Positions 1 to 64,000 of a DNA stretch of 64,000 nucleotides are shown here, piece by piece. Where the stretch lies: positions 4,258,501-4,322,500 of the forward strand of contig NZ_CP041360.1 in assembly GCF_006965485.1 (NCBI RefSeq). The letters are read 5' to 3'. The translations under genes were made by a program, and so were the position numbers. Positions within the stretch are counted from its first letter, which is position 1. Each line of letters opens with the position of its first letter. This DNA comes from Spirosoma sp. KCTC 42546. Its GTDB lineage: Bacteria > Bacteroidota > Bacteroidia > Cytophagales > Spirosomataceae. Under the pieces are notes generated by a model. It was not told the DNA's origin, made no database searches, and saw only the letters and a program-made list of their open reading frames with translations.

Positions 1-1671
1 CAGGTGGGCGTAGGTTTCATTCTCCGGCTCCATCGAAAAAATGTCGGATTCCGCAATCACGTGCTTTTTTAATCCCCAGTTAGCCATATCGTCCATCAGA
101 TCCAGTACGCGCCGACTTAACCGCGGCTCCGACAGATCCGCAGGAATATTTTTCCAGGCAGCTCCAAAAAAGTGGTCGGATTTATAAAAATCTTCGTCTT
201 TGTATTGATCCGGAAATCCAGTCGAACCCTTCGTGCGGGCATGCGCTGTCCAGGCCAAACCATTCTCGGCCTCAAGAAGCTTCAACATGTCGTTTTTATC
301 AGCAATGCGATACACTTTTCCGTAGGTCGGATCGTCCGTAACGAACGGCATCTCGGGTTTACGGGACATGATCCAGTACACTGGCTTCGGGAAAAAGTCC
401 AGCCAGTGCCCCCCGAAAAAGTTATTCGGCTCTTCGCCCGGAAGTAATAGAAAGTTGTTGTCTGATAGTCGTTTACATTCACTGAACAAAGTTTTTAGTT
501 CCAGCAGGCGTTGATCATCGGGCCCTTTGGGATGGCCGGGGCCATGAAACTCTGCCAGGTGCACAATATTGACGCCCGCGTTCTTGAACACGTTCACGAA
601 GTTTGGCACCTTCGGTACGGGCTTTCCGGCCAGCACCGTGTTCATAACGTGTTCATTATGAAAGTGGCTCGACATAGTTTTGTAGCCAGGCAGCACGGGG
701 TATTTATCGTTATGGGTGAAGCGTTTTACCTCGTCTAGCACTTGGGCTGGTTTATTGGTGCTGAGCAGGCAAAAGAAGTTTAACCGCTGCTGGGTTTTAG
801 GGGGTGCATTCACCCAGGGAACCCAGCGCCTGTCGCCCATCAGGTCCTGCCGAATACCGATGCCAAACGCAGGTACCAAACTCCGGTAGTTAGTACCATA
901 CCAGGTAAAATCCAGATTATAGGCTTCATCCAGCGGGTAAAAATATTGATGGGGGGCAGGAAATACCGCCAGACTACCCTGGTTATTGGCCCCGATAATT
1001 GTCCGGTATTTCACCGCCTGAGCTTTGTTGGGTTGGTTCAGGTCGGCCGTTACGCTTTGCATCTGGTTATCAGTATCCGACCAGGCAATGTTCGTCCAAA
1101 CCGGCTGTTTAGTCACCAGACCGGCATCATAGAGAATGGCCGTAGAATCCACCTCTGTGGCCATCACCGCGGCCACATTAAACAGGGGACTTCCATTATA
1201 AACCGTAATTTCAAGCGCACCTTTGAAGGTAGCGGCTTCCACCTCCGAGAGTCTGACTACGGTTCGGGAGCCAATGGTTTTGACACTGGCAGTCCGTTTG
1301 GACAATTCAACGGCGTACGATTTGTGGGGTAGTTTGTTCGTTTTATCGAAGAAGATATTCCAGCCATTTTGGGAAATTAAATCCCGTTTACCAATCGTCA
1401 GCACGAAAGCGGGGTCGAGCGCGCTGGCTATCTCACTAAATTTTCCCTGTTGAGATAGCTGAATGCTATTGAACAGGGGCTTTTGGGCATCAAGATTAAG
1501 GATCAATTTAGCCGTCTCTTTTCCATTGGCGAGCCAGCTAACAAGCAGGTTATTTCCCTGAGTGGTTACATTGGTGCCGTTTTTTTTCTGATAACCCGAT
1601 AAATCCACGGGTACCTGCGCGTAAACGCCTGAGCAAATCAGCACCAGTAAGGCTACTAATTGATTCTTCAT
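1..1671 (-). CDS. Secreted PHP-like protein, 3' end cut by window edge
   Basis: The reverse strand is open from an ATG at 1671 to base 1 (557 codons) with no stop, so the C-terminus lies outside the window. Residues 1-19 form a signal peptide ending SGVYAQ, so the product is probably periplasmic or outer-surface. A beta-rich N-terminal half is followed by SSHFHNEH near residue 335, then EFHGPGHPKGPDD, PGEEPNNFFGGHW and TAHARTKGSTGFPD. These His/Glu-rich blocks resemble PHP-type metal phosphoesterases found as large secreted proteins in Bacteroidota and Planctomycetes. The family call rests on recall of motif style; substrate is unknown. It is divergent from the gene starting at 2001, so 1672-2000 holds both promoters. 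Confidence 0.7.
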   Translation of the reverse strand, partial: MKNQLVALLVLICSGVYAQVPVDLSGYQKKNGTNVTTQGNNLLVSWLANGKETAKLILNLDAQKPLFNSIQLSQQGKFSEIASALDPAFVLTIGKRDLISQNGWNIFFDKTNKLPHKSYAVELSKRTASVKTIGSRTVVRLSEVEAATFKGALEITVYNGSPLFNVAAVMATEVDSTAILYDAGLVTKQPVWTNIAWSDTDNQMQSVTADLNQPNKAQAVKYRTIIGANNQGSLAVFPAPHQYFYPLDEAYNLDFTWYGTNYRSLVPAFGIGIRQDLMGDRRWVPWVNAPPKTQQRLNFFCLLSTNKPAQVLDEVKRFTHNDKYPVLPGYKTMSSHFHNEHVMNTVLAGKPVPKVPNFVNVFKNAGVNIVHLAEFHGPGHPKGPDDQRLLELKTLFSECKRLSDNNFLLLPGEEPNNFFGGHWLDFFPKPVYWIMSRKPEMPFVTDDPTYGKVYRIADKNDMLKLLEAENGLAWTAHARTKGSTGFPDQYKDEDFYKSDHFFGAAWKNIPADLSEPRLSRRVLDLMDDMANWGLKKHVIAESDIFSMEPENETYAHL

Positions 1672-2000
1672 AAACCCTCTTCGTTATGAACCTCATAAGT
1701 GGGTTGCTCGGAGAATCTAATGCCGTGGAGCTGTAGAAATGGGGTATTAGGAGGTTAGTAGGTTAGTAGGCAACCTATTTATTCAATATGGCCACCTGCT
1801 TAGAGGCAAAATCTACCACAGTCAGTAAAATCAGACGGCACAGGCCGCCCTGCGCCAAAGCGGCAACTTTTACGTTTCGTTAACATTCTTTTACTAGCCC
1901 GCCAACACATCTCAGCACAAAGACTGGTAGGTTTACGGTCTGTCGTTGCGGCCGTCCGCGGCTGCGGTTGACATTCGTTGGTATCAAAAAAGGAAAAAGG
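1672..2000. other. Divergent intergenic region
   Basis: This 329-base gap separates two divergently transcribed exported-protein genes and should contain both promoters. A short direct repeat (ggttagta, twice) lies near 1755-1772. No long hairpin and no convincing open frame were seen. Confidence 0.5.
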
Positions 2001-3647
2001 ATGAACTACTCCCCCGTATATGTTTTGTTCTGGATGGTTGTTTTTTGCACTTCCTGTGGACAAAACCAAACAAACTCACCAATAAATACTATCAAGTCCG
2101 AAATTAAAGACATCGGGCCTAACATAATGGTTCGCAATATAAAAAAAGGCAGAAATGGCACCATTTTGATTGCTGGCCCGAACAACTCATCATTTGGTGA
2201 TGTTTTTCGATACGACCCTTCCAGGGCCGGGGAAAAATCGTTTACTAATCTGACAAGTAGACTAGGCCAGCATATATTCTGGGATGTGCTGGAAGATCGA
2301 CGAGGGAATCTTTGGTTCGCTTCTACTGATTCAGGCGTTTATTATGACAACGGGAAATCCATTCAACATTTCACTACCACGGAAGGACTTGCCAATAATC
2401 GAGTTACGTCTGTTTATGAAGATAAAGCCGGCATTATTTGGTTCGGCACTGGAGGTGGAGTAAGCCGTTACGATGGGAAATCGTTTCGAAATTTCACTTC
2501 TCCGAACACTCCGCTTTTTTTTAAAGAAGGGCATTGGAATGATGATATTCATACAATCCTTGAAGATAAAACAGGGAAATTGTGGGTTGGCACAAGGGGC
2601 GACGCCTTTGTTTATGACGGGAAAAAATTTACCACGTTAACCCATAAAGGTGAACCCTTTCTCGACGTTTGGGCTATACTGGAAGATAGCAAAGGGGCTA
2701 TTTGGCTCAGCGGTTACAATGGCTTTAAAGGAGGCCATCGACCCGGTGGGCTCTATCGCTATGACGGCAGTACCTTTACTAAGGTATCGGAGAGAGGTGC
2801 TTATGCTATAATCCAGGATAAAAAAGGAAACATCTGGACTACGGGTCCTGTAAATCCAGCTAATTGGACTGTCCAGGCACTTTCCCGTTATGATGCAACG
2901 TCCTTATATAGTACTAAGCCCACGGTAACCGAAATAATTTCAGGAAAGGCTTTTCTGGGACTTTTGGAAGCTAATGATGGAAGTATTTGGTTTGGCGATG
3001 CGACCGGAGTGTATCGTTATGATGGAAAGACCATCACGGACTTTTATAATAAAGAGGGTCAGAAAAAATATATCATCGATACGAAGCAAAGTGCTATAAT
3101 CTGGAAAGGTTCCAGGTTACTTGGTGGATGGGAAGGTCCTACGTTAGTTAGTGATGGTTCCAGTACAGGAGACGTCGATATAGTAAAAGGAGAATTGTTG
3201 ATCGAAAACCGTCAGCTGCAGGGTGGTGCAGTTGAAGTCGACATGAATACCATTGAACAAAAGTTTGATGATCAACGTCCACACAATAAATTACCTGCAT
3301 TTTTTGATGTCAAAAAATTCCCTGTTTCAACCTTTGTCATTACGAAGGTTGAAACAGGGAATGATGGACATACAAAAGTTCCAACTGATGGAAGTATAAG
3401 AGTTAATGAAGGAAATATAAAAGTTACAGGGAACCTGACCCTTGAAGGTATCACGAAGGCAGTTACGTTTCCAGCCAAAATGCAATTTAAGGACGGAATG
3501 GACGGAACTGTCGAGGTGAATGGTACGCTGATCCTTGATCGAACAGATTGGGGTACCGATTATGGATCAGAAAAGTACTTTTATCAGTCTGGTGATGCAA
3601 TTTTGGACGACGTTAAACTCTATATGAAAATCGTAGCCAAAAAATAA
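2001..3647 (+). CDS. Lipoprotein with two-component-type propeller fused to YceI domain
   Basis: I chose the ATG at 2001, preceded by an aaaaagg purine run, over a TTG at 1968. The 548-residue product starts with a hydrophobic segment ending FCTSC (Cys19), a loose lipobox. Residues about 60-340 carry repeated blades of the form GxLWFxT/GGVSRYDG (for example GIIWFGTGGGVSRYDG), typical of the Reg_prop propeller usually found as the sensor of hybrid two-component proteins. No kinase follows. Instead residues about 365-548 form a YceI-like lipid-binding barrel with KLPAFFDVKKFP and GNLTLEGITKAVTFP. The role is probably extracytoplasmic ligand binding. The gene looks more AT-rich than its neighbours, which may mean transfer. 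Confidence 0.8.
   Translation: MNYSPVYVLFWMVVFCTSCGQNQTNSPINTIKSEIKDIGPNIMVRNIKKGRNGTILIAGPNNSSFGDVFRYDPSRAGEKSFTNLTSRLGQHIFWDVLEDRRGNLWFASTDSGVYYDNGKSIQHFTTTEGLANNRVTSVYEDKAGIIWFGTGGGVSRYDGKSFRNFTSPNTPLFFKEGHWNDDIHTILEDKTGKLWVGTRGDAFVYDGKKFTTLTHKGEPFLDVWAILEDSKGAIWLSGYNGFKGGHRPGGLYRYDGSTFTKVSERGAYAIIQDKKGNIWTTGPVNPANWTVQALSRYDATSLYSTKPTVTEIISGKAFLGLLEANDGSIWFGDATGVYRYDGKTITDFYNKEGQKKYIIDTKQSAIIWKGSRLLGGWEGPTLVSDGSSTGDVDIVKGELLIENRQLQGGAVEVDMNTIEQKFDDQRPHNKLPAFFDVKKFPVSTFVITKVETGNDGHTKVPTDGSIRVNEGNIKVTGNLTLEGITKAVTFPAKMQFKDGMDGTVEVNGTLILDRTDWGTDYGSEKYFYQSGDAILDDVKLYMKIVAKK
3318..3361. repeat. 17-bp perfect inverted repeat inside coding sequence
   Basis: Arms at 3318-3334 and 3345-3361 are exact reverse complements around a 10-base loop. 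They lie inside the YceI part of the propeller-YceI gene. Confidence 0.9.
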
Positions 3648-3823
3648 CATCTGAATCCATTAGACTTCAACATGATCAGATCATGTCATTCCGTTGCAAG
3701 AGCTTTTAGATTTTCGAAATTTTGTAAAAAATTAAGCAGAAAAAGGGGTTCTGCGTGCAGCCACGCAAAAGAGCATACAGACGGTTCCGAAAAGAAAGTA
3801 ATACCCGGCTGATTTCATTTGAC

Positions 3824-4333
3824 TTAAATTTCAGGATCCTGTGGGTAAATGGTCCATACCTGATTGGCACCAGCTGTTTTCTTCGCCAGAACTACTTTCG
3901 CATTCACGGTTCCGGCGTCGGATGGGGTTAAATACAGATCGCTCCCTTTGAGCTTGATTCGATAGGTATCTTTCCCCGTACGAAGAAATTCGTATTCCTG
4001 ATTTGCCTGCAACGAAACCAACGGTTGTTGTTCTAAACTGATGCCCTCCGTTGGAGTGGCTGCGATGGGTTGCAGCGTTTTGTTCGTGAATAAATTGCGT
4101 AGCTGATACGTTTCGCCTTCTACGTGATTAAAATCCCAGGTTACGCATTTCCAGTTAACAGGCGAATAGGAAACAATGGGCGTTCCGTTTGCTTTTCTAG
4201 CATCCTGCACCCGAAGCACCAGGCCCGTCTGCGTGTTTTTGATCGCATAGGTTCCTCTAATCACCTGAGCAAAACTCGCTTTAGTCAACACGGTTAAGCC
4301 AATGACTATCAACCCAATCAATTTTGTTTTCAT
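3824..4333 (-). CDS. Secreted ricin-B-like (RICIN) domain protein
   Basis: The 169-residue product has a signal peptide (residues 1-23, ending KASFAQ) and one domain. Its pattern GTYAIKNTQTGLVLRV, then TWDFNHVEGETYQLRN and ending NQVWTIYPQDP, matches ricin-type beta-trefoil lectins, in which the repeated Q/W motif (here NQVWTI) packs the trefoil core. The natural role of such a free-standing domain is likely carbohydrate binding outside the inner membrane. No catalytic partner is adjacent. It converges with the propeller-YceI gene; an 8-bp palindrome lies at 3670-3686 in the gap. The family is fairly secure, the ligand unknown. Confidence 0.75.
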   Translation of the reverse strand: MKTKLIGLIVIGLTVLTKASFAQVIRGTYAIKNTQTGLVLRVQDARKANGTPIVSYSPVNWKCVTWDFNHVEGETYQLRNLFTNKTLQPIAATPTEGISLEQQPLVSLQANQEYEFLRTGKDTYRIKLKGSDLYLTPSDAGTVNAKVVLAKKTAGANQVWTIYPQDPEI

Positions 4334-4628
4334 CGTTGCATGAGGGAATTAGTTGAACAAAAAACAAAGTAAGCAAGAAGGACGAAACGCTACGGTATCC
4401 AGCCCTCAAAAGTCCAGTTCACGGTATGAGAATGCCCAGTATTTTAAGGATACTTTCATGAATGTAGCGCGCCCATCAACCTATCTGTTTGTTCAGAAAG
4501 TAGTATTCTGTCGAGAAAGATTCCAACAGTCAGTAGCCCACTGTACACCAATCCGATTACGAAAAAAGGAATTATCAGACTAGGAATTTTTAATAGCCGG
4601 GGACGGAAGGGGAAATTCCTTGAACTGG

Positions 4629-5057
4629 CTACTTGTTGAGCATGCCGTTACTGATTAACTCAAAATCATGTTTGTCGATCTCAAAAAAGCCGATACGAAA
4701 GGGGTAGCCCCATGATTTTTTGTTCGAGATAAAGTCAAGTTCATCAATGAGTGGCAAGATCGACACATCACTGGAGGCATGAAACGTTACGTTTCGCCGG
4801 AAGGGAGAAAAATTCTCCGAAACGGTAACCTGATAAATGGTGTCGTCGATTAGTTGCCCAATGGCTGTAAACGCCTGACATTTCTGGTCACCTTCCAGGA
4901 CTTGTTTCGGCGAATAGAAGATCACCCAGTCACCGGGTTTCATTCGTTTCAATGGCGCTTGTTTTCCGTGATTGGCCTGCATAAATCCGCCGGAAACCCC
5001 TCGAAGTACGTGGTCTTTTGAGGCTACAACGATCCAGTATTGCGGTGATTGGCTCAT
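4629..5057 (-). CDS. EVE domain protein (UPF0310-type)
   Basis: The 142-residue protein fits the whole EVE domain. It has the N-terminal [19 protein letters not shown] strand-loop, the conserved [13 protein letters not shown] motif at about 40-53, and the C-terminal [13 protein letters not shown] block. EVE domains share the PUA-like fold of YTH proteins and bind modified bases, and some act in restriction of modified DNA. That function is family knowledge and is not shown here. No signal peptide is seen, so it should be cytoplasmic. Downstream of it is an open minus-strand stretch of uncertain status. Confidence 0.85.
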
Positions 5058-5076
5058 AATACGACACGGATTGCGT

Positions 5077-5449
5077 TTAGTCCAGGGATACGTTGCCTTC
5101 GGTGAATTTCAGGTTGTATTTTAATTGGTTCAACCGCCAGCCGTTCGTTGTGCGCTCGGCCTTCAAGTCATAGCTGCCGGTAAACGTCCGTGTCTTACCT
5201 TTCGTAACAGCCTCCCGGAAGTGGGTAGCTACTGCATAGCCGTATAGGTCCGCCTGGGTGCCTCTTAGAGTTATCAGATAATGTCCACCCTGGTGGTGTA
5301 CCTGATCAAGGTGTTGAAACCCTAAACACCTCATTTACTAACCCTTCCCAATTCCGGGAATCGGTGTACATGAACAGACGATTTGCCAGCTCGGCAAGTT
5401 GCTGCCTGTCCTGTAGCTCGGTAAAAGCAGTTCCGCGTTCGTTATTCAT
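5077..5449 (-). pseudogene. Broken SnoaL/NTF2-like gene
   Basis: From an ATG at 5449 the frame reads MNNERGTAFTELQDRQQLAE and on through a typical NTF2-like first helix (NRLFMYTDSRNWEGLVNEVF) before a stop about 45 codons in. The remainder of the fold resumes one frame over, with HLDQVHHQGGHYLI, then the strands TRTFTGSYDLKAERT and [13 protein letters not shown]. The joined product is about 30 residues shorter than a normal SnoaL-like domain and lacks its central part. An internal deletion that also shifted the frame near 5315 explains this. The 85-residue 3' frame alone would not fold as a complete domain. Confidence 0.65.
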
Positions 5450-5725
5450 GAAAAATGACGGTCTGTGTTACTACTATTTACGGAAAACAACCTCTCTAAT
5501 TTCGAATTTGTTTGCTAAATGGCTATGCCATCACACATAGTGAGCATTCCTCTACAGAATCACTCGTTTCTTCATATTCCTTCTTTTGCCAGCAAGTCGG
5601 CGGCTTCCCTGTCCTTATATTCCAGAATTAGTTTCTTCAGTTTCATTTTAACTGGGCAATGACCACTTGATTCTGAGGAAAATAGTTTTACTATTTTTAC
5701 ACTGGAGTATAACATTAGTAAAACT

Positions 5726-6070
5726 TTACTCTTTTTGCTCTAGCAATTGCTGTAATGCCTTTTTACCCTCTTCATTACCAGGCCAGAGCACAATGGATTT
5801 CCGGTACATAGCAATGGCTTCCTGTTATTTTCCATCTTTAGCCAGGGCAATGGCATAGCTATCCTAGGTGCATGCTGTCGTCTTTTAATTTATTGAATCG
5901 GCGAATCGCACAATCGGGTCCTTTGCTGACCATCCTCTCTCCATATACCCTTGCATCATCACCTGTAGCGGATTTGTATCGATATTGCCATAAAAAATGT
6001 TGGTTTGCTTTTTGGTCAGGTTTCGGTGCAGAAAGGTAGTTAGGCCAACAATATGCCCGTCAAGAAACAT
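5726..6070 (-). pseudogene. Remnant of serine hydrolase with C-terminal TPR
   Basis: Three pieces in different frames can be joined. At 6070-5888 lies GLTTFLHRNLTKKQTNIFYG, which resembles the C-terminal part of beta-lactamase-fold serine hydrolases. A short piece ending MHLG follows, then DSYAIALAKDGK, an in-frame TAA, and QEAIAMYRKSIVLWPGNEEG to a stop at 5726. The last two form one TPR-like helix pair, as found at the C-terminus of many Bacteroidota serine hydrolases. The lesions are a frameshift near 5890, another near 5862 and a nonsense codon near 5828. The catalytic N-terminal domain is absent. Nothing else could be named in 5450-5725. Confidence 0.55.
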
Positions 6071-6093
6071 GAACCGGTTGACGGAATAAACGA

Positions 6094-6135
6094 AAATCGG
6101 GCAGAAAACACCTACTAAGGTCTCCTGCCCGATTT
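6094..6135 (-). terminator. Hairpin after the VOC gene
   Basis: Arms at 6094-6104 and 6125-6135 (aaatcgggcag and its complement) lie just downstream of the VOC gene. On the reverse strand the second arm ends in a short T run, consistent with intrinsic termination. Confidence 0.5.
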
Positions 6136-6160
6136 AAATATAGTTTGCTTCTTATGCTTC

Positions 6161-6613
6161 TTATAATGCCTTGATATCAATTTTCGACATCTTCATCATG
6201 GCTTCCATGGCCCGTTTTGCTTTCTTCGGGTCTTTATCACCCAGCAGTCTGCCCAATGCAGAGGGCACAATTTGCCACGACACCCCAAATTTATCTTTCA
6301 GCCAGCCACATGGCCCTGGTTCCCCACCTTCAGTAAGCTTCTCCCAAAAGTAGTCTACCTCTTCCTGCGTTTCGCAGTTTACGAAGAGCGAAATACCCTG
6401 GGCAAAGGTAAAATGCGGGCCACCATTCAAGGCAAAAAACTCCTGCCCGTCGAGTTGAAACGTAACAGACATAACTGTACCTGCGGGTAGCGGAGCCCCC
6501 TCCCCATACCGGCTCACACGCCCAATAGTTGAATTTTTAAAGATGGAAGTGTACAGGTTTGCTGCTTCTTCGGCCTGGTTGTTGAAAGTCAGGAATGTCG
6601 TGATCTTTTGCAT
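6161..6613 (-). CDS. VOC family (PhnB-like, 3-demethylubiquinone-9 methyltransferase-type) protein
   Basis: I take the ATG at 6613 (MQKITTFLTFNNQAEEAANL) because the 16 residues before it do not belong to the domain. The 150-residue product is one vicinal-oxygen-chelate domain of the PhnB-like type, with YTSIFKNSTIGRVSRYGEG, the strand FQLDGQEFFALNGGPHF, and the closing block WLKDKFGVSWQIVPSAL. The tail DPKKAKRAMEAMMKMSKIDI is also typical. Such proteins are cytoplasmic and mostly of unknown substrate; names based on methyltransferases are historical. It is a single gene followed by a hairpin. Confidence 0.88.
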   Translation of the reverse strand: MQKITTFLTFNNQAEEAANLYTSIFKNSTIGRVSRYGEGAPLPAGTVMSVTFQLDGQEFFALNGGPHFTFAQGISLFVNCETQEEVDYFWEKLTEGGEPGPCGWLKDKFGVSWQIVPSALGRLLGDKDPKKAKRAMEAMMKMSKIDIKAL

Positions 6614-6752
6614 GTTGTTTACCGTTTTGATTACTACCGAAGCAAAGGTACAATAGCTCAAAACAACATCAGGTGGGTAAAAACGACATTATCAGGGTCG
6701 ATTCCGACAAGGGATTTTTGTACTTATTGTTTCTGTGGATTCTGTAGAATCA

Positions 6753-7874
6753 CTATCGAATCTTGAACAGAACCTCAACGAACGGGTCATTCGTCACGGC
6801 ACGATCTTTCCGCGTTATATCGCGATCAAAGGGGCGGTTGAGGTTATTACCAGCCAGATCTTCCTGTCGCCCTTCAATTCGAAGTCGATACGTTCCAGCC
6901 TGCCAGGCCTCATTGGGTTTGAAGGAACTTTGTTTTTCTTCATTGCCCGGTTGCCATTTACCCGAAACCGGTTTGCCGGATTCGGTCAGGACGTGCAGTG
7001 TTTCGGTCAGCAGGTTATAATCGAGGGGCTCCCCGAATGCCACTTCCAGTGGGCTTACGCTTCCCGATTGCGGCTGGGATAATGTCCATTTTGCCGGAAC
7101 GGGAGATAAACTATCGCGCGGCACTGTCACAAATGGTTTTATAGTTTTCTTCATGAGCCTGGCACCCTGCTGATCAGGCCAGGCAGCCGAAACAACCAGT
7201 TCATAGTGAACACCTGCCAGTAAAGGTGCGCCTAAACGTTTGTTCGGTTGTAAATCACGTTTGATGCGGCCGGGGTCGAGCCAAAGGGTTAGCATCGTCC
7301 GATCGGCATTCCAAAGTTCAGGCTGTAGGTTGAGAAAAACACCGGGTAGCGTATCGGTATAATTTCTAACTAAGGAGACGTAGTTCTGTGATTGCCCTTC
7401 CCGCATGGGGCGGGAAAAATGCAGGTAAATTTTCAGCAAATTATCCGGCAATGAATCCTGGGTCGGATAGATGGCCAGTAAGGTTGGGGTATCGCCGGGG
7501 GCCAGGTCAGGAATGGTCATTTCGCCCAGTTGATTGTCTTTCAACCAGACACCATAGGTGAGCCCACGGGTAAACGGAATCAGCGGTTCAAAAACAATGG
7601 ATTTACCAATTGATTGATAGTTACCTGCAATGGCAGTCTCTTTACCCGCTAATCGTACCGCCAGAAATTGACCCAGCGAATCGGAAGATACGGACTGGAG
7701 TAACTGTTTTGGGATGGAAATACCCGTTGCCCGTTTATCAGTCCACCGGATCGAGATCTCGGCCTTTTTTGAGGGATGACAAGCCCAAACGAGTCCGAAC
7801 GTAAAAAAAATCAGGCTGTACACGGCGTACAACCTGATTTCGGCATGCCTATTTCTTTTATAGATAACGATCAT
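6753..7874 (-). CDS. Lipoprotein with bacterial Ig-like domains
   Basis: I choose the ATG at 7874. It overlaps the end of the upstream gene by 17 bases and precedes a hydrophobic stretch ending in Cys (GLVWACHPSKK), a lipoprotein signal. The 373-residue product has beta-rich repeats of the Big/SbsA Ig-like type: ATGISIPKQLLQS, LLKIYLHFSRPM and SPLEVAFGEPLDYNLL, then a closing block GTYRLRIEGRQEDLAGNNL. Such blocks describe SbsA-Ig domains in which a 'lower bound' strand is followed by AGN. Function is unknown. The overlap shows it is translated with the upstream secreted protein, so the two probably act together at the cell envelope. Confidence 0.7.
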   Translation of the reverse strand: MIVIYKRNRHAEIRLYAVYSLIFFTFGLVWACHPSKKAEISIRWTDKRATGISIPKQLLQSVSSDSLGQFLAVRLAGKETAIAGNYQSIGKSIVFEPLIPFTRGLTYGVWLKDNQLGEMTIPDLAPGDTPTLLAIYPTQDSLPDNLLKIYLHFSRPMREGQSQNYVSLVRNYTDTLPGVFLNLQPELWNADRTMLTLWLDPGRIKRDLQPNKRLGAPLLAGVHYELVVSAAWPDQQGARLMKKTIKPFVTVPRDSLSPVPAKWTLSQPQSGSVSPLEVAFGEPLDYNLLTETLHVLTESGKPVSGKWQPGNEEKQSSFKPNEAWQAGTYRLRIEGRQEDLAGNNLNRPFDRDITRKDRAVTNDPFVEVLFKIR

Positions 7875-8970
7875 TAGCGGTCCAAAGATCAAGATTACCG
7901 TTTGACCGGCGCTGGAGCAAAATCATCTGATTATCGCCCAGTTTGTCTAATTGAATCACATTGGTTAATGGCAACGATACAAAATTTACGCCAGCCGTAG
8001 CAAAGTTTTCCTCAACGGGTGTGGTCAGTGAGCCTTGATACTCCTCAATGTTTTTGTAGCGTACTTTAAAAACCGGGCGGCTTGAGTTAGCCATGATCAG
8101 GAAGGATTCGTTTCCTTTTTTCAGCGTGATGATATCCAGCGGTTGGTTACCACTACCCATCTCAGCAACCGTCCGGCCTTTTACATGCTTCCCGGCTTTC
8201 AACTCATCCATTGGAAAAAGCACCAGCGGGGTGCAGGTATAGCTGGCCAGCAGGTATTTTTTGCCCTTGATCTCCGTTGTCGTAAAGGTTTTGATAGGCG
8301 CCATTGTTTCGTACTTACCATGGGCGGCATGGTAGATTTCGAGCGAAGCCTGATCCTGCACGTTTGTAAACGGAAACGGAATGCTACGGAATGTAGACCC
8401 AAACTCCTGGTTCGATAAGCCGCTCACCAGTACCTTGCCATCGGCAAAATCCATATCCGAAATTGCCGCAATACGCAGCGATTCGCCCCGTTGGCCTTTA
8501 GCATCTTCAGCCGGAACATTCGCTAGTGCCTGCATGGAGAAGGGAACGTTGCTTAGTGAAACCGGGGTTAATTTGTCGCCTTCTACTTTGAGTAATACCG
8601 GTGTCCCATCGCTGTGTTGTACAGCACAATACACGCTTTTTGATGTTGGGTTGACAGCAATATCCTGAATCGTGATGTTTTTGGCGTCCGTTCCTAATAA
8701 AGCAGCAATCTTCTGATCAATGTTTTTGACATCAACCGGGCTGGGCTTTTCAACAAGGCTGGCATCTTTCGTGTCGATGGCGAATACCGTTGCGCTTTTT
8801 CCATCCCCAATAAACAATACCCCATTCGGGCCAAACGAGAGCGCATTGATTGATTTGATAGCGGGTGTTCCCGTCACAAACCCATACTGATTTTTAATCG
8901 GGCGAGTGGTTGTTGCCAGCAGCACAAGTCCGGCACAGCCAATGGCCAGTAAGGAATACATTTTCTTCAT
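7858..8970 (-). CDS. Secreted propeller-like protein, unnamed
   Basis: The 370-residue product begins with a signal peptide (MKKMYSLLAIGCAGLVLLAT). Repeats such as INALSFGPNGVLFIGDGKSA, ITIQDIAVNPTSKSVYCAV and ISDMDFADGKVLVSGLSN look like the outer and inner strands of beta-propeller blades, so a periplasmic six- or seven-bladed propeller is likely. I do not recognise a catalytic motif or a named family. It is the first gene of a two-gene unit with the overlapping Ig-like lipoprotein. A 15-bp hairpin lies between it and the YceI gene upstream. Confidence 0.65.
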   Translation of the reverse strand: MKKMYSLLAIGCAGLVLLATTTRPIKNQYGFVTGTPAIKSINALSFGPNGVLFIGDGKSATVFAIDTKDASLVEKPSPVDVKNIDQKIAALLGTDAKNITIQDIAVNPTSKSVYCAVQHSDGTPVLLKVEGDKLTPVSLSNVPFSMQALANVPAEDAKGQRGESLRIAAISDMDFADGKVLVSGLSNQEFGSTFRSIPFPFTNVQDQASLEIYHAAHGKYETMAPIKTFTTTEIKGKKYLLASYTCTPLVLFPMDELKAGKHVKGRTVAEMGSGNQPLDIITLKKGNESFLIMANSSRPVFKVRYKNIEEYQGSLTTPVEENFATAGVNFVSLPLTNVIQLDKLGDNQMILLQRRSNGNLDLWTANDRYL

Positions 8971-9069
8971 GCTTGTAAAGGTTAATTTATTGTGAATAAA
9001 CGGATTAGCGAACGAATATAAACATTATCAACCAGGTTTAAAGGTATTCCTATTGAGTGGTTTTAACGA

Positions 9070-9108
9070 CAAACACCCTGACTTGTTTTCGCTAAGTCAG
9101 GGTGTTTG
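9070..9108 (-). terminator. 15-bp hairpin after yceI-like gene
   Basis: Arms at 9070-9084 and 9094-9108 are exact complements with a 9-base loop, 20 bases past the YceI stop. No long T run follows, so it may stop transcription or protect the 3' end. Confidence 0.55.
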
Positions 9109-9128
9109 CCCTCAAATCAGGGAAGTAA

Positions 9129-9725
9129 TTATTTCTTTTCGGCCATGGCAGGATCCTGCTTGACGAATTCACCCATTGCCTTGATTTCAACTTCTTCGCT
9201 CACAACAGCAGTCGATGAGGAGCCCACGCCAAAATCCGAACGCTTCAGCGTACCGCTAATTTTCAGACCTGCTTTTTCCTGCTTACCCCGAGGGTTTTCC
9301 ATAGTAACAGGGCCAGTCAGAACCGCAACGAACGTAACAGGTTTGGTTACACCGTGCATGGTCAGGTCACCCGTTACATTGTACTTCTTACCATCGGCTT
9401 TCTTGAACGATGTGCTTTTGAACGTCAGGGTTGGAAATTTTGCAGCATCAAAAAAGTCGGGGCTTTTCAAGTGTGTGTCGCGACGATCGTTCTCGGTATT
9501 GATGCTGTTAACATCAGCAGTTAACTCAATGACAGCATCCGAAAGATCAGGCTTAGACGATGTAATTTTAGCGTCAAACGTTTTGAAGTTACCGTCTACT
9601 TCCGATAACATTAAGTGGGTTACAGAAAACCCTACTTTGGAGTGGGCTTTATCAACTGCCCAGGTTTGCGCAAAGGCGGTCGAAAGGGATAGTAGCGCGG
9701 CAACGGTGAATGCGATTGATTTCAT
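9129..9725 (-). CDS. YceI family periplasmic protein
   Basis: The ATG at 9725 gives a clean signal peptide (MKSIAFTVAALLSLSTAFAQ); upstream in-frame codons are not plausible. The 198-residue product is a complete YceI domain: WAVDKAHSKVGFSVTHLM, KSPDFFDAAKFPTLTFKS, VTGDLTMHGVTKPVTF and the closing SDFGVG block. YceI proteins are lipocalin-like barrels that bind isoprenoid-type lipids in the periplasm; the partner is unknown here. A TAAATTTG box at 9765-9772 is 40 bases upstream of the start. The window carries a second YceI domain fused to a propeller (2001-3647). Confidence 0.92.
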   Translation of the reverse strand: MKSIAFTVAALLSLSTAFAQTWAVDKAHSKVGFSVTHLMLSEVDGNFKTFDAKITSSKPDLSDAVIELTADVNSINTENDRRDTHLKSPDFFDAAKFPTLTFKSTSFKKADGKKYNVTGDLTMHGVTKPVTFVAVLTGPVTMENPRGKQEKAGLKISGTLKRSDFGVGSSSTAVVSEEVEIKAMGEFVKQDPAMAEKK

Positions 9726-9764
9726 GCGTGATTGGAATTGGATTGGTGAAAAATTGAATTTAAG

Positions 9765-9772
9765 CAAATTTA
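9765..9772 (-). promoter_or_regulatory. Candidate -7 box of the YceI gene
   Basis: Read on the reverse strand this is TAAATTTG, matching the Bacteroidota -7 consensus TAnnTTTG, 40 bases before the start codon. No good -33 TTTG is seen at the expected spacing. Confidence 0.35.
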
Positions 9773-9848
9773 AATTAAATGTAGCAACACAGAAAATAAA
9801 CATACGTACTTCATTTGGGTACCCTCTGTATTTACGTTACTAATCTGA

Positions 9849-12476
9849 TTATCTGGGACGTCCGCCTGCTGGCGCTGCCTGTTGTGGCTGAGCATCGCCA
9901 CCGCCGTCACCTTTTACATCGTCATTACTGACCGACTTCGACTTCCGACGTTGTTCTTCAAACGTCATTTTACCGATACGGTAGGTAAACGTCACTTTCA
10001 GGTTTGAATTGTAGAGGTGAGTCACATTCACCTGCGACAGCAGTGGAGAATTCAGCGTGGTTCGCATGGTTACTCCGTTTCCAACGAAGTTCTCAGCCGC
10101 CAATCCGATGCTTCCACGCTTGTTGGCAACATCTTTTCTAATCCCCAGTGAGTACATGTAAAAACTACCCTGCGTGCCCTGCAACTGTGGACTTGGCCCC
10201 CGGAAGAAGCTAAATACCTGCGCGCTCCAGCCTTTGTTCAATTGCAACTGGCTCATTAATCGACCGCCAAGGCTTATGCCAGAATTATCGATTGTTACTG
10301 ACTTCCCATCGGCCCCGGCGGTTGTGCCCTGCATATACATGTAGTACGTATCCAGTCCGCCGTTCAGGCTCCATTTTGAGGTCAGGCTCGTATTGAAGAA
10401 AACGTTAGCCCCGATGGTACGCTGCACGCCAATGTTCTGAAACGTTGTGATAATAGCCCCTGGCAGATAGCCCAACGACGTATCGGCAGGAATACGAACC
10501 TGTGATATAGCATTGTTGGTTAATCGGCCAAATACCGCGGCATTCAGATATGTTTTCTTAATGGTTGAACTCAGGCTTAATTCAACGTTATCGGTCAGTT
10601 CTGGACTCAGGGTTGGGTTACCCTTCATGATCATCTGCGGGTTAGCTGCATTTACGTTCGGGTTCAACTGTTGCAGGCCCGGCCGTTGAATCCGTCGGTT
10701 ATAGGCGGCTTTCAGGGTGCTCCCTTTCAAACTTTTCGATACGTTGATACTCGGCACCAGGTTGCTGTAATTGGGAATATTCAGCGGTACATTTTCATTG
10801 GCCGTAGCCGATATGCCCGTGTGCTCATAGCGTGTTCCAACTTTAAACGTGTATTTGCTGGGCGTTACGTAGGTATACGAGATATAACCCGCTCCAATAT
10901 TCTGACTGTATTTCAGTGAGCCGGATGGGTTCGTTGGATCGATGTTCAACTCGCCCGTGCTACCTCCTACCAGATACTGAAAACGACTGTCCACCTGACG
11001 CATGATGGCCTTACCCCCGAACTCCAGCAACTGGTTTTTCCGAATCGGCGTCTGGTAATCTGTCTGGAAGGTTAATTCCTGATTAGTATTGTTGTTCAGG
11101 TTTTGCTGACGACCCGTCAACATACCTGTATTATTATTCAGCAAATCAGCGAAAAAGTTATTGGTCAATCCGGTACGGCTGTATTGGGTAGAAATACTCC
11201 ACTCCTGCTGAGGTTTAAACGTGCGGATGTAATCCAGATTCATATCGACCGAGTTGGACAGATCTTTCCGGTTTACATCGCGGTTGGTCATGCTCTGGAG
11301 CACGTCATTCGCAAAGGTGCTGGTGAGCTGACTCTGCTGCTGAATAAAATTACGGGTACCAAACCGGACGTTAGCCGACAAGGACTGGTTTTTTGCCAGA
11401 TCGTAATCGAAACCAAGCGTATACTGACCGAATACGGGTTTATCGAAAGCCGTACCATTCTGAAGCGTGTGCAGCGATTGCGTACCTACTTTCGTTGTCT
11501 GGTCTAATGTAGAGGAAGCCCGGTTATACATAGCCCGGCCAAAACCACCCAGCGTAATACCCAGTTTACCCTGCCGATACGATCCATTCAAACCCAGGTT
11601 CGACGCCCGCAAGCCTGCTCCGGCATCTACGTTCAAGGTTAATCCATGCAGGGTATTCTTTTTCGTAACGATGTTAATAATCCCGGCGGCACCTTCGGCA
11701 TCGTACTTGGCCGATGGGCTCGTAATCACTTCTACCGATTTAATCATGTCGGCAGGGAGTTGTTTCAGCGCATCGGCTACGTTAGCGGCAACAATGGTGG
11801 AAGGCTTGTTATTGATCAGAACGCGAATATTCTGGCTACCCCGTAAGCTCACGTTGCCATCCAGATCCACCGACAGCATCGGAACCCGTTTTAACACATC
11901 AGAGGCATCGCCCCCTTTAGCCGTGATATCTTTATCGGCGTTGAAAACCAACCGGTCAACTTTTTCTTCGATCAGCGCAGCCTGCCCAGTCACAACTACT
12001 TCGCCCAGCATACGTACGTCGGCAGGGAGTTTTATCGAACCCAGATTCATGTCGGTGCCTTTGGCAATGGTAAACGACTGAGAGTCGCGGGTTTTATAGC
12101 CAATGAAGGAGTACTGAAGCCGATATTCACCAGGAGCCAATTTACTTAGAGAGAAAAGCCCTTTTGCATCGGACGTTGTCCCATCAATAGGCTTATTCGT
12201 TTTAACATTCATCAGGGCGATGGTTGCAAATTCAACGGGTTTCCCGGACGTCGAATCGACAAGGATACCTGCTATTTTGCCATTGCCTTTTGGCGTATCT
12301 TCGGCAACGCCCGTAAATTCGGCTTTTTTACGTCCGTTATCCTGGCCAAATCCGCCTGGGCCACCGGGTCCACCACCTGGAGGGCCGCCACCAAATTGAG
12401 CGTATGTTATTTGGATACCTGACAGACCAGTCCAGAATCCAAGGGTAAGTAGTAGAAGTAAGAATTGCTTACGCAT
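9849..12476 (-). CDS. Outer-membrane beta-barrel (TonB-receptor-like) protein
   Basis: The 875-residue product has a signal peptide ending QITYAQ, a Gly/Pro-rich stretch (about 28-45), and a carboxypeptidase-regulatory-like domain (GKIAGILVDSTSGKPVEFAT to SFIGYKTRDS, about 64-135). A plug follows (DVLKRVPMLSVDLDGNVSLR, then GAAGIINIVTKKN), and then a barrel of about 600 residues. This is the OMP_b-brl_3 type of outer-membrane protein common in Bacteroidota. The C-terminal tail after the last strand is charged and Gln/Pro-rich. A ligand cannot be deduced. It is divergent from a LytS/LytTR pair, which could regulate it; that is inference from position. Confidence 0.85.
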   Translation of the reverse strand: MRKQFLLLLLTLGFWTGLSGIQITYAQFGGGPPGGGPGGPGGFGQDNGRKKAEFTGVAEDTPKGNGKIAGILVDSTSGKPVEFATIALMNVKTNKPIDGTTSDAKGLFSLSKLAPGEYRLQYSFIGYKTRDSQSFTIAKGTDMNLGSIKLPADVRMLGEVVVTGQAALIEEKVDRLVFNADKDITAKGGDASDVLKRVPMLSVDLDGNVSLRGSQNIRVLINNKPSTIVAANVADALKQLPADMIKSVEVITSPSAKYDAEGAAGIINIVTKKNTLHGLTLNVDAGAGLRASNLGLNGSYRQGKLGITLGGFGRAMYNRASSTLDQTTKVGTQSLHTLQNGTAFDKPVFGQYTLGFDYDLAKNQSLSANVRFGTRNFIQQQSQLTSTFANDVLQSMTNRDVNRKDLSNSVDMNLDYIRTFKPQQEWSISTQYSRTGLTNNFFADLLNNNTGMLTGRQQNLNNNTNQELTFQTDYQTPIRKNQLLEFGGKAIMRQVDSRFQYLVGGSTGELNIDPTNPSGSLKYSQNIGAGYISYTYVTPSKYTFKVGTRYEHTGISATANENVPLNIPNYSNLVPSINVSKSLKGSTLKAAYNRRIQRPGLQQLNPNVNAANPQMIMKGNPTLSPELTDNVELSLSSTIKKTYLNAAVFGRLTNNAISQVRIPADTSLGYLPGAIITTFQNIGVQRTIGANVFFNTSLTSKWSLNGGLDTYYMYMQGTTAGADGKSVTIDNSGISLGGRLMSQLQLNKGWSAQVFSFFRGPSPQLQGTQGSFYMYSLGIRKDVANKRGSIGLAAENFVGNGVTMRTTLNSPLLSQVNVTHLYNSNLKVTFTYRIGKMTFEEQRRKSKSVSNDDVKGDGGGDAQPQQAAPAGGRPR

Positions 12477-12731
12477 TTGTACCTATAATTTCAGATTGAT
12501 GGGTCAAAACAACAACCGTTCGATCAATCCAGAAAACGCAATAGACTGAAGGGTTGAAAACATCGGCAGATCACCCTTTTTAGCCGATGAATGACTATGG
12601 GATTTCGTGCTTTCAATAATCGGGCCATTCGTCGGTTAAACTAAGCCAGCTATCGGCAAAGTCGGGGGAACCAGCGATTGACTGACGCAGAATCAGGTAT
12701 TTACTGTAAACTTGTAGCTTTCCTACTGATC

Positions 12732-13799
12732 ATGGCTGTCACCCTGTTTTCACGGCGTTACGTTCCACTGCTGATTCATGTACTGGGTTGGATCTTGCTG
12801 GGCTACCTACTTTTTTTCAATCAGTCGCTTAATTCGGAGCTAAAATTTCCGCCCTTATTCTGGATCAGGCAGGTCATCTTTTTTGCTCTGATGGTGGGCG
12901 TATTTTACGTAAACTCCCAGCGGCTGGTTCCCAGGTTGCTTTTGCAGGGTCAAACCAGCCAATACATATTGACCTTGTTAGGCCTGATTTTATTCGTCCT
13001 TATCGTACTAGGAGGTATTGAGTTTGGATTTGATCTACCCACAAAAGTCCATCGGGTATTTCATCCGGATGGCTTTGGAAAACCGAAGTATTACGGTTGG
13101 ATTCAGCCTACGCTGTTTACCATTTTTCTTGTGTTAGCCATCAGTACCAGCATTGCCATGCTGCTGAAATGGCAGGATGATGCGAATCTCCGAACCGCCC
13201 TTGAGCAGGCCAAGACAACCTCCGAGCTCTCGTTTTTAAAGGCTCAGATCAATCCGCACTTTTTCTTCAATACCCTCAATAACATTTACGCACTCACCCT
13301 CATCGACGTTGAAACCGCCCGTGAAGCCCTGCACCGACTCTCCCGGATGATGCGTTATGTGCTCTATGATACTCAGTCTGGTACTACACTGCTAAGTAAG
13401 GAACTCTCGTTCGTCAGCGATTACATGCAACTCATGCAGCTCCGGTTAACGGATAAAGTAACCGTAACCCTCGATACACCAAGCCCACTGCATGACCAAC
13501 CAATTGCCCCCATGCTTCTGCTCCCGTTTGTTGAAAATGCCTTTAAACATGGTGTCAGTGCTCTGCACCCAAGCCGAATTCAAATCGCCATCCAGCAACA
13601 GCAGAATACATTAGTACTGGATGTGCATAACACGGTGTTTGTTGAAAAAGCGCCCTCGCTCGAAGCGGGGAATGGCATTGGCCTGACCAACACCCGACGC
13701 CGACTCGATCTGCTGTATCCAGGCCAGTACGACCTTCGGATCAATGAGCACACCATGGCTGGCGAATACCACGTGCACTTATCCCTCTCTCTGGCATGA
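12732..13799 (+). CDS. LytS-type sensor histidine kinase
   Basis: I use the ATG at 12732 rather than a TTG at 12678, because the hydrophobic N-terminus starts there. Of 355 residues, about 1-150 form four membrane helices and a short coiled coil follows. The His_kinase domain has QINPHFFFNTLNNIYAL (His176), then the ATPase N-box LLLPFVENAFKHG and a C-terminal G-box GIGLTNTRRRLDLLYPGQY. It autophosphorylates on His and passes phosphate to the LytTR regulator, whose start overlaps the kinase stop by 4 bases. There is no extracytoplasmic sensor domain, so it probably senses a membrane-linked signal. Confidence 0.92.
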   Translation: MAVTLFSRRYVPLLIHVLGWILLGYLLFFNQSLNSELKFPPLFWIRQVIFFALMVGVFYVNSQRLVPRLLLQGQTSQYILTLLGLILFVLIVLGGIEFGFDLPTKVHRVFHPDGFGKPKYYGWIQPTLFTIFLVLAISTSIAMLLKWQDDANLRTALEQAKTTSELSFLKAQINPHFFFNTLNNIYALTLIDVETAREALHRLSRMMRYVLYDTQSGTTLLSKELSFVSDYMQLMQLRLTDKVTVTLDTPSPLHDQPIAPMLLLPFVENAFKHGVSALHPSRIQIAIQQQQNTLVLDVHNTVFVEKAPSLEAGNGIGLTNTRRRLDLLYPGQYDLRINEHTMAGEYHVHLSLSLA

Positions 13800-14560
13800 C
13801 ACTCTCCTGCATTGCGGTTGATGATGAACCACTGGCGCTGGGCCTGGTCTGTGCCTTTATCGAGAAAACCCCCTTCCTGAAACTGGCAGGACGGTATAGT
13901 AGTGCTGTTGAAGCCTTACAGGGCCTGATGTCAACGCCGGTCGATGTTCTATTTCTCGATATTCAGATGCCTGATCTGACAGGGTTGGAGCTGGCACGTG
14001 TACTCGAACGGAGCAACCGGGGTACTAACACGACCCGAATCATCTTTACAACGGCCTTCGATCAATTTGCCCTCGACGGGTTCCGGGTCGATGCGCTGGA
14101 TTATCTACTAAAACCCTTTAACTACGAGGAGTTTCTGCGGGCGGCCAGTAAAGCCCGGAATTATTTTGAGCTCGTGCATCGCCCCATTGAACAAACCACA
14201 GTAGCAATTACCACGTCAACTCCGACTGAGGTTGTCGATGATTACCTGTTCCTGAAGGTTGAGTATCAGCTCGTCCGTATTGCCTACAATGACATTCTGT
14301 ATATCGAAGGACTTAAAGACTACGTAAAAGTCTACCGGCTCAGTGATCCAACAAAACCGCTACTTTCTTTAACGAGCTTAAAAACGCTGGAAGAGAAACT
14401 CCCCATCCGGCAGTTCATGCGGGTCCACCGGTCGTTTATTGTCGCCCTTGATCGTATTAACGCCGTTACCCGCAACTCTGTCCAGATCGGATCGGCAGTG
14501 ATTCCAGTGAGTGACCAGTATAAAGAGGTATTTGGGCAATTCATCAGCCGCTGGCTGTAA
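13796..14560 (+). CDS. LytTR-family response regulator
   Basis: The 254-residue product begins with a receiver domain: acidic pair in AVDDEP, phospho-acceptor Asp55 in FLDIQMPD, and Lys106 in LLKPFN. A linker leads to a LytTR DNA-binding domain at about 150-254 (FLKVEYQLVRIAYNDILYIE, then RVHRSFIVALDRI). Its ATG overlaps the kinase TGA (ATGA), showing translational coupling, so the two form one signalling pair. LytTR proteins bind direct repeats upstream of targets; no such repeat could be assigned here. The divergent barrel gene and the downstream dehydrogenase are candidate targets by position only. Confidence 0.93.
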   Translation: MTLSCIAVDDEPLALGLVCAFIEKTPFLKLAGRYSSAVEALQGLMSTPVDVLFLDIQMPDLTGLELARVLERSNRGTNTTRIIFTTAFDQFALDGFRVDALDYLLKPFNYEEFLRAASKARNYFELVHRPIEQTTVAITTSTPTEVVDDYLFLKVEYQLVRIAYNDILYIEGLKDYVKVYRLSDPTKPLLSLTSLKTLEEKLPIRQFMRVHRSFIVALDRINAVTRNSVQIGSAVIPVSDQYKEVFGQFISRWL

Positions 14561-14580
14561 GTAGTACCGCTCCGGCGGCC

Positions 14581-14707
14581 GTCCCGTCCCGGTCGGGTTT
14601 GTGTGACGTCAGCTACTTATAGCTGACGCAATAGGTTTCTCAAAACCTATTTTTCGCACCGTCAGGTTTTGAGAAACCTACGGTGTCGGTTACTTACAAC
14701 CGACACC
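14581..14707. repeat. Cluster of three hairpins with a REP-like half element
   Basis: A GC-rich half copy (gtcccgtcccggtcggg, 14581-14597) precedes three inverted repeats. They are 14607-14614 with 14621-14628 (8 bp), 14632-14648 with 14664-14680 (17 bp) and 14682-14691 with 14698-14707 (10 bp). The cluster lies downstream of the LytTR gene and 93 bases before the dehydrogenase. Confidence 0.75.
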
Positions 14708-14799
14708 ACTCAGAACATCGTAAGTCGTATATCGTAACTCGGAATTCCAATAAGTAGGAAGCAATTTGGCCCTTCTTTCAGGTACTTAAAGCTAGTAAT

Positions 14800-15903
14800 A
14801 TGCGAGTTGAAGCGGCCATTGCTACCGGTTCCGGAAGTTTTCAAATTGATTTTATCGAAGTTGGTGACCCCCAGGGCGACGAAGTCCTGGTTGAGATTAA
14901 AGCTGCGGGTATCTGTCATACCGACTACGATTCTCTCTCCTGGGGAAAACCCATCGTCATGGGGCACGAAGGCGCGGGTGTCGTGCTACGTGTTGGCCCC
15001 CTTGTCCGAAAAGTACAGCCGGGCGATTCAGTCATTCTTAACTGGGCCATTCCCTGCGGCTACTGCTTCCAGTGCCTGGAAGGAAATCAGCATATCTGTG
15101 AGGTAAACTCGCCGGTCACGTCGGGAAATAAAGCCAGCGGAGGACATGCCGCACTAGAACGGACAACGTACAACGGTCAACCGATTGAGCGGTCGTTTAG
15201 TCTGGGCACCATGTCGGGAGCTACGGTGGTTCGGGAGGCTGCCGTTGTAAAAACGAACGTACCTATTCCGTTTCCATCAGCCGCTATTGTAGGGTGTGGG
15301 GTTATGACAGGCGTTGGTTCCGTTGTCAATGCCGCTCAGGTAAAACCAGGTCGATCCGTAGTGGTAGTCGGTACCGGAGGTGTCGGGTTGAATGTAATTC
15401 AGGGAGCCCGAATTTCCGGAGCCGGGATGATCATCGCGGTGGATGTCAACCCTAATCGACTGGAGATGGCCGTCCGCTACGGAGCCACGCATTCCATTCT
15501 GGCGGATCGGGCAGATAAAGGACTTAGCCAGGCGGTTAGTCAGGTGAAACAGTTAACCGGGGGACGGGGAGCCGATTATGCTTTTGAATGTACAGCCATT
15601 CCTGAGCTGGGTGCCGTACCACTGGCCATGGTCCGAAACGCGGGTGTCGCCTGTCAGGTAAGCGGCATTGAACAGGAAATCAGTATCGACATGAACCTGT
15701 TCGAATGGGACAAAATCTATATGAACCCCTTGTATGGAAAATGTCGCCCGGAAATTGACATTCCTATTTTGCTAAATCTATACCAGAAAGGCGACTTAAT
15801 TCTGGACGATCTGGTTACCCGAACCTATTCCCTTCATCAGCTCAACACCGCTTTCGACGATATGCTTAAGGGACGCAATGCCAAAGGCGTACTGGTTTTC
15901 TAA
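14800..15903 (+). CDS. Zinc-dependent alcohol dehydrogenase
   Basis: The 367-residue product is a medium-chain dehydrogenase. Catalytic zinc ligands are Cys39 (GICHTDY), His56-Glu57 (GHEGAG) and Cys166 (GCGVMTG). The structural zinc lobe has all four cysteines (86, 89, 92, 100; CGYCFQCLEGNQHIC). The NAD-binding motif GTGGVG is at 191-196, followed by an acidic DVNPNR typical of NAD(H) preference. The sequence is closest in style to the class III/S-hydroxymethyl-type group, but glutathione-specific residues cannot be judged. The stop overlaps the esterase start by one base, so the two are co-translated. Confidence 0.9.
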   Translation: MRVEAAIATGSGSFQIDFIEVGDPQGDEVLVEIKAAGICHTDYDSLSWGKPIVMGHEGAGVVLRVGPLVRKVQPGDSVILNWAIPCGYCFQCLEGNQHICEVNSPVTSGNKASGGHAALERTTYNGQPIERSFSLGTMSGATVVREAAVVKTNVPIPFPSAAIVGCGVMTGVGSVVNAAQVKPGRSVVVVGTGGVGLNVIQGARISGAGMIIAVDVNPNRLEMAVRYGATHSILADRADKGLSQAVSQVKQLTGGRGADYAFECTAIPELGAVPLAMVRNAGVACQVSGIEQEISIDMNLFEWDKIYMNPLYGKCRPEIDIPILLNLYQKGDLILDDLVTRTYSLHQLNTAFDDMLKGRNAKGVLVF

Positions 15904-16718
15904 TGGCCACTCCTTTCCGAACCATCGAAATTTCCGATCCGGCTTACGAGCGGGATGGACTTCGGTTGATCACCGTCAAGACACCAAATCTGGCAGGTCG
16001 TGGCGATATAACGGTCTGGATACCCGGCCCTGATTTGATTGGCGACGAACCCCTTCCGCTGGTGATTCTGCTGCATGGCGTGTATGGCAGTCACTGGGCC
16101 TGGTCACTAAAAGGCGGTGCCCATCGAACAGCCGAACGCTTACTCCGGGACGGTCGGATTCGTCCGATGATCCTGGCTATGCCGTCCGATGGACTCTGGG
16201 GGGATGGTAGTGGCTATCTGCCCCACAATGAACTAAATTTTGATCGGTGGATTGTCGAGGATGTGTCTGAAGCCGTACGAGCGGCTTTACCGGTTCACCA
16301 ATCCACGCTACTTCCTAACCGCACGTTCATTGCGGGCCTGTCGATGGGCGGTTTCGGAGCTTTACGATTAGCCGCAAAGTATCCTGAACGATTCCAGGGA
16401 GCATACGGGCTTTCATCGATTACACACCTCAATCAGCTCCCCCTGTTTGTAGAAGAACCCCTCAGCCACTATAAACAGGCTGACCCTGTCGATGAATCGG
16501 TTCTGGACTTGCTAGTCCGAAATCGGGCGAAGCTGCCACCTATTCAATTTGATTGCGGCACAGATGATCTATTGATCGAGTACAACCGCTCCTTACATCA
16601 TTCATTGACCGAACAGGACATACCGCACCAATATAGAGAACATCCCGGCGGGCACGAATGGCCGTACTGGCAGGAACACCTGGTCGATGCGTTGGTATTT
16701 TTCACCTCGTTAGGTTAG
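15903..16718 (+). CDS. Esterase (alpha/beta hydrolase, esterase D-like)
   Basis: The ATG shares its A with the TAA of the dehydrogenase, so translation is coupled. The 271-residue product has the fold of PHB-depolymerase/esterase D-type hydrolases: LVILLHGVYGSHWAW oxyanion loop, nucleophile Ser147 in GLSMGG, an acid in CGTDDLLIEYN near 218, and His in HPGGHEWPYW near 254. No signal peptide. Pairing with a class III-like dehydrogenase recalls the formaldehyde pathway, in which S-formylglutathione hydrolase is an esterase D homologue. That assignment is an inference; a general carboxylesterase is equally possible. Confidence 0.85.
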   Translation: MATPFRTIEISDPAYERDGLRLITVKTPNLAGRGDITVWIPGPDLIGDEPLPLVILLHGVYGSHWAWSLKGGAHRTAERLLRDGRIRPMILAMPSDGLWGDGSGYLPHNELNFDRWIVEDVSEAVRAALPVHQSTLLPNRTFIAGLSMGGFGALRLAAKYPERFQGAYGLSSITHLNQLPLFVEEPLSHYKQADPVDESVLDLLVRNRAKLPPIQFDCGTDDLLIEYNRSLHHSLTEQDIPHQYREHPGGHEWPYWQEHLVDALVFFTSLG

Positions 16719-16823
16719 CCACAGACCGATCCACCGATGCGGCACGGTGAACACAGAGTTTTTAGGAAATATTTTTCTTTGTGTTCGCTGTGCCGCATCC
16801 CCGGACCGGTCTGTGGCTAAACA
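16714..16823. repeat. Long imperfect hairpin between convergent genes
   Basis: Arms of about 45 bases (16714-16758 and 16778-16823) pair imperfectly. The words ccacagacc and gaacacagag resemble the repeat at 23955-24030. It lies between convergent genes and could terminate both. Confidence 0.6.
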
Positions 16824-16829
16824 AATTTT

Positions 16830-17588
16830 CTACTGACGAGAAACCATTTTATCCAGCACAATTTCGTACTCTTTGGTATTCATATTGTAACGGATGATGT
16901 ACTCGCCTGGATAGTAGCCAGTTGGTGCTATTTTCTGTGGCTGCTTGATCGCTAGATGTTGCATGGTCGTTTTCTTGAGGTAATCCACCGTGATCATCGG
17001 TTCGTAGAAGATGATCTCACCCTTGTTGCTCCCATACAGGAAGGTGGTCGTAAAGCCTTTACCGGCTAATTCCGGGCTGGTGGCATCAACCCAGTGATTC
17101 CCCATCATGGGCACAGGCCCCGCCGTGACGTAATCGGTAGGCAGGTAACCTGCATCCGGTACTTTACTCATTTCGGCCTCCTTACCGGGCGTCATGGTCA
17201 ATCGTTCCGCATTGGTAATTTTGTAAAAATGAAAATCAAAATGCGGTACCGTATACACTCCATCGGGCTCATGTCCATGCGGCATGTAGGTTACATACGC
17301 ATGTTTAAAGGGTGTTTTAGCCCCTTCGGTCGGCAACTCCATCACCAGTTCCACCATATCGGCAGGTAAGCTGTTCAGAGCCGCTTCTGATACCGCGATT
17401 CCAACTTCATCGGGGTTACCGCTGGCATCCAATTTCACAAACGTACGGGCGGTTCCGTTTCCCAGCGTTACCGATTGCCCATAATGAGGATCAGTTGGGT
17501 TAGGCGTGTCGTTGTTGTCTTTTTTGCAACTGCTGAGTTGCAGCGTAGCGGCCAGTAAAGGCAACGCTAATAGATAAGATGGTTTCAT
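16830..17588 (-). CDS. DUF5602/TTHB210-like lipoprotein, paralogue 1
   Basis: The 252-residue product has a lipoprotein signal (LQLSSCKKDNND, Cys21). The mature part is one domain with GNGTARTFVKLDASGNPDEV, then the His-rich block YMPHGHEPDGVYTVPHFDFH, the motif MGNHWVDATSPELAGKGFTT and the end KEYEIVLDKM. This matches what I recall as DUF5602, related to Thermus TTHB210. A paralogue with the same blocks lies at 21557-22300. The conserved His cluster suggests a metal or heme ligand site; that is inference. It is divergent from the TonB-dependent receptor gene, and a shared promoter region suggests a shared function. Confidence 0.75.
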   Translation of the reverse strand: MKPSYLLALPLLAATLQLSSCKKDNNDTPNPTDPHYGQSVTLGNGTARTFVKLDASGNPDEVGIAVSEAALNSLPADMVELVMELPTEGAKTPFKHAYVTYMPHGHEPDGVYTVPHFDFHFYKITNAERLTMTPGKEAEMSKVPDAGYLPTDYVTAGPVPMMGNHWVDATSPELAGKGFTTTFLYGSNKGEIIFYEPMITVDYLKKTTMQHLAIKQPQKIAPTGYYPGEYIIRYNMNTKEYEIVLDKMVSRQ

Positions 17589-17970
17589 AAAAAAGAGGAT
17601 TATAATTGATTATTGGCCCAAAACTAGAGCCAGAGCCAACCGGGCCCAGATGCCGATCAAGCGAAGTGAGAAATCCGTTCATTGAAGCGTCTAAAAGGCG
17701 CTATGGAACGCAGATGGCGCGGATCGGGCATGTTTTCTCGGATAAAAACGGTTTAAATCTGCTAACCCGCCTGTGAGGCAATCTGCCGTTCATTCCTTTG
17801 AGTAGTACGGATTGACGGTTTATGAGCGTATACGGATAGCTCATATTCTCGATACTACAGTTCATCAGCCCAAATTTCCGGTTCACTCACTTGCCAACTG
17901 GCGATTGGCCAGACACCACCCAACTTTGAGCCAGCAAACAACAAATACGAGGCTAAACACGCCAATCGTC
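17589..17970. other. Divergent promoter region of the receptor unit
   Basis: This gap of 382 bases separates DUF5602 paralogue 1 from the receptor gene and should hold both promoters. A short degenerate word (gaacgcagatggcgcggat, 17706-17724) resembles half of a dispersed repeat. No hairpin with long arms was seen and no operator could be assigned. Confidence 0.45.
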
Positions 17971-20334
17971 ATGAAAACAGTTACCACTTTTTTCCTCTTT
18001 TTCTGCATCAATACCTTGCTGCGGGCTCAGAGCGTCTCGTTTCAGGGAACCGTTCTTGACGGGCAAACTCAGGAACCCATACCGGGCGCTACGGTTCGAC
18101 TCCTCGGCACTACGATCGGGTCCATCACCGATGCACAGGGACGGTTTTCAGTAGCGGGTCAGCAGGCAACCGACAGCCTGATCATTAGCAGTATCGGTTA
18201 TCAGGAACGTCGGGTTGCCTCCTCCGGCAAACTGAGTATTAAGTTAATGCCCCGAATTGAGGACCTTCAACCGGTAGTGGTAACGGCCAGTCGGGAAGCT
18301 CAGGCTCGTTCGGAAGCGCCCATGGCTATTAGTCGTCTGTCATCGGGACTTTTGCAGGAAACTAAGCCCGTTAATCTCTACGAAGTCATTAACAAAACGC
18401 CCGGTGTGGTTATGCCAAACCTCGGCAACGAGCAACACATGATGGGTATCCGCCAGCCCTTCAGCACCAACGCCTATTATTTGTACCTGGAAGATGGGGT
18501 GGCAGTACGCCCAATGGGGATTTTCAATCATAACGCCCTGATCGAATTGAACTCCTTTTCGATCAGTTCTGTCGAGGTGGTGAAAGGACCGGTTTCCTCG
18601 CTGTATGGTCCCGAGGCCGTTGGGGGTGCCATTAATTTCCTGACGCATCGACCAACTGCCGTACCTGTAGTGCGGGTAGGCGTCATGGGCGATGGCTGGG
18701 GATACAGACGCGTTCAGGCGGGGGCGGGTGGCATGCTCACCAACCGACTTGGCCTGTTTGGGGGCGTATCTGTAGCCCGGCAGCGGAATAGCTGGCAAAC
18801 CCAAAGCGACTTCGATAAAGTGTCGCTCAATGCTCGTGCCGAATACGCGTTCTCCAACCAGACACGCCTGACGGGGACAGTTTCCTACAACCAGTATTAT
18901 TCGCAAACGGGCGGCAGTGTAGATAGCCTGGCGTATTACAGCCGTCAATACGTGAGCACAACTGATTTCACGTATCGAGATGTCCGGTCGCTCCGGTCGC
19001 GGTTGACACTGGAACACCGCTGGGCCGCCCACAGTGAAACATCGGCAACCGCCTTTTATCGGGACAACAGCCTGAAACAGAATCCAAATTACAGTATCCG
19101 CTGGAAATCGGAGGCCACCACAGCCACGGGTGAAATCAATGAAAATGCGTTTCATAGCATAGGCCTGATGGCCCAACACAGCCAGCGGTTTGCCTGGATC
19201 GACAGCCGATTACTCGTGGGTATAGTATATGATAACTCACCGACGACCTACTACGCGTACCAGACAGAGTTGCAAGCCACCTTACGGCCCGACAAACGGT
19301 CGGTGGAACGGTATGTTCAGGTACGCGAGTTGCCCGATCAGTTCCTGAGCCGGTATGCCGCCACGATTCATAATCTGGCCGCCTATGCGCAGTACGACTT
19401 TGCACCGATGCCGAATCTGCGTCTGTCGGCAGGACTCCGCTACGACCGAATGGCATTCGATTACGAGAATTTCCTGGATAAAACGACTGGCACAAAAAAC
19501 TACAATCAACTAACGCCTAAACTGGGGCTAACCTACGATCTTGGCCACGGTGCAGGCTTGTATGCAAATGTTAGTCGAGGATTTTCACCACCGGGGTTAA
19601 CAGCCGTGTTTCGTAAAAACCCGAATACCGCTGCCGGACAGCCCCCCTTCTATTATAACCTTCAGTCGGCCCAGTTTAGCAATCTGGAAGTAGGTGGCTG
19701 GGCGTCCTTTCTGAACAAAAAAGTCAACATCGACTGGGCTTTGTATCAGATGAATGGTATCAACGAACTGCTCAGCATTCGTCAGCCAGACAACTCAACC
19801 GACTATCAGAGTGCGGGCCGAACCCTCCACCGGGGTCTGGAATACAGCCTGACGTATAAACCCTCCGGTCAGTGGTTTTTCCGCTTCGGTGGCACCAATT
19901 CCATCCACCGCTTCGAGGACTTTGCCCTAAGCAACCTGCCATCCGATGTGGTAAAAAATCTGGCTCATTATGATATGCCACAGGCTCCCCGTTGGGTGGC
20001 CAATACAGAACTGACCTATAAGCCCCGCTGGGCGAAAGGCATACGGATGGCGATGGAGTGGCAGCGGATCGGTCCCTGGTATCAGAACCAGACCAATACG
20101 GTTCAGTACAACGATCGGGGAGCGTTTGGTGCGCGGGGTGTCAGCGTACTGAACCTGCGAACGGGCTACGTGTATAAGGCGATGGAAGTCTATGTAAACG
20201 TACTGAACCTGACAAATGAACTGTATGCCAACAACGCAACGCGGGGTAATGCCATTACCGACCGCACAACATTCACCCCAGCCGCACCCCGCACGTTTGT
20301 GATCGGTCTCCAATACAATTTCACTGGAAACTAA
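17971..20334 (+). CDS. TonB-dependent receptor
   Basis: The ATG at 17971 gives a signal peptide ending LLRAQ; 53 in-frame codons before it (from a TTG) are not protein-like. The 787-residue product has a carboxypeptidase-regulatory-like domain (about 22-98, TVLDGQTQEPIPGATVRLLG), and a plug with VVVTASREAQA, YLYLEDGVAVRPMGIFNHN and VEVVKGPVSSLYGPEAVGGA. The barrel ends in FVIGLQYNF. It imports a ligand across the outer membrane with energy from TonB. It heads an operon with a BNR-propeller gene 12 bases downstream and DUF5602 paralogue 2. The ligand is unknown; Cys and His residues of the partners point towards a metal complex, which is inference. Confidence 0.9.
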   Translation: MKTVTTFFLFFCINTLLRAQSVSFQGTVLDGQTQEPIPGATVRLLGTTIGSITDAQGRFSVAGQQATDSLIISSIGYQERRVASSGKLSIKLMPRIEDLQPVVVTASREAQARSEAPMAISRLSSGLLQETKPVNLYEVINKTPGVVMPNLGNEQHMMGIRQPFSTNAYYLYLEDGVAVRPMGIFNHNALIELNSFSISSVEVVKGPVSSLYGPEAVGGAINFLTHRPTAVPVVRVGVMGDGWGYRRVQAGAGGMLTNRLGLFGGVSVARQRNSWQTQSDFDKVSLNARAEYAFSNQTRLTGTVSYNQYYSQTGGSVDSLAYYSRQYVSTTDFTYRDVRSLRSRLTLEHRWAAHSETSATAFYRDNSLKQNPNYSIRWKSEATTATGEINENAFHSIGLMAQHSQRFAWIDSRLLVGIVYDNSPTTYYAYQTELQATLRPDKRSVERYVQVRELPDQFLSRYAATIHNLAAYAQYDFAPMPNLRLSAGLRYDRMAFDYENFLDKTTGTKNYNQLTPKLGLTYDLGHGAGLYANVSRGFSPPGLTAVFRKNPNTAAGQPPFYYNLQSAQFSNLEVGGWASFLNKKVNIDWALYQMNGINELLSIRQPDNSTDYQSAGRTLHRGLEYSLTYKPSGQWFFRFGGTNSIHRFEDFALSNLPSDVVKNLAHYDMPQAPRWVANTELTYKPRWAKGIRMAMEWQRIGPWYQNQTNTVQYNDRGAFGARGVSVLNLRTGYVYKAMEVYVNVLNLTNELYANNATRGNAITDRTTFTPAAPRTFVIGLQYNFTGN

Positions 20335-20346
20335 TGCCCATCATTC

Positions 20347-21543
20347 ATGAAAACACTACTCTTTTTTAGCGCCCTGTTAATCAATACACTAACTACACTT
20401 GCGAATCCGGGCGATTCGCTCCTGAAAATTCCCAACGCATCGTTTCCACGCCTGCAAACGGACCATCGGGGCAATCCGGTACTGACCTGGATCGAGCGGA
20501 CGAAAACAGGTATCTCGCTCATGCACTGCGTATCCACCAATGGAGGGAAAACATTTGGTGCACCAACGCGTATCAGCCTGCCCGCCACGACCGCAGCCCA
20601 CGGCGAAGATGTACCAAAACTTATATTTAAGGGCGATGGCACACAACTGGTGGTGTTCAGCCTGCCGAAGCCCACACCCGATGCACTCCGTGCCGGAAAC
20701 CTGCTGTACAAAGTGTCAACAGATCAGGGAAAAACCTGGAGCTTAGAACAACCTATACACCGAGATACAACAGCGGGTAAAAGCCACTCCTACGCCGAAC
20801 TAACCCGCCTGCCAACGGGCGAAATTGGACTGATCTGGCTGGATGAGAAACTACCCGGTCACGAAGGTCGCTCAGTTCGGTTTACCCAGACCCTGGCCAC
20901 CGGGGGATTCGGACCGGAAATTGTAGTTGATTCCAACGCCTGTCAATGCTGCCGCCCCGGTATTGTTTCCGATACTCAGGGACGCATTTACCTGACCTAC
21001 CGCGACTGGTTACCCACTGAAAACGGCCCGGGTGCACGAGATATTAGCTATGTCGTATCGACGGACAATGGTCTGTCTTTTAGTCCGCCCAACGTGCTGG
21101 TACATGACGACTGGCAGATCAATGCCTGTCCACATTCGGGGCCACAGTTGTTTGTTCGCGACGAAGTGGTGTATGCCACCTGGTATTCTGGTGCCAGTGA
21201 ACATGAAGGTATCCGGCTGGCCAGAGTCGATAAGCCACAAGCTACCGAGTTCATTGCCGGAGCCCAACGGACACACCCGCAGGTAACGGGCTGGGCCGAC
21301 GGGCGATTAGCGATGGTCTTTGAGGAGTTGGTGGGCGAAGCTCCCGATGCGTACCGTCAAACAATGGTGCGGACGTACATGGCCAATGGCGAATCCCGGA
21401 CAATGGCTCTAACGGCACCCGGTGAGTTAACCTCCTTGCCCGTGCTGCTCCCAACACCTGATGGCCTGCTGGTTGCCTACCAGAGCTGGCAGGGGCAGAG
21501 TACCAGTGTTATAGTAAAGAGAGTTCCTTTTTTTCAACCATAA
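20347..21543 (+). CDS. Secreted BNR/sialidase-like propeller with Cys/His motifs
   Basis: The 398-residue product has a signal peptide (MKTLLFFSALLINTLTTLAN). The fold is a sialidase-type propeller with Asp-box-like repeats VSTNGGKTFG, VSTDQGKTWS and VSTDNGLSFS. Unlike true sialidases it carries NACQCCRPG (Cys199, 201, 202) and NACPHSGPQ (Cys261, His263), which could bind a metal or form disulfides. I see no Arg triad typical of sialidases, so a glycosidase role is doubtful. It is the middle gene of the receptor operon with 12- and 13-base gaps, so it probably handles the same ligand in the periplasm or at the surface. Confidence 0.72.
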   Translation: MKTLLFFSALLINTLTTLANPGDSLLKIPNASFPRLQTDHRGNPVLTWIERTKTGISLMHCVSTNGGKTFGAPTRISLPATTAAHGEDVPKLIFKGDGTQLVVFSLPKPTPDALRAGNLLYKVSTDQGKTWSLEQPIHRDTTAGKSHSYAELTRLPTGEIGLIWLDEKLPGHEGRSVRFTQTLATGGFGPEIVVDSNACQCCRPGIVSDTQGRIYLTYRDWLPTENGPGARDISYVVSTDNGLSFSPPNVLVHDDWQINACPHSGPQLFVRDEVVYATWYSGASEHEGIRLARVDKPQATEFIAGAQRTHPQVTGWADGRLAMVFEELVGEAPDAYRQTMVRTYMANGESRTMALTAPGELTSLPVLLPTPDGLLVAYQSWQGQSTSVIVKRVPFFQP

Positions 21544-21556
21544 ACAATCAAATCCA

Positions 21557-22300
21557 ATGAATCTGTTTGCACTGGCTATTGTAGCCGCCACGACCCTGAT
21601 GGGGTCCAATGACACGCCTGCAGGCGAAAAGAAACCAGCCATTATTCAGTATGGCGAATCGGTAAAAGCCGGAAACGGCACCCTCCGTTCGTTTGTGCGG
21701 CTCGACGCCAAGGGCAACCCCGCACAACTGGGCGTGGCTATCTCCGAAGCTACGCTAAAAAGCCTGCCCGCTGAAGATGCGTATTGGGTGCTAACGATGC
21801 CCAAAGGAAGCGACAAGGCGCAAATTCAGCATGTATCGTTCAACTGGATGCCCCACGGTCACGAGCCAGATGGTGTGTACAATGTACCGCATTTCGACTG
21901 CCATTTTTACTATACATCCAACGAAGATCGGCTTGGCATTGTTGAAAATGATCCTCGGTTTGGCAAAGACCCTGAAGGCGCTTATCTGCCGAAGGGATAC
22001 GTAAAAGGCCCTGCGCTACCCCAAATGGGTGCCCACTGGATCGACCCGACCAGCCCTGAATTGAACGGCAAACCCTTTACAACAACCTTTATCTATGGCG
22101 CACTCGATGGCAAGGTTACCTTCCTGGAACCGATGTTTACGCTTGATTTTCTGAAGAACGTAAAGGACGAACAGCTACTTGTAAAACAAGCCGAAAAGGT
22201 GGAAAAAGCAGGCTTCTACCCCGCTGCTTACCGATTTGTATACAATGCTGCGGAGAAACAATATGAGGTAATTCTGGAGGATCTTCAGAACCGCAAGTAA
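21557..22300 (+). CDS. DUF5602/TTHB210-like secreted protein, paralogue 2
   Basis: The 247-residue product has a short signal peptide (MNLFALAIVAATTLMGS) but no lipobox, unlike paralogue 1. It repeats the same blocks in order: GNGTLRSFVRLDAKGNPAQL, then WMPHGHEPDGVYNVPHFDCH, MGAHWIDPTSPELNGKPFTT and KQYEVILEDL. The His block has gained a Cys (FDCH instead of FDFH), near other sulfur-bearing residues of the operon. It ends the receptor operon. One copy anchored to a membrane and one soluble copy suggests separate stations for one ligand; this is inference. Confidence 0.75.
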   Translation: MNLFALAIVAATTLMGSNDTPAGEKKPAIIQYGESVKAGNGTLRSFVRLDAKGNPAQLGVAISEATLKSLPAEDAYWVLTMPKGSDKAQIQHVSFNWMPHGHEPDGVYNVPHFDCHFYYTSNEDRLGIVENDPRFGKDPEGAYLPKGYVKGPALPQMGAHWIDPTSPELNGKPFTTTFIYGALDGKVTFLEPMFTLDFLKNVKDEQLLVKQAEKVEKAGFYPAAYRFVYNAAEKQYEVILEDLQNRK

Positions 22301-22419
22301 GTTAAAATTGCCTATTACATACAGAGACACGGAGAGCACAGAACCGTAAACTACTGATTTTTAGTATTTAATCCGCACTGGCGGCCCGTTCTGTTTTCTC
22401 TGTGGCTCCGCTTCCGCAG

Positions 22420-22460
22420 TCCGATGTGTTTAATAAATTTACTTTATTAAACACATCGGA
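22420..22460. repeat. 18-bp perfect palindrome
   Basis: Arms 22420-22437 and 22443-22460 are exact complements around a 5-base loop. It lies 120 bases past the DUF5602 paralogue 2 stop. Confidence 0.85.
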
Positions 22461-22486
22461 TTAATTTTTGCGCCAGTACGCTTCAG

Positions 22487-22518
22487 TCCCCAGATGTGAC
22501 GCTTCACTGGGGGCTTTT
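22487..22518 (+). terminator. Intrinsic terminator
   Basis: A ccccag/ctgggg stem (22488-22493 and 22507-22512) is followed by gcttttt. This is the clearest T-tailed terminator near this operon. Confidence 0.6.
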
Positions 22519-22553
22519 TCCGTTTTACAAACCTTCTGGTTGGGGTAAACGCC

Positions 22554-22561
22554 TAAATTTG
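22554..22561 (+). promoter_or_regulatory. Candidate -7 box of the orphan kinase gene
   Basis: TAAATTTG matches the Bacteroidota -7 consensus and lies 44 bases before the ATG at 22606. The -33 element is weak. Confidence 0.4.
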
Positions 22562-22605
22562 CCGACTTTTAGGGCATTTTTCTTAACCAATCGAAAGTTA
22601 TTTTC

Positions 22606-23940
22606 ATGACGTTTGCGACCTGGAATCTGTTGTTTACAGGCATGGTTAGCTCCATTTTGCTACTGAACGTAGTGCAATGGGGCATCTACCGGGAGCGCAT
22701 TTATGGTCTGTACACCCTATACATGCTGGCCTGGCTGGTTTATTTCAGTCTACGAGTAGACGAAATCAACAAGTATGTATCAGCCAATCTTTGGTATTTT
22801 GTTCGGGCTAGTGCCCCCATGCTGGCGTATTTTGTCTATTTCGACTTTGCCGACGCGCTGATTCAGCTCCAGGCCCGGCTACCGGGTCTGTTTCGGCTGT
22901 TCCGCCTGGCCAAAGCAGTAATTGTGAGTTACTTGGTGCTCATGGGCGTGTTATGCTTTGGTATAACAGACTGGTATGGAGCGCTCTACGACACAGCCCA
23001 CACGATCATGCGGTTACTCATGGTTGGGCTGGCAACCTACGGAATTGTACAAATCAGACAGCTAAGAGGGGTAGTGCCACGGTACATCGCGTTGGGGTCA
23101 AGTTATTTACTGGCCGGGGGTGTTGTGTCAATGATCATGACAATGGTGCATCGTTCATTAGGGGAACCCTTGTTAGTTATGTTTGCGCCTTTAACGTACC
23201 TGGAGTTTGGGATCCTGGCCGAGTTGATCTGCTTTACCCTGGTGCTGGGGTATCGGCAGCGTCGGGGGGCCATTAAGAGTGCTATTGTGGAACAACGGCT
23301 TGCCCGGGAACGCGAACGGCACCAACGTGAACAGGTGGAAGCCGAACTGGTTACCGAGAAACTTCAACAACAGATGTCGGCGATGCAGATGATGGCACTT
23401 CAGACGCAGTTGAATCCGCACTTTTTATTCAATAGTCTTAATTCGCTTTCCTCACTGATTGCCGATGAGCCGGTGAAAGCGATCCGATTCGTCGACGAAA
23501 TGTCGAGTGTTTACCGCTACCTGTTGCGCACTAATAATCTGGCGCTAACGACATTACAAACCGAATTAACGTTTATCGACTCCTATTATCACCTACTTAA
23601 AACCCGCTACGGAGCGGGAATTGAGTTGATTAAAACGGTTGACGAGTCATCTCTAACGTGCAAGCTCCCTCCCCTTACACTACAATTATTGCTTGAAAAC
23701 GCGGTAAAGCACAACATCGTCTCCGCCGAGAACCCCCTGGTGATTCGATTCGATACCAGCCCCGACGGCTGGCTGACGGTGAGCAACACACTCCAGCGAA
23801 AGACGGTTAACCGGGCAAATTCCACGCAGAAGGGGCTTCTTAATATCCTCTCCAAATACCAGCTTTTGGGCCAGCCCACACCTAAAGTAGAGGAAACAGC
23901 CGATGCGTTTATCGTATCCTTACCACTGATCGAAGATTAG
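22606..23940 (+). CDS. Orphan LytS-type sensor histidine kinase
   Basis: The 444-residue product has about seven membrane helices in residues 1-215, a highly charged coiled coil (about 222-265, RLARERERHQREQVEAELV), and a His_kinase domain with QLNPHFLFNSLNSLSSLI (His272). The ATPase part has LLLENAVKHN and GLLNILSKYQLL. The C-terminal Gly box is less regular than that of the kinase at 12732, with no clear GIGL motif. No response regulator is adjacent, so its partner is encoded elsewhere or is the LytTR protein at 13796. It is a single gene bounded by a terminator and by a hairpin downstream. Confidence 0.88.
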   Translation: MTFATWNLLFTGMVSSILLLNVVQWGIYRERIYGLYTLYMLAWLVYFSLRVDEINKYVSANLWYFVRASAPMLAYFVYFDFADALIQLQARLPGLFRLFRLAKAVIVSYLVLMGVLCFGITDWYGALYDTAHTIMRLLMVGLATYGIVQIRQLRGVVPRYIALGSSYLLAGGVVSMIMTMVHRSLGEPLLVMFAPLTYLEFGILAELICFTLVLGYRQRRGAIKSAIVEQRLARERERHQREQVEAELVTEKLQQQMSAMQMMALQTQLNPHFLFNSLNSLSSLIADEPVKAIRFVDEMSSVYRYLLRTNNLALTTLQTELTFIDSYYHLLKTRYGAGIELIKTVDESSLTCKLPPLTLQLLLENAVKHNIVSAENPLVIRFDTSPDGWLTVSNTLQRKTVNRANSTQKGLLNILSKYQLLGQPTPKVEETADAFIVSLPLIED

Positions 23941-23954
23941 ATTAAACGTATTTT

Positions 23955-24030
23955 TTAACCACAGAGGCACAGAGAACACAGAGAAAAATATGTCATAAAA
24001 ACTCTGTGTTCTCTGTGCCTCTGTGGTTAA
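23955..24030. repeat. 29-bp perfect hairpin, ACAGAG-type repeat
   Basis: Arms 23955-23983 and 24002-24030 are exact complements. The word accacagaggcacagagaa is one I recall as an intergenic repeat in many bacteria. It lies between two convergent gene ends. Confidence 0.85.
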
Positions 24031-24031
24031 T

Positions 24032-24808
24032 CTAATTTTGTCTAGTAGAGATCGTGTACACCGGCGTTTCCTGAAAGCGGGAGGCTACAATCAGTTCCGT
24101 ACTTCCCAAATGCGGCTTAAATAAATCGCTGGCTACCTGCGGGCAATTGTTGTCTTTAGATAAGTGCGACAACAACACATGGCTCATAAAATCAGGCTTG
24201 TGCGTTCTGAAAATTTCCAACGCCTGTTGGTTAGATAAGTGTCCCTTACCACCCCGGATTCGCTGTTTAAGAAAATAGGGGTAGCGGCCATTGGCCAGCA
24301 GGTCATCATCGTAATTGGCTTCCAGAAAAGCCGCATGGCATTGGCTAAAGTGATGGATGAGGTGTTCGCAGGGAGCGCCAATATCAGTAAAGACGCCCAC
24401 TCGCGTGTTCTGATACGAAATCAGGAAACTATGCGGATCGCTGGCATCATGATGTTTCGGAAAAGCGGTAACACAGAGTTCGCCAATCCAGACGGGTTCA
24501 TACCCACGCAACGCCCGGAGTGGAAACGTCTTTACAGGAAAGCCACAGTGTTGAAGCGTACCGGGCGTAATGAACACCGGTAATTGATATTTTTTGGCAA
24601 GTTGAGGAACACCCCGGATATGGTCTGAATGTTCGTGGGAAATAAAAATAGCCCGTACTTTATCCAGCGATAACCCGAGCCGCTCCATACGCCGTTCCGT
24701 TTCCCGGCAGGAGATGCCAGCATCGACTAATACCGCATCCTGATCGTTCCCAACGTAATAACAATTCCCGTTACTGCCCGAATTTAACGAGGTAATAAAT
24801 AAGTTCAT
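24032..24808 (-). CDS. WalJ/YycJ-like metallo-beta-lactamase-fold hydrolase
   Basis: The 258-residue cytoplasmic protein starts with LNSGSNGNCYYVG, typical of the YycJ/WalJ group. The metal motif FISHEHSDH (His58, His60, Asp62, His63) is followed by Asp in FTDIGAPCE and His in LSHLSKDN. Family members are two-metal nucleases or phosphodiesterases; Bacillus WalJ acts in DNA replication and repair. The exact substrate here is not known. It is a single gene; its stop lies two bases beyond the 29-bp hairpin, which converges with the kinase gene. Confidence 0.87.
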   Translation of the reverse strand: MNLFITSLNSGSNGNCYYVGNDQDAVLVDAGISCRETERRMERLGLSLDKVRAIFISHEHSDHIRGVPQLAKKYQLPVFITPGTLQHCGFPVKTFPLRALRGYEPVWIGELCVTAFPKHHDASDPHSFLISYQNTRVGVFTDIGAPCEHLIHHFSQCHAAFLEANYDDDLLANGRYPYFLKQRIRGGKGHLSNQQALEIFRTHKPDFMSHVLLSHLSKDNNCPQVASDLFKPHLGSTELIVASRFQETPVYTISTRQN

Positions 24809-24902
24809 GATGATCTGACAAGCTACGCAATCGCCATACGAAGGTACGGCTTTGTCAGAGATTGACAGGTAGGGTTATTTTTTTTCTTTGACAGGATTAA
24901 AA

Positions 24903-24973
24903 TGTAGTGCCGACCGTCCCGGTCGGGCGGGGAACACTTAGCTACACACCCGACCGGGACGGTCGGCACTACA
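24903..24973. repeat. REP-like GC-rich hairpin, copy 1
   Basis: Arms 24903-24927 and 24949-24973 are exact 25-base complements (core ccgaccgtcccggtcggg) with a 21-base loop. A second copy is at 39031-39105 and a half copy at 14581. It lies just past the end of the RND gene. Confidence 0.9.
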
Positions 24974-24983
24974 ACTATACCGC

Positions 24984-27900
24984 TTAGGCCTCTTTGGGTT
25001 CATCCTTCTTGGCGTTCTCTTTCAACGCTGCCAGACCTTTCTTTCCGTAAGCGAGTCGGGTAATACCGACATATAAAACAGGGACGACGAAAATGGCCAG
25101 CGAGGTAGCCGCTATCATTCCACCCAACACCGTACGACCAATTGTAGCGCGGGCAACCCCGCCTGCCCCACTCGCCAGCGCCAGGGGAAATACCCCCAGA
25201 ATGAAGGCTAGGGAAGTCATCAGAATCGGGCGTAGTCGCAGCCGAACCGCTTCAATGGTCGACTCCAGCAAATCCTCGCCTTTATCGACGCGCTCTTTCG
25301 CAAACTCCACAATCAGAATAGCGTTTTTGGCCGCCAACCCAATCAGGGTGATCAACCCGATCTGAGCGTACACGTTATTCGTAAGATACGGAAACAGGAT
25401 AAGCGCAACGATAGCACCCAGCGCACCGATGGGCACCGACAGCAGTACGGAAAATGGTACGGACCAGCTTTCGTATAAAGCAGCCAGGAACAAAAACACG
25501 AACCCAACCGACAGCATGAAAATGTAAATTGAGCTATTACCGGCGTTGATTTCTTCGCGGCTCAGTCCACCGAAATCGTAGGCGTAACCGGCAGGGAGTA
25601 CCTTGGCGGCTACCTCTCGTAGCGCGTCATTGGCCTGACTACTACTATAACCCGGCTTGGCTCCACCATTCAATTCGACGGAACGGAACAGGTTGAAGTG
25701 CGAAATCAGCGGAGCGTTTTCAATGACCGTAGTTTTAATAACCGCACTAATCGGCACCAACTGGCCACCCTGGTTACGAACGTAATACTGACCCAGATTT
25801 GTTACATCCGTTCGGTACATCGTATCTGCCTGCGCTACCACCCGAAACTTACGCCCGTAAATAATGAAGTCGTTGACGTACTGGCTACCGAGGTACGTTT
25901 GCATCGTCCGGTACACATTGCTCACCGAAATACCCAGTTTCTTGCATTTGTCGCGATCCACATCGACCCGGTACGCGGGGGCTTTGGCGGTGAAGTACGA
26001 AAACGCCCGACCAATTTCAGGCCGTTTGTTCGCTTCGGCCAGGAAGTTCTGTACCACACCGTCAAAGGCCTTCACGTCATCGTTGGTTTCACGCTGCTGA
26101 ATCTCAAACGTAAATCCTGAACTCTGTCCTAAACCCGGGATAGCCGGTGGCTGAATAACCTGAGGCCGAGCGTCGTTCAGTGTTGACAGAGCCCGTTGTA
26201 GTTTAACCACGAGCGAGTCGGCCTGCATACCCCGCTCGGTGCGTTCCTCCCAGGGTTTTAGCTGAATAAAGACCGTACCGCTGTTCGATTTTGAGGCAAA
26301 GGTGATGGCATTCAAACCGCCAAGGGCTGAAAAGTGCGCTACGTAAGGCTGCTTTTTCAGAATATCCATCACCTTGTTGAGCACAACCAAACTCCTTGAT
26401 GTCGAAGCCGCTTCCGGGATTTCATAGGTCACTATCAGACGTCCTTCGTCTTCCGTCGGGATAAAGCCGGTAGGTTTGGCGCGGAACAGCAGCGCCGTTC
26501 CAATATACACCACCACCAGCCCGACAATCACCAAAGGGGTCAGCTTAATCAGCCGCTTCACACCGTTGGAGTAGACATTCGTAACCCGCTCGAACCATTG
26601 ATTGAACTTGTAGAAGAACTTATTCAGTCCGGTCGCTTTTTCGTCGATGTGCATTGGCTGCAACAGCAATGTACAAAGCGCAGGTGTAAGCGACAGCGCA
26701 ACAAAGGCCGAAATCAACACCGAAACGGCAATCGTAATGGCAAACTGCTGGTAGAGTCGCCCGACAATGCCCGGAATAAAGCCTACGGGTACAAACACAG
26801 CCGCCAGAATCAGGGCAATGGCAATTACCGGAGCGGATATCTCCCGCATGGCTTCCCGAGTCGCGTCTTTGGGCGTCATACCCTTATCGAGGTTCACCTG
26901 CACGGCTTCGACCACCACAATCGCATCATCCACCACAATCCCGATGGCTAGTACAAAGGCAAAGAGTGTCAGCGTGTTAATGGTAAACCCAAGCGGTACG
27001 AACAGGGCAAATGTACCCACAATCGAAACCGGGATGGCCAGCAAGGTAATGAGCGTTGCCCGCCAGCTTTGCAGGAACAAAAACACGACCAGTACCACCA
27101 GCACGAGGGCTTCGCCTAAGGTTTTCACCACCTCGCCAATCGATACCTGAATTACCGACACTGATTCGAAAGGCACCACATAATTGATATCTTTCGGGAA
27201 CGTCTTTTTCAGGTTGTCCATGGCCTCATACACACCCTTGGCCGTTGCCAGCGCATTACTGCCCGGCAACTGATACACCAGCAAATAAGCCGCCCGATTG
27301 CCATCAACGAAGGAGTTACTGGCATAGGAGAACTTACCCAATTGCACCCGCGCTACATCTTTCAAATAGACCAATGAACCCTTAGCCGGATCGCTCCGTA
27401 CAATGATATTCCGGAAGTCCTCTTCCTTACTGAGTCGGCTGTTGGTAAATACGCTATACTCAAATGCCTGAGTAGAAGGTTGTGGGGACGCTCCTACCGA
27501 GCCACCCGCCACCTGTAGGTTTTGCTCCTGTAAGGCTGCCACTACATCGTCGGAGGTTAGGCCGAGTTGCGCAAGGCGGTCGGGTTTGAGCCAGATCCGC
27601 ATACTAAAATCATCCGCCCGGCTGAAAATATCCCCTACGCCCGGCACCCGTAACAGGGCATCCCTAATATAAATATTGGCGTAGTTATCCAGGAATGAGA
27701 CATTATGGGTCTTGTTGGGCGAGTAAATCGCAACCAGCATAAACAGGGATGGGTTTCGTTTCCGAACCACAACACCCAGGCGGGTAACCTCTTCCGGCAG
27801 CTGCGGCTGGGCAATACCCACCCGGTTCTGTACATCCAGAGCGGCAATATTCACATCGGTACCTACCTTGAACGTCACGTTCATGGTCATCCGACCATCG

Positions 27901-28154
27901 TTGGTGGCGTTGGTTTGCACGTAGTCCATGCCCGGCGTACCGTTCACCTGCGTTTCAATGGGCGTGGCTACTGTCTGCTCAACCGTCTGTGCATCGGCAC
28001 CGGTGTAGGTGCCTGTCACCTGCACAACGGGCGGGGTGATATCAGGATACTGACTGACAGGGAGACTTAACAAAGCCAGTACCCCGAGTGCCACAATCAC
28101 AACCGAGGCAACAATGGCAGTAACCGGCCGATTAATGAATATTTCTGCGAACAT
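24984..28154 (-). CDS. RND efflux transporter, inner-membrane permease (HAE1/AcrB-like)
   Basis: The 1056-residue product has the full AcrB layout: N-terminal helix FINRPVTAIVASVVIVALG, two large periplasmic loops, and a proton relay in TM4 (GIVVDDAIVVVEAV, an Asp pair). The second half carries the TM10 region IGLAAKNAILIVEFAKE. It is a trimeric proton antiporter that pumps drugs or other hydrophobic compounds through a tripartite channel. It is the last gene of an operon with the MFP gene 99 bases upstream; the gap contains a polypurine hairpin. A REP-like hairpin follows the stop. The substrate range cannot be predicted. Confidence 0.95.
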   Translation of the reverse strand: MFAEIFINRPVTAIVASVVIVALGVLALLSLPVSQYPDITPPVVQVTGTYTGADAQTVEQTVATPIETQVNGTPGMDYVQTNATNDGRMTMNVTFKVGTDVNIAALDVQNRVGIAQPQLPEEVTRLGVVVRKRNPSLFMLVAIYSPNKTHNVSFLDNYANIYIRDALLRVPGVGDIFSRADDFSMRIWLKPDRLAQLGLTSDDVVAALQEQNLQVAGGSVGASPQPSTQAFEYSVFTNSRLSKEEDFRNIIVRSDPAKGSLVYLKDVARVQLGKFSYASNSFVDGNRAAYLLVYQLPGSNALATAKGVYEAMDNLKKTFPKDINYVVPFESVSVIQVSIGEVVKTLGEALVLVVLVVFLFLQSWRATLITLLAIPVSIVGTFALFVPLGFTINTLTLFAFVLAIGIVVDDAIVVVEAVQVNLDKGMTPKDATREAMREISAPVIAIALILAAVFVPVGFIPGIVGRLYQQFAITIAVSVLISAFVALSLTPALCTLLLQPMHIDEKATGLNKFFYKFNQWFERVTNVYSNGVKRLIKLTPLVIVGLVVVYIGTALLFRAKPTGFIPTEDEGRLIVTYEIPEAASTSRSLVVLNKVMDILKKQPYVAHFSALGGLNAITFASKSNSGTVFIQLKPWEERTERGMQADSLVVKLQRALSTLNDARPQVIQPPAIPGLGQSSGFTFEIQQRETNDDVKAFDGVVQNFLAEANKRPEIGRAFSYFTAKAPAYRVDVDRDKCKKLGISVSNVYRTMQTYLGSQYVNDFIIYGRKFRVVAQADTMYRTDVTNLGQYYVRNQGGQLVPISAVIKTTVIENAPLISHFNLFRSVELNGGAKPGYSSSQANDALREVAAKVLPAGYAYDFGGLSREEINAGNSSIYIFMLSVGFVFLFLAALYESWSVPFSVLLSVPIGALGAIVALILFPYLTNNVYAQIGLITLIGLAAKNAILIVEFAKERVDKGEDLLESTIEAVRLRLRPILMTSLAFILGVFPLALASGAGGVARATIGRTVLGGMIAATSLAIFVVPVLYVGITRLAYGKKGLAALKENAKKDEPKEA

Positions 28155-28159
28155 ATTTT

Positions 28160-28248
28160 TTTAGGAGAAAGGAGGAGAGGGAGAAGAGGGAGGAAAGGAA
28201 AGTACCGTTTTTTCGTTGTCCCTTTCCTCCCTCTCCTCCTTTCTCCCC
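28160..28248. repeat. Polypurine/polypyrimidine imperfect hairpin
   Basis: The A/G-rich arm after 28160 and the C/T-rich arm ending at about 28248 pair over about 30 bases, with one extra block (gaagaggga) in the left arm. It sits in the MFP-RND intercistronic gap. Confidence 0.65.
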
Positions 28249-28253
28249 TACTT

Positions 28254-29369
28254 TTACTTGGTTACCTGCACTTTTGCCCCTTCCCGGATTTTCTGCGTGC
28301 CTTCGGTTACGATGGTTTCTCCTTCTTTGAGACCATCTTTCACGATTACTTTATCATTAATACGGGCACCGAGCGTTACTTTCTTCTGGCTGACCTTGCT
28401 ACTATCGCCCACTACAAACACAAAGTATTCACTCATTTGCTCCGTTACAGCCTGATAGGGAATTAATAGTTGTGGCTCACCCGTATTGTTTTTCACCCGG
28501 ATGTTGGCATTCAAGCCAACTTTGAGTTGTTTGTTGGGATTTGGAAAGGCAACCCGAACCCGAAGGGTACCCGTTTGCGGATCAACGGCCCGGTCAACGA
28601 TGCGTACCGAGCCAGGGTATTTGTATGTACTCCCATCTGGCAGTAACAGGATCAGTGTTGAATCACGGACTACATTCGGCTGGCCCTGTAATTTTAAAAA
28701 TCGGGGAATCTGTGATTCATCGATCTGTACATCAGCGGCAATCGGGTTATCCGATGAAATCGTGTTGAGTGGTGTTGAACCCGGAGCTACAGCCGCGCCA
28801 AGTCGTACCTGCGAAATGCCGATTGTACCATCGAGCGGGGCGTAAATGGTTGTGTATTTCAAATTCGTAGCCACCTGCCGAATCGTTGCTTCGGAGGCCT
28901 CTACCTGCATTTTAGCCGCTTCCAGCGAAGCATTGGCGTTATCGACCAATTGCTTGGCAACGGCATCCTGTTCGGCCAGGGTATTGTACCGGTTAGCGTC
29001 CTTTTGAGCCCGGTTCAGGTTGGCTTTCTGAACGTTCAGATTGGCAACTGCCTGATCGTAACTCGCCCGATACTGCTGGGGATCAATCGTATAGAGTTTT
29101 TGTCCTTTACTGACATGCTGACCATCCTGAAAAAAGATACCCGTAATATTGCCGGCCACCTGCGGTTGAATCTCCACCTCCAAAAGGGCAGTTACCGTTG
29201 CCGGAAACTGATCGTAATAGGTAGCACTTCCTTTGGTAACTTTCACCGCACTAACAGCCGTGGGCGGTGGAGGAGCCTGTTGTTGCTGGGCATCTTTTTT
29301 ACCGCCACAAGCGGCAAGTAACAGGGTCAGGATCAATCCCGATATAGCCAGATTTATAGGCTGCTTCAT
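28254..29369 (-). CDS. RND efflux periplasmic adaptor (MFP, AcrA-like)
   Basis: The ATG at 29369 gives a lipoprotein signal (LTLLLAACGGKKD, Cys21); 8 in-frame codons before it were left out. The 371-residue product has the MFP layout: membrane-proximal strand VEIQPQVAGNITGIFFQDGQ, lipoyl half-motif, and an alpha hairpin (about 95-160, rich in Ala/Asn/Gln). The second lipoyl half is IYAPLDGTIGISQVRLGA, and the beta-barrel follows. It links the RND pump to the TolC-like channel. It starts 35 bases past the TolC gene stop and belongs to the same operon. Confidence 0.93.
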   Translation of the reverse strand: MKQPINLAISGLILTLLLAACGGKKDAQQQQAPPPPTAVSAVKVTKGSATYYDQFPATVTALLEVEIQPQVAGNITGIFFQDGQHVSKGQKLYTIDPQQYRASYDQAVANLNVQKANLNRAQKDANRYNTLAEQDAVAKQLVDNANASLEAAKMQVEASEATIRQVATNLKYTTIYAPLDGTIGISQVRLGAAVAPGSTPLNTISSDNPIAADVQIDESQIPRFLKLQGQPNVVRDSTLILLLPDGSTYKYPGSVRIVDRAVDPQTGTLRVRVAFPNPNKQLKVGLNANIRVKNNTGEPQLLIPYQAVTEQMSEYFVFVVGDSSKVSQKKVTLGARINDKVIVKDGLKEGETIVTEGTQKIREGAKVQVTK

Positions 29370-29404
29370 AATTCTAATAGACACGTTTGTCATGCTGACA
29401 ACAC

Positions 29405-30745
29405 TTAAAACTGAATAACACCCAATGCCCGCTGAACATCTAACTTACTGATCAACACCTGATAAAGTGCATTGAATACATTAAGTCGTGCGGTTCGGAG
29501 ATCGGCTTCGGCGATGGTTACGTCTAGATAGGTTTTGATGCCGGAGCGATACTGTAGGTTGATAATCCGGTACACATCTTCGGCCAGTTGCTGATTCTCG
29601 ACCAGCGCCAGATAGTTCGCCAGATTCCCCTTGTAGTTTGCTAAGGCCGTGGCATACTCGGCATCGACCGCACTGGTCAGCGCAGCCAGATCCCAGTTCA
29701 GCCGCTGAACCTGCAACTCGGCAATTTTTGTCTGATGAATACGTCGCCCTCCCTGAAAAATAGGTAGCGCAAGCGTTAAGCCAATTACCGAGTTGGGAAA
29801 TGACGCGCTATAGAGTTGCCCGAAGGCATTGTTCTGATACAATAAATTGTAGTTACCAAAGGCCGATACCGATGGCAGATATGCCCAGCGATTGTAGCGA
29901 ACATTGGCATCCAGTAAACGCCCCTGTGTTTGCAAAAGCTGATATTCAATCCGATTTTGCGGATTTACTAACGAGAGTGTGTCCAGGGTAACTTCCCTGG
30001 CCAATTGTAAGGTATCATAGGTTACCGCCAGTTGACTTGTTGGCGGGTACCCCATAACCTGTTTTAGCACCTGGTATTTTGACCCAACCAGATCCCTATA
30101 TTGTTTCTGCTGAGCGCGGGAATTATTAAGCGCAATCTTCGCACGCTGCGGATCGGTTTTATCAACAATTCCGCTCTGATACTGATTGGTAGCGTCCTGT
30201 AAACTACGTGTCAGGCGAGCGATATCCTGGGTCAGAATATCGACCTGACGTTGCGTCAGGATTAGATCATAGAACGCTTTGCTGACATTTACGACAACAT
30301 CGATTTTATTTCGGACCGTGTTCTGAGTAGCCTGTTCCCGGTAGGCGTCGGCAGTTCGGCTGGCCAGTAACACATCCCGGTTAAAAATACTTTGCGTTAC
30401 CGAAAGTGAGGCCGTCGATGTGTTTTGGGCACCGAGCGAAACGGGACGTTTCTCACCCGTGGTCGCATCAGGAATGAGGGTAACGGGCAGTTTGAGGTAA
30501 TGGAGCAGGTTATAGGAGGCACTTAGTTGGGGGTACCAGGCGGCCAGTGCGCTTTGCACAGTACGTTCGGCAATATCCTGGTCAATAATCGACTGACGGA
30601 CTACAGGCTGATGACCCAACGCATACTGAATGCAATCGGAAAGATAAGCTTGTTTCGATAGCGAATCTGTTGTTTTCTGACTTACTGCATCAATCGACAA
30701 AAACCACCCAAGCGCGAAAAGAAAGCCAATAAACGTTCTATTCAT
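29405..30745 (-). CDS. TolC family outer-membrane efflux protein
   Basis: The 446-residue product has a signal peptide (FLFALGWFLSIDAVSQ) and two homologous halves of long helices with short strands. Typical blocks are SDCIQYALGHQPVVRQSI near the start and YRSGIKTYLDVTIAEADL in the second half. It forms the outer-membrane channel of the pump. It is the first gene of the tolC-MFP-RND operon, so the promoter should lie in 30746-31193. No regulator gene is in the operon, unlike many RND loci with a TetR or two-component gene. Confidence 0.93.
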   Translation of the reverse strand: MNRTFIGFLFALGWFLSIDAVSQKTTDSLSKQAYLSDCIQYALGHQPVVRQSIIDQDIAERTVQSALAAWYPQLSASYNLLHYLKLPVTLIPDATTGEKRPVSLGAQNTSTASLSVTQSIFNRDVLLASRTADAYREQATQNTVRNKIDVVVNVSKAFYDLILTQRQVDILTQDIARLTRSLQDATNQYQSGIVDKTDPQRAKIALNNSRAQQKQYRDLVGSKYQVLKQVMGYPPTSQLAVTYDTLQLAREVTLDTLSLVNPQNRIEYQLLQTQGRLLDANVRYNRWAYLPSVSAFGNYNLLYQNNAFGQLYSASFPNSVIGLTLALPIFQGGRRIHQTKIAELQVQRLNWDLAALTSAVDAEYATALANYKGNLANYLALVENQQLAEDVYRIINLQYRSGIKTYLDVTIAEADLRTARLNVFNALYQVLISKLDVQRALGVIQF

Positions 30746-31193
30746 AAACAGTTAAACCTTGAAAACCGTAGTTGGGAGATTGGCAACGGTCTGTATCTAT
30801 AACAACTCGCCAGAGTGTCCATTTTGTTCGTTCGTTCCAAAGAAATTAGTGACTGCGCTACCGCTACTTAAGTAATTTCTCGAAACCATGCCCCGTAAAA
30901 CAACCTGACTTACCTACCTGATAATGAGTCCTTTTCACCACTAGCTAATTACTTTTTACTACTAATGCCACCTGTGTATTAAATTAATCTTAACGCCCCC
31001 AGCAGGCAAATTTGACAGGATCACCAATTGGTAAACCGGGCATGGATTGGTGCAGTTTTTAAAAAACCTGCAGGCCACTTAGAACGCCCAGACACCCTAC
31101 TTTAAATTCCTCGTTTTTGCTTTACCCCTGTTTTGGTTTGTCAAAGCGGGGCAAAGGCCGTAATTTTCGGACTATTTATCAGTACGCAACCAC
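30746..31193. other. Divergent region between efflux operon and glnS
   Basis: This gap of 448 bases holds promoters of both units. A 7-bp inverted repeat (gaaatta/taatttc) near 30841-30868 may be an operator for the efflux operon. A candidate glnS promoter is listed separately. No gene or long hairpin was seen. Confidence 0.5.
31137..31168 (+). promoter_or_regulatory. Candidate glnS promoter
   Basis: TTTG at 31137-31140 and TAATTTTC at 31161-31168, separated by 20 bases, fit the Bacteroidota -33/-7 layout (one mismatch in TAnnTTTG). The start codon is 25 bases downstream. Confidence 0.45.
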
Positions 31194-32936
31194 ATGACTG
31201 AAGCAACCAAAGACTCCGACGAAGGCGTTACCAACGAAAATAGCACCGCTGGTGGCAGCAGTGCTGGTAGCTCCCTCAACTTCATTGAACAAATTGTAGA
31301 AGAAGACCTGGCCGTTGGTAAGAACGGTGGACGTATTCACACGCGTTTTCCACCCGAACCTAATGGCTACCTGCATATTGGCCACGCTAAATCCATTTGC
31401 CTGAACTTCGGACTGGCCGATAAGTACGGCGGGCAGACAAACCTTCGGTTTGACGATACAAATCCCGTAACGGAAGATACCGAATACGTTGATTCGATCA
31501 AGAACGATGTCCGTTGGCTGGGTTTCGACTGGGAAAACGAGTTTTATGCATCTGACTACTTCGACCAGATTTACCTCTTTGCTGAGAAACTGATTCAGAA
31601 GGGGTTAGCCTATGTAGACGATTCAACTTCGGAGGAAATTGCCGCTCAGAAAGGTACGCCGACTGAACCGGGACGCATGAGTCAGTACCGCGATCGGAGT
31701 GTGGATGAAAACCTCGATCTGTTCCGTCGTATGAAAGCTGGCGACTACCCCGACGGTGCCAAAGTGCTACGCGCAAAAGTCGATATGGCCTCGCCGAACA
31801 TGCAGTTGCGTGACCCAATCATTTACCGGATCAAACACGCGCATCACCACCGTACGGGCGATACCTGGTGTATTTATCCGATGTATGATTTCGCACATGG
31901 TCAGTCCGATGCGATTGAACACATTACCCACTCGCTCTGTACGCTGGAGTTTGAGGTACACCGGCCCTTATACGAGTGGTTTATTGATAAGCTTGATATT
32001 TTCCCCTCCCGCCAGATCGAGTTCGCGCGGCTCAACCTGACGTATACGGTCATGAGCAAACGTAAGCTCAAACAACTGGTGGAAGAAGGCCACGTGAGCG
32101 GCTGGGATGATCCCCGGATGCCAACCATCGCGGGTATTCGTCGGCGTGGTTATACCCCCGCCAGCATCCGTGAGTTTGCCGACCGTATCGGAATTGCCAA
32201 ACGCGATAACCTTATCGACGTGGGCTTGCTGGAATTCTGTCTGCGCGAAGAGTTGAATAAGACTACACACCGGGTCATGGCCGTTCTCGATGAAAAGCCC
32301 CTGAAACTCGTTTTAACGAATTACGAGGTTGGCCGTGAGGAGATCATGCCTATCGAAAACAACCCCGAAGACGCTACCGCGGGCGAACGCGATGTGCCCT
32401 TCAGCCGGGAAGTGTACATCGAGCGGGATGACTTCATGGAAGTTCCGCCGAAGAAATTCTTCCGCCTATTTCCGGGCGGTATGGTACGGCTGAAAGGTGC
32501 GTATATCATCAAGTGCGATGAGGTTGTAAAAGACAATGCAGGGGAAATTATCGAACTGCGCTGCTCCTACATTCCCGAAAGTCGGAGCGGTTCTGATACA
32601 TCGGGCATCAATGTGAAAGGCACGATTCACTGGGTATCGGTTCCACACGCCGTGGAAGCCGATGTTCGTCTGTACGACCGCCTGTTTTCCGTGGAGAACC
32701 CAGCGGCCGACGAACGGGATTTTAAAGAGTTACTGAATCCAAACTCGCTGGCAACCGTCCATGCGTTTGTTGAACCTGCCCTGGTAGAAGCTGCCCGATC
32801 GGGAGCCCAATCCAACTTCCAGTTCATGCGCAAAGGCTACTTCATCCTCGACCAGGACTCCACCGCCGACCGTCCCGTATTCAACCGGACCGTTACACTG
32901 AAAGACGGCTGGGCGAAGGAGATGAAGAAGGGGTGA
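31194..32936 (+). CDS. glnS: Glutaminyl-tRNA synthetase
   Basis: The 580-residue product attaches glutamine to tRNA-Gln in the cytoplasm. The class I signature HIGH is at 61-64 ([10 protein letters not shown]), and the second motif is VMSKRKL near 286. GlnRS-specific blocks are [17 protein letters not shown] and [16 protein letters not shown]. The C-terminal anticodon-binding beta-barrels end in [18 protein letters not shown]. Residues 1-28 form a low-complexity Ser/Gly/Ala/Asn extension not needed for catalysis. The last 57 bases occur again, diverged, at 33567-33623 beyond the DUF6883-DUF4926 pair. It is the one core-gene anchor next to an accessory patch. Confidence 0.97.
32880..32936 (+). 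repeat. glnS 3' end, left copy of direct repeat
   Basis: These 57 bases match 33567-33623 at 49 positions, with no gap. Confidence 0.85.
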
Positions 32937-32999
32937 CACTCGGAAGGGATAATGCTCGGAAGGGTTGATTGGGGTAATATATGAGTAAACGAAATAACT

Positions 33000-33335
33000 A
33001 TGTTACCCTTTGCCGAACGTGCTCAAGCAGATGACTCAAAATTTTTGGGTTACTGATTGAATACGGAACATCCGTATGGGAAGCATAAAGCTCGCGTATT
33101 CCGTTCGGCATTAGGGATAACCAGTATTGAATGGGAAATTCTGCGCGATGCTGTTTTGTCGGCGGTACTGTTAAATTCAGCGACTCATGAGGGTAGAAAT
33201 AGCTATGGTGAAATTTACGTAGTTGACTTTGAGATGACTCATCAAGCCAAGACCGCCACTGTGCGAACCAGTTGGATTATTGATGACGGTAAAAACTTTC
33301 CACGACTAACGAGTTGTTACGTATTAAAAATATAA
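33000..33335 (+). pseudogene. DUF6883 gene with in-frame TGA
   Basis: From the ATG at 33000 the frame reads MLPFAERAQADDSKFLGY, then TGA at 33054-33056, then LNTEHPYGKHKARVFRSALG to a TAA at 33333. In DUF6883 proteins the N-terminal motif runs through this point (LPxAExA ... YxLNPEHPxGxHKARVF), so one sense codon, probably TGT, TGC or TGG, has become TGA. Everything after it is intact, including TATVRTSWIIDDGKNFPRL. A TTG at 33057 could restart a protein that lacks the first helix. DUF6883 is found alone and as a C-terminal module in toxin-like proteins; its function is unproven. It is paired with DUF4926. Confidence 0.7.
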
Positions 33336-33339
33336 TATC

Positions 33340-33555
33340 ATGGATGAGCTTCATTTGCATGATTTGGTGGCACTGACGACACCTTTGCCACAGTATAATT
33401 TGCGCCGGGGCGAAATAGGTGTAATCGTCGACATTGGCCCAGACATGAATTATTTGCTCGAATTTGTTGGCAAAAATGGAATACCCTACGCCATGCCAAC
33501 TGTTTCGGCAGCCCAACTGATGAAAGTCTATTTGCAGGCTGATATGGTTGAGTAA
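33340..33555 (+). CDS. DUF4926 protein, partner of DUF6883
   Basis: The 71-residue product fits DUF4926: MDELHLHDLVALTTPLPQYN, GEIGVIVDIG, YLLEFVGKNG and a C-terminal helix. The SH3-like strand pattern (DLVALT, GEIGVIVDI, YLLEFV) suggests a small barrel. It starts 4 bases after the DUF6883 stop. The two families occur side by side in many genomes in my recollection, which suggests a functional pair. A toxin-immunity or toxin-antitoxin relation is possible but not shown. The coding sequence is intact although its partner carries a nonsense codon. Confidence 0.75.
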   Translation: MDELHLHDLVALTTPLPQYNLRRGEIGVIVDIGPDMNYLLEFVGKNGIPYAMPTVSAAQLMKVYLQADMVE

Positions 33556-33566
33556 GTTTACTTTAT

Positions 33567-33623
33567 TTTAACCGGACGGTGAAGCTGAAAGACGGCGGGG
33601 CTAAGGAGATGAAGAAGGGTTGA
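33567..33623 (+). repeat. Diverged copy of the glnS 3' end
   Basis: In frame it would encode FNRTVKLKDGGAKEMKKG then TGA, against [18 protein letters not shown] of glnS. Eight of 57 bases differ, so it is an old or imported copy rather than a fresh duplication. Confidence 0.85.
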
Positions 33624-33646
33624 TCTATTTGCTGAGTACAGAATAC

Positions 33647-33712
33647 AATAAATGGTCTTTGTTTAGCAACTAATGGCTTAAGGCATAGGTTGCCAAACGA
33701 AGACCATTTATT
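33647..33712. repeat. 24-bp hairpin before the mrr gene
   Basis: Arms 33647-33670 and 33689-33712 pair with two G-U-compatible mismatches. It lies between the glnS-tail copy and the Mrr gene. Confidence 0.75.
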
Positions 33713-33745
33713 TATCCATACTATAAACAACTTAAAAATATCTCA

Positions 33746-34632
33746 ATGGCCAGAACTAGAAAACATCAAAGGTTACCCAAATTCACTGATTTGTTTGTAC
33801 CTGTTGTTCAAGCCCTTATTGACCTTGGCGGCTCTGGAAATATTGAAGAAATAAATGAACGTGTCTATGAAATAACCAACTTATCTGAAGATGTATTAAA
33901 CATTCCTCATGGAAAAGATGGTAGAACTGAGATAGAATATCAGTTGGCGTGGACAAGAACTTATTTAAAAAAGTATGGGCTATTAGAGAACTCAGCTAGA
34001 GAACTCAGCTAGAGAACTCAGCAAGAAGTGTCTGGACACTCACGAATCAAAATATAAATCCAAATGAGATTAATCCAGATGAGATTGAAAGAAAGGTCAG
34101 AGACTCTTCAAAGAAAGCCTCTCAATCACAAACTGAAGAGCCTGATAATATAGAACAAGAAATTGAAGTAGCTGATTGGAAGGAGCAACTGCTGGAAAAG
34201 TTGTATATTATTTCACCTAGCAGTTTTGAACGCTTAACACAACGCTTATTGCGTGAAAGCGGATTTGTTCAAGTAGAGGTTACGGGAAAAACGGGCGATG
34301 GCGGTATTGATGGAAAAGGTATTGTTAGGATAAGTGGATTTTTAAGCTTCCATGTAATTTTTCAATGCAAACGATATAAAGGCACTATTACCCCTAGTCA
34401 AATCAGAGATTTTAGAGGAGCAATGCAAGGAAGAGCAGATAAGGGTCTATTCGTCACTACGGGCACTTTTACTAGAGAAGCGGTAAAAGAAGCAACTAGA
34501 GATGGCGCTCCTCCAATTGATTTGATTGATGGCGAACTTCTATGCGATAAACTTAAAGAGTTAAAACTAGGTGTTGAAACCGAGTTTATTGAAGTTGTTA
34601 AAGTTAAACAAGCTTGGTTTGATCAATTTTGA
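33746..34632 (+). pseudogene. mrr: Mrr-type restriction endonuclease, frame broken by 13-bp tandem repeat
   Basis: The first frame (33746-34012) encodes the Mrr N-terminal winged-helix domain (FTDLFVPVVQALIDLGGSG to RTYLKKYGLLENSA). It stops at TAG inside a tandem repeat of gagaactcagcta. The catalytic domain continues in another frame from about 34025 to 34632, with GKTGDGGIDGKGIV and FQCKRYKG, the D...QxK nuclease motif. Removing two of the three repeat units (26 bases) joins both frames into one protein of about 286 residues. Mrr proteins are type IV nucleases that cut methylated DNA. The gene looks AT-rich with many AGA codons, unlike neighbours, so it was probably acquired. It may be phase-variable rather than dead. 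Confidence 0.8.
33986..34024 (+). repeat. 13-bp tandem repeat inside mrr
   Basis: Units at 33986-33998 and 33999-34011 are identical (gagaactcagcta); the third, 34012-34024, differs in one base. Because 13 is not a multiple of 3, one or four units keep the frame open and two or three close it. Confidence 0.9.
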
Positions 34633-34666
34633 TTAGCAAGTACTTTTGGATCTAAATCTTCACCCC

Positions 34667-34927
34667 ATGTCTATCATCCGCAAATCAAGCAATATCAACG
34701 ATATTCCGGCTTACGATAAAGAATACTGGTGGGCTAAAACGCCACAGGAACGCCTGGCGGCTGCGCTAAAACTGATTCGGCGGGCAAAAGCCATCTATTA
34801 CGCAAACCCCAAAAACCCACCCCTAGGCAATGGAGGACAAGTATTTAAATCTGATAAGCCTATTGACCACCGAAAATTGCCGATTATTCAACCGCACGAC
34901 TTAGGCGATTTAGAAGTTTCGCTGTAA
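34667..34927 (+). CDS. Small uncharacterised protein
   Basis: The ATG at 34667 gives 86 residues beginning MSIIRKSSNINDIPAYDKEY; a TTG 21 bases upstream is less likely. The product is basic, has no signal peptide, and has one helical stretch (ERLAAALKLIRRAKAIYYA) followed by a Pro/Asn/Gly-rich loop. I do not recognise the family. It starts 34 bases after the Mrr gene and codon use is closer to the rest of the genome. It could be an antitoxin-like or accessory protein of the patch, but nothing in the sequence proves this. Confidence 0.55.
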   Translation: MSIIRKSSNINDIPAYDKEYWWAKTPQERLAAALKLIRRAKAIYYANPKNPPLGNGGQVFKSDKPIDHRKLPIIQPHDLGDLEVSL

Positions 34928-35089
34928 ACCCTGGTTTACTTCCTCTTGCATATAATCCGTGTTGTTTGGTAATGTCTTTAGAAAGGACTTCATATTGCCA
35001 ACTGCTTCCTTTCTTGCATGAGCAGACTCCTGGCCAGGACTACTAGGCGATAGCTTAACTACCTTGAGAACTATCCGTCGGGTGGCCAT
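34910..35089 (-). CDS. Possible 59-residue ORF
   Basis: An ATG at 35089 opens 59 codons (MATRRIVLKVVKLSPSSPG to VNQGLQRNF) ending in TAA at 34910, overlapping the end of the small protein gene on the other strand by 18 bases. It is basic and helical in its second half. No ribosome site or family is recognised, so it may be chance. Confidence 0.2.
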   Translation of the reverse strand: MATRRIVLKVVKLSPSSPGQESAHARKEAVGNMKSFLKTLPNNTDYMQEEVNQGLQRNF

Positions 35090-35331
35090 TTACATCGCTT
35101 TCCGATAGCCAAGCTAAACGCAAAAAGTATCTTTCTACCGACGCAATGGCTTCATTGGTCTAATTTCAGTAACACTTCTCATTCACCGGCACATTCGCAG
35201 TTTACGTCGGCACATTATGTTAAAATAGCTTAAACACGGCAAAAAGGCCTTTTAGCCTGCAACACCTCGAAAAAAAAACTCGTATCCGGAAGTAGACGAT
35301 CCACTCAACACGTCAACTTAACCAGATCCGG
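34928..35331. other. Intergenic region with little recognisable
   Basis: Apart from the possible small minus-strand frame at its left, this gap of 404 bases holds no recognised gene. Another minus-strand stretch at about 35080-35170 (ending HPTDSSQGS) is open but has no start. It should contain the promoter of the lipoprotein gene. Confidence 0.4.
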
Positions 35332-35922
35332 ATGAGAAATCGCGTTTCAACGTTCGACCGACTACTGGGTAGTCAACCAAAGTTCACCAGATGGCTAATG
35401 CTTATTGGCCTACTCGTGTCTTTGTCGGCCTGCACGACTGATGCAGACGAGGATATACCCCAACAGCTTGGTTCAACTACCGAGAAACAGGCGCTTACCC
35501 GATGGATTTCGAATTACTTACAGGAGGCCTCCACCGAAAACAGTACTAATCTGCCCATTCCCGACAGACGCCCAGATTCACAGGCCGCGCTCAAGCAAAC
35601 TACGTATGACCCCGCCAGTACAGATAGCCTGGCTCTGGGTTACGTTTCCTGGATTGGGGAACGTGAGGATTCCATCAAGGTCGTTACCCAACTAATCTAC
35701 GCGCTGCCGGATTCAATGGTGCAACAGCTTGACAGCACACAGATTATCGCCGAGATACTCATTGATTTAAGCGTCACCAGCGCTAGTGATACAACTACCA
35801 TGTCGTTAGGCGATTCCACCCATGTGCCGCGAAAGGCAGCTCTCGGTCCAGTTCCACCTAGTTTATCAATCGCTCCGTTTGCCAGTAAGCCCAAAAAGAC
35901 TCGCCCAATTTTTCATCACTAG
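35332..35922 (+). CDS. Uncharacterised lipoprotein
   Basis: The 196-residue product has a long N-region, a hydrophobic segment and a lipobox (LLVSLSACTTD, Cys34). The mature part is Thr/Ser/Asp-rich with one plausible folded stretch (YVSWIGEREDSIKVVTQLIY to EILIDLSVTS), and ends with a basic tail. I do not recognise a family. The Kelch-repeat gene follows 63 bases downstream on the same strand and could share its transcript. It is probably an envelope-anchored protein of unknown role. Confidence 0.55.
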   Translation: MRNRVSTFDRLLGSQPKFTRWLMLIGLLVSLSACTTDADEDIPQQLGSTTEKQALTRWISNYLQEASTENSTNLPIPDRRPDSQAALKQTTYDPASTDSLALGYVSWIGEREDSIKVVTQLIYALPDSMVQQLDSTQIIAEILIDLSVTSASDTTTMSLGDSTHVPRKAALGPVPPSLSIAPFASKPKKTRPIFHH

Positions 35923-35985
35923 CATTCTGACTTTCCCTATCACTCTTTTTTACACCTAATCAAGCTACTCAACCTCTTTAGTCCT

Positions 35986-37011
35986 ATGAATTTTCGTATA
36001 GCTTACCTCCGCCAGCCATCAACAGTTTTACCAACTCAGAAGGCAATTAACACGGTTCTATTCCTTATCTGCCTCAGCTGGACAGCCTTATTGGTGGGAT
36101 GCTCGACTTCGGACGTTACCACACTAGGCGACTGGCGAACCCGCTCTGACCTTGATGGGGTAAGTCGTAGTGCATCCGTTGGTTTTGTCATTGGAAACGT
36201 AGCCTACATTGGCACGGGCACCACTTCTTCGAACGATCTCTTGAAAGACTTCTGGGCGTATGATCAATCCACTAATGCCTGGAGCCAGGTGTCCAATTTC
36301 GGGGGGGCTGCCCGTATTTCGGCTGTTGGGTTCGCTCTGGGCAACAAGGGGTACGTTGGCACCGGCGTAGACGCCAACAACAATCGGTTAAAGGACTTTT
36401 GGGAATTTGATCAGGCCGCTAATACATGGAATCAAATTGCCGATTTTGGCGGAACAGCCCGACGAAACGCGGTGGCCTTCGCGGTTAACAATAAAGGGTA
36501 TGTCGGCACTGGCTACGATGGAAATTACTTAAAAGATTTCTGGACGTACGACCCCGAAAGTGGTAGCTGGGAGAAGACTACCAGCTTTGGCGGAGGAAAG
36601 CGATTAGGAGCCATTAGCTTCATTATCAACAACATTGCCTATGTTGGCACCGGTACAAATGGCGCGGCTCTCACCGACTGGTGGGCCTACGACCCGGCGC
36701 AGGACCTATGGATCGAAAAGGGTGATTTCGAGGATGAAGAAACCGTAGCTCGTAGTTACGGAGTTGGTTTTGCAATCGGCTCACGGGGTTATGTGACGGC
36801 TGGAGACGGCAGCGCTACGGTTTGGCAATACAATCCTGATGATGATAGCTGGGCTGAATTTGGCGTCTTTGAAGGTGGTACCCGATTGTACGCACTGGGG
36901 TTCGCTATGAATGGGAAAGGGTACATCACAACGGGGCTTAGCGGAACGACTACCTTTGATGACCTATGGGAATTTGACCCCACCATCGCACAGGATACAG
37001 ACACATACTAA
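35986..37011 (+). CDS. Kelch-repeat lipoprotein
   Basis: The 341-residue product has a lipobox (WTALLVGCSTSD, Cys39) and six Kelch-type blades. Each reads like VGFALGNKGYVGTG...LKDFWEFDQAANTWNQIADF, with the conserved GKGYVGTG and W-x-YDP-x-x-x-x-W parts. The blades fill the mature protein, giving a six-bladed propeller likely to bind a ligand or a protein at the cell surface. Kelch lipoproteins are common in Cytophagales and not catalytic in themselves. The preceding lipoprotein gene is a likely partner by position. Confidence 0.82.
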   Translation: MNFRIAYLRQPSTVLPTQKAINTVLFLICLSWTALLVGCSTSDVTTLGDWRTRSDLDGVSRSASVGFVIGNVAYIGTGTTSSNDLLKDFWAYDQSTNAWSQVSNFGGAARISAVGFALGNKGYVGTGVDANNNRLKDFWEFDQAANTWNQIADFGGTARRNAVAFAVNNKGYVGTGYDGNYLKDFWTYDPESGSWEKTTSFGGGKRLGAISFIINNIAYVGTGTNGAALTDWWAYDPAQDLWIEKGDFEDEETVARSYGVGFAIGSRGYVTAGDGSATVWQYNPDDDSWAEFGVFEGGTRLYALGFAMNGKGYITTGLSGTTTFDDLWEFDPTIAQDTDTY

Positions 37012-37170
37012 CGCTTGACCAAATTTGACGCTCAAGGCCCATTGAATCACTTTTCGTTGATTTTCAATAAAATACAACTAACAGAATCTAGTAGTGTCTA
37101 GTTGGATTAAGTACTACAATCAACAAAAGCGTTCTTACTTATCAGTATAACTATCTACACAAGTAAAGTT

Positions 37171-37452
37171 ATGGTCGTCAGTCGAGAGGTGAATTTTACG
37201 GGGACATGCCCATCCATTACCGAAATAGTCTATCATGTACGTCAGCGAACAGGTGTTCCGGTTACGTATGTAGCTGATAAGTGGCTATTGGCAAACCCGC
37301 TCAATAAAGTTGACATTTTTAGTCTTTATCAGGATGGAGACCACACTATTGTCCTGACCAATGACGAACCCACAACTGATTTAGTAGGAGCCACACTCTA
37401 TGCCTTATTGGAAATGGGCGGTTCGTATAGTGATCAAGGCTATGCCCTATAG
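37171..37452 (+). CDS. Small uncharacterised protein
   Basis: The 93-residue product (MVVSREVNFTGTCPSITEIV to SYSDQGYAL) has no signal peptide and a mixed alpha/beta pattern (TEIVYHVRQRTGV, VDIFSLYQ, HTIVLTN, VGATLYALLEMGG). It reads like a complete small domain but I do not recognise the family. It lies alone between the Kelch gene and a 22-bp hairpin. A real gene is likely because the frame is clean and codon use resembles that of its neighbours. Confidence 0.5.
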   Translation: MVVSREVNFTGTCPSITEIVYHVRQRTGVPVTYVADKWLLANPLNKVDIFSLYQDGDHTIVLTNDEPTTDLVGATLYALLEMGGSYSDQGYAL

Positions 37453-37464
37453 CAACCGGCATAC

Positions 37465-37528
37465 ATACTATGAATTCGAGCGTAGAAATGGCAAGTTAGG
37501 ATCATGTCTACGCTCGAATTCATAGTAT
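37465..37528. terminator. 22-bp perfect hairpin
   Basis: Arms 37465-37486 and 37507-37528 are exact complements around 20 bases, 13 bases after the small gene stop and 29 bases before the next start. Confidence 0.7.
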
Positions 37529-37556
37529 ATTTACTGGAAAACGAATCCGGACGAAC

Positions 37557-38444
37557 ATGAACCGAATCAATAAAGAAGACATCAAACAAGAGGTATTTGA
37601 CCTGTATGATGATTATGCGCATAACCGGCTCGATCGGCGCGACTTTGTGCAAAAATTATCGACCTATGCCGTTGGCGGCCTTACCGTAGCCTCTTTGATG
37701 AGCTTTCTCATGCCTGATTACCAGGGCGCTATCCAGATCAAAGCCGACGATCCACGGTTAAAATCAGACTACGTCAATTATCCTTCTCCAAAAGGGGGCG
37801 GCACCATCAAAGCCCTGGTGTCGATGCCAGTGGATGCGAAAAAGAAACTTGGCGGTATTGTTGTGGTTCATGAAAATCGTGGATTGAATCCGCACATCGC
37901 AGATGTGGCCCGGCGAGCAGCTCTGGCCGGATTTATTACGATTGCGCCGGATGCGTTGACCCCATTGGGTGGCTATCCGGGCAATGACGATGAAGGTCGT
38001 GCGCTCCAAAGTAAGCGAGACCGAAATGAAATGTTAGAAGATTTTATTGCGGGCTATGAGTATCTAAAAGGCAACAAAGACTGCAACGGCAAAGTTGGTG
38101 TTGTTGGTTTTTGCTTTGGTGGGTGGATTGCCAATATGATGGCTGTGCGGTTACCCGATTTATCGGCAGCCGTTCCGTTCTATGGCGGGCAGCCAGCCGC
38201 TGAAGATGTTCCAAAAATAAAGGCTCCGCTCCTCTTGCAGTATGGCGAACTGGACAAAGGAGTTAATGCAGGTTGGCCAGCTTATGAAGCCGCGTTAAAG
38301 CAGAACAATAAAGAATACACCGCTTATGTGTATCCCAATGCAAACCACGGCTTTCATAATGATACGACCCCTCGTTATGACAAAGCAGCCGCCGAATTAG
38401 CCTGGAAACGTACTATTGACTTTTTCACTGCAAAATTGACCTAG
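37557..38444 (+). CDS. Dienelactone hydrolase family protein
   Basis: The 295-residue product has an N-terminal segment with a twin-Arg-like [20 protein letters not shown], suggesting export, then a full dienelactone hydrolase domain. The nucleophile is Cys186 in GFCFGG, the acid lies in [12 protein letters not shown] (near 236) and the His in NANHGFHND (near 264). Classical members open dienelactone rings in aromatic catabolism; many Bacteroidota members act on other esters and the substrate is unknown. It converges with an NTF2-like gene only 11 bases away. Confidence 0.87.
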
Positions 38445-38455
38445 TTTAATCTGGC

Positions 38456-38956
38456 TCACTTTCCACAAGCGGCACTTCCCGTGCAGGTTAAACTCACAAA
38501 CAGTTCGGAGCGGATTTTCCAGCCCGCGCCTGTTTTACGCCACATGGCCAGGTAAACACCCGTGATTGTTTGAACGCCATCCGGGCGCTGGAAACGACCA
38601 GTCCAATGCCCTTGCTCGGCTGCTAATGGAGCAGTCGAGCTTATTTTTATGCTCTCAGTATCACGAACATACCCCCTAAAATTTGGGTCATTGAACTGAA
38701 CCGCTACCGAAGCCAGCACCGAATCCCGGCTTGTTACGTGGGAGCCGCTTCCCCGGGTCACCTCAATATCTGGCAGCATCGTTTGCCCAAAGCCCGTCAG
38801 ATCACGGGCCTGAATTGCCTGGTTCGATTGTGCCCGGAGCGAACGTATAGCGGCTACGTCGGGCGATTCGGTAGTCTTCGTCTGAGCCAATAAGTGAAGC
38901 GAAAACAACAGGAACCCGATTGGCAATAGCAAAAAACGGTTTCGAAAAGGATTCAT
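38456..38956 (-). CDS. Secreted NTF2-like (DUF4440-type) protein
   Basis: The ATG at 38956 gives a signal peptide (FLLLPIGFLLFSLHLLAQ). The in-frame extension upstream runs through the REP-like hairpin and is not protein-like. The mature part of the 166-residue product is a cone-shaped NTF2 fold: AAIRSLRAQSNQAIQARDLT, TMLPDIEVTRGSGSHVTS and the final strands GWKIRSELFVSLTCTG. Such DUF4440-type domains bind small molecules or act as isomerase-like enzymes; the role here is unknown. It ends near the dienelactone hydrolase gene on the opposite strand. Confidence 0.78.
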   Translation of the reverse strand: MNPFRNRFLLLPIGFLLFSLHLLAQTKTTESPDVAAIRSLRAQSNQAIQARDLTGFGQTMLPDIEVTRGSGSHVTSRDSVLASVAVQFNDPNFRGYVRDTESIKISSTAPLAAEQGHWTGRFQRPDGVQTITGVYLAMWRKTGAGWKIRSELFVSLTCTGSAACGK

Positions 38957-39030
38957 AGAAATAAGTGAAAATTTTCTAACAGGGAAGCTGTTCAAACTTT
39001 TATTGTTTCCATGAAACAAGTGCGATTTGG

Positions 39031-39105
39031 CGTGTAATGCCGACCGTCCCGGTCGGGAGAGAAACAAGTTAATCCACACCCGACCGGGACGGTCGGCACT
39101 ACACG
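39031..39105. repeat. REP-like GC-rich hairpin, copy 2
   Basis: Arms 39031-39057 and 39079-39105 pair at 26 of 27 positions. The core is the same ccgaccgtcccggtcggg as at 24903-24973, in a different gene gap. Confidence 0.9.
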
Positions 39106-39164
39106 CGTCTTTCCTTACCATTTTGGAAAGTTTAAACAGCTTTAGGATTGACAAATCCGTTTGC

Positions 39165-40880
39165 TTACTGCAACCGGTAAACTGGATACCGGTTGTGCGT
39201 TTTTTCGTAATAGGGTGTCTGTCGATAGATGAAGTCTAACTGAGCGTCGGCGTTTTCGGCGAAAGCTTTATCAGATGCTCGTTTATCGTCCAGTTTTTTG
39301 CGGAGTGCGGGGTCTTTTTTCAGAAGTTCAGCGGCTGTATCTTCGAAAATATAATCGGAAAAATATTCTTTCTGGTCAAGTGAACTATCGAAGAAGTTCC
39401 AGGCGAAAAACGAATCGACACCCTGTGGTTCAAGCGTTTCAACGATATATCGATTGGTGGGTTGATTGGTCAGAACCAGGTAGTCGCCTTTGTAAAACTG
39501 AATTGTTTGTGACTCCGACCGCAGCTTAATACCCGAGTGAATATAATGGCCCTCATAAGGTCGTTGCGGGCTTTTGTAATCAGTGACGTAGTAGGCCGAT
39601 ACGGCCATTGAGGTATCTTTAGGCAGTATCTGTAGTATCACTCCATTGCGTTTGAGCAGACCAATCACCTCAAACCAGGCCTGAGGAATAACGTATGTTC
39701 GTGGCTTATCGACCTGTACATCAACGACAAAGTTATTCCAGTAGGGAATTCGCTTCGTGAACGGTTTCGAGCGATCGTAATACAGTCGTTTCAGGCCCGA
39801 CACCTCACTAGGTTTGTAGGCCGCTTCGTATCCCAGAAAGGTGATCGAATCGGTTTTACTACGATCCAACTTATAGCTTAACGGGAAGTTCGTCTGTTTA
39901 CGAACTTCCTCATTGGCTTTCCGGTAATTCGCCAGAATCGTTTGGGCATCCCGTTCACATAATCGCAGAACCGATTCGTCGAAGGCGTAGGAGGCTTTTA
40001 CCCGAGCCGGGTAGTCTTTCCACATATGCGTCTCCAGGGTGAATCCGAAACAGTTGAATAAGGCGGCATAGCCGGTTGAGTAACGGGGCGAATCGTTATA
40101 ACCCAGTAAACCACTCTCGGGGGTTTCCGAAAAACTGTTTATATACGGAGCCGGTGGAAAGCCCTGCCCGGTCAGCCGTTTATCGAGTTCAGGCTGGAAG
40201 GTTTGCGTCATGTAGCCAGACACGGTTGGGTGGAGTTTGTCTTTCTGCGTGGCGAAATAGGTCAATACATGCTGGTAGTCAGCGCCATCACTGGTGTGAT
40301 TGTCAATAAACACCTGTGGCTTCAACGATTGATACATCGTCTGAAACGCCTTCGTGTTTTCGGCTTCTGCCTTTATAAAATCGCGGTTCAGATTCAGGTT
40401 TCGGGCGTTTCCCCGAAAGCCATAGGATTCGGGTCCATTCTGGTTCACCCGCGATACTCCTCGATTCAAGGCGCCATCGATATTATAGACAGGCACGATG
40501 GCCAGTAGCACATTTTTGGGCAATTTATTCGCTTTTAATAAATCCCGCACCATCATCATACAGGCATCAATCCCTTCGGGTTCGCCGGGGTGAATACCGT
40601 TGTTAATCAGCAGGGTTACGCGATCAGGCCGAGCCGTGAATTGTTTATCAGCCGCTAACAAAAACACATGAAGTGGTTTTCCGATATCCGTTTTTCCCAC
40701 CTCAATGAGCTTGGCCTGATCATATTGCCGGTCTACTTGCTGATACCAGCTTATAATCTGGGCGTAGGTAGCCGTCTGATTCGTGTTGCGCTCGTAAGGG
40801 GTGAGATCTCCAACTTTAGCCTGGGCATACATAGCTGTTGGTAAGGCAATTAGAAAAAACAAAGCGTATATTTTGATCAT
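39165..40880 (-). CDS. Secreted M14 family zinc carboxypeptidase-like protein
   Basis: The ATG at 40880 starts a clean signal peptide (IYALFFLIALPTAMYAQ). Upstream in-frame codons belong to a hairpin. The 571-residue product is M14-like: the zinc motif NNGIHPGEPEGIDAC (His and Glu), the third ligand His in FIDNHTSDGADYQ, and the catalytic Glu in GFTLETHMW. Family members remove C-terminal residues from peptides or cell-wall stems; the substrate is not predictable. The C-terminal third is an added domain of unknown role. The neighbouring amidase gene is on the same strand but a hairpin lies between them. Confidence 0.87.
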   Translation of the reverse strand: MIKIYALFFLIALPTAMYAQAKVGDLTPYERNTNQTATYAQIISWYQQVDRQYDQAKLIEVGKTDIGKPLHVFLLAADKQFTARPDRVTLLINNGIHPGEPEGIDACMMMVRDLLKANKLPKNVLLAIVPVYNIDGALNRGVSRVNQNGPESYGFRGNARNLNLNRDFIKAEAENTKAFQTMYQSLKPQVFIDNHTSDGADYQHVLTYFATQKDKLHPTVSGYMTQTFQPELDKRLTGQGFPPAPYINSFSETPESGLLGYNDSPRYSTGYAALFNCFGFTLETHMWKDYPARVKASYAFDESVLRLCERDAQTILANYRKANEEVRKQTNFPLSYKLDRSKTDSITFLGYEAAYKPSEVSGLKRLYYDRSKPFTKRIPYWNNFVVDVQVDKPRTYVIPQAWFEVIGLLKRNGVILQILPKDTSMAVSAYYVTDYKSPQRPYEGHYIHSGIKLRSESQTIQFYKGDYLVLTNQPTNRYIVETLEPQGVDSFFAWNFFDSSLDQKEYFSDYIFEDTAAELLKKDPALRKKLDDKRASDKAFAENADAQLDFIYRQTPYYEKTHNRYPVYRLQ

Positions 40881-40892
40881 AAATAGTTCGAT

Positions 40893-40987
40893 TTTTATTT
40901 TTAACCGCAAAGGACGCAAAGCTCGCGAAGAATACACTTTGCGCTCTTTGCGATTCATCTTTGCGTCCTTTGCGGTTAAAAATAAAA
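40893..40987. repeat. 29-bp perfect hairpin, ACCGCAAAGGACGCAAAG-type
   Basis: Arms 40893-40921 and 40959-40987 are exact complements, and the loop itself contains further ctttgcg words. I recall this word as an intergenic repeat in many phyla. It separates the amidase and peptidase genes. Confidence 0.85.
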
Positions 40988-40990
40988 CAA

Positions 40991-42568
40991 TTAGACATTA
41001 CTCTTTTTTTTCTTCCTGGGTAAAACGGGTGTACTTGCTGGCGGTATTCGGTGAAGGGTTGCCTGTTCGTAGGCATAGCATAACTTCACCAGTGTTGGCT
41101 CACTAAACGGTCGGCCAAAGAATTGTAAACCAGCCGGTAAGTCAGTATATGTAAAACCCATTGGTACGGTAAAGGCCGGGAAGCCCGTTGGGGGTGAGAG
41201 TGCGTTGTTGTTCGTTCCCGACGGCGTGTTCAGATCGCCAATGAGCCGGGGTGGGTAACTAAACGTTGGATACACCAGTACATCGACCCCCGTTGAATCC
41301 ATCGCCCGAAGTAATAGCTGACGAAGCCGGGCACGCAATCCCAGATTTTTGGCCCAGCCTTTATGCGCTTCGGGTGCCAACGTATCAGCATCCGAGTCGA
41401 GTAACGTCTTTTCGATACTGGGGTGAAACTGCTTCGATTTGATAATGGACTTCAGGCTTTTATGGGGCGCATTGGGGCCTAAGTTGGCCAGGTATATATT
41501 GAAATCCCGCCGTAGTTGTGGAATCGTATCGAATGATTTATTGATGGTATCCAACTCAGGCACCCGAACTGAATCGACAACAATGGCTCCGGCCGCCCGG
41601 AGTTCATCCAGCGCCTTGTTGAACAGGGCATACACTTGTGGATCAGCATTCTTTGTCGTGCATAATTGCCGAAATACACCAATCCGGGCTCCTTTCAATC
41701 CGTTTTTATCCAGAAACTGCCGGTAAGTCTGCGGGATTTTCCCTTCACTGCGTCGGGTCACCGAATCAGCTTTATCATAGCCCACAATCACATCGAGCAC
41801 CCGTACAGCGTCTTCCACCGTCCGACAAATTGGCCCACCTGTATCATTTGTCATAGCTAGTGGGGCAATTCCATCGCGACTAACGAGCCCCAACGTTGGC
41901 CGAAAACCAACCAGACTTTGATGCGCAGAAGGCCCGCGAATAGAGCTGCCCGTATCGGTCCCCAGGCCAATGGTTCCAAAGTCAGCAGCTACAGCAGCAG
42001 CCGTTCCCCCACTCGAACCAGCCGTTGTTCGTTTCGTATCGTAGGGATTACGCGAATAGCCTGGCAAAATAGAACTCACCGAAAAGTTGCCCGACGTAGC
42101 AAACTCCGCCAGATTCGATTTGACAATAATGATTGCACCAGCCTCCCGAATTCGCTGTATAACAAAGGCATCTTTGGGCGGGATTGACTTTTTCATGGCC
42201 AGGGTTCCATTCGTGGTGGGCATGTCGAAGGTGTTGTAGTTATCTTTTACAATCACTGGAATACCATGCAGTGGGCCCACAAATTTTCCCGTTGCCTTAT
42301 ACAGGGAATCCAACCGATGAGCTTCGGTCAGTGCTTTGGGATTCACCATGATAATGGCATTCAGGAAAGGCCCCTGTTTGTCATACGCTTCGATCCGGTC
42401 GAGGTAAAGCTGTACGAGTTGCGCCGAGGTCAGTTTACCGGCTTGCATGGCCGTGTGCAGTTGATCGATGGTGGCTTCACGCAGTTGTTTCGGCTTGAAC
42501 GACTGTCCCTTGACAGATACAATCAGGCACAGAAAATTGAGTAAAAGAGGAAGTACAAGTTTCTTCAT
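40991..42568 (-). CDS. Secreted amidase (amidase-signature family)
   Basis: The 525-residue product has a signal peptide ending VSVKGQ. It has the Ser-cisSer-Lys triad of the amidase-signature family: Lys108 in PVIVKDNYN, cis-Ser185 in TTAGSSGG, and nucleophile Ser209 in GTDTGSSIRGP. The rest of the signature follows (LGLVSRDGIAPLAMTNDTGG). The product hydrolyses an amide bond; secreted relatives act on varied amides and the substrate is unknown. It is not a GatA, since a signal peptide is present and GatB/C are absent. A hairpin follows the stop. Confidence 0.88.
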   Translation of the reverse strand: MKKLVLPLLLNFLCLIVSVKGQSFKPKQLREATIDQLHTAMQAGKLTSAQLVQLYLDRIEAYDKQGPFLNAIIMVNPKALTEAHRLDSLYKATGKFVGPLHGIPVIVKDNYNTFDMPTTNGTLAMKKSIPPKDAFVIQRIREAGAIIIVKSNLAEFATSGNFSVSSILPGYSRNPYDTKRTTAGSSGGTAAAVAADFGTIGLGTDTGSSIRGPSAHQSLVGFRPTLGLVSRDGIAPLAMTNDTGGPICRTVEDAVRVLDVIVGYDKADSVTRRSEGKIPQTYRQFLDKNGLKGARIGVFRQLCTTKNADPQVYALFNKALDELRAAGAIVVDSVRVPELDTINKSFDTIPQLRRDFNIYLANLGPNAPHKSLKSIIKSKQFHPSIEKTLLDSDADTLAPEAHKGWAKNLGLRARLRQLLLRAMDSTGVDVLVYPTFSYPPRLIGDLNTPSGTNNNALSPPTGFPAFTVPMGFTYTDLPAGLQFFGRPFSEPTLVKLCYAYEQATLHRIPPASTPVLPRKKKKSNV

Positions 42569-42822
42569 TGTATACGGTCCGTAAACTATATCAATTACGT
42601 ATTGAGTAGAAATGGCAGAATAAAGTATTGATTAGAAAGAAGCTTGCCAATTTTTGAGATAAAAATAAGCTTACAAACAGAACAATCGCTATAGACCCAA
42701 AAAAGTCCAACTTTTCATCCGTTCCGTTTAAGGAAGTCAAAGTAAGCCTGCTGTTTGACCTTACCCAAACAAATCCCGTACTTGCATAGACTATTTTCTC
42801 CTACAAACTCTTACCAACAACA

Positions 42823-44415
42823 ATGAACCTCAATCGCAGAGATTTCCTCCGGCAGCTCGGCTTCGGAGCCGCTGGCCTGGCCATTGCCTCTACCCTGCCC
42901 GACACGAGTTGGGCTTTACCAGCCAAAACGGGAAAATTACCCCGTAGTTTACCTGAGGCACAAGGTGTTGCACCGGGCGGCCTACTTGATTTCGTGAATA
43001 CGGTGGAGGCTAAAAAGCTTAATATTCACAGCATGATGGTGCTTCGTCATGGCCAGGTCGTGGCGGAGGGCTGGTGGGCACCCTACGAACCCCAATACAT
43101 TCACACGCTCTATTCGCTAAGCAAAAGTTTTACGTCATCGGCAGTTGGGATGGCTGTTGCCGAGAAGCGATTAACGGTTGAGGATAAAGTTGTTTCGTTC
43201 TTCCCGAAAGAAGTGCCTGCCAACGTTAGTACGAATCTGGCAGCCATGCGGGTGAAAGATTTATTGACTATGTCGACGGGCCATGATAAGGATACGACCC
43301 CTGCCTTGCGGGGAGGTACAGACAACAACTGGATTAAATCATTCCTGGCACAACCTGTCGATCATGAGCCGGGAACATTTTATATGTACAACAGCGGTGC
43401 CACCTATATGCTGTCGGCCATTGTGCAGAAGCTAACGGGTCAAACCTTGCTTGAGTATTTAAAACCGCGTTTATTCGGGCCACTGGGTATTGAGGGTATG
43501 GATTGGGAAGTTGACCCAAATGGCATCAATACCGGTGGCTGGGGCTTACGGATTCGCACGGAAGATATTGCCAAATTCGGCCAGCTTTACTTACAGAAGG
43601 GTATGTGGAACGGGAAACGCCTACTGTCAGAAGCGTGGATTCATGACGCGACCATCAAGGAAGTTGAGTCGAAGGGCGGCAAAGGTGATGCCAGCGTCAA
43701 CGACTGGATTCAGGGATATGGGTACCAGTTCTGGCGATGCCGTAACGACGCTTATCGGGCCGATGGTGCGTTCGGACAGTTTTGCGTTGTGCTACCCAAA
43801 GAAGATGCCCTGATTGCCATCACTGCCGAATCAGCGAATACACAGGGAATTCTTGATGCTATATGGGATCATATTCTGCCAGCTCTTCGGGGAACGGGCC
43901 TACCCGCCGATAAAATAAAACAGGCTGCCTTAACGCAAAAACTGGCAACGCTCACGCTACCACCCAGTGTTTCGCAATTGGCCTCCTCTATACAACCTAA
44001 AATAAGCGGGAAGACATATGCCGTTGCGGATAATTCATTGCATGTAAAAGATGTAACTCTGACATTCGGAAAGGATGGCTGCATCTTTAAGCTTCAGGAC
44101 GACCAGGGCGATCATCAGGTATTGTGCGGCATTGGTCGCTGGCGGGATAGTACAACCACCTTATCCGTAGCCCCACTGTCGCTGACACCCACACCTGTAC
44201 CCAATGGCCCTAACCGAAAAGTGGCAGGCAGTGGTGGCTGGCAGGACGACACTACCTTTGTCATGACCTGGCGCTTTATCGAAACTGCCCACTACGAAAC
44301 CGTAACCTGTCGATTTGGTGCCGACGGTGTTCAGGTGGAATTTCAAAATAGCATAAGCATTATTACGAAAGGGAAAGACAAACGCCCTGTACTGGAAGGG
44401 AAGGCGGTAGCGTAG
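42823..44415 (+). CDS. Tat-exported serine hydrolase (class C beta-lactamase fold)
   Basis: The 530-residue product has a twin-Arg signal (NRRDFLRQLGFGAAGLAIA). The beta-lactamase/transpeptidase-like fold shows the SxxK motif (SLSK, Ser98 and Lys101) and a Tyr-x-Asn-like motif in FYMYNSGATYML. It probably cleaves an ester or peptide of unknown identity; no antibiotic role can be assumed. Residues after about 360 form an extra beta-rich domain often seen in such proteins. A weak TTTG plus TACTTG pair upstream (42754-42784) may be the promoter. A 33-bp hairpin lies just past the stop. Confidence 0.88.
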   Translation: MNLNRRDFLRQLGFGAAGLAIASTLPDTSWALPAKTGKLPRSLPEAQGVAPGGLLDFVNTVEAKKLNIHSMMVLRHGQVVAEGWWAPYEPQYIHTLYSLSKSFTSSAVGMAVAEKRLTVEDKVVSFFPKEVPANVSTNLAAMRVKDLLTMSTGHDKDTTPALRGGTDNNWIKSFLAQPVDHEPGTFYMYNSGATYMLSAIVQKLTGQTLLEYLKPRLFGPLGIEGMDWEVDPNGINTGGWGLRIRTEDIAKFGQLYLQKGMWNGKRLLSEAWIHDATIKEVESKGGKGDASVNDWIQGYGYQFWRCRNDAYRADGAFGQFCVVLPKEDALIAITAESANTQGILDAIWDHILPALRGTGLPADKIKQAALTQKLATLTLPPSVSQLASSIQPKISGKTYAVADNSLHVKDVTLTFGKDGCIFKLQDDQGDHQVLCGIGRWRDSTTTLSVAPLSLTPTPVPNGPNRKVAGSGGWQDDTTFVMTWRFIETAHYETVTCRFGADGVQVEFQNSISIITKGKDKRPVLEGKAVA

Positions 44416-44416
44416 T

Positions 44417-44500
44417 TTATTGTCATGGATAATCAGGAATGGTCATTTAGTTGCCGTTTGTTAGCAATAAATGACCATTCCTGACTATCCATGACAATAA
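44417..44500. terminator. 33-bp hairpin between convergent genes
   Basis: Arms 44417-44449 and 44468-44500 pair at 32 of 33 positions. It begins one base past the serine hydrolase stop and ends one base before the oxidase stop, so it probably serves both. Confidence 0.75.
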
Positions 44501-44501
44501 A

Positions 44502-46748
44502 TTACAATAATTTATCCAGTGTAATTGGCAAATCCCGGACACGCTTACCGGTTGCATGGAAAACGGCGTTGGCAATAGCTGCGGGGACGCCCACCAGGCC
44601 AATTTCCCCCAAGCCTTTCACACCCAATGGATTCACAATGTCATCATGTTCTTCTACAAAAATGACATCGAGTTCGTGAATATCGGCGTTAACGGCCACG
44701 TGGTATTCAGCCAGCGAGTGGTTCATTATTCGACCCAGGTGGTGGTCCATAATGGTTTCTTCTTCCAGCGCTTTACTGATTCCCCAAACCATGCCGCCCA
44801 GAATCTGACTTCGGGCGGTTTTAGGGTTGAGAATACGCCCCCCGGCAATGGCACTCACCAGCCTCGTAACCCGAACTACGCCTAAGTCCTCATCAACTTC
44901 CACTTCTGCAAACACCGCCGAATGCGCACTGCGGGCATATTTTCGCTGTTGTAGCATTTTGGGTAACCCCGCCGATGTTTCCCGAACAGCCGCTCCTCCG
45001 TTGGAATCAACTACAGCCTGTAGGGGAACCGCTACCGATGGATCATTTTTTAGTTGAATCGAGTTGTCGGCAAACACAACATCCTTACCATCAACTTTAG
45101 CAAAGGGCGAACCGGGCATCTTTTTGGCCAGTTTGAACAGCTTTTTCGCTAACTCTTCGCAAACCGTTTTCACGGCTGTTCCAACGGTTGCGGCTGTCCA
45201 GGAACCACCCTCAATTGGGGCAGCAGGCATATCACTATCCCCTAACTTAAACAGTACGTCTTCAATTGGTATTCCAAGCGTATCCGCGGCAATTTGCGTC
45301 ATGATGGTGTAGGTACCTGTACCAATATCAGCCGTGGCGCTACTAACCCGAAGCTTACCATTAACCATCAAAACCGCTTCGGCACGGGCAGGCATCTGAT
45401 TAGCCTCCCAGATACCAGTCGCCATACCCCATCCTACCAGGTTGTGGCCATTGCGCATCGACCGGGGTTCAGGCTTTCGTTTCATCCAGCCAAACCGTTC
45501 TGCCCCCTGCCGAAAACACTCCCGAAGCTCTTTACTCGAATACGGTAAATCAGCGTTCATGTCGCGTTCCGTATAGTTTCTCAGGCGAAACTCAACGGGG
45601 TCCATTCCCAGTTTATAGGCCAGTTCATCTACAGCACATTCGAGCGCCGACATACCGGTTACGCCACCCGGCGCCCGCATATCGAGAGGTGTGGCCACAT
45701 CCAGAGGTACCAGTTTGTACTTAAATGTAACATTCTCCGGTGGATACAGCAGTCCCCCCCAACTGGATACAATCTCGGTGTAATCTTCAAACTGCGAGGT
45801 TTCCCCAACGGTATCATGATAAAGGGCCGTCATGGTTCCATCGGCCGATGCGCCTAAGGCAACCGTCTGCACCGTGGCTGGTCGATACCCAAACGTAAAC
45901 ATCTGCTGTCGGGTGAGAGTAACCCGCACAGAGCGCTTTAATTCACGAGCAGCCATTACAGCCAGAAATAGCTGGTATTGGGGCCGAAGACCTGAGCCAA
46001 AGCCCCCCCCTACATAGGGAGAAAGTACGCGTAGGTTCTTAAATGGGATATCGAACACCTGCGATACATATAAAACACTGTTCGTTACCCCCTGGGTTTT
46101 GTCATAAATAGTATACCGCGCCCCCGCCTTATTTCGGCCTTTTTCATACACGACCGTACTGGCAAACATCTCCATCGGGTTATGGTGCTCCATACTATGA
46201 ACATATTCACCCATCATTTGCACGGGTGCGGCACTAAAGGCTTCCTCAAAATTACCCCGAGGTTTTGGTGGGGGTGGTTTTAGCAGTGAAGCCATACCCA
46301 GCGATGGTTTACGTGCCTTATGCCGATTGGCCTGCAAATCAGTTTCGTGTGTGTCTTCCTGATAGTCAACCTCAACCAGCGAGGCCGCATAGCGAGCGAG
46401 CTCGAAGGTTTCGGCTACGACTAACGCAATCGGTTGCGCATTATAGCTGATTTTAGCATCTCGTAAGGGTCGAAAGGGAGAGCCGGGTGGGGCATCCTGG
46501 TCTTTGTAGTTCATATCGAACCAGGCTAGCTTGGGTCGGTTCTCGTGCGTAAAGACCTGTAGAACGCCATCCAGACTCAGGGCCTTGGTGGCATCAATTC
46601 GCTTTATTTTCCCCTTCGCAATGGCGCTGTTCACCACATAGCCGTAGAGTAGATCCGAAGTCTCAAACTCGGCGGCATACTTAGCCTTACCTGTCACCTT
46701 ATCCAGCCCGTCAACGCGGCTCAGAGGCTTTCCTATGTATTGAGTCAT
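44502..46748 (-). CDS. Molybdopterin-binding subunit of PaoABC-type aldehyde oxidase
   Basis: The 748-residue product has the xanthine-dehydrogenase-family molybdenum fold: N-terminal GKPLSRVDGLDKVTGKAKYA, then SPYVGGGFGSGLRPQYQ near 250 for cofactor binding. The base that activates the molybdenum site is Glu in KGLGEIGLVG near the C-terminus. It oxidises an aldehyde or heterocycle. The start overlaps the FAD-subunit stop by 4 bases. I call it PaoC-like because its FAD partner has the extra four-Cys cluster seen in PaoB. No maturation gene (XdhC type) is nearby. Confidence 0.9.
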   Translation of the reverse strand: MTQYIGKPLSRVDGLDKVTGKAKYAAEFETSDLLYGYVVNSAIAKGKIKRIDATKALSLDGVLQVFTHENRPKLAWFDMNYKDQDAPPGSPFRPLRDAKISYNAQPIALVVAETFELARYAASLVEVDYQEDTHETDLQANRHKARKPSLGMASLLKPPPPKPRGNFEEAFSAAPVQMMGEYVHSMEHHNPMEMFASTVVYEKGRNKAGARYTIYDKTQGVTNSVLYVSQVFDIPFKNLRVLSPYVGGGFGSGLRPQYQLFLAVMAARELKRSVRVTLTRQQMFTFGYRPATVQTVALGASADGTMTALYHDTVGETSQFEDYTEIVSSWGGLLYPPENVTFKYKLVPLDVATPLDMRAPGGVTGMSALECAVDELAYKLGMDPVEFRLRNYTERDMNADLPYSSKELRECFRQGAERFGWMKRKPEPRSMRNGHNLVGWGMATGIWEANQMPARAEAVLMVNGKLRVSSATADIGTGTYTIMTQIAADTLGIPIEDVLFKLGDSDMPAAPIEGGSWTAATVGTAVKTVCEELAKKLFKLAKKMPGSPFAKVDGKDVVFADNSIQLKNDPSVAVPLQAVVDSNGGAAVRETSAGLPKMLQQRKYARSAHSAVFAEVEVDEDLGVVRVTRLVSAIAGGRILNPKTARSQILGGMVWGISKALEEETIMDHHLGRIMNHSLAEYHVAVNADIHELDVIFVEEHDDIVNPLGVKGLGEIGLVGVPAAIANAVFHATGKRVRDLPITLDKLL

Positions 46749-47755
46749 GATGCTGGTTTCAGTTTAGCTGCCTGTGATAAGGCCCGTACAATGGCCCGTT
46801 TTGCCAGTTCGATTTTGAATGTATTGTGACCAAATCCCTGAGCGCCTTCCAGTAGTGCATCCGCAACCGACTGAAATTCAGCCTTCGATGGTATTTTTCC
46901 GGCCAGGGTAGCTTCAACTTCGGGTCGTCGCCACGGTTTATGCGATACGCCACCGAGTGCAATTCGGGCGTCCTTGATACGACCGTCTTCCAGTTCCAAA
47001 GCCGCAGCTACCGATACCAGGGCAAACGCATAAGAGGTTCGATCACGAAGTTTCAGGTAGCTATAATTTTTCGAAAATCCGTTGGCAGGCAAGTCGATAG
47101 CGGTAATGAGTTCATCGTCCTGAAGCGTATTGTCGATATGGGGCGTATTACCGGGTAGGCGGTGAAATTCGGCAAAGGGAATTGTTCGTTCCCCATACGA
47201 TCCTGTTACGCGCACCACCGCTTCCAGGGCTGCCAGCGCTACGCACATATCCGATGGATGTGTAGCTATGCAGTGTATCGACCGGTCCGGCGCTTCGGTA
47301 CCCAGAATCGCGTGAATTCGGTTAAATCCAACGAGTGCCGAACAGCCCGAACCAGGTTCACGCTTATTACAGGGTGTAGCCACATCGTAGAAGTAATAGC
47401 AGCGGGTACGTTGCATCAGATTGCCGCCATCGGTTGCCATATTACGCAACTGCGCCGATGCGCCCGCCAGAATGGCCTGCGATAGTAATGGGTATCGCTT
47501 AGAGACCTGTTTGTCATATGCCGTATCGGCATTGGTCATCAACGCGCCCAATCGTAATCCACCTCCTTCGGTTTCGGCAATGGTAGCTAAGGGTAATCGG
47601 TTAATGTCGATTAGGCGGGTGGGGCGCTCCACATTCTCCTTCATCAGGTCAATCAGGTTGGTACCACCCGCAATGAATTTGGCGGTATGCTCTGATGCCC
47701 GCTCGCTCACCGCGTTGGTCACGCCATCGGCCCGGGTATAGTCAAAATTGGTCAT
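46745..47755 (-). CDS. FAD-binding subunit with four-Cys cluster site (PaoB-like)
   Basis: The 336-residue product binds FAD through KFIAGGTNLIDLM (about 26-38) and ATDGGNLMQR. Cys119, Cys129, Cys138 and probably Cys162 (RCYYF, PCNKREPGSGC, HCIAT) match the extra iron-sulfur site of PaoB-type subunits, absent from standard xanthine dehydrogenase FAD domains. It carries electrons between the iron-sulfur and molybdenum parts. The start overlaps the 2Fe-2S subunit stop by 4 bases, so the three genes are translated as one unit. Confidence 0.9.
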   Translation of the reverse strand: MTNFDYTRADGVTNAVSERASEHTAKFIAGGTNLIDLMKENVERPTRLIDINRLPLATIAETEGGGLRLGALMTNADTAYDKQVSKRYPLLSQAILAGASAQLRNMATDGGNLMQRTRCYYFYDVATPCNKREPGSGCSALVGFNRIHAILGTEAPDRSIHCIATHPSDMCVALAALEAVVRVTGSYGERTIPFAEFHRLPGNTPHIDNTLQDDELITAIDLPANGFSKNYSYLKLRDRTSYAFALVSVAAALELEDGRIKDARIALGGVSHKPWRRPEVEATLAGKIPSKAEFQSVADALLEGAQGFGHNTFKIELAKRAIVRALSQAAKLKPAS

Positions 47756-48291
47756 AGTGAATCGGGTTGAGGGTGCATAACCGACTGAATCGCATCAACA
47801 ATATTGGTATAGGCACCACATCGGCAGATGTTGCCACTCATTAACTCCCGAATATCGTCGGTCGTTTTTGCATGCCCTTCGTTCATGAGTCCAACTGCTG
47901 AACAGATCTGCCCTGGGGTACAATAGCCGCATTGAAAAGCATCATGATCAATAAACGCTTTCTGAAGAGGATGAAGCCCCTCCGGTCCAGCCTGTTGAGC
48001 TAATCCTTCTATCGTTGTGATCTGATTACCCTCTTGCAAGACCGCCAGGGTTAGGCAGGAGTTGATACGTTTGCCATTTACCAGCACCGTACAAGCCCCG
48101 CATTGGCCATGATCACAGCCTTTTTTGGTTCCTGTCAAATGCATGTATTCGCGCAACGCATCCAGTAAGCTCGTCCAGGGTGCTAACTGTGCGGAAATGT
48201 CGGAACCATTGACGGTAAGCGTAACGGTCCGGGTAGCTGGCAGCGATGGCGTCTGTTTAGCCATCGGGGGTGATTCAGCAGTAAGCGTCAT
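47752..48291 (-). CDS. [2Fe-2S] subunit of the molybdenum oxidase (PaoA-like)
   Basis: The 179-residue product carries two [2Fe-2S] sites. The plant-ferredoxin-type site is in GCDHGQCGACTVLVNG with a Cys near INSC, and the second is FQCGYCTPGQI with GNICRCGAY. It passes electrons to an outside acceptor. Residues 1-22 are Ser/Pro-rich and hydrophilic with no twin-Arg motif, unlike E. coli PaoA, which is exported by Tat; this enzyme may therefore stay in the cytoplasm. It is the first gene of the operon. A start at the second Met (MAKQT) is also possible. Confidence 0.9.
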   Translation of the reverse strand: MTLTAESPPMAKQTPSLPATRTVTLTVNGSDISAQLAPWTSLLDALREYMHLTGTKKGCDHGQCGACTVLVNGKRINSCLTLAVLQEGNQITTIEGLAQQAGPEGLHPLQKAFIDHDAFQCGYCTPGQICSAVGLMNEGHAKTTDDIRELMSGNICRCGAYTNIVDAIQSVMHPQPDSL

Positions 48292-48563
48292 ATCGTTTTC
48301 GGTTGAGTCTCTTGAATCTCTATAGTCTCCGAACTCCCGTAGTGGCGGGTTGTTCGTGAAACTTAACCAGCGGGAAATAAACTAAGGAAATGGTCATACG
48401 CCTGATCGTTCTTATCCATCAATTCACCGCAGTCTTTTTCCGGTTGACTGAATCCAATCTGGGCGTTATGGCACTGACGAACCAACTTTGCATCATCAAT
48501 CAGCCCGTTACGTATTGATGACGGGTAGCCTAATAAAACCTTATCAACACAAATACTCCAATC

Positions 48564-49442
48564 ATGAAAACGTTAGTTATTGGCGGAACGGGAACCGTTG
48601 GCAGCCAGGTAGTTGAGGAATTGGTACGCCATCAGGTGTCAGTACGAGTGCTGGTGACCTCCGCCGAGAAAGCCGCCCAGTTGCCGGAAGGGGTGGAAGC
48701 CGTTATTGGTAATCTGGATCAACCCGGCACCTTACCCAAGGCCTTTACCGGTATCGATGTCGTTTTTCTCTTGAATCGGCAGGGGCACACCGAAGCAGCT
48801 CAGGGCCAGTATGCCATTGCGGCAGCCAAACGGGCTGGGGTTCGAAAAGTTGTGTATCAGAGTATTCATAACGTTCGGCAGGGCGCGCACATCCCGCACT
48901 TTCAACCCAAGATTACGATTGAAAATGTGCTGATGCAGTCGGGCCTTTCGTATGTATTCATCTGCCCGAATAACTTCTACCAGAATGATTTCTGGTTCAC
49001 TAATGCCATTTCAACCTATGGTGTGTATCCACAACCCATTGGCGATGTTGGCCTGAATCGGGTTGATGTTCGGGATATTGCTGAAGCAGCGGTCATAGCT
49101 ATGTTAACCGATGATTATAACGGGCAACACATCCCATTGGTAGGACCAGAGACATTAACTGGCGAGGTAACGGCTTCTATTCTAAGCGAACAACTCGATG
49201 CTGCTATCTACTATCGGGGGAATGATCTGGATGTTTGGGCTACTGATGCCAGGCGCTCCCTACCTGATTGGATTATTTCTGACTGGACCAAAATGTACCA
49301 GTTCTTTCAAGCGCAGGGGCTTGTGGCTTCTGATCAGGATATAGCCTTCTGTACGAAGGTACTAGGTCACGCACCTCGCAGCTATGCGGATTTTATTGCC
49401 GACCATCTTCTGGCTTTTCACCTTCATGTAGAAGTAGCTTAA
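48564..49442 (+). CDS. NmrA-type NAD(P)-binding protein
   Basis: The 292-residue product has a Rossmann fold with GGTGTVGSQVVEELV (Gly-rich loop at 7-13). The middle carries YQSIHNVRQGAHIPHFQPK, and a substrate region follows (FICPNNFYQNDFWFTNAI). It belongs to atypical short-chain dehydrogenases of the NmrA/HSCARG group, which sense redox through NAD(P) or reduce quinones. No Tyr-x-x-x-Lys pair is obvious, so catalysis is uncertain. It is divergent from the molybdenum oxidase operon. No signal peptide. Confidence 0.83.
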   Translation: MKTLVIGGTGTVGSQVVEELVRHQVSVRVLVTSAEKAAQLPEGVEAVIGNLDQPGTLPKAFTGIDVVFLLNRQGHTEAAQGQYAIAAAKRAGVRKVVYQSIHNVRQGAHIPHFQPKITIENVLMQSGLSYVFICPNNFYQNDFWFTNAISTYGVYPQPIGDVGLNRVDVRDIAEAAVIAMLTDDYNGQHIPLVGPETLTGEVTASILSEQLDAAIYYRGNDLDVWATDARRSLPDWIISDWTKMYQFFQAQGLVASDQDIAFCTKVLGHAPRSYADFIADHLLAFHLHVEVA

Positions 49443-49629
49443 GTGGCCCTTCTCCAGGCTACGAGTCACTTGATAACCCTTACCCGGCAGTTCATTAAAG
49501 CAAAATTCCGGTTGGTCGGACACAGCCTGGCGCAGTTGATGACGATGCCCCAACTTTGGCTCACCAATCTGGGAACAGAAGAATTAATAACTAACATTCT
49601 CTTTTTCAACCAGTAAACAACTAAACACA

Positions 49630-50136
49630 ATGAACAGATTTCCTACTTTTATGCTAGCCGTTATGGCTACACTTGTACTGGCTACCTCATCCTGTAAGAA
49701 AGGTGATGATGGAGTTCAACCCGCAGACAATACGGCAACACCTGCTTTTGTTGGCAAAAATCTGGTCATGACCTCCTTTCAGGTCAATCCGGCGATTGAC
49801 CTTGATGGTGATGGCAAACTGGACACCGATCTGATGGTTTTCCTGCGGGCCTGTGATAAAGACAACACCCTGGTTTTCGAGAAAAACGGTACGCTGTCGG
49901 GTAGTAACGGACAACTCTCCTGCTCCGACAACGAGGCCGATCCATCGGCCGTAAAACCAAGCCACTGGACGTATAACGAGCAGACAAAAACCATTCGCAT
50001 TGTGAAAGACAGCGATGCAACGGATGTTTCAGAATGGAAAGTACTGGAGGCTTCGGCTACGGGACTGAAAGCGGAAGTATCTATCGCCGATCCCAGCCAG
50101 ACGTCCAAGACACTCATGACCTGGAAAGCATTGTAA
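49630..50136 (+). CDS. Lipocalin-like lipoprotein
   Basis: The 168-residue product has a lipobox (ATLVLATSSCKKGD, Cys23). The mature part is a small beta-barrel-like domain with AIDLDGDGKLDTDLMVFLRA, an EF-hand-like Asp-rich loop that may bind calcium. Strands such as TLVFEKNGTLSG, HWTYNEQTKTIRIV and WKVLEASATGLKAEVSI follow. It resembles the lipocalin-like family of Bacteroidota lipoproteins; identity is by style only. It is followed after 33 bases by the helical protein gene, which probably shares its transcript. Confidence 0.65.
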   Translation: MNRFPTFMLAVMATLVLATSSCKKGDDGVQPADNTATPAFVGKNLVMTSFQVNPAIDLDGDGKLDTDLMVFLRACDKDNTLVFEKNGTLSGSNGQLSCSDNEADPSAVKPSHWTYNEQTKTIRIVKDSDATDVSEWKVLEASATGLKAEVSIADPSQTSKTLMTWKAL

Positions 50137-50169
50137 TTTTCATCTCGCACCTTCCTCCTTTTCAAACCC

Positions 50170-51093
50170 ATGAAATCGGCTAAACAACGTTTCCTGCTCA
50201 CACTAGTCGTCATCAGTTGCGGGCTAATTGCCGCCCATACAGGCGATGTAATGTCTGAACTAACGATTCAATCCGGCAAGCTCCGGCAAGACGTTCTGTT
50301 AAATTTAAAAGAGCCTAACTGGTTCTTTTTCAACGCAACAGCCTCCATGCGACAAGTGGCACGTCGGTTGCCCGAGTCATCAAGGGGCGCAACCGTTCGG
50401 GCTTTAGGCAAGGTTGTTCGGGCTTATATTGAGTCAACAACGTTTAAGAATGAATGGCGTCAGGATGTACGCTCGGTTTATCCATATGACGAGTCGTACA
50501 CGGATGAAGGTTTAGCTCAAAAGAAACAAGCTAACGATACAGAAAAAGCTGCACTAAAAACGCAGATGGCCACGTTGGATCAGGCTTTCGCGCAAATGGA
50601 CCCCGCCATGTTGCAAATGGGTATCCGAACACAATTGGTGCAGGAAGAGCAGCAACTGGCTTCACTATCCGGTAGCGAGCGCACACGCCAGGCACAACAT
50701 ATAGCGGAGTTAAAAAAGATGCTGAACTTACCACCAGCCGAATGTAAGAAACAGTATCTGGCCTCTTTAATCGAACAGTCCCAGAAACAAGTGAGCAAAT
50801 CCGGTACTGATATTGATCAGGAAGAACTGGCACTGCAACGAAAAAAGAAAGCTGAGTTCGACGCCCATGCTGATTTTCATCCCCTTCTGAAAAAACGGCT
50901 ACAGGATTTTATTGACTTAACGGAAACGGTTGATTTCGAGGCTCGTTTAGTACCCATGGGTTACAAACAGGAGTTTGCGAATCCGATCTACCAACGTAAG
51001 CCCGCTGAGTGGAAATTCCTATATCGCTTAGGCAAAGAGCCCGTAACCGAAGCACGGATGTTTGCAAAGCAGTGGCTAGCAGAATTACATTAA
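50170..51093 (+). CDS. Uncharacterised exported helical protein
   Basis: The 307-residue product has an N-terminal hydrophobic segment (FLLTLVVISCGLIAAHTGDV) that may be a signal or anchor. The rest is highly helical: charged helices at about 50-110, a long Gln/Glu/Lys-rich coiled coil at about 112-240, and a C-terminal helix pair ending EARMFAKQWLAELH. I do not recognise a family. It lies in a likely operon behind the lipocalin-like lipoprotein. A role as a structural or carrier-type envelope protein is possible but not shown. A 32-bp perfect hairpin follows the stop. Confidence 0.6.
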   Translation: MKSAKQRFLLTLVVISCGLIAAHTGDVMSELTIQSGKLRQDVLLNLKEPNWFFFNATASMRQVARRLPESSRGATVRALGKVVRAYIESTTFKNEWRQDVRSVYPYDESYTDEGLAQKKQANDTEKAALKTQMATLDQAFAQMDPAMLQMGIRTQLVQEEQQLASLSGSERTRQAQHIAELKKMLNLPPAECKKQYLASLIEQSQKQVSKSGTDIDQEELALQRKKKAEFDAHADFHPLLKKRLQDFIDLTETVDFEARLVPMGYKQEFANPIYQRKPAEWKFLYRLGKEPVTEARMFAKQWLAELH

Positions 51094-51094
51094 A

Positions 51095-51167
51095 TTCCGT
51101 TTTACCAGCTAACTAGATACGCCAGATCCTGGAGGTCTGGCGTATCTAGTTAGCTGGTAAAACGGAA
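51095..51167. terminator. 32-bp perfect hairpin between convergent genes
   Basis: Arms 51095-51126 and 51136-51167 are exact complements around 9 bases. It starts 2 bases past the helical-protein stop and ends 9 bases before the mutarotase stop. Confidence 0.8.
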
Positions 51168-51175
51168 AGTCACTC

Positions 51176-51490
51176 CTACTCCATATGAAAAACTCGTTCC
51201 AGTGGCACAGCCACCGGCGAATTATCGGGATTTGTATCCATCAAGTCGGCCATGTAAGCCCACCAGCGCTTCATAATGGGCAATCCTGGCAAATTGGCAG
51301 TGGTATGAGTATCAAGCCGTTTCTGAACGGCAAATAGTGTTCCGGTTGCCCGATCGAGGAAAATAGAATAGTCGCGAACACCCGCATCAATTAAAGCCGC
51401 TGATAATTCCGGCCAGATTTCGTCGTGACGGCGTTGATACTCAGCCTCAACACCCGGCTTTAGTTTCATTGTAAAGGCAATTTCTTCCAT
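51176..51490 (-). CDS. rhaM: L-rhamnose mutarotase
   Basis: The 104-residue product interconverts alpha and beta anomers of L-rhamnose, so that the isomerase gets the form it needs. Conserved parts are [17 protein letters not shown] (with the His and Glu pair), [17 protein letters not shown], and the closing block [19 protein letters not shown]. It is the last gene of the rhamnose cluster on this strand, separated from the GH88/105 gene by a 31-bp hairpin. The length equals the family norm, and the protein is cytoplasmic. Confidence 0.93.
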
Positions 51491-51500
51491 AGTTTTTCTG

Positions 51501-51572
51501 GTTTGGAGTTTGAAGTCTGAGGTTTGAAGTTGGCCTCACCTAACTTCAAACCTCAGACTTCAAACTCCAAAC
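51501..51572. repeat. 31-bp perfect hairpin
   Basis: Arms 51501-51531 and 51542-51572 are exact complements; the arm is built of degenerate gtttgaag words. It separates the mutarotase start from the hydrolase stop. Confidence 0.85.
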
Positions 51573-52717
51573 TATTTCAGTTTGCACAATTCCGTCCCTG
51601 CCAGCAGGAAACAACCGAGGCCATAATCGTCAAAATCAGGCTTGCTGTCGTACGTAACAGGCTGACCATCTTTTGGCTCTTTACCGGTTCCCTGCACATA
51701 ACCTAAGAAGCCGTTCGGGTGTACAGAATCGGTAGCCATTGCATTCCAGGCTTTAGCCATAATTGGTCGATAGGTTTTTCCATCCAGTAAGCCATGAGTG
51801 ACGCCCCAGGCCATGCCATAAATAAACAGGGCTGTTCCGGTCAGTTCTTTCCCCCCGTAATTAGTGGGGTCATGTAAGCTTACATTCCAGTAGCCATCCG
51901 GGCGTTGTAGGGGTGACAACGCCTTCATCATCTCCAGATAGGTTTTTTCGTACTCTTCCCGATGCGGGGCATCTTTCGGAATAATGTCAAGTACCCGAAC
52001 CAGCGCGGCAACAGCCCAGCCATTCCCCCGCGACCAATAGCAATCCTGCCCATTGGGCTCTTTGTAAGGTGGCACAAAATCCTTATCACGCCACCATAAA
52101 TGGTCTTCTGGATTATAGAGTCCGTTACCCCCATGTTTGGTTTTTGAGTAGTTGTAAATCTGGTACATCTTCTCAAAATAGGTATTTGCTACAGTACGAT
52201 CTTTCTCCAGAACGCCTAGTTGTGCAAACACCGGCATGGCCATTTGTAAGGCATCGACCCAGTTCCAATCGTCGATTTTATCACTTTTTACCATTGCATC
52301 GATTGATGCTTTGATATCGTGAAGGCGCTCTGGTTTCTTATCAATCAGGAATAAGTCAATATAGGTTTGTCCGCAGCACTGGTCATCGGCGTTCCGGGTA
52401 TTGATACCGCTTCGAAGGCCCCATTGGTGCTTTTCGCCCCACTCAACGGCGTAATCATAATAGGCTTTCTTTTTATCTATGCCATACAACGCCATCAACC
52501 CTTCGTAGTACACCGCTCTTGTCCAGATGTTGCTGGGCCGCGTTTTGTTCGTTACAATCTCCTTTCCAGGATCTGGCCAGGCCTTCATAAAATAGGCATT
52601 CGCCAGCGTCATTTTGGCGATGATATCTTTCCTCTCAGGAAGTTTCTGAGCCTGTACGCTACATGCACCAATGAGGACCAGTACTACAATCCGACTGGTT
52701 ATTTGTCTGAATGCCAT
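51572..52717 (-). CDS. GH88/GH105 unsaturated rhamnogalacturonyl hydrolase
   Basis: The 381-residue product has a signal peptide (VVLVLIGACSVQAQ) and the (alpha/alpha)6 fold of GH88/105. Candidate catalytic Asp residues are in NTRNADDQCCGQTYID and DDWNWVDALQMAMPVF, the second matching the known Asp of YteR. It removes the unsaturated galacturonyl residue from rhamnose in rhamnogalacturonan I fragments made by lyases. This frees rhamnose, which the neighbouring genes break down. It therefore ties the cluster to pectin use. A lyase is not in this window. Confidence 0.9.
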   Translation of the reverse strand: MAFRQITSRIVVLVLIGACSVQAQKLPERKDIIAKMTLANAYFMKAWPDPGKEIVTNKTRPSNIWTRAVYYEGLMALYGIDKKKAYYDYAVEWGEKHQWGLRSGINTRNADDQCCGQTYIDLFLIDKKPERLHDIKASIDAMVKSDKIDDWNWVDALQMAMPVFAQLGVLEKDRTVANTYFEKMYQIYNYSKTKHGGNGLYNPEDHLWWRDKDFVPPYKEPNGQDCYWSRGNGWAVAALVRVLDIIPKDAPHREEYEKTYLEMMKALSPLQRPDGYWNVSLHDPTNYGGKELTGTALFIYGMAWGVTHGLLDGKTYRPIMAKAWNAMATDSVHPNGFLGYVQGTGKEPKDGQPVTYDSKPDFDDYGLGCFLLAGTELCKLK

Positions 52718-52758
52718 GGTTACTGTTTTATGTAGAGACCAGAGAAGCGTTCACTACA

Positions 52759-54153
52759 TTAATGGACAACTGCATGGGCGGTGTATTTTTTGAGTTCGAC
52801 ACAGTCGCCGGGTAGTGGATGCGGATTCCAATGTTGGTGTACGGCTAAAGCAGCTCCCAGTGCCGATGCCTGCGCAACGGATGCTGCGTAGACTTCGATA
52901 GTTGGAAAAGCAGTGGCCAGTAAATTCATATAGATCGGATTTTTGCCAAATCCACCATCCACAAAAATACGTTTGACAGGAGAACCCGCCAGTACCAGAT
53001 TAGTCGAGATTAGCTGTTGCGAAACAATATCAAGCATCAGCTGGTGATACGCTTCCTCATAAGTGGCGAAATCAGTTAGCTGCCGTTGCCCAAACAAAGA
53101 TCCCTGCATGGAGAGCATCTGATTTCCTTTTGCATCACGCTCGGTTGTTACCTGACTGGCCTGATGGCGCAATTTCTCGATTATTTCAGGGTCATAAGCC
53201 ACTTTCGTGAACTGATCTATCGGCGTCTGAAACTGCTCTGCCAGCCGTTTAACCTGTTGCTCGTGCTCATACCCTGCAAACAACCGAGCCGCTTTTACCG
53301 GCTGGCCTTTGTAATGCATAAAGTTGAGACAGTCGTACTGGAGTTCTTCCGGTGTCAGCGGCAGGCTATTGAACGGGTTCATACTCACGCACCAGGTCCC
53401 AGTCGAAATGAGCACAAAGGGTTCCTGAAACGAAGCCAGGTAGGGAATCAGCGCCGATGAGCTATCATGTAACCCCACGCCAACCTGAACCGTAGTATCA
53501 CCAAAAACCGTCAACCGGGCTGAATCAGACGGAACAATGGGCGCCAGATGAATATCAAGTTTTTCATCAGTAACCCATCTGTGATACTGTTGCCGGTCAA
53601 AATCCCAGAGCATGGTGTGGCAACCGATGCTGGTCAGTTCAGAAACAGGCCAGTTACTAATCAGATAGCTTACGTATTGAGGCAGATGGAGCGCAAAGGC
53701 CAGTTTCGAAAACAAATCCGGCTGCTCGTATTTGAGTCGGTATAGCTGAAGACCTGAATTCAAACTTCGCAACGGTGGCGATGCAGTTTGCCGGGTCAAG
53801 TCGGCTTCTCCCCCGTAGGTATCGTAAAAATTCTGTAGTAAAGTATCCGGGTAGGCTTTCAGATAACTATATAATTGCCCAAGCGGTTGCCCGGTCTGGT
53901 CGATGTAGACCAAACTGGCGCCATAAGTCGAAAAATTCACGGCCTTTACTGAGAACTCCGGCAAGGCCAATACCTCCGTTAGTGACGCAGTAACCCACCT
54001 GGTGAGCTTAGTCAGGTCTTCGCATAACTCACCATCCTCGTCGGGTATCTCCACAAACTGCTCCGATTTCTCCCAAACGATTCGATACTGTTCATCGAAG
54101 AGAAACAATTTTTTATTCGTCTTACCGATATCGAAGATGGCAATGACATTCAT
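52759..54153 (-). CDS. FGGY-family sugar kinase, probably rhamnulokinase
   Basis: The ATG at 54153 gives MNVIAIFDIGKTNKKLFLFD, the phosphate-1 motif of FGGY kinases (GKTNKK in place of GTxS). The longer frame upstream reads through a hairpin and is not protein-like. The 464-residue product has a second block, STGTWCVSMNPFN, and the C-terminal VKRIFVDGGFGKNP. It phosphorylates a ketose, here most likely L-rhamnulose, since the isomerase gene is 95 bases upstream and the aldolase lies next to it. Specificity is inferred from context, as FGGY members differ. It is cytoplasmic. Confidence 0.87.
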   Translation of the reverse strand: MNVIAIFDIGKTNKKLFLFDEQYRIVWEKSEQFVEIPDEDGELCEDLTKLTRWVTASLTEVLALPEFSVKAVNFSTYGASLVYIDQTGQPLGQLYSYLKAYPDTLLQNFYDTYGGEADLTRQTASPPLRSLNSGLQLYRLKYEQPDLFSKLAFALHLPQYVSYLISNWPVSELTSIGCHTMLWDFDRQQYHRWVTDEKLDIHLAPIVPSDSARLTVFGDTTVQVGVGLHDSSSALIPYLASFQEPFVLISTGTWCVSMNPFNSLPLTPEELQYDCLNFMHYKGQPVKAARLFAGYEHEQQVKRLAEQFQTPIDQFTKVAYDPEIIEKLRHQASQVTTERDAKGNQMLSMQGSLFGQRQLTDFATYEEAYHQLMLDIVSQQLISTNLVLAGSPVKRIFVDGGFGKNPIYMNLLATAFPTIEVYAASVAQASALGAALAVHQHWNPHPLPGDCVELKKYTAHAVVH

Positions 54154-54155
54154 AA

Positions 54156-54245
54156 ATGATGAATTATGAATGATGAGTGATGAATGATGAACAACAAATG
54201 GTCTATGCGAACTCATTCATCATTCATCACTCATAATTCATCATT
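54156..54245. repeat. Imperfect hairpin of aatgatgaatt words
   Basis: Left arm 54156-54190 and right arm 54213-54245 pair over about 30 bases with a 7-base bulge. It fills the isomerase-kinase gap and ends 3 bases before the kinase start. Confidence 0.75.
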
Positions 54246-54248
54246 GAT

Positions 54249-55523
54249 TTACAGTCCCGTTGCTACTGTTTTGGCTCCCCGCTCGCCAATGAGTTGCTGG
54301 CGAACGTTCAGTTGCCGATAAAGGCCCAGTGGATTCAAGGCGGCACCAGCCCGCCGACGAGCTTCGGCAACTAAGGGCCGAACATCCGTCCGGAAGGCAT
54401 CTTGCAGAATTTCCTGAGCACGAACCGGATCGTTGGCTTCACGAGCTTCTTCTAAGGCAGCACGATCAACTAACAACGCCTGCGCATAAGCGAGTTGAAT
54501 GGCTTCTACCGACTGGAGCAGGTCTTCGAGTGGGTCTTTCACATTGTGGCTGGCATCAATCATCCAGCCAAGGTCTTTGGCATGATTCATAGCCCGAGCG
54601 TCCAGCCCATCCACCAGTTCAGTGAAAATCAGGAATAACTGGTAAGGCTTGATGCTACCCGCCGTCAGGTCGTCGTCGCCGTATTTGGAGTCATTAAAAT
54701 GGAAACCACCCAGTTTGCCCTGGTGTAACAGAATAGCCACAATCTGTTCGATGTTGGCATTGGGTAAATGGTGCCCCAAATCCACTAGCGTAAAGGCCTT
54801 TGGCCCGAGTTTGCTGGCGTACAGAAAACTGCTACCCCAATCGCCTACGGTCATCGAATAGAAATTCGGTTCAAATGCTTTGTACTCTACAAATAGCTTC
54901 CAGTCGTCGGGCAGGGCCGCGTAAATCTCCTCCAGGCTGGAAAGTGTCCGATCAAAGGCCTTACGGAAATTAAGTTGACCCGGGAAACAGGAACCGTCTG
55001 ATAACCAGACCGTCAGCGCATCAGATCCCAGGGCTACGCCATGCCGGATTACCTCAATATTATGGTCGATAGCCTGTTGCCGAATAGCCGGATCGGTATG
55101 TTGTAAGGAGCCAAATTTATAGCTCAGGTTTTGGTCGGGCTGATCCTGGAATGTGTTGGAGTTCACGGCATCGAAGCGCAGCCCGTGCTTAGCAGCAAGT
55201 TGTTTGATCGCTTCTGGATCTGTTGGGATGTCCCAGGGGATGTGCAGTGAAATAGCCCCGCTGGCCCGGTTTAGGGCGTGCAGCAAGCCAACATCCGCAA
55301 TTTTTTCTTCCAGCGAACGAGGCTCTCCCCCACCCGGGAAACGGCCAAAACGGGTTCCGCCCGTGCCCAGCGCCCAGCTCGGTATGGCAATCTGGAAATC
55401 AATCAGTTTCTGAATAATTGGTTCCGCCGTAGCGACCTCCTGCGTCCAGTACGACAATTTCCGTTGGTGACCTTCCAACTGCGACTGGTTATAATCAGCA
55501 ATATGTTCGGGTTCGAGTTGCAT
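54249..55523 (-). CDS. rhaI: L-rhamnose isomerase
   Basis: The 424-residue product converts L-rhamnose to L-rhamnulose. It is a TIM barrel of the xylose-isomerase-like group: SWALGTGGTRFGRFPGGGEP, then AVNSNTFQDQPDQ, WLSDGSCFPGQ, the metal-site blocks FVEYKAFEPNFY and LVDLGHHLPNANIEQ, and GGFHFNDSKYGDDD. Glu, Asp and His residues in these blocks fit a divalent metal site. This is the RhaI type rather than the E. coli RhaA type. It lies between the aldolase/dehydrogenase and kinase genes in one direction, with a hairpin in each gap. Confidence 0.93.
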   Translation of the reverse strand: MQLEPEHIADYNQSQLEGHQRKLSYWTQEVATAEPIIQKLIDFQIAIPSWALGTGGTRFGRFPGGGEPRSLEEKIADVGLLHALNRASGAISLHIPWDIPTDPEAIKQLAAKHGLRFDAVNSNTFQDQPDQNLSYKFGSLQHTDPAIRQQAIDHNIEVIRHGVALGSDALTVWLSDGSCFPGQLNFRKAFDRTLSSLEEIYAALPDDWKLFVEYKAFEPNFYSMTVGDWGSSFLYASKLGPKAFTLVDLGHHLPNANIEQIVAILLHQGKLGGFHFNDSKYGDDDLTAGSIKPYQLFLIFTELVDGLDARAMNHAKDLGWMIDASHNVKDPLEDLLQSVEAIQLAYAQALLVDRAALEEAREANDPVRAQEILQDAFRTDVRPLVAEARRRAGAALNPLGLYRQLNVRQQLIGERGAKTVATGL

Positions 55524-55532
55524 AAGGGATTG

Positions 55533-55626
55533 GGTTTATGGTTTGAGGTTTACGATTTTCAGTTTACGGTTGGCTAACGCGGGAAATGCTGGCGCGTCAG
55601 CCAACCGTAAACTGAAAACCATAAAC
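55533..55626. repeat. 20-bp perfect hairpin with outer 8-bp arm
   Basis: Inner arms 55556-55575 and 55599-55618 are exact complements; outer gtttatgg/ccataaac (55533-55540 and 55619-55626) extends it across a 15-base bulge. It lies in the aldolase-isomerase gap. Confidence 0.8.
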
Positions 55627-55638
55627 CATATACCTACT

Positions 55639-57744
55639 TCACCGGACAAACGCCATCGCTACACCACCATCTACATTCAGGACGTTGCCGGTGGATTTAG
55701 ACAACAGGCCATTGGTGAAGGCCAGACAGGCATTGGCGATATCGTCTGGGAGGATGATTTCGTTCAATAGCGTCCGCTTGGCATAGTATGCGGGTAGCTC
55801 TGGTACAGTGATACCGTATGCTTTAGCACGGCCTTCGGCCCAGGCACCTGCCCAGATTTTCGAATCAGAAATAACCGCATCGGGATTCACCACATTCACC
55901 CGGATATGGTCTTTGCCTAACTCAGCCGCATTCAGGCGACTCAGGTGTAGCTGCGCTGCTTTGGCCGAACCGTAGCCTGCATTATTGGGACCGGATACCA
56001 GCGCATTCTTGCTGACAATATTAAGTACATCGCCACCTAATTTCTGCTTCCGCATCACCTCAACCGCTTTCTGAGTCACTAAAAACTGGCCTTTTACCAA
56101 TACGTCGTACAGTAGATCCCAATCTTTTTCGGTATGCTCCTCAATGGGTTTGGAGATACTCAAACCCGCACAGTTGACTACAATATCAACGCCACCAAAA
56201 GCCAGCGCAGCTGTATCAAACGTAGCGGCAATTGTTTCGCCTTTTGTTACATCTAACTGATCAGCTGCGTAAGCATCTTTACCATATTGCTTCAGGAATT
56301 CCTCCTTCGCACCTGCCAGCCGGTCGGCATCGTTGTCGTTGATGACCACAACCGCGCCTTCAGCCAGGAATTTCTTGGCGATAGCCTTTCCGATCCCACC
56401 TGCACTACCCGTAATCAGGGCAATTTTACCCGAAAGTGGTTTTGGTTTCGGCATCCTCTGGAGTTTAGCTTCTTCCAACAGCCAGTATTCAATATCGAAC
56501 GCTTCCTGTTCGGGCAGACCAACGTAATCGGATACGGCTTCGGCGCCCTTCATTACGTTAATGGCGTTGGTATAAAATTCTGCGGCTACACGCGCCGTTT
56601 GCTTGTCTTTTGCAAAGGTGAACATCCCCACCGCTGGCCACAGTAAAACGACTGGATTTGGATCACGGATGGCCGGACTATTGTCATGTTTGCAACGCTC
56701 GTAGTAAGCGGTGTAATCGGCACGGTAATCGGCGAACGCCTTTTCCAGATAGGCAATGCTATCCTCACCAGCCAATTGAGCCGGGTCCAGTACCAGCGGA
56801 CGAATTTTAGTACGCAGGAAGTGATCAGGGCAGCTGGTACCCAAACGAGCCAGGCGTGGCAGGTCACCTGAGTTAACGAATTCCAGCACGCGTGCATCGT
56901 CCGTAAAATGACCGATCATCTGGCGATGGCCCGAAGCCAGCCCACGCAATACTGGCATTAAAGCAGCGGCCTGTTTTTTACGAGTATCGGCATCCGTGTT
57001 TTCAACCACTTGTCCACCAAATACCGGGCGTTTCTTGCCATAATTCTGGTTTAGGTACTCAGACGCCTGCTCAATGACTTCCAGGGTATTTATATACGAT
57101 TCGTAGGAGGTATCTCCCCAGGTAAACAAACCGTGTCCACCCAGAATAATGCCCCGCAGATTCGGGTTCTTTTGAATCGCTTCTTCCAGTTTCAACCCAA
57201 GGTCGAAACCAGGACGCTGCCAGGGAATCCAGGCCATCTTATCGCCCCATATTTCGTGCATAATTGCTTCCCCATCGCGGCTGGCGGCAATGGCAATCAG
57301 TGCATCCGGGTGCAGGTGGTCAATATGTTTAAATGGCAGTAGGCCATGTAAGGGTGTATCAATGGATGGAGCAGCACATTTTGGGTCGAACAGACAGTGA
57401 TCGAAAAGACCAACCATTTCGTCCTCAAAAGCCAACCCCCTGTAACGGCTTTTCAACGCATGTAAACGTTCTACGTACAGATTTGCGCAGCCTTTTTTAG
57501 TGAGTGTACCAATATCGCCCCCAGACCCTTTTACCCACATTACTTCAACAGGATCGCCAGTAAGCGGGTTAGTTTCCATCAACTTAACCGATGTATTTCC
57601 TCCGGCATAGTTAGTCAGGCGCAGATCGGCACCAAGCAAATTGGAGCGGTAAATAAACAAAGCCACTTCGTCACCGGCCAGCTCGGCTGCCTTATTCTCA
57701 TCCCAGAGGTAGCTAACGTAGTTGAACGCTTGCGTTGTATTCAT
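55639..57744 (-). CDS. Bifunctional rhamnulose-phosphate aldolase / lactaldehyde dehydrogenase
   Basis: The 701-residue product fuses two enzymes. Residues about 1-430 form a class II aldolase with a His-rich zinc site (GLLPFKHIDHLHPD, GGHGLFTWGD), which splits L-rhamnulose 1-phosphate into dihydroxyacetone phosphate and L-lactaldehyde. Residues about 440-701 form a short-chain dehydrogenase with GSAGGIGKAIAKK and the Tyr-x-x-x-Lys pair in NAGYGSAKAAQ, acting on the lactaldehyde. The fusion means the reactive aldehyde can be passed on at once. It is the first gene of the cluster on this strand; divergent from rhaT. Confidence 0.93.
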   Translation of the reverse strand: MNTTQAFNYVSYLWDENKAAELAGDEVALFIYRSNLLGADLRLTNYAGGNTSVKLMETNPLTGDPVEVMWVKGSGGDIGTLTKKGCANLYVERLHALKSRYRGLAFEDEMVGLFDHCLFDPKCAAPSIDTPLHGLLPFKHIDHLHPDALIAIAASRDGEAIMHEIWGDKMAWIPWQRPGFDLGLKLEEAIQKNPNLRGIILGGHGLFTWGDTSYESYINTLEVIEQASEYLNQNYGKKRPVFGGQVVENTDADTRKKQAAALMPVLRGLASGHRQMIGHFTDDARVLEFVNSGDLPRLARLGTSCPDHFLRTKIRPLVLDPAQLAGEDSIAYLEKAFADYRADYTAYYERCKHDNSPAIRDPNPVVLLWPAVGMFTFAKDKQTARVAAEFYTNAINVMKGAEAVSDYVGLPEQEAFDIEYWLLEEAKLQRMPKPKPLSGKIALITGSAGGIGKAIAKKFLAEGAVVVINDNDADRLAGAKEEFLKQYGKDAYAADQLDVTKGETIAATFDTAALAFGGVDIVVNCAGLSISKPIEEHTEKDWDLLYDVLVKGQFLVTQKAVEVMRKQKLGGDVLNIVSKNALVSGPNNAGYGSAKAAQLHLSRLNAAELGKDHIRVNVVNPDAVISDSKIWAGAWAEGRAKAYGITVPELPAYYAKRTLLNEIILPDDIANACLAFTNGLLSKSTGNVLNVDGGVAMAFVR

Positions 57745-58030
57745 AAATAGTTAAATAAGTAGTATCCGACAGTAATCTTGTTTTGTACAAAGTACGTTAG
57801 GCTAATTTTCTCCTGCTTCATGTACTCTCCTGTTATAATCACATTATAATGGCAAAAAACATGAACTGCTTTTTCTAGTCCAGTTGGGCGAATATACAGG
57901 AGAGAACAGGTAGGTTTTAGCAACGAACAAGGATAAATTTGAAAATTATGACGGGACTGTCTATAGGGCTCCGCTTGTCCCGCACGAATACATTACTTAT
58001 ACATAATTCATCATTTATAATCAGACAATA
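57745..58030. promoter_or_regulatory. Divergent control region of rhaT and the rhamnose operon
   Basis: This 286-base gap holds both promoters. A ttttgtacaaag palindrome (57780-57791) is the best candidate operator seen. No regulator gene is in the window, so a rhamnose-responsive protein must lie elsewhere. Confidence 0.4.
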
Positions 58031-59068
58031 GTGGCTGTAATCTGGGGTGTTATATTTCATGCGCTGGGGGGATTTGCCTCTGGCAGTTTTTATTTACCGT
58101 ACAAGAAAGTAAAAGGCTGGGCCTGGGAAAGCTATTGGCTCATAGGCGGTTTGTTCTCTTGGGTAGCGGCTCCCCTTCTCCTTGGCTCAATCACTGTTCC
58201 CAATCTATTTGGTGTGCTGGCTCAATCATCCAGTGAAACCATTTTCTGGACCTATTTCTGGGGTGTTCTTTGGGGCTTTGGGGGATTAACCTTTGGGCTA
58301 GCAATGCGCTATCTGGGTCTATCGCTTGGTATGGCCGTTACGCTGGGGCTTTGTGCCGTTTTTGGAACCCTGGTACCTCCTATCTGGCAAGGTCAGTTTG
58401 GGGAGCTTATCGGCACCCTCTCTGGTCAGGTCATTGTGCTGGGCCTGGGGGTTTGTGTATTAGGCATTTCTGTTTGTGGCATTGCCGGAATGATGAAAGA
58501 ACGAAGCTTAACCGATGCCCAGAAGAAAGCGTCAATTGCGGAGTTCGATATTCGCAAGGGGCTAATGGTTGCTATATTTTCGGGGGTCATGAGTGCGTGT
58601 TTCTCGTTTGGCCTGACAGCCGGGCAACCTATTGCTGAACTGGCTGTCAGGAACGGGACCGATCCACTCTATATGAATAATGCAGCACTGGTCATTATTC
58701 TGTTAGGCGGCCTGACGACCAATCTTATCTGGACAATCTACCTGAATATCAAGAACCGCACGTATACCGATTATCGAAATGTTTCGACCCCCATTCTCAT
58801 GAATGTTTTATTCTGCGCGATGGCTGGGTTTACCTGGTACTTCCAGTTCTTTTTCTATGGCATGGGCGACAGTAAAATGGGAGAATATCGCTTTTCAGGC
58901 TGGACTCTCCATATGGCATTTATCATTGCCTTCAGTAGCTTCTGGGGCCTGTATCTGCACGAGTGGAAAGGCGCTAACCCGAAAACCATGCGCACCATTA
59001 CCTTAGGAATCCTACTGGTTGTGTTCTCAACAGTGGTTGTGGGGGTTGGCAATTATCTGGCTGCATAA
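58031..59068 (+). CDS. rhaT: L-rhamnose/proton symporter
   Basis: The start is a GTG at 58031; no ATG fits the N-terminus. The 345-residue product has ten membrane helices and family blocks such as GGFASGSFYLPYKKVKGWAW, GLTFGLAMRYLGLSLGM and FSGVMSACFSFGLTAGQP. It brings L-rhamnose across the inner membrane with protons. It is divergent from the rhamnose operon and shares its control region. A perfect 25-bp hairpin lies 13 bases past its stop. Confidence 0.94.
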   Translation: MAVIWGVIFHALGGFASGSFYLPYKKVKGWAWESYWLIGGLFSWVAAPLLLGSITVPNLFGVLAQSSSETIFWTYFWGVLWGFGGLTFGLAMRYLGLSLGMAVTLGLCAVFGTLVPPIWQGQFGELIGTLSGQVIVLGLGVCVLGISVCGIAGMMKERSLTDAQKKASIAEFDIRKGLMVAIFSGVMSACFSFGLTAGQPIAELAVRNGTDPLYMNNAALVIILLGGLTTNLIWTIYLNIKNRTYTDYRNVSTPILMNVLFCAMAGFTWYFQFFFYGMGDSKMGEYRFSGWTLHMAFIIAFSSFWGLYLHEWKGANPKTMRTITLGILLVVFSTVVVGVGNYLAA

Positions 59069-59081
59069 GATCACATTAAGT

Positions 59082-59139
59082 AACGCACAGAAGCCGGTCA
59101 AAGCAATAATAAATTTGCTTTGACCGGCTTCTGTGCGTT
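59082..59139. terminator. 25-bp perfect hairpin after rhaT
   Basis: Arms 59082-59106 and 59115-59139 are exact complements with an 8-base loop. Confidence 0.75.
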
Positions 59140-59333
59140 GGCTTATATGGCTAAATTGCAACTTAACAACCTGCAGATACCGATAGTAGATTAAAAAGTC
59201 ATTAAATTGCCAACGTTTATCGGTCGAGAAACCCGGTGATCAGTTTTACCAAAATGCACCCATAGTCTATGCATTTATGAAAACCACTTTTTTCGCTTTC
59301 GAATCGATTAAAAATTAACACTAAGCCAACAAA

Positions 59334-59960
59334 ATGGATATTGCACGAATCTTTAAAAACAATCAAAATTGGGTTCAAAAGAAGCTAGACATAGAACCAA
59401 CTTACTTTAGTGATCTCTCTAAAGGACAAACTCCAGATATCCTCTATATTGGTTGTTCAGATAGCCGTGTATCAGCCGAGGAGCTTATGGGCGTTTCGCC
59501 CGGTGAAGTGTTTGTGCTTAGAAACATTGCGAATATGGTTCCCAATACGGATCTGGGAGTAATGTCAGTTATTAACTACGCCGTGGTAAACCTTAAAGTA
59601 AATCACATCGTGGTGTGCGGTCATTACTATTGTGGTGGCGTCCAGGCAGCTATGAAATCAGCAGACCTGGGCATATTGAATCCATGGCTGAGAAACATCC
59701 GTGACGTATATCGTATGCATAGGGATGAATTAAATGCTATTACAGACGAAGAACTACGTTATAAACGATTAGTAGAATTGAATGTCGAAGAACAATGTAT
59801 AAATGTTCTCAAAACGGCAGAGGTGCAAAAAGCCCAGCTGGATCGAAATCTTACCGTTCATGGATGGGTTTTTGATGTACACTCAGGCAAGTTGATCGAC
59901 CTGCAAATTGACTTTATAAAACTTTTAGAAAACATCAAGGAAATTTATCGTCTCGATTGA
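59334..59960 (+). CDS. Beta-class carbonic anhydrase
   Basis: The 208-residue product hydrates CO2 to bicarbonate. Zinc ligands are Cys41 (GCSDSR, with the Asp-Arg dyad at 43 and 45), His97 and Cys100 (HYYCGG). The block FVLRNIANMVPNTD is also typical of the family. No signal peptide, so it is cytoplasmic. The gene is AT-rich compared with its neighbours. It converges with metF and a hairpin with T run lies between the two. There is no bicarbonate transporter gene next to it. Confidence 0.95.
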   Translation: MDIARIFKNNQNWVQKKLDIEPTYFSDLSKGQTPDILYIGCSDSRVSAEELMGVSPGEVFVLRNIANMVPNTDLGVMSVINYAVVNLKVNHIVVCGHYYCGGVQAAMKSADLGILNPWLRNIRDVYRMHRDELNAITDEELRYKRLVELNVEEQCINVLKTAEVQKAQLDRNLTVHGWVFDVHSGKLIDLQIDFIKLLENIKEIYRLD

Positions 59961-59987
59961 AACAACCCTCAAACTGATTGGGGTCAT

Positions 59988-60038
59988 TAGCAAAAAGCCA
60001 TCAAATAGTCGTTCTGACTATCCGATGGCTTTTTGCTA
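59988..60038. terminator. Bidirectional terminator
   Basis: Arms 59988-60002 and 60024-60038 are exact 15-base complements ending in T-rich and A-rich runs. They serve the carbonic anhydrase gene and metF, which converge here. Confidence 0.7.
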
Positions 60039-60995
60039 GAATATCTCCCTTGCAATTTTAATCACATTATCAGCTTTTCCCATCGTATAGAAGTGCAACA
60101 CTGGCGCACCGGCAGCTACAAGTTCACGGCATTGCTGAATGCACCACTCTACGCCTACTTGCCGGGCCTGCTGATCATTCTCGCAGGCTTCAACCATCTT
60201 AACCAGGTCTTCGGGTAATTCCAGATGGAAAAGCTTCGGTAAAATCTGGATTTGTTTGCGCGTACTAAGGGGTTTCAGTCCCGGAATAATTGGCACGGTA
60301 ATGCCTTCCTGACGACATCGGTCCACAAAATCCAGATACTTCTTATTGTCGAAAAACATCTGCGTCACGATGTAATCGGCGCCTTTGTCGATTTTCTGTT
60401 TGAGGTAATGAAAATCACTGTCGTGGTTAACGGCTTCAAAATGTTTTTCGGGATAAGCCGCTACGCCGATACAGAAGTTACTGGGAGCCAAGGGGGTATC
60501 TTCTTCATGCAAATACATTCCCCGGTTCATGTTGGCCACCTGTTCCACTAATTCGCTGGCGTATGTATAGCCATTCTCTTTGGCTTTAAAAGTCGTGAAC
60601 GGTTTCGCCGGATCACCCCTGAGCACCAAGGCGTTATCGATGCCCAAATAATGCAGGTCGATCAGAAAATCTTCAGTTTCTTCGCGGGAGAAACCACCAC
60701 AAAGGACATGGGGTACTGGATCAACGCCGAAACGGTGCATAATAGCCGAACAGATCCCTACCGTACCCGGCCGTTTACGCGTTACAATTTTCTGGATAGT
60801 GCCGTCGGGCAACGGCCGTTCGATGTATTCTTCACGATGGTAGGTTACGTCAATGAAAGGTGGCTTGAACTCCATCAGCGGCTCGATGTTGTCGAGCAGG
60901 TTCTTCAGATTATCCCCTTTGATCGGTGGAATTACTTCAATCGAAAAAATCGGTTTGCCGTTAGCAGCCTTAATGTGGTCGGTAATTTTTGTCAT
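60036..60995 (-). CDS. metF: Methylenetetrahydrofolate reductase
   Basis: The 319-residue product reduces 5,10-methylene- to 5-methyl-tetrahydrofolate for methionine synthesis, using FAD. Key parts are FSIEVIPPIKGDNLKNLL near the start, PPFIDVTYHREEY, HVLCGGFSREETEDF, NALVLRGDPAKPF, and the FAD-site block DYIVTQMFFDN. The C-terminus is WCIQQCRELVAAGAPVLHFY. Length fits bacterial MetF; no eukaryote-type regulatory domain is present. No riboswitch could be recognised upstream. Confidence 0.96.
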   Translation of the reverse strand: MTKITDHIKAANGKPIFSIEVIPPIKGDNLKNLLDNIEPLMEFKPPFIDVTYHREEYIERPLPDGTIQKIVTRKRPGTVGICSAIMHRFGVDPVPHVLCGGFSREETEDFLIDLHYLGIDNALVLRGDPAKPFTTFKAKENGYTYASELVEQVANMNRGMYLHEEDTPLAPSNFCIGVAAYPEKHFEAVNHDSDFHYLKQKIDKGADYIVTQMFFDNKKYLDFVDRCRQEGITVPIIPGLKPLSTRKQIQILPKLFHLELPEDLVKMVEACENDQQARQVGVEWCIQQCRELVAAGAPVLHFYTMGKADNVIKIAREIF

Positions 60996-61183
60996 TTGTC
61001 AAATACAAGGGAACCGCATCGGCGGACCGGCAGATTTATATGATTTTGTTAATCAGTTATGATTGTTTATATCGTTGCCCCCAGATTTTTTACACTTTAC
61101 TCTCACCAATCATCCTGAAATTATATTCATCATAAAAATCTGCCGGGGCCGCCCGTGCGGTTCTATCAACTATTGGAGCAACG

Positions 61184-62053
61184 TTAACGCGAAAACACGG
61201 CCAACCGCATGTAAATTCCATTGGAAAAACCCGTACTCCAGGGCTGAATATCCAGTCTACGCCCGAGTTCGCTCTTGTTTTTCACTTCATGCAGTTTTGG
61301 AATACCCCAGCCTACTAATGAGCCGAAGGCGGCACCAGCTAGTAGATCAGACGGATAGTGCAGCCCACCCTCATAACGCAACACAGCCGTGGCCGTAGCC
61401 AATCCCAGTGAACCTACCCAAACAACAGGCTTTAATTTAGAATGAGGAAAATAATGGCGAAACACTTCGCTCGTGAAAACGGCGGTAGCAAATGCATTGG
61501 TCGCATGACCCGAAAAAAACGACTGTCGGGCATCTCGGGTAAGTTTTTCATCCATAGGGGCCGACGGATTATACACAAAGGGTCGGGTACGTTGCGTTAT
61601 GCCTTTCACGGTTCGTTCAATGCCGTTTGCAATCAGCATTGTTTCAATGAACATCACTCCCACTGTTTTAATATCCTGTCGCATTGACTTTGTTCCAACA
61701 GTAAGCAGGCCAGCGAGAGCAAAATTACCGGCCAGCGTAACGTCACTTAGACGGTCGGCCGAGCTAGACCAGCGATAAACTGCCTTCCGATCCAGTGCAT
61801 TGATATCATCGGGGCTAAGGGCACTAATCTCAGCTTGTGTCAGTGGCTCAATGCTATGACTTAGGGCAACCGAAGCTCCCAAAGACACCGCCCCTACGCC
61901 CATCCACGTAACTTCCCGACTCGTTTTGAGCTGGTAAGGGGACTGGGCAAAGGTTGGTTGAATGAATAGTGAACAATGTAGAATGAATAATGATGAGATA
62001 ATATGTTTTTTAAATCGGGCTACATCCAGGCTATTCGTGCGTTTTTTCATCAT
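61184..62053 (-). CDS. PAP2-family phosphatase, exported
   Basis: The 289-residue product carries the three phosphatase motifs in order: GITQRTRPF, SFFSGHATNAF, and RYEGGLHYPSDLLAG, with His and Asp for catalysis. Such membrane or periplasmic proteins dephosphorylate lipid pyrophosphates or similar compounds. The first 36 residues include HIISSLFILHCSLFI, which is encoded by repeat-like DNA; it still works as a signal segment. A 12-bp inverted repeat spans the start codon. It follows the helicase gene with a 30-base gap. The start could be the first or second Met. Confidence 0.88.
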   Translation of the reverse strand: MMKKRTNSLDVARFKKHIISSLFILHCSLFIQPTFAQSPYQLKTSREVTWMGVGAVSLGASVALSHSIEPLTQAEISALSPDDINALDRKAVYRWSSSADRLSDVTLAGNFALAGLLTVGTKSMRQDIKTVGVMFIETMLIANGIERTVKGITQRTRPFVYNPSAPMDEKLTRDARQSFFSGHATNAFATAVFTSEVFRHYFPHSKLKPVVWVGSLGLATATAVLRYEGGLHYPSDLLAGAAFGSLVGWGIPKLHEVKNKSELGRRLDIQPWSTGFSNGIYMRLAVFSR

Positions 62054-62061
62054 TCTACATT
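61975..62061. repeat. 12-bp inverted repeat spanning the PAP2 start
   Basis: Arms 61975-61986 (inside the signal-peptide codons) and 62050-62061 are exact complements; the second arm includes the start codon at 62053-62051. Confidence 0.7.
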
Positions 62062-62083
62062 AACCATTATACATTTTTCATTA

Positions 62084-64000
62084 TTAAACCACTCGCACTA
62101 CTTCGGGTTCATCGGCAAGATACACTAACCTGCCCTCAACTTCAGGATAACCCATTTCCCGGTACAAATTGGTAAAGTACCGTAGCGTACTGACCGGATT
62201 CGTAGGTAGTGAATTTTCCTTACCGGGCAAAGACTCATATTGCACCAGAACAATGTGGCCATCGGGGTAATGTACTACCCGATGTGGGGCTCCGTGCATT
62301 CGTTTGCTACTCAAAATACTCCGATCGGTATCAATCCGAAGGGTGGAGTCAAAAAGAGATGTTAAAGCTGGGTGTAAGACAATTGCCAGTAAAGCCTGCT
62401 TCAATAGTTCGCATTCTATCTTACGAATTAGCCCTTCACTTACGAGTTGCCGAAGTACTGCGTCAATCATTTCAGGGCCTTTGATCAGGCTCAGGGCTGC
62501 ACATAGTTTACGATCCCGTTCTCGGGTACGTTCAAACGTTGCTACGTCAAACATTCGGTCGGCTAGCCGACGCAGTTGCATATCCTGCCCTCGATTCCCA
62601 CTGACAACATCGTCCAGGAAAATCTCGTCAAGCGTTTCATCCAGTTGGTGGTGCGGAAACGAATCGGCGCACAGACTGATTTCGTAGCTGGTTCGGCCTT
62701 TCTCCCAGGCACAGCCGCAATTACGGGCCACTTCGCTATCACGCAGAAATGCATGCAGCCAGTAGCTTACGTCTTTCTGGTTGCCGATTTTATCGAAATC
62801 AGCTGCCTTGGCAATGATATACAGTCGGTCCGTGGGGCGGGTGAAAGCCACATAAAGCAGGTTCATATTTTCGATGAACGTGCGCGTTAGTTCCTCTTCG
62901 TATTGGGCCGCTACCGACGCTGGTGCACTGCGCAGTTTGCTAGTCGTGTTCGAGGGGGCAGACAGTAGACGGGTAAGCGGTCCGGTATCGGTTGAATGCG
63001 CCAGCGTATCGGTTCGAACGCCGGCCAGGTCGAGCCAGATCGTACTCTCGTTAATCGGCTCCACACGCCAGTTCGCGAATGGGATAATCACAACAGGGAA
63101 TTCCAGCCCCTTCGATTTGTGAATTGTTTGAATACTTACCGCATTCCGGGCATTCCCTTCCACCGAAATCTTTTGTCGAACACTATCCCAGTACACCAAA
63201 AAATCGCTCAGGTGTCCACTCCGTTTTTGATTGAAGGTTAATACTTCATCCAGGAATCGAAACAGAAACGGATTATGTTCAGCCTGATTAAAAAGTCCGA
63301 ACTGGGCCGTTAATCGCTCTGCCAGTTCGTAGGGATTCAACTGCCCTAAGGCGTAGGGATCAAGTGGGTAACCTTCTGCAGCTAGGTATTCATATACATC
63401 CGAAATATCATTTTCAGCTACAGTTCGTAGTTTCCCCGTCAGCACATCGTCCGGGAAAATGCCCTGCACCACCCGATGGAACAGATACAACAATTCGTAC
63501 CGAAGCATGCGTAGATCAGGACGCTGAAGTACACGCATGAGCGTAATGAGCCATTTGACCGGATCCGAAAACTCCAGCGACAACGAGTCTGCCGACACCA
63601 GGGGAATCTGGCGGGCGTTCAATTCATTAGCTAAGGCTTTGGCGTGCGATTTTTTGCGACACAGAATGGCAATATCACCGTATTGGTACCCCTCGGCCAA
63701 CGACTTTTCCAGATGCGCGATGGTTGTTTCGAGCATTTGGGTGGTTAGGTCTTTACCAAGTTCGTCGTCTTTATCAACAAAGTCTAGTTGTACATGTCCG
63801 GCCTTGTTTGCTTTCGGTTGCGCTTTCTGATGAAACTGGCGTTCGGCATCGAATACATCAGCCAATTTTGGGTGCTGATACTCAAATTGGCGAGCGACGA
63901 ACTCAAAAAAGTCATTATTGAATCGCACAATTGGCTCCGCGCTCCGCCAGTTCGTGTCCAGAATTTCGGGCTCCAGATGTCCGTCGAGCATACCAATTCG
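62084..64000 (-). CDS. UvrD-type helicase, 5' end cut by window edge
   Basis: The frame is open from base 64000 to a stop at 62084, so the N-terminus (Walker A and B motifs) is missing here. Visible are DTNWRSAEPIVRFNN (motif III-IV area), then IQTIHKSKGLEFPVVIIP (motif V) and MNLLYVAFTRPTDRLYI (motif VI). These belong to UvrD/AddA-type DNA helicases. The long C-terminal part after motif VI could be an AddA/RecB-like tail, but no nuclease motif (such as GxxDRID) is seen. It leads the short gene pair with the PAP2 phosphatase. DNA repair or recombination is the likely role. Confidence 0.9.
   Translation of the reverse strand, partial: RIGMLDGHLEPEILDTNWRSAEPIVRFNNDFFEFVARQFEYQHPKLADVFDAERQFHQKAQPKANKAGHVQLDFVDKDDELGKDLTTQMLETTIAHLEKSLAEGYQYGDIAILCRKKSHAKALANELNARQIPLVSADSLSLEFSDPVKWLITLMRVLQRPDLRMLRYELLYLFHRVVQGIFPDDVLTGKLRTVAENDISDVYEYLAAEGYPLDPYALGQLNPYELAERLTAQFGLFNQAEHNPFLFRFLDEVLTFNQKRSGHLSDFLVYWDSVRQKISVEGNARNAVSIQTIHKSKGLEFPVVIIPFANWRVEPINESTIWLDLAGVRTDTLAHSTDTGPLTRLLSAPSNTTSKLRSAPASVAAQYEEELTRTFIENMNLLYVAFTRPTDRLYIIAKAADFDKIGNQKDVSYWLHAFLRDSEVARNCGCAWEKGRTSYEISLCADSFPHHQLDETLDEIFLDDVVSGNRGQDMQLRRLADRMFDVATFERTRERDRKLCAALSLIKGPEMIDAVLRQLVSEGLIRKIECELLKQALLAIVLHPALTSLFDSTLRIDTDRSILSSKRMHGAPHRVVHYPDGHIVLVQYESLPGKENSLPTNPVSTLRYFTNLYREMGYPEVEGRLVYLADEPEVVRVV

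Follow-up and report, generated by a model that had tools for sequence, protein, structure and literature searches.

The mrr restriction gene at positions 33746–34632 on the forward strand of the 64,000-nucleotide stretch analysed here (the window) is most likely an ordinary Mrr-type gene, coding for a winged helix and a D...QxK nuclease, in which a short tandem duplication has recently abolished function. Inside the gene, the 13-bp unit TAGAGAACTCAGC stands three times head to tail without a mismatch and splits the gene into a 5′ and a 3′ part in different frames (Table 1). The allele is best described as a revertible loss of function rather than a two-way switch. Nothing found supports a two-way switch, and the layout of the array speaks against one.

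Table 1. Positions of mrr features and of the preceding inverted repeat in the window.
Feature	Position	Strand	Description
66-base inverted repeat	33647..33712	+	Arms of 33 nt, 85% complementary; just before the mrr start codon
5′ part of mrr	33746..34012	+	ATG to TAG 34010–34012, 88 codons; Mrr_N (winged helix) truncated in the wing
Tandem array, 3 x TAGAGAACTCAGC	33984..34022	+	Perfect 13-bp units
3′ part of mrr, open frame	34000..34632	+	Wing end, linker, Mrr_cat nuclease; stop at 34630
Asp codon of nuclease site (GDGGIDG)	34309..34311	+	D179 of P0001; role from general knowledge and the consulted sections of PMC3874153
Gln-Cys-Lys codons of nuclease site	34363..34371	+	Q197–K199 of P0001

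A first-pass annotation of the DNA had described an Mrr-type gene broken by three 13-base units, and this description was borne out. The 5′ ORF matches Mrr_N (PF14338) at 1.3e-12 over profile positions 1–72 of 87, the domain being truncated by the array, and the 3′ frame matches Mrr_cat (PF04471) at 7.3e-30 (Pfam). With the TAG at 34010 and the change of frame, the two domains do not come together in one polypeptide. The gene has the two hallmarks of the Mrr type, an N-terminal Mrr_N domain and a C-terminal Mrr_cat domain with conserved D and QxK residues. Across 27 aligned homologues these residues (D179, Q197 and K199 in the numbering of P0001) do not vary, and the window copy has them too. 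P0001, a protein of 285 aa, is the closest homologue among the matches listed, with 88% identity to the 3′ half and 87% over both halves. The best PADLOC match of mrr is the candidate system PDC-S02 (2.7e-30), ranking above mREase_IV (3.8e-18), and a search of NCBIfam with five pieces returned no match.

The break had first been placed between the DNA-binding and nuclease domains; it lies instead inside the DNA-binding domain. In the alignment, the two halves of the window copy join at P0001 residues 84/85. An AlphaFold2 model of P0001 (mean pLDDT 79, pTM 0.53; mean pLDDT 74 for residues 81–90), used to place the break only, has predicted strands at residues 80–82 and 87–90. As these strands flank residues 84/85, we take the array to sit in the turn of the putative winged-helix wing.

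The consequences of the array for translation follow from its phase. The unit is 13 bases long, which is not divisible by three, and one of its reading phases contains a TAG. The first unit is read in phase 2 and the next two in phases 1 and 0. This rotation, together with one TAG per unit, puts an in-frame TAG at the start of unit three in every array of at least three units. In the present three-unit state, the 5′ ORF stops at this TAG (34010), the first codon of unit three. With two units, downstream reading enters a frame whose next stop is at 34065 (the stops were computed, the rest is frame arithmetic). With one unit, downstream reading is the nuclease frame and meets no stop before 34630, which is also the uninterrupted reading of the family. 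The earlier claims that one unit restores a full Mrr and that two and three units are closed were therefore correct. The further claim that four units would be open again was mistaken: the downstream frame is right, but the TAG that opens unit three closes the four-unit array too. Stops read in three frames thus reject a multi-state switch that would be open at one and again at four units. The sole open state is one unit, that is, the gene without any repeat.

This geometry bears on the reading of mrr as a phase-variable defence gene, in which a minority of cells with one unit would make full Mrr and cells with at least two units would not. The locus does hold an in-gene tandem repeat of three perfect units whose length is not divisible by three, in a defence gene whose remainder is undamaged, and coding genes that switch by means of repeats are on record, among them icaC of S. 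aureus with its 4-bp unit (PMC4117637, sections consulted). A perfect array and an undamaged rest are equally expected of a selected switch, which counts against plain inactivation. However, the stops at all unit numbers leave no open state that still holds a repeat and could switch both ways. A gene with one unit offers no repeat for slippage, and passage from ON to OFF would therefore lack its substrate. Of the on/off slippage proposed in the first-pass annotation, one direction stands, as contraction could open mrr; the other does not, since re-closing needs a fresh duplication.

The array is also absent from relatives. The comparison of repeat number that had been suggested was run on 82 homologous loci, namely the best 80 of 259 genome matches and two loci from congeners (L002 and L003), and on 36 genomes of the genus, in which the species is represented by one genome. 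None of the 82 loci carries an array at the junction. At the junction, 81 of them have both halves in the same frame, and in 80 of the 82 the reading stays open all the way from where the N match begins to where the C match ends. L051 is broken by a frameshift upstream of the junction and L039 by a stop in the nuclease. Perfect tandem repeats of at least two copies (period 7–60) occur in seven of these 82 loci, none of them at the junction. A search for two adjacent units that tolerated as many as two mismatches found them in one of the 36 genus genomes, that of the window itself, and in none of the other 35. With one open state and no array among these relatives, the copy-number switch of the first-pass annotation is unsupported, and we consider a phase-variable mrr unlikely.

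Across the order, matches to P0001 were found in 48 of 291 genomes, the best outside the window's genome being 57–65% identical. In the congeners G024 and G031 the Mrr gene is full-length and shares 57–59% identity in its nuclease half; no glnS lies in the flanks that were fetched. Order-wide P0001 matches in G315, G269 and G229 contain an internal stop, at 42, 34 and 27% identity, respectively. In the window's genome, a single gene matches the nuclease half at E ≤0.001. Short Mrr_N proteins made up 52 of 54 candidates, one of them the window's own. Five (P0123, P0134, P0136, P0144 and P0170) end near the same wing turn and are known from the protein alone; in such proteins a stop, a frameshift and a contig end are indistinguishable without the DNA. 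The tail of the window protein, RELS, is absent from the other 51. P0170 (53 aa, on a contig of 1209 bases), seen as protein sequence only, is an Mrr_N ending in LENSAREV, near the window's LENSARELS.

DNA of mrr between glnS and a small downstream ORF was detected in three of the 36 genus genomes, the window's own, G018 and G001, by DNA matching that misses strongly diverged copies. In G018 and G001 only fragments of the gene are left, at the same place and with internal deletions common to both. The G018 remnant consists of about 25 codons from the start, a deletion, a 43-codon nuclease piece, a second deletion and the last codons. G001 has kept fewer codons of the start than the roughly 25 of G018, lacks another 13 bases, deleted between two GTTGTTCA repeats, and carries a stop in the nuclease piece. 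The ends of the first deletion share CTTATTG in the window sequence. Over 131 bases, the remnants are 82–83% identical to the window; because this is close to the identity of glnS (81.9–82.5%), remnants and window mrr fit common descent, for which exchange may be an alternative. The loss of mrr in two congeners counts against a switch.

Several other features lie in this neighbourhood. The inverted repeat upstream of mrr (Table 1) is probably the old glnS terminator, and it has counterparts upstream of the G018 and G001 remnants in which the sequence differs and the hairpin fold is kept. The 3′ end of glnS is present in two 57-bp copies, 86% identical (32880–32936 and 33567–33623), with a DUF6883–DUF4926 gene pair (33057–33555) between them. 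L108, L111 and L118 have this pair, or part of it, at about the same place, and a second glnS tail is present in L124; the pair is perhaps a cassette inserting behind glnS. Downstream of mrr, the DNA of the small ORF at 34667–34927 is conserved over much of the genus. By eye, its end resembles the end of the nucleotidyltransferase-like ORF that comes next in G018 (L004:875-1315), and the two were perhaps fused by a deletion.

Comparison with the remnants and with full-length homologues indicates how recent the lesion is. Over the 43 codons shared with G018, the window shows 20 synonymous differences and one replacement (dN = 0.010, dS saturated). Over the 43 shared with G001, it shows 17 synonymous differences and four others, one of them a stop (dN = 0.031, dS 1.76). 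G018 and G001 differ from each other at six bases, three of them protein-changing (a split read from the listed codons). Conservation was assessed in 113 full-length homologues of 270–310 aa, among the 120 matches listed nearest to the window. Against this set, the window copy deviates at none of the 94 columns conserved at ≥99%, at one of 118 conserved at 97% and at two of 129 conserved at 95%, where the mean of the others is 1.14. At the 90% level it deviates at five of 146 columns (mean 2.36; 17 of 113 homologues equal or higher) and at the 80% level at ten of 174 (mean 6.58). There is also a single-residue gap in the linker.

The 20:1 synonymous bias and the intact conserved residues argue that the window copy was constrained until recently. 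The deviations at the 90% columns may reflect a slight relaxation, which the sequence does not need for its explanation. An old pseudogene is rejected for the window copy by the conserved columns and the synonymous bias; it is a true description of the copies in G018 and G001. No second lesion was found, in agreement with the earlier statement that decay has not set in, and judged from the sequence the array is the only clear lesion of mrr.

The origin of the array was assessed against the background of tandem repeats in this genome. Perfect arrays of at least three copies (period 9–40) number one in the 64-kb window and none in 100 dinucleotide-preserving shuffles, which speaks against the mrr array being a chance occurrence. 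Two-copy tandems in the window number four against a shuffle mean of 0.24, so short tandem duplications are not rare here. A scan for perfect arrays took in the window plus 40 stretches, each of 20 kb, distributed over the genome, in total 864 kb or about a tenth of its 8.66 Mb, and returned 72 arrays of at least two copies (period 8–60). Two of these have at least three copies, the mrr array and one 8-bp array; no other perfect array of at least three copies with a period of 9–60 was found in the 864 kb. The scanned sample thus holds no family of in-gene repeats pointing to a general switching system, a further point against a switch at mrr.

The 8-bp array consists of 14 copies of AGGGAGGA at L159:17894-18006 (G000:C1, about 1117894–1118006), between two long divergent or neighbouring ORFs, and is, of the two arrays, the stronger candidate for varying in copy number. 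A+T-rich tandem repeats of 7 and 14 bp and similar type were seen at 54155–54245 and 61961–62084 in the window and at L138:19464, L163:5526 and L173:3953, with units such as AATGATG, TCATTCA, CATTATCCATTATT and the like recurring in the genome.

Taken as a recent inactivation, the locus suggests a simple course of events. A 13-bp stretch coding for the wing turn would have grown from one unit to three, in two duplication steps or through a single triplication, probably by replication slippage or something similar. Translation ends after 88 codons owing to the 26 additional bases and the TAG within the unit, so that the main start would yield no nuclease. Being a perfect direct repeat, the lesion could in principle be reversed, and mrr re-opened, if slippage removed exactly two units. 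Loss of the gene was perhaps favoured, by analogy with E. coli Mrr, if the enzyme can attack the DNA of its own cell when a new methyltransferase arrives; the consulted sections of one study describe DNA damage by E. coli Mrr upon entry of certain foreign methyltransferases (PMC3874153).

An extension of this reading, which we regard as rather doubtful, is that mrr is a latched defence gene, a self-endangering nuclease that a short perfect repeat keeps switched off and that rare cells re-arm when the array contracts exactly to the unrepeated state, which is then stable. If true, such a one-way 'monomer-ON' contingency would be unlike classical two-way repeat switches. Should one-unit revertants be frequent, the locus would make a simple test case for the revertible storage of a costly nuclease.

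It is very improbable that the array is an assembly or sequencing artefact and that the true sequence has one unit and an intact mrr. One unit is indeed the state of the family; however, the genome is a single contig, a 39-bp array fits within any ordinary read, and three exact copies would, as a matter of general knowledge, be atypical of an error. The least credible reading is a split but functional gene, with the nuclease half made separately by a restart at TTG 34201 or by ribosomal frameshifting in the array: Mrr_cat is complete downstream of this TTG, but it is the first start codon in the 3′ frame, with no ATG or GTG before it, it lies 188 bases from the TAG stop, and no slippery heptamer was seen by eye in 33998–34012 (AGA GAA CTC AGC TAG).

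A recent, revertible inactivation makes the locus a small example of restriction-gene loss, with the gene nearly intact here and reduced to fragments through slippage-type deletions in two congeners. It also carries a caution, in that finding a non-triplet tandem repeat within a defence gene is not enough to call it a switch. Every unit number has to be taken through the frame test, which for mrr leaves only the unrepeated state open.

With its order of Mrr_N followed by Mrr_cat and its D...QxK residues, the gene resembles EcoKMrr and the Mrr-type modification-dependent (type IV) enzymes; this domain order is given for EcoKMrr in the consulted parts of two sources (PMC3874153, PMC12707154). 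Unlike EcoKMrr, the window copy is split by the array, and modification dependence is only putative for this branch. A review describes phase-variable type I and III systems and names none for Mrr in the part consulted (PMC12707154). Our literature search, too limited to show that none exists, found no report of a phase-variable Mrr. Tandem repeats of variable copy number are described in promoters of M. tuberculosis (PMC12817950, in part). In icaC of S. aureus, as in mrr, the reading frame depends on how many units a tandem repeat within the gene has, and the consulted sections of that study show reversion and variable isolates for its 4-bp repeat (PMC4117637). By contrast, the mrr unit is 13 bp long with an internal stop, only its unrepeated state is open, and no variation was seen in its unit number. 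Xenorhabdus lrp likewise carries short tandem duplications in a coding gene; in the portion consulted, these are 26–116 bp long, were found in culture experiments and were judged plain mutations rather than phase variation (PMC6786866). The mrr array is of the same kind, a short tandem duplication within a coding gene, and differs from that of lrp in consisting of 13 bp in three units and in having been found in a sequenced genome.
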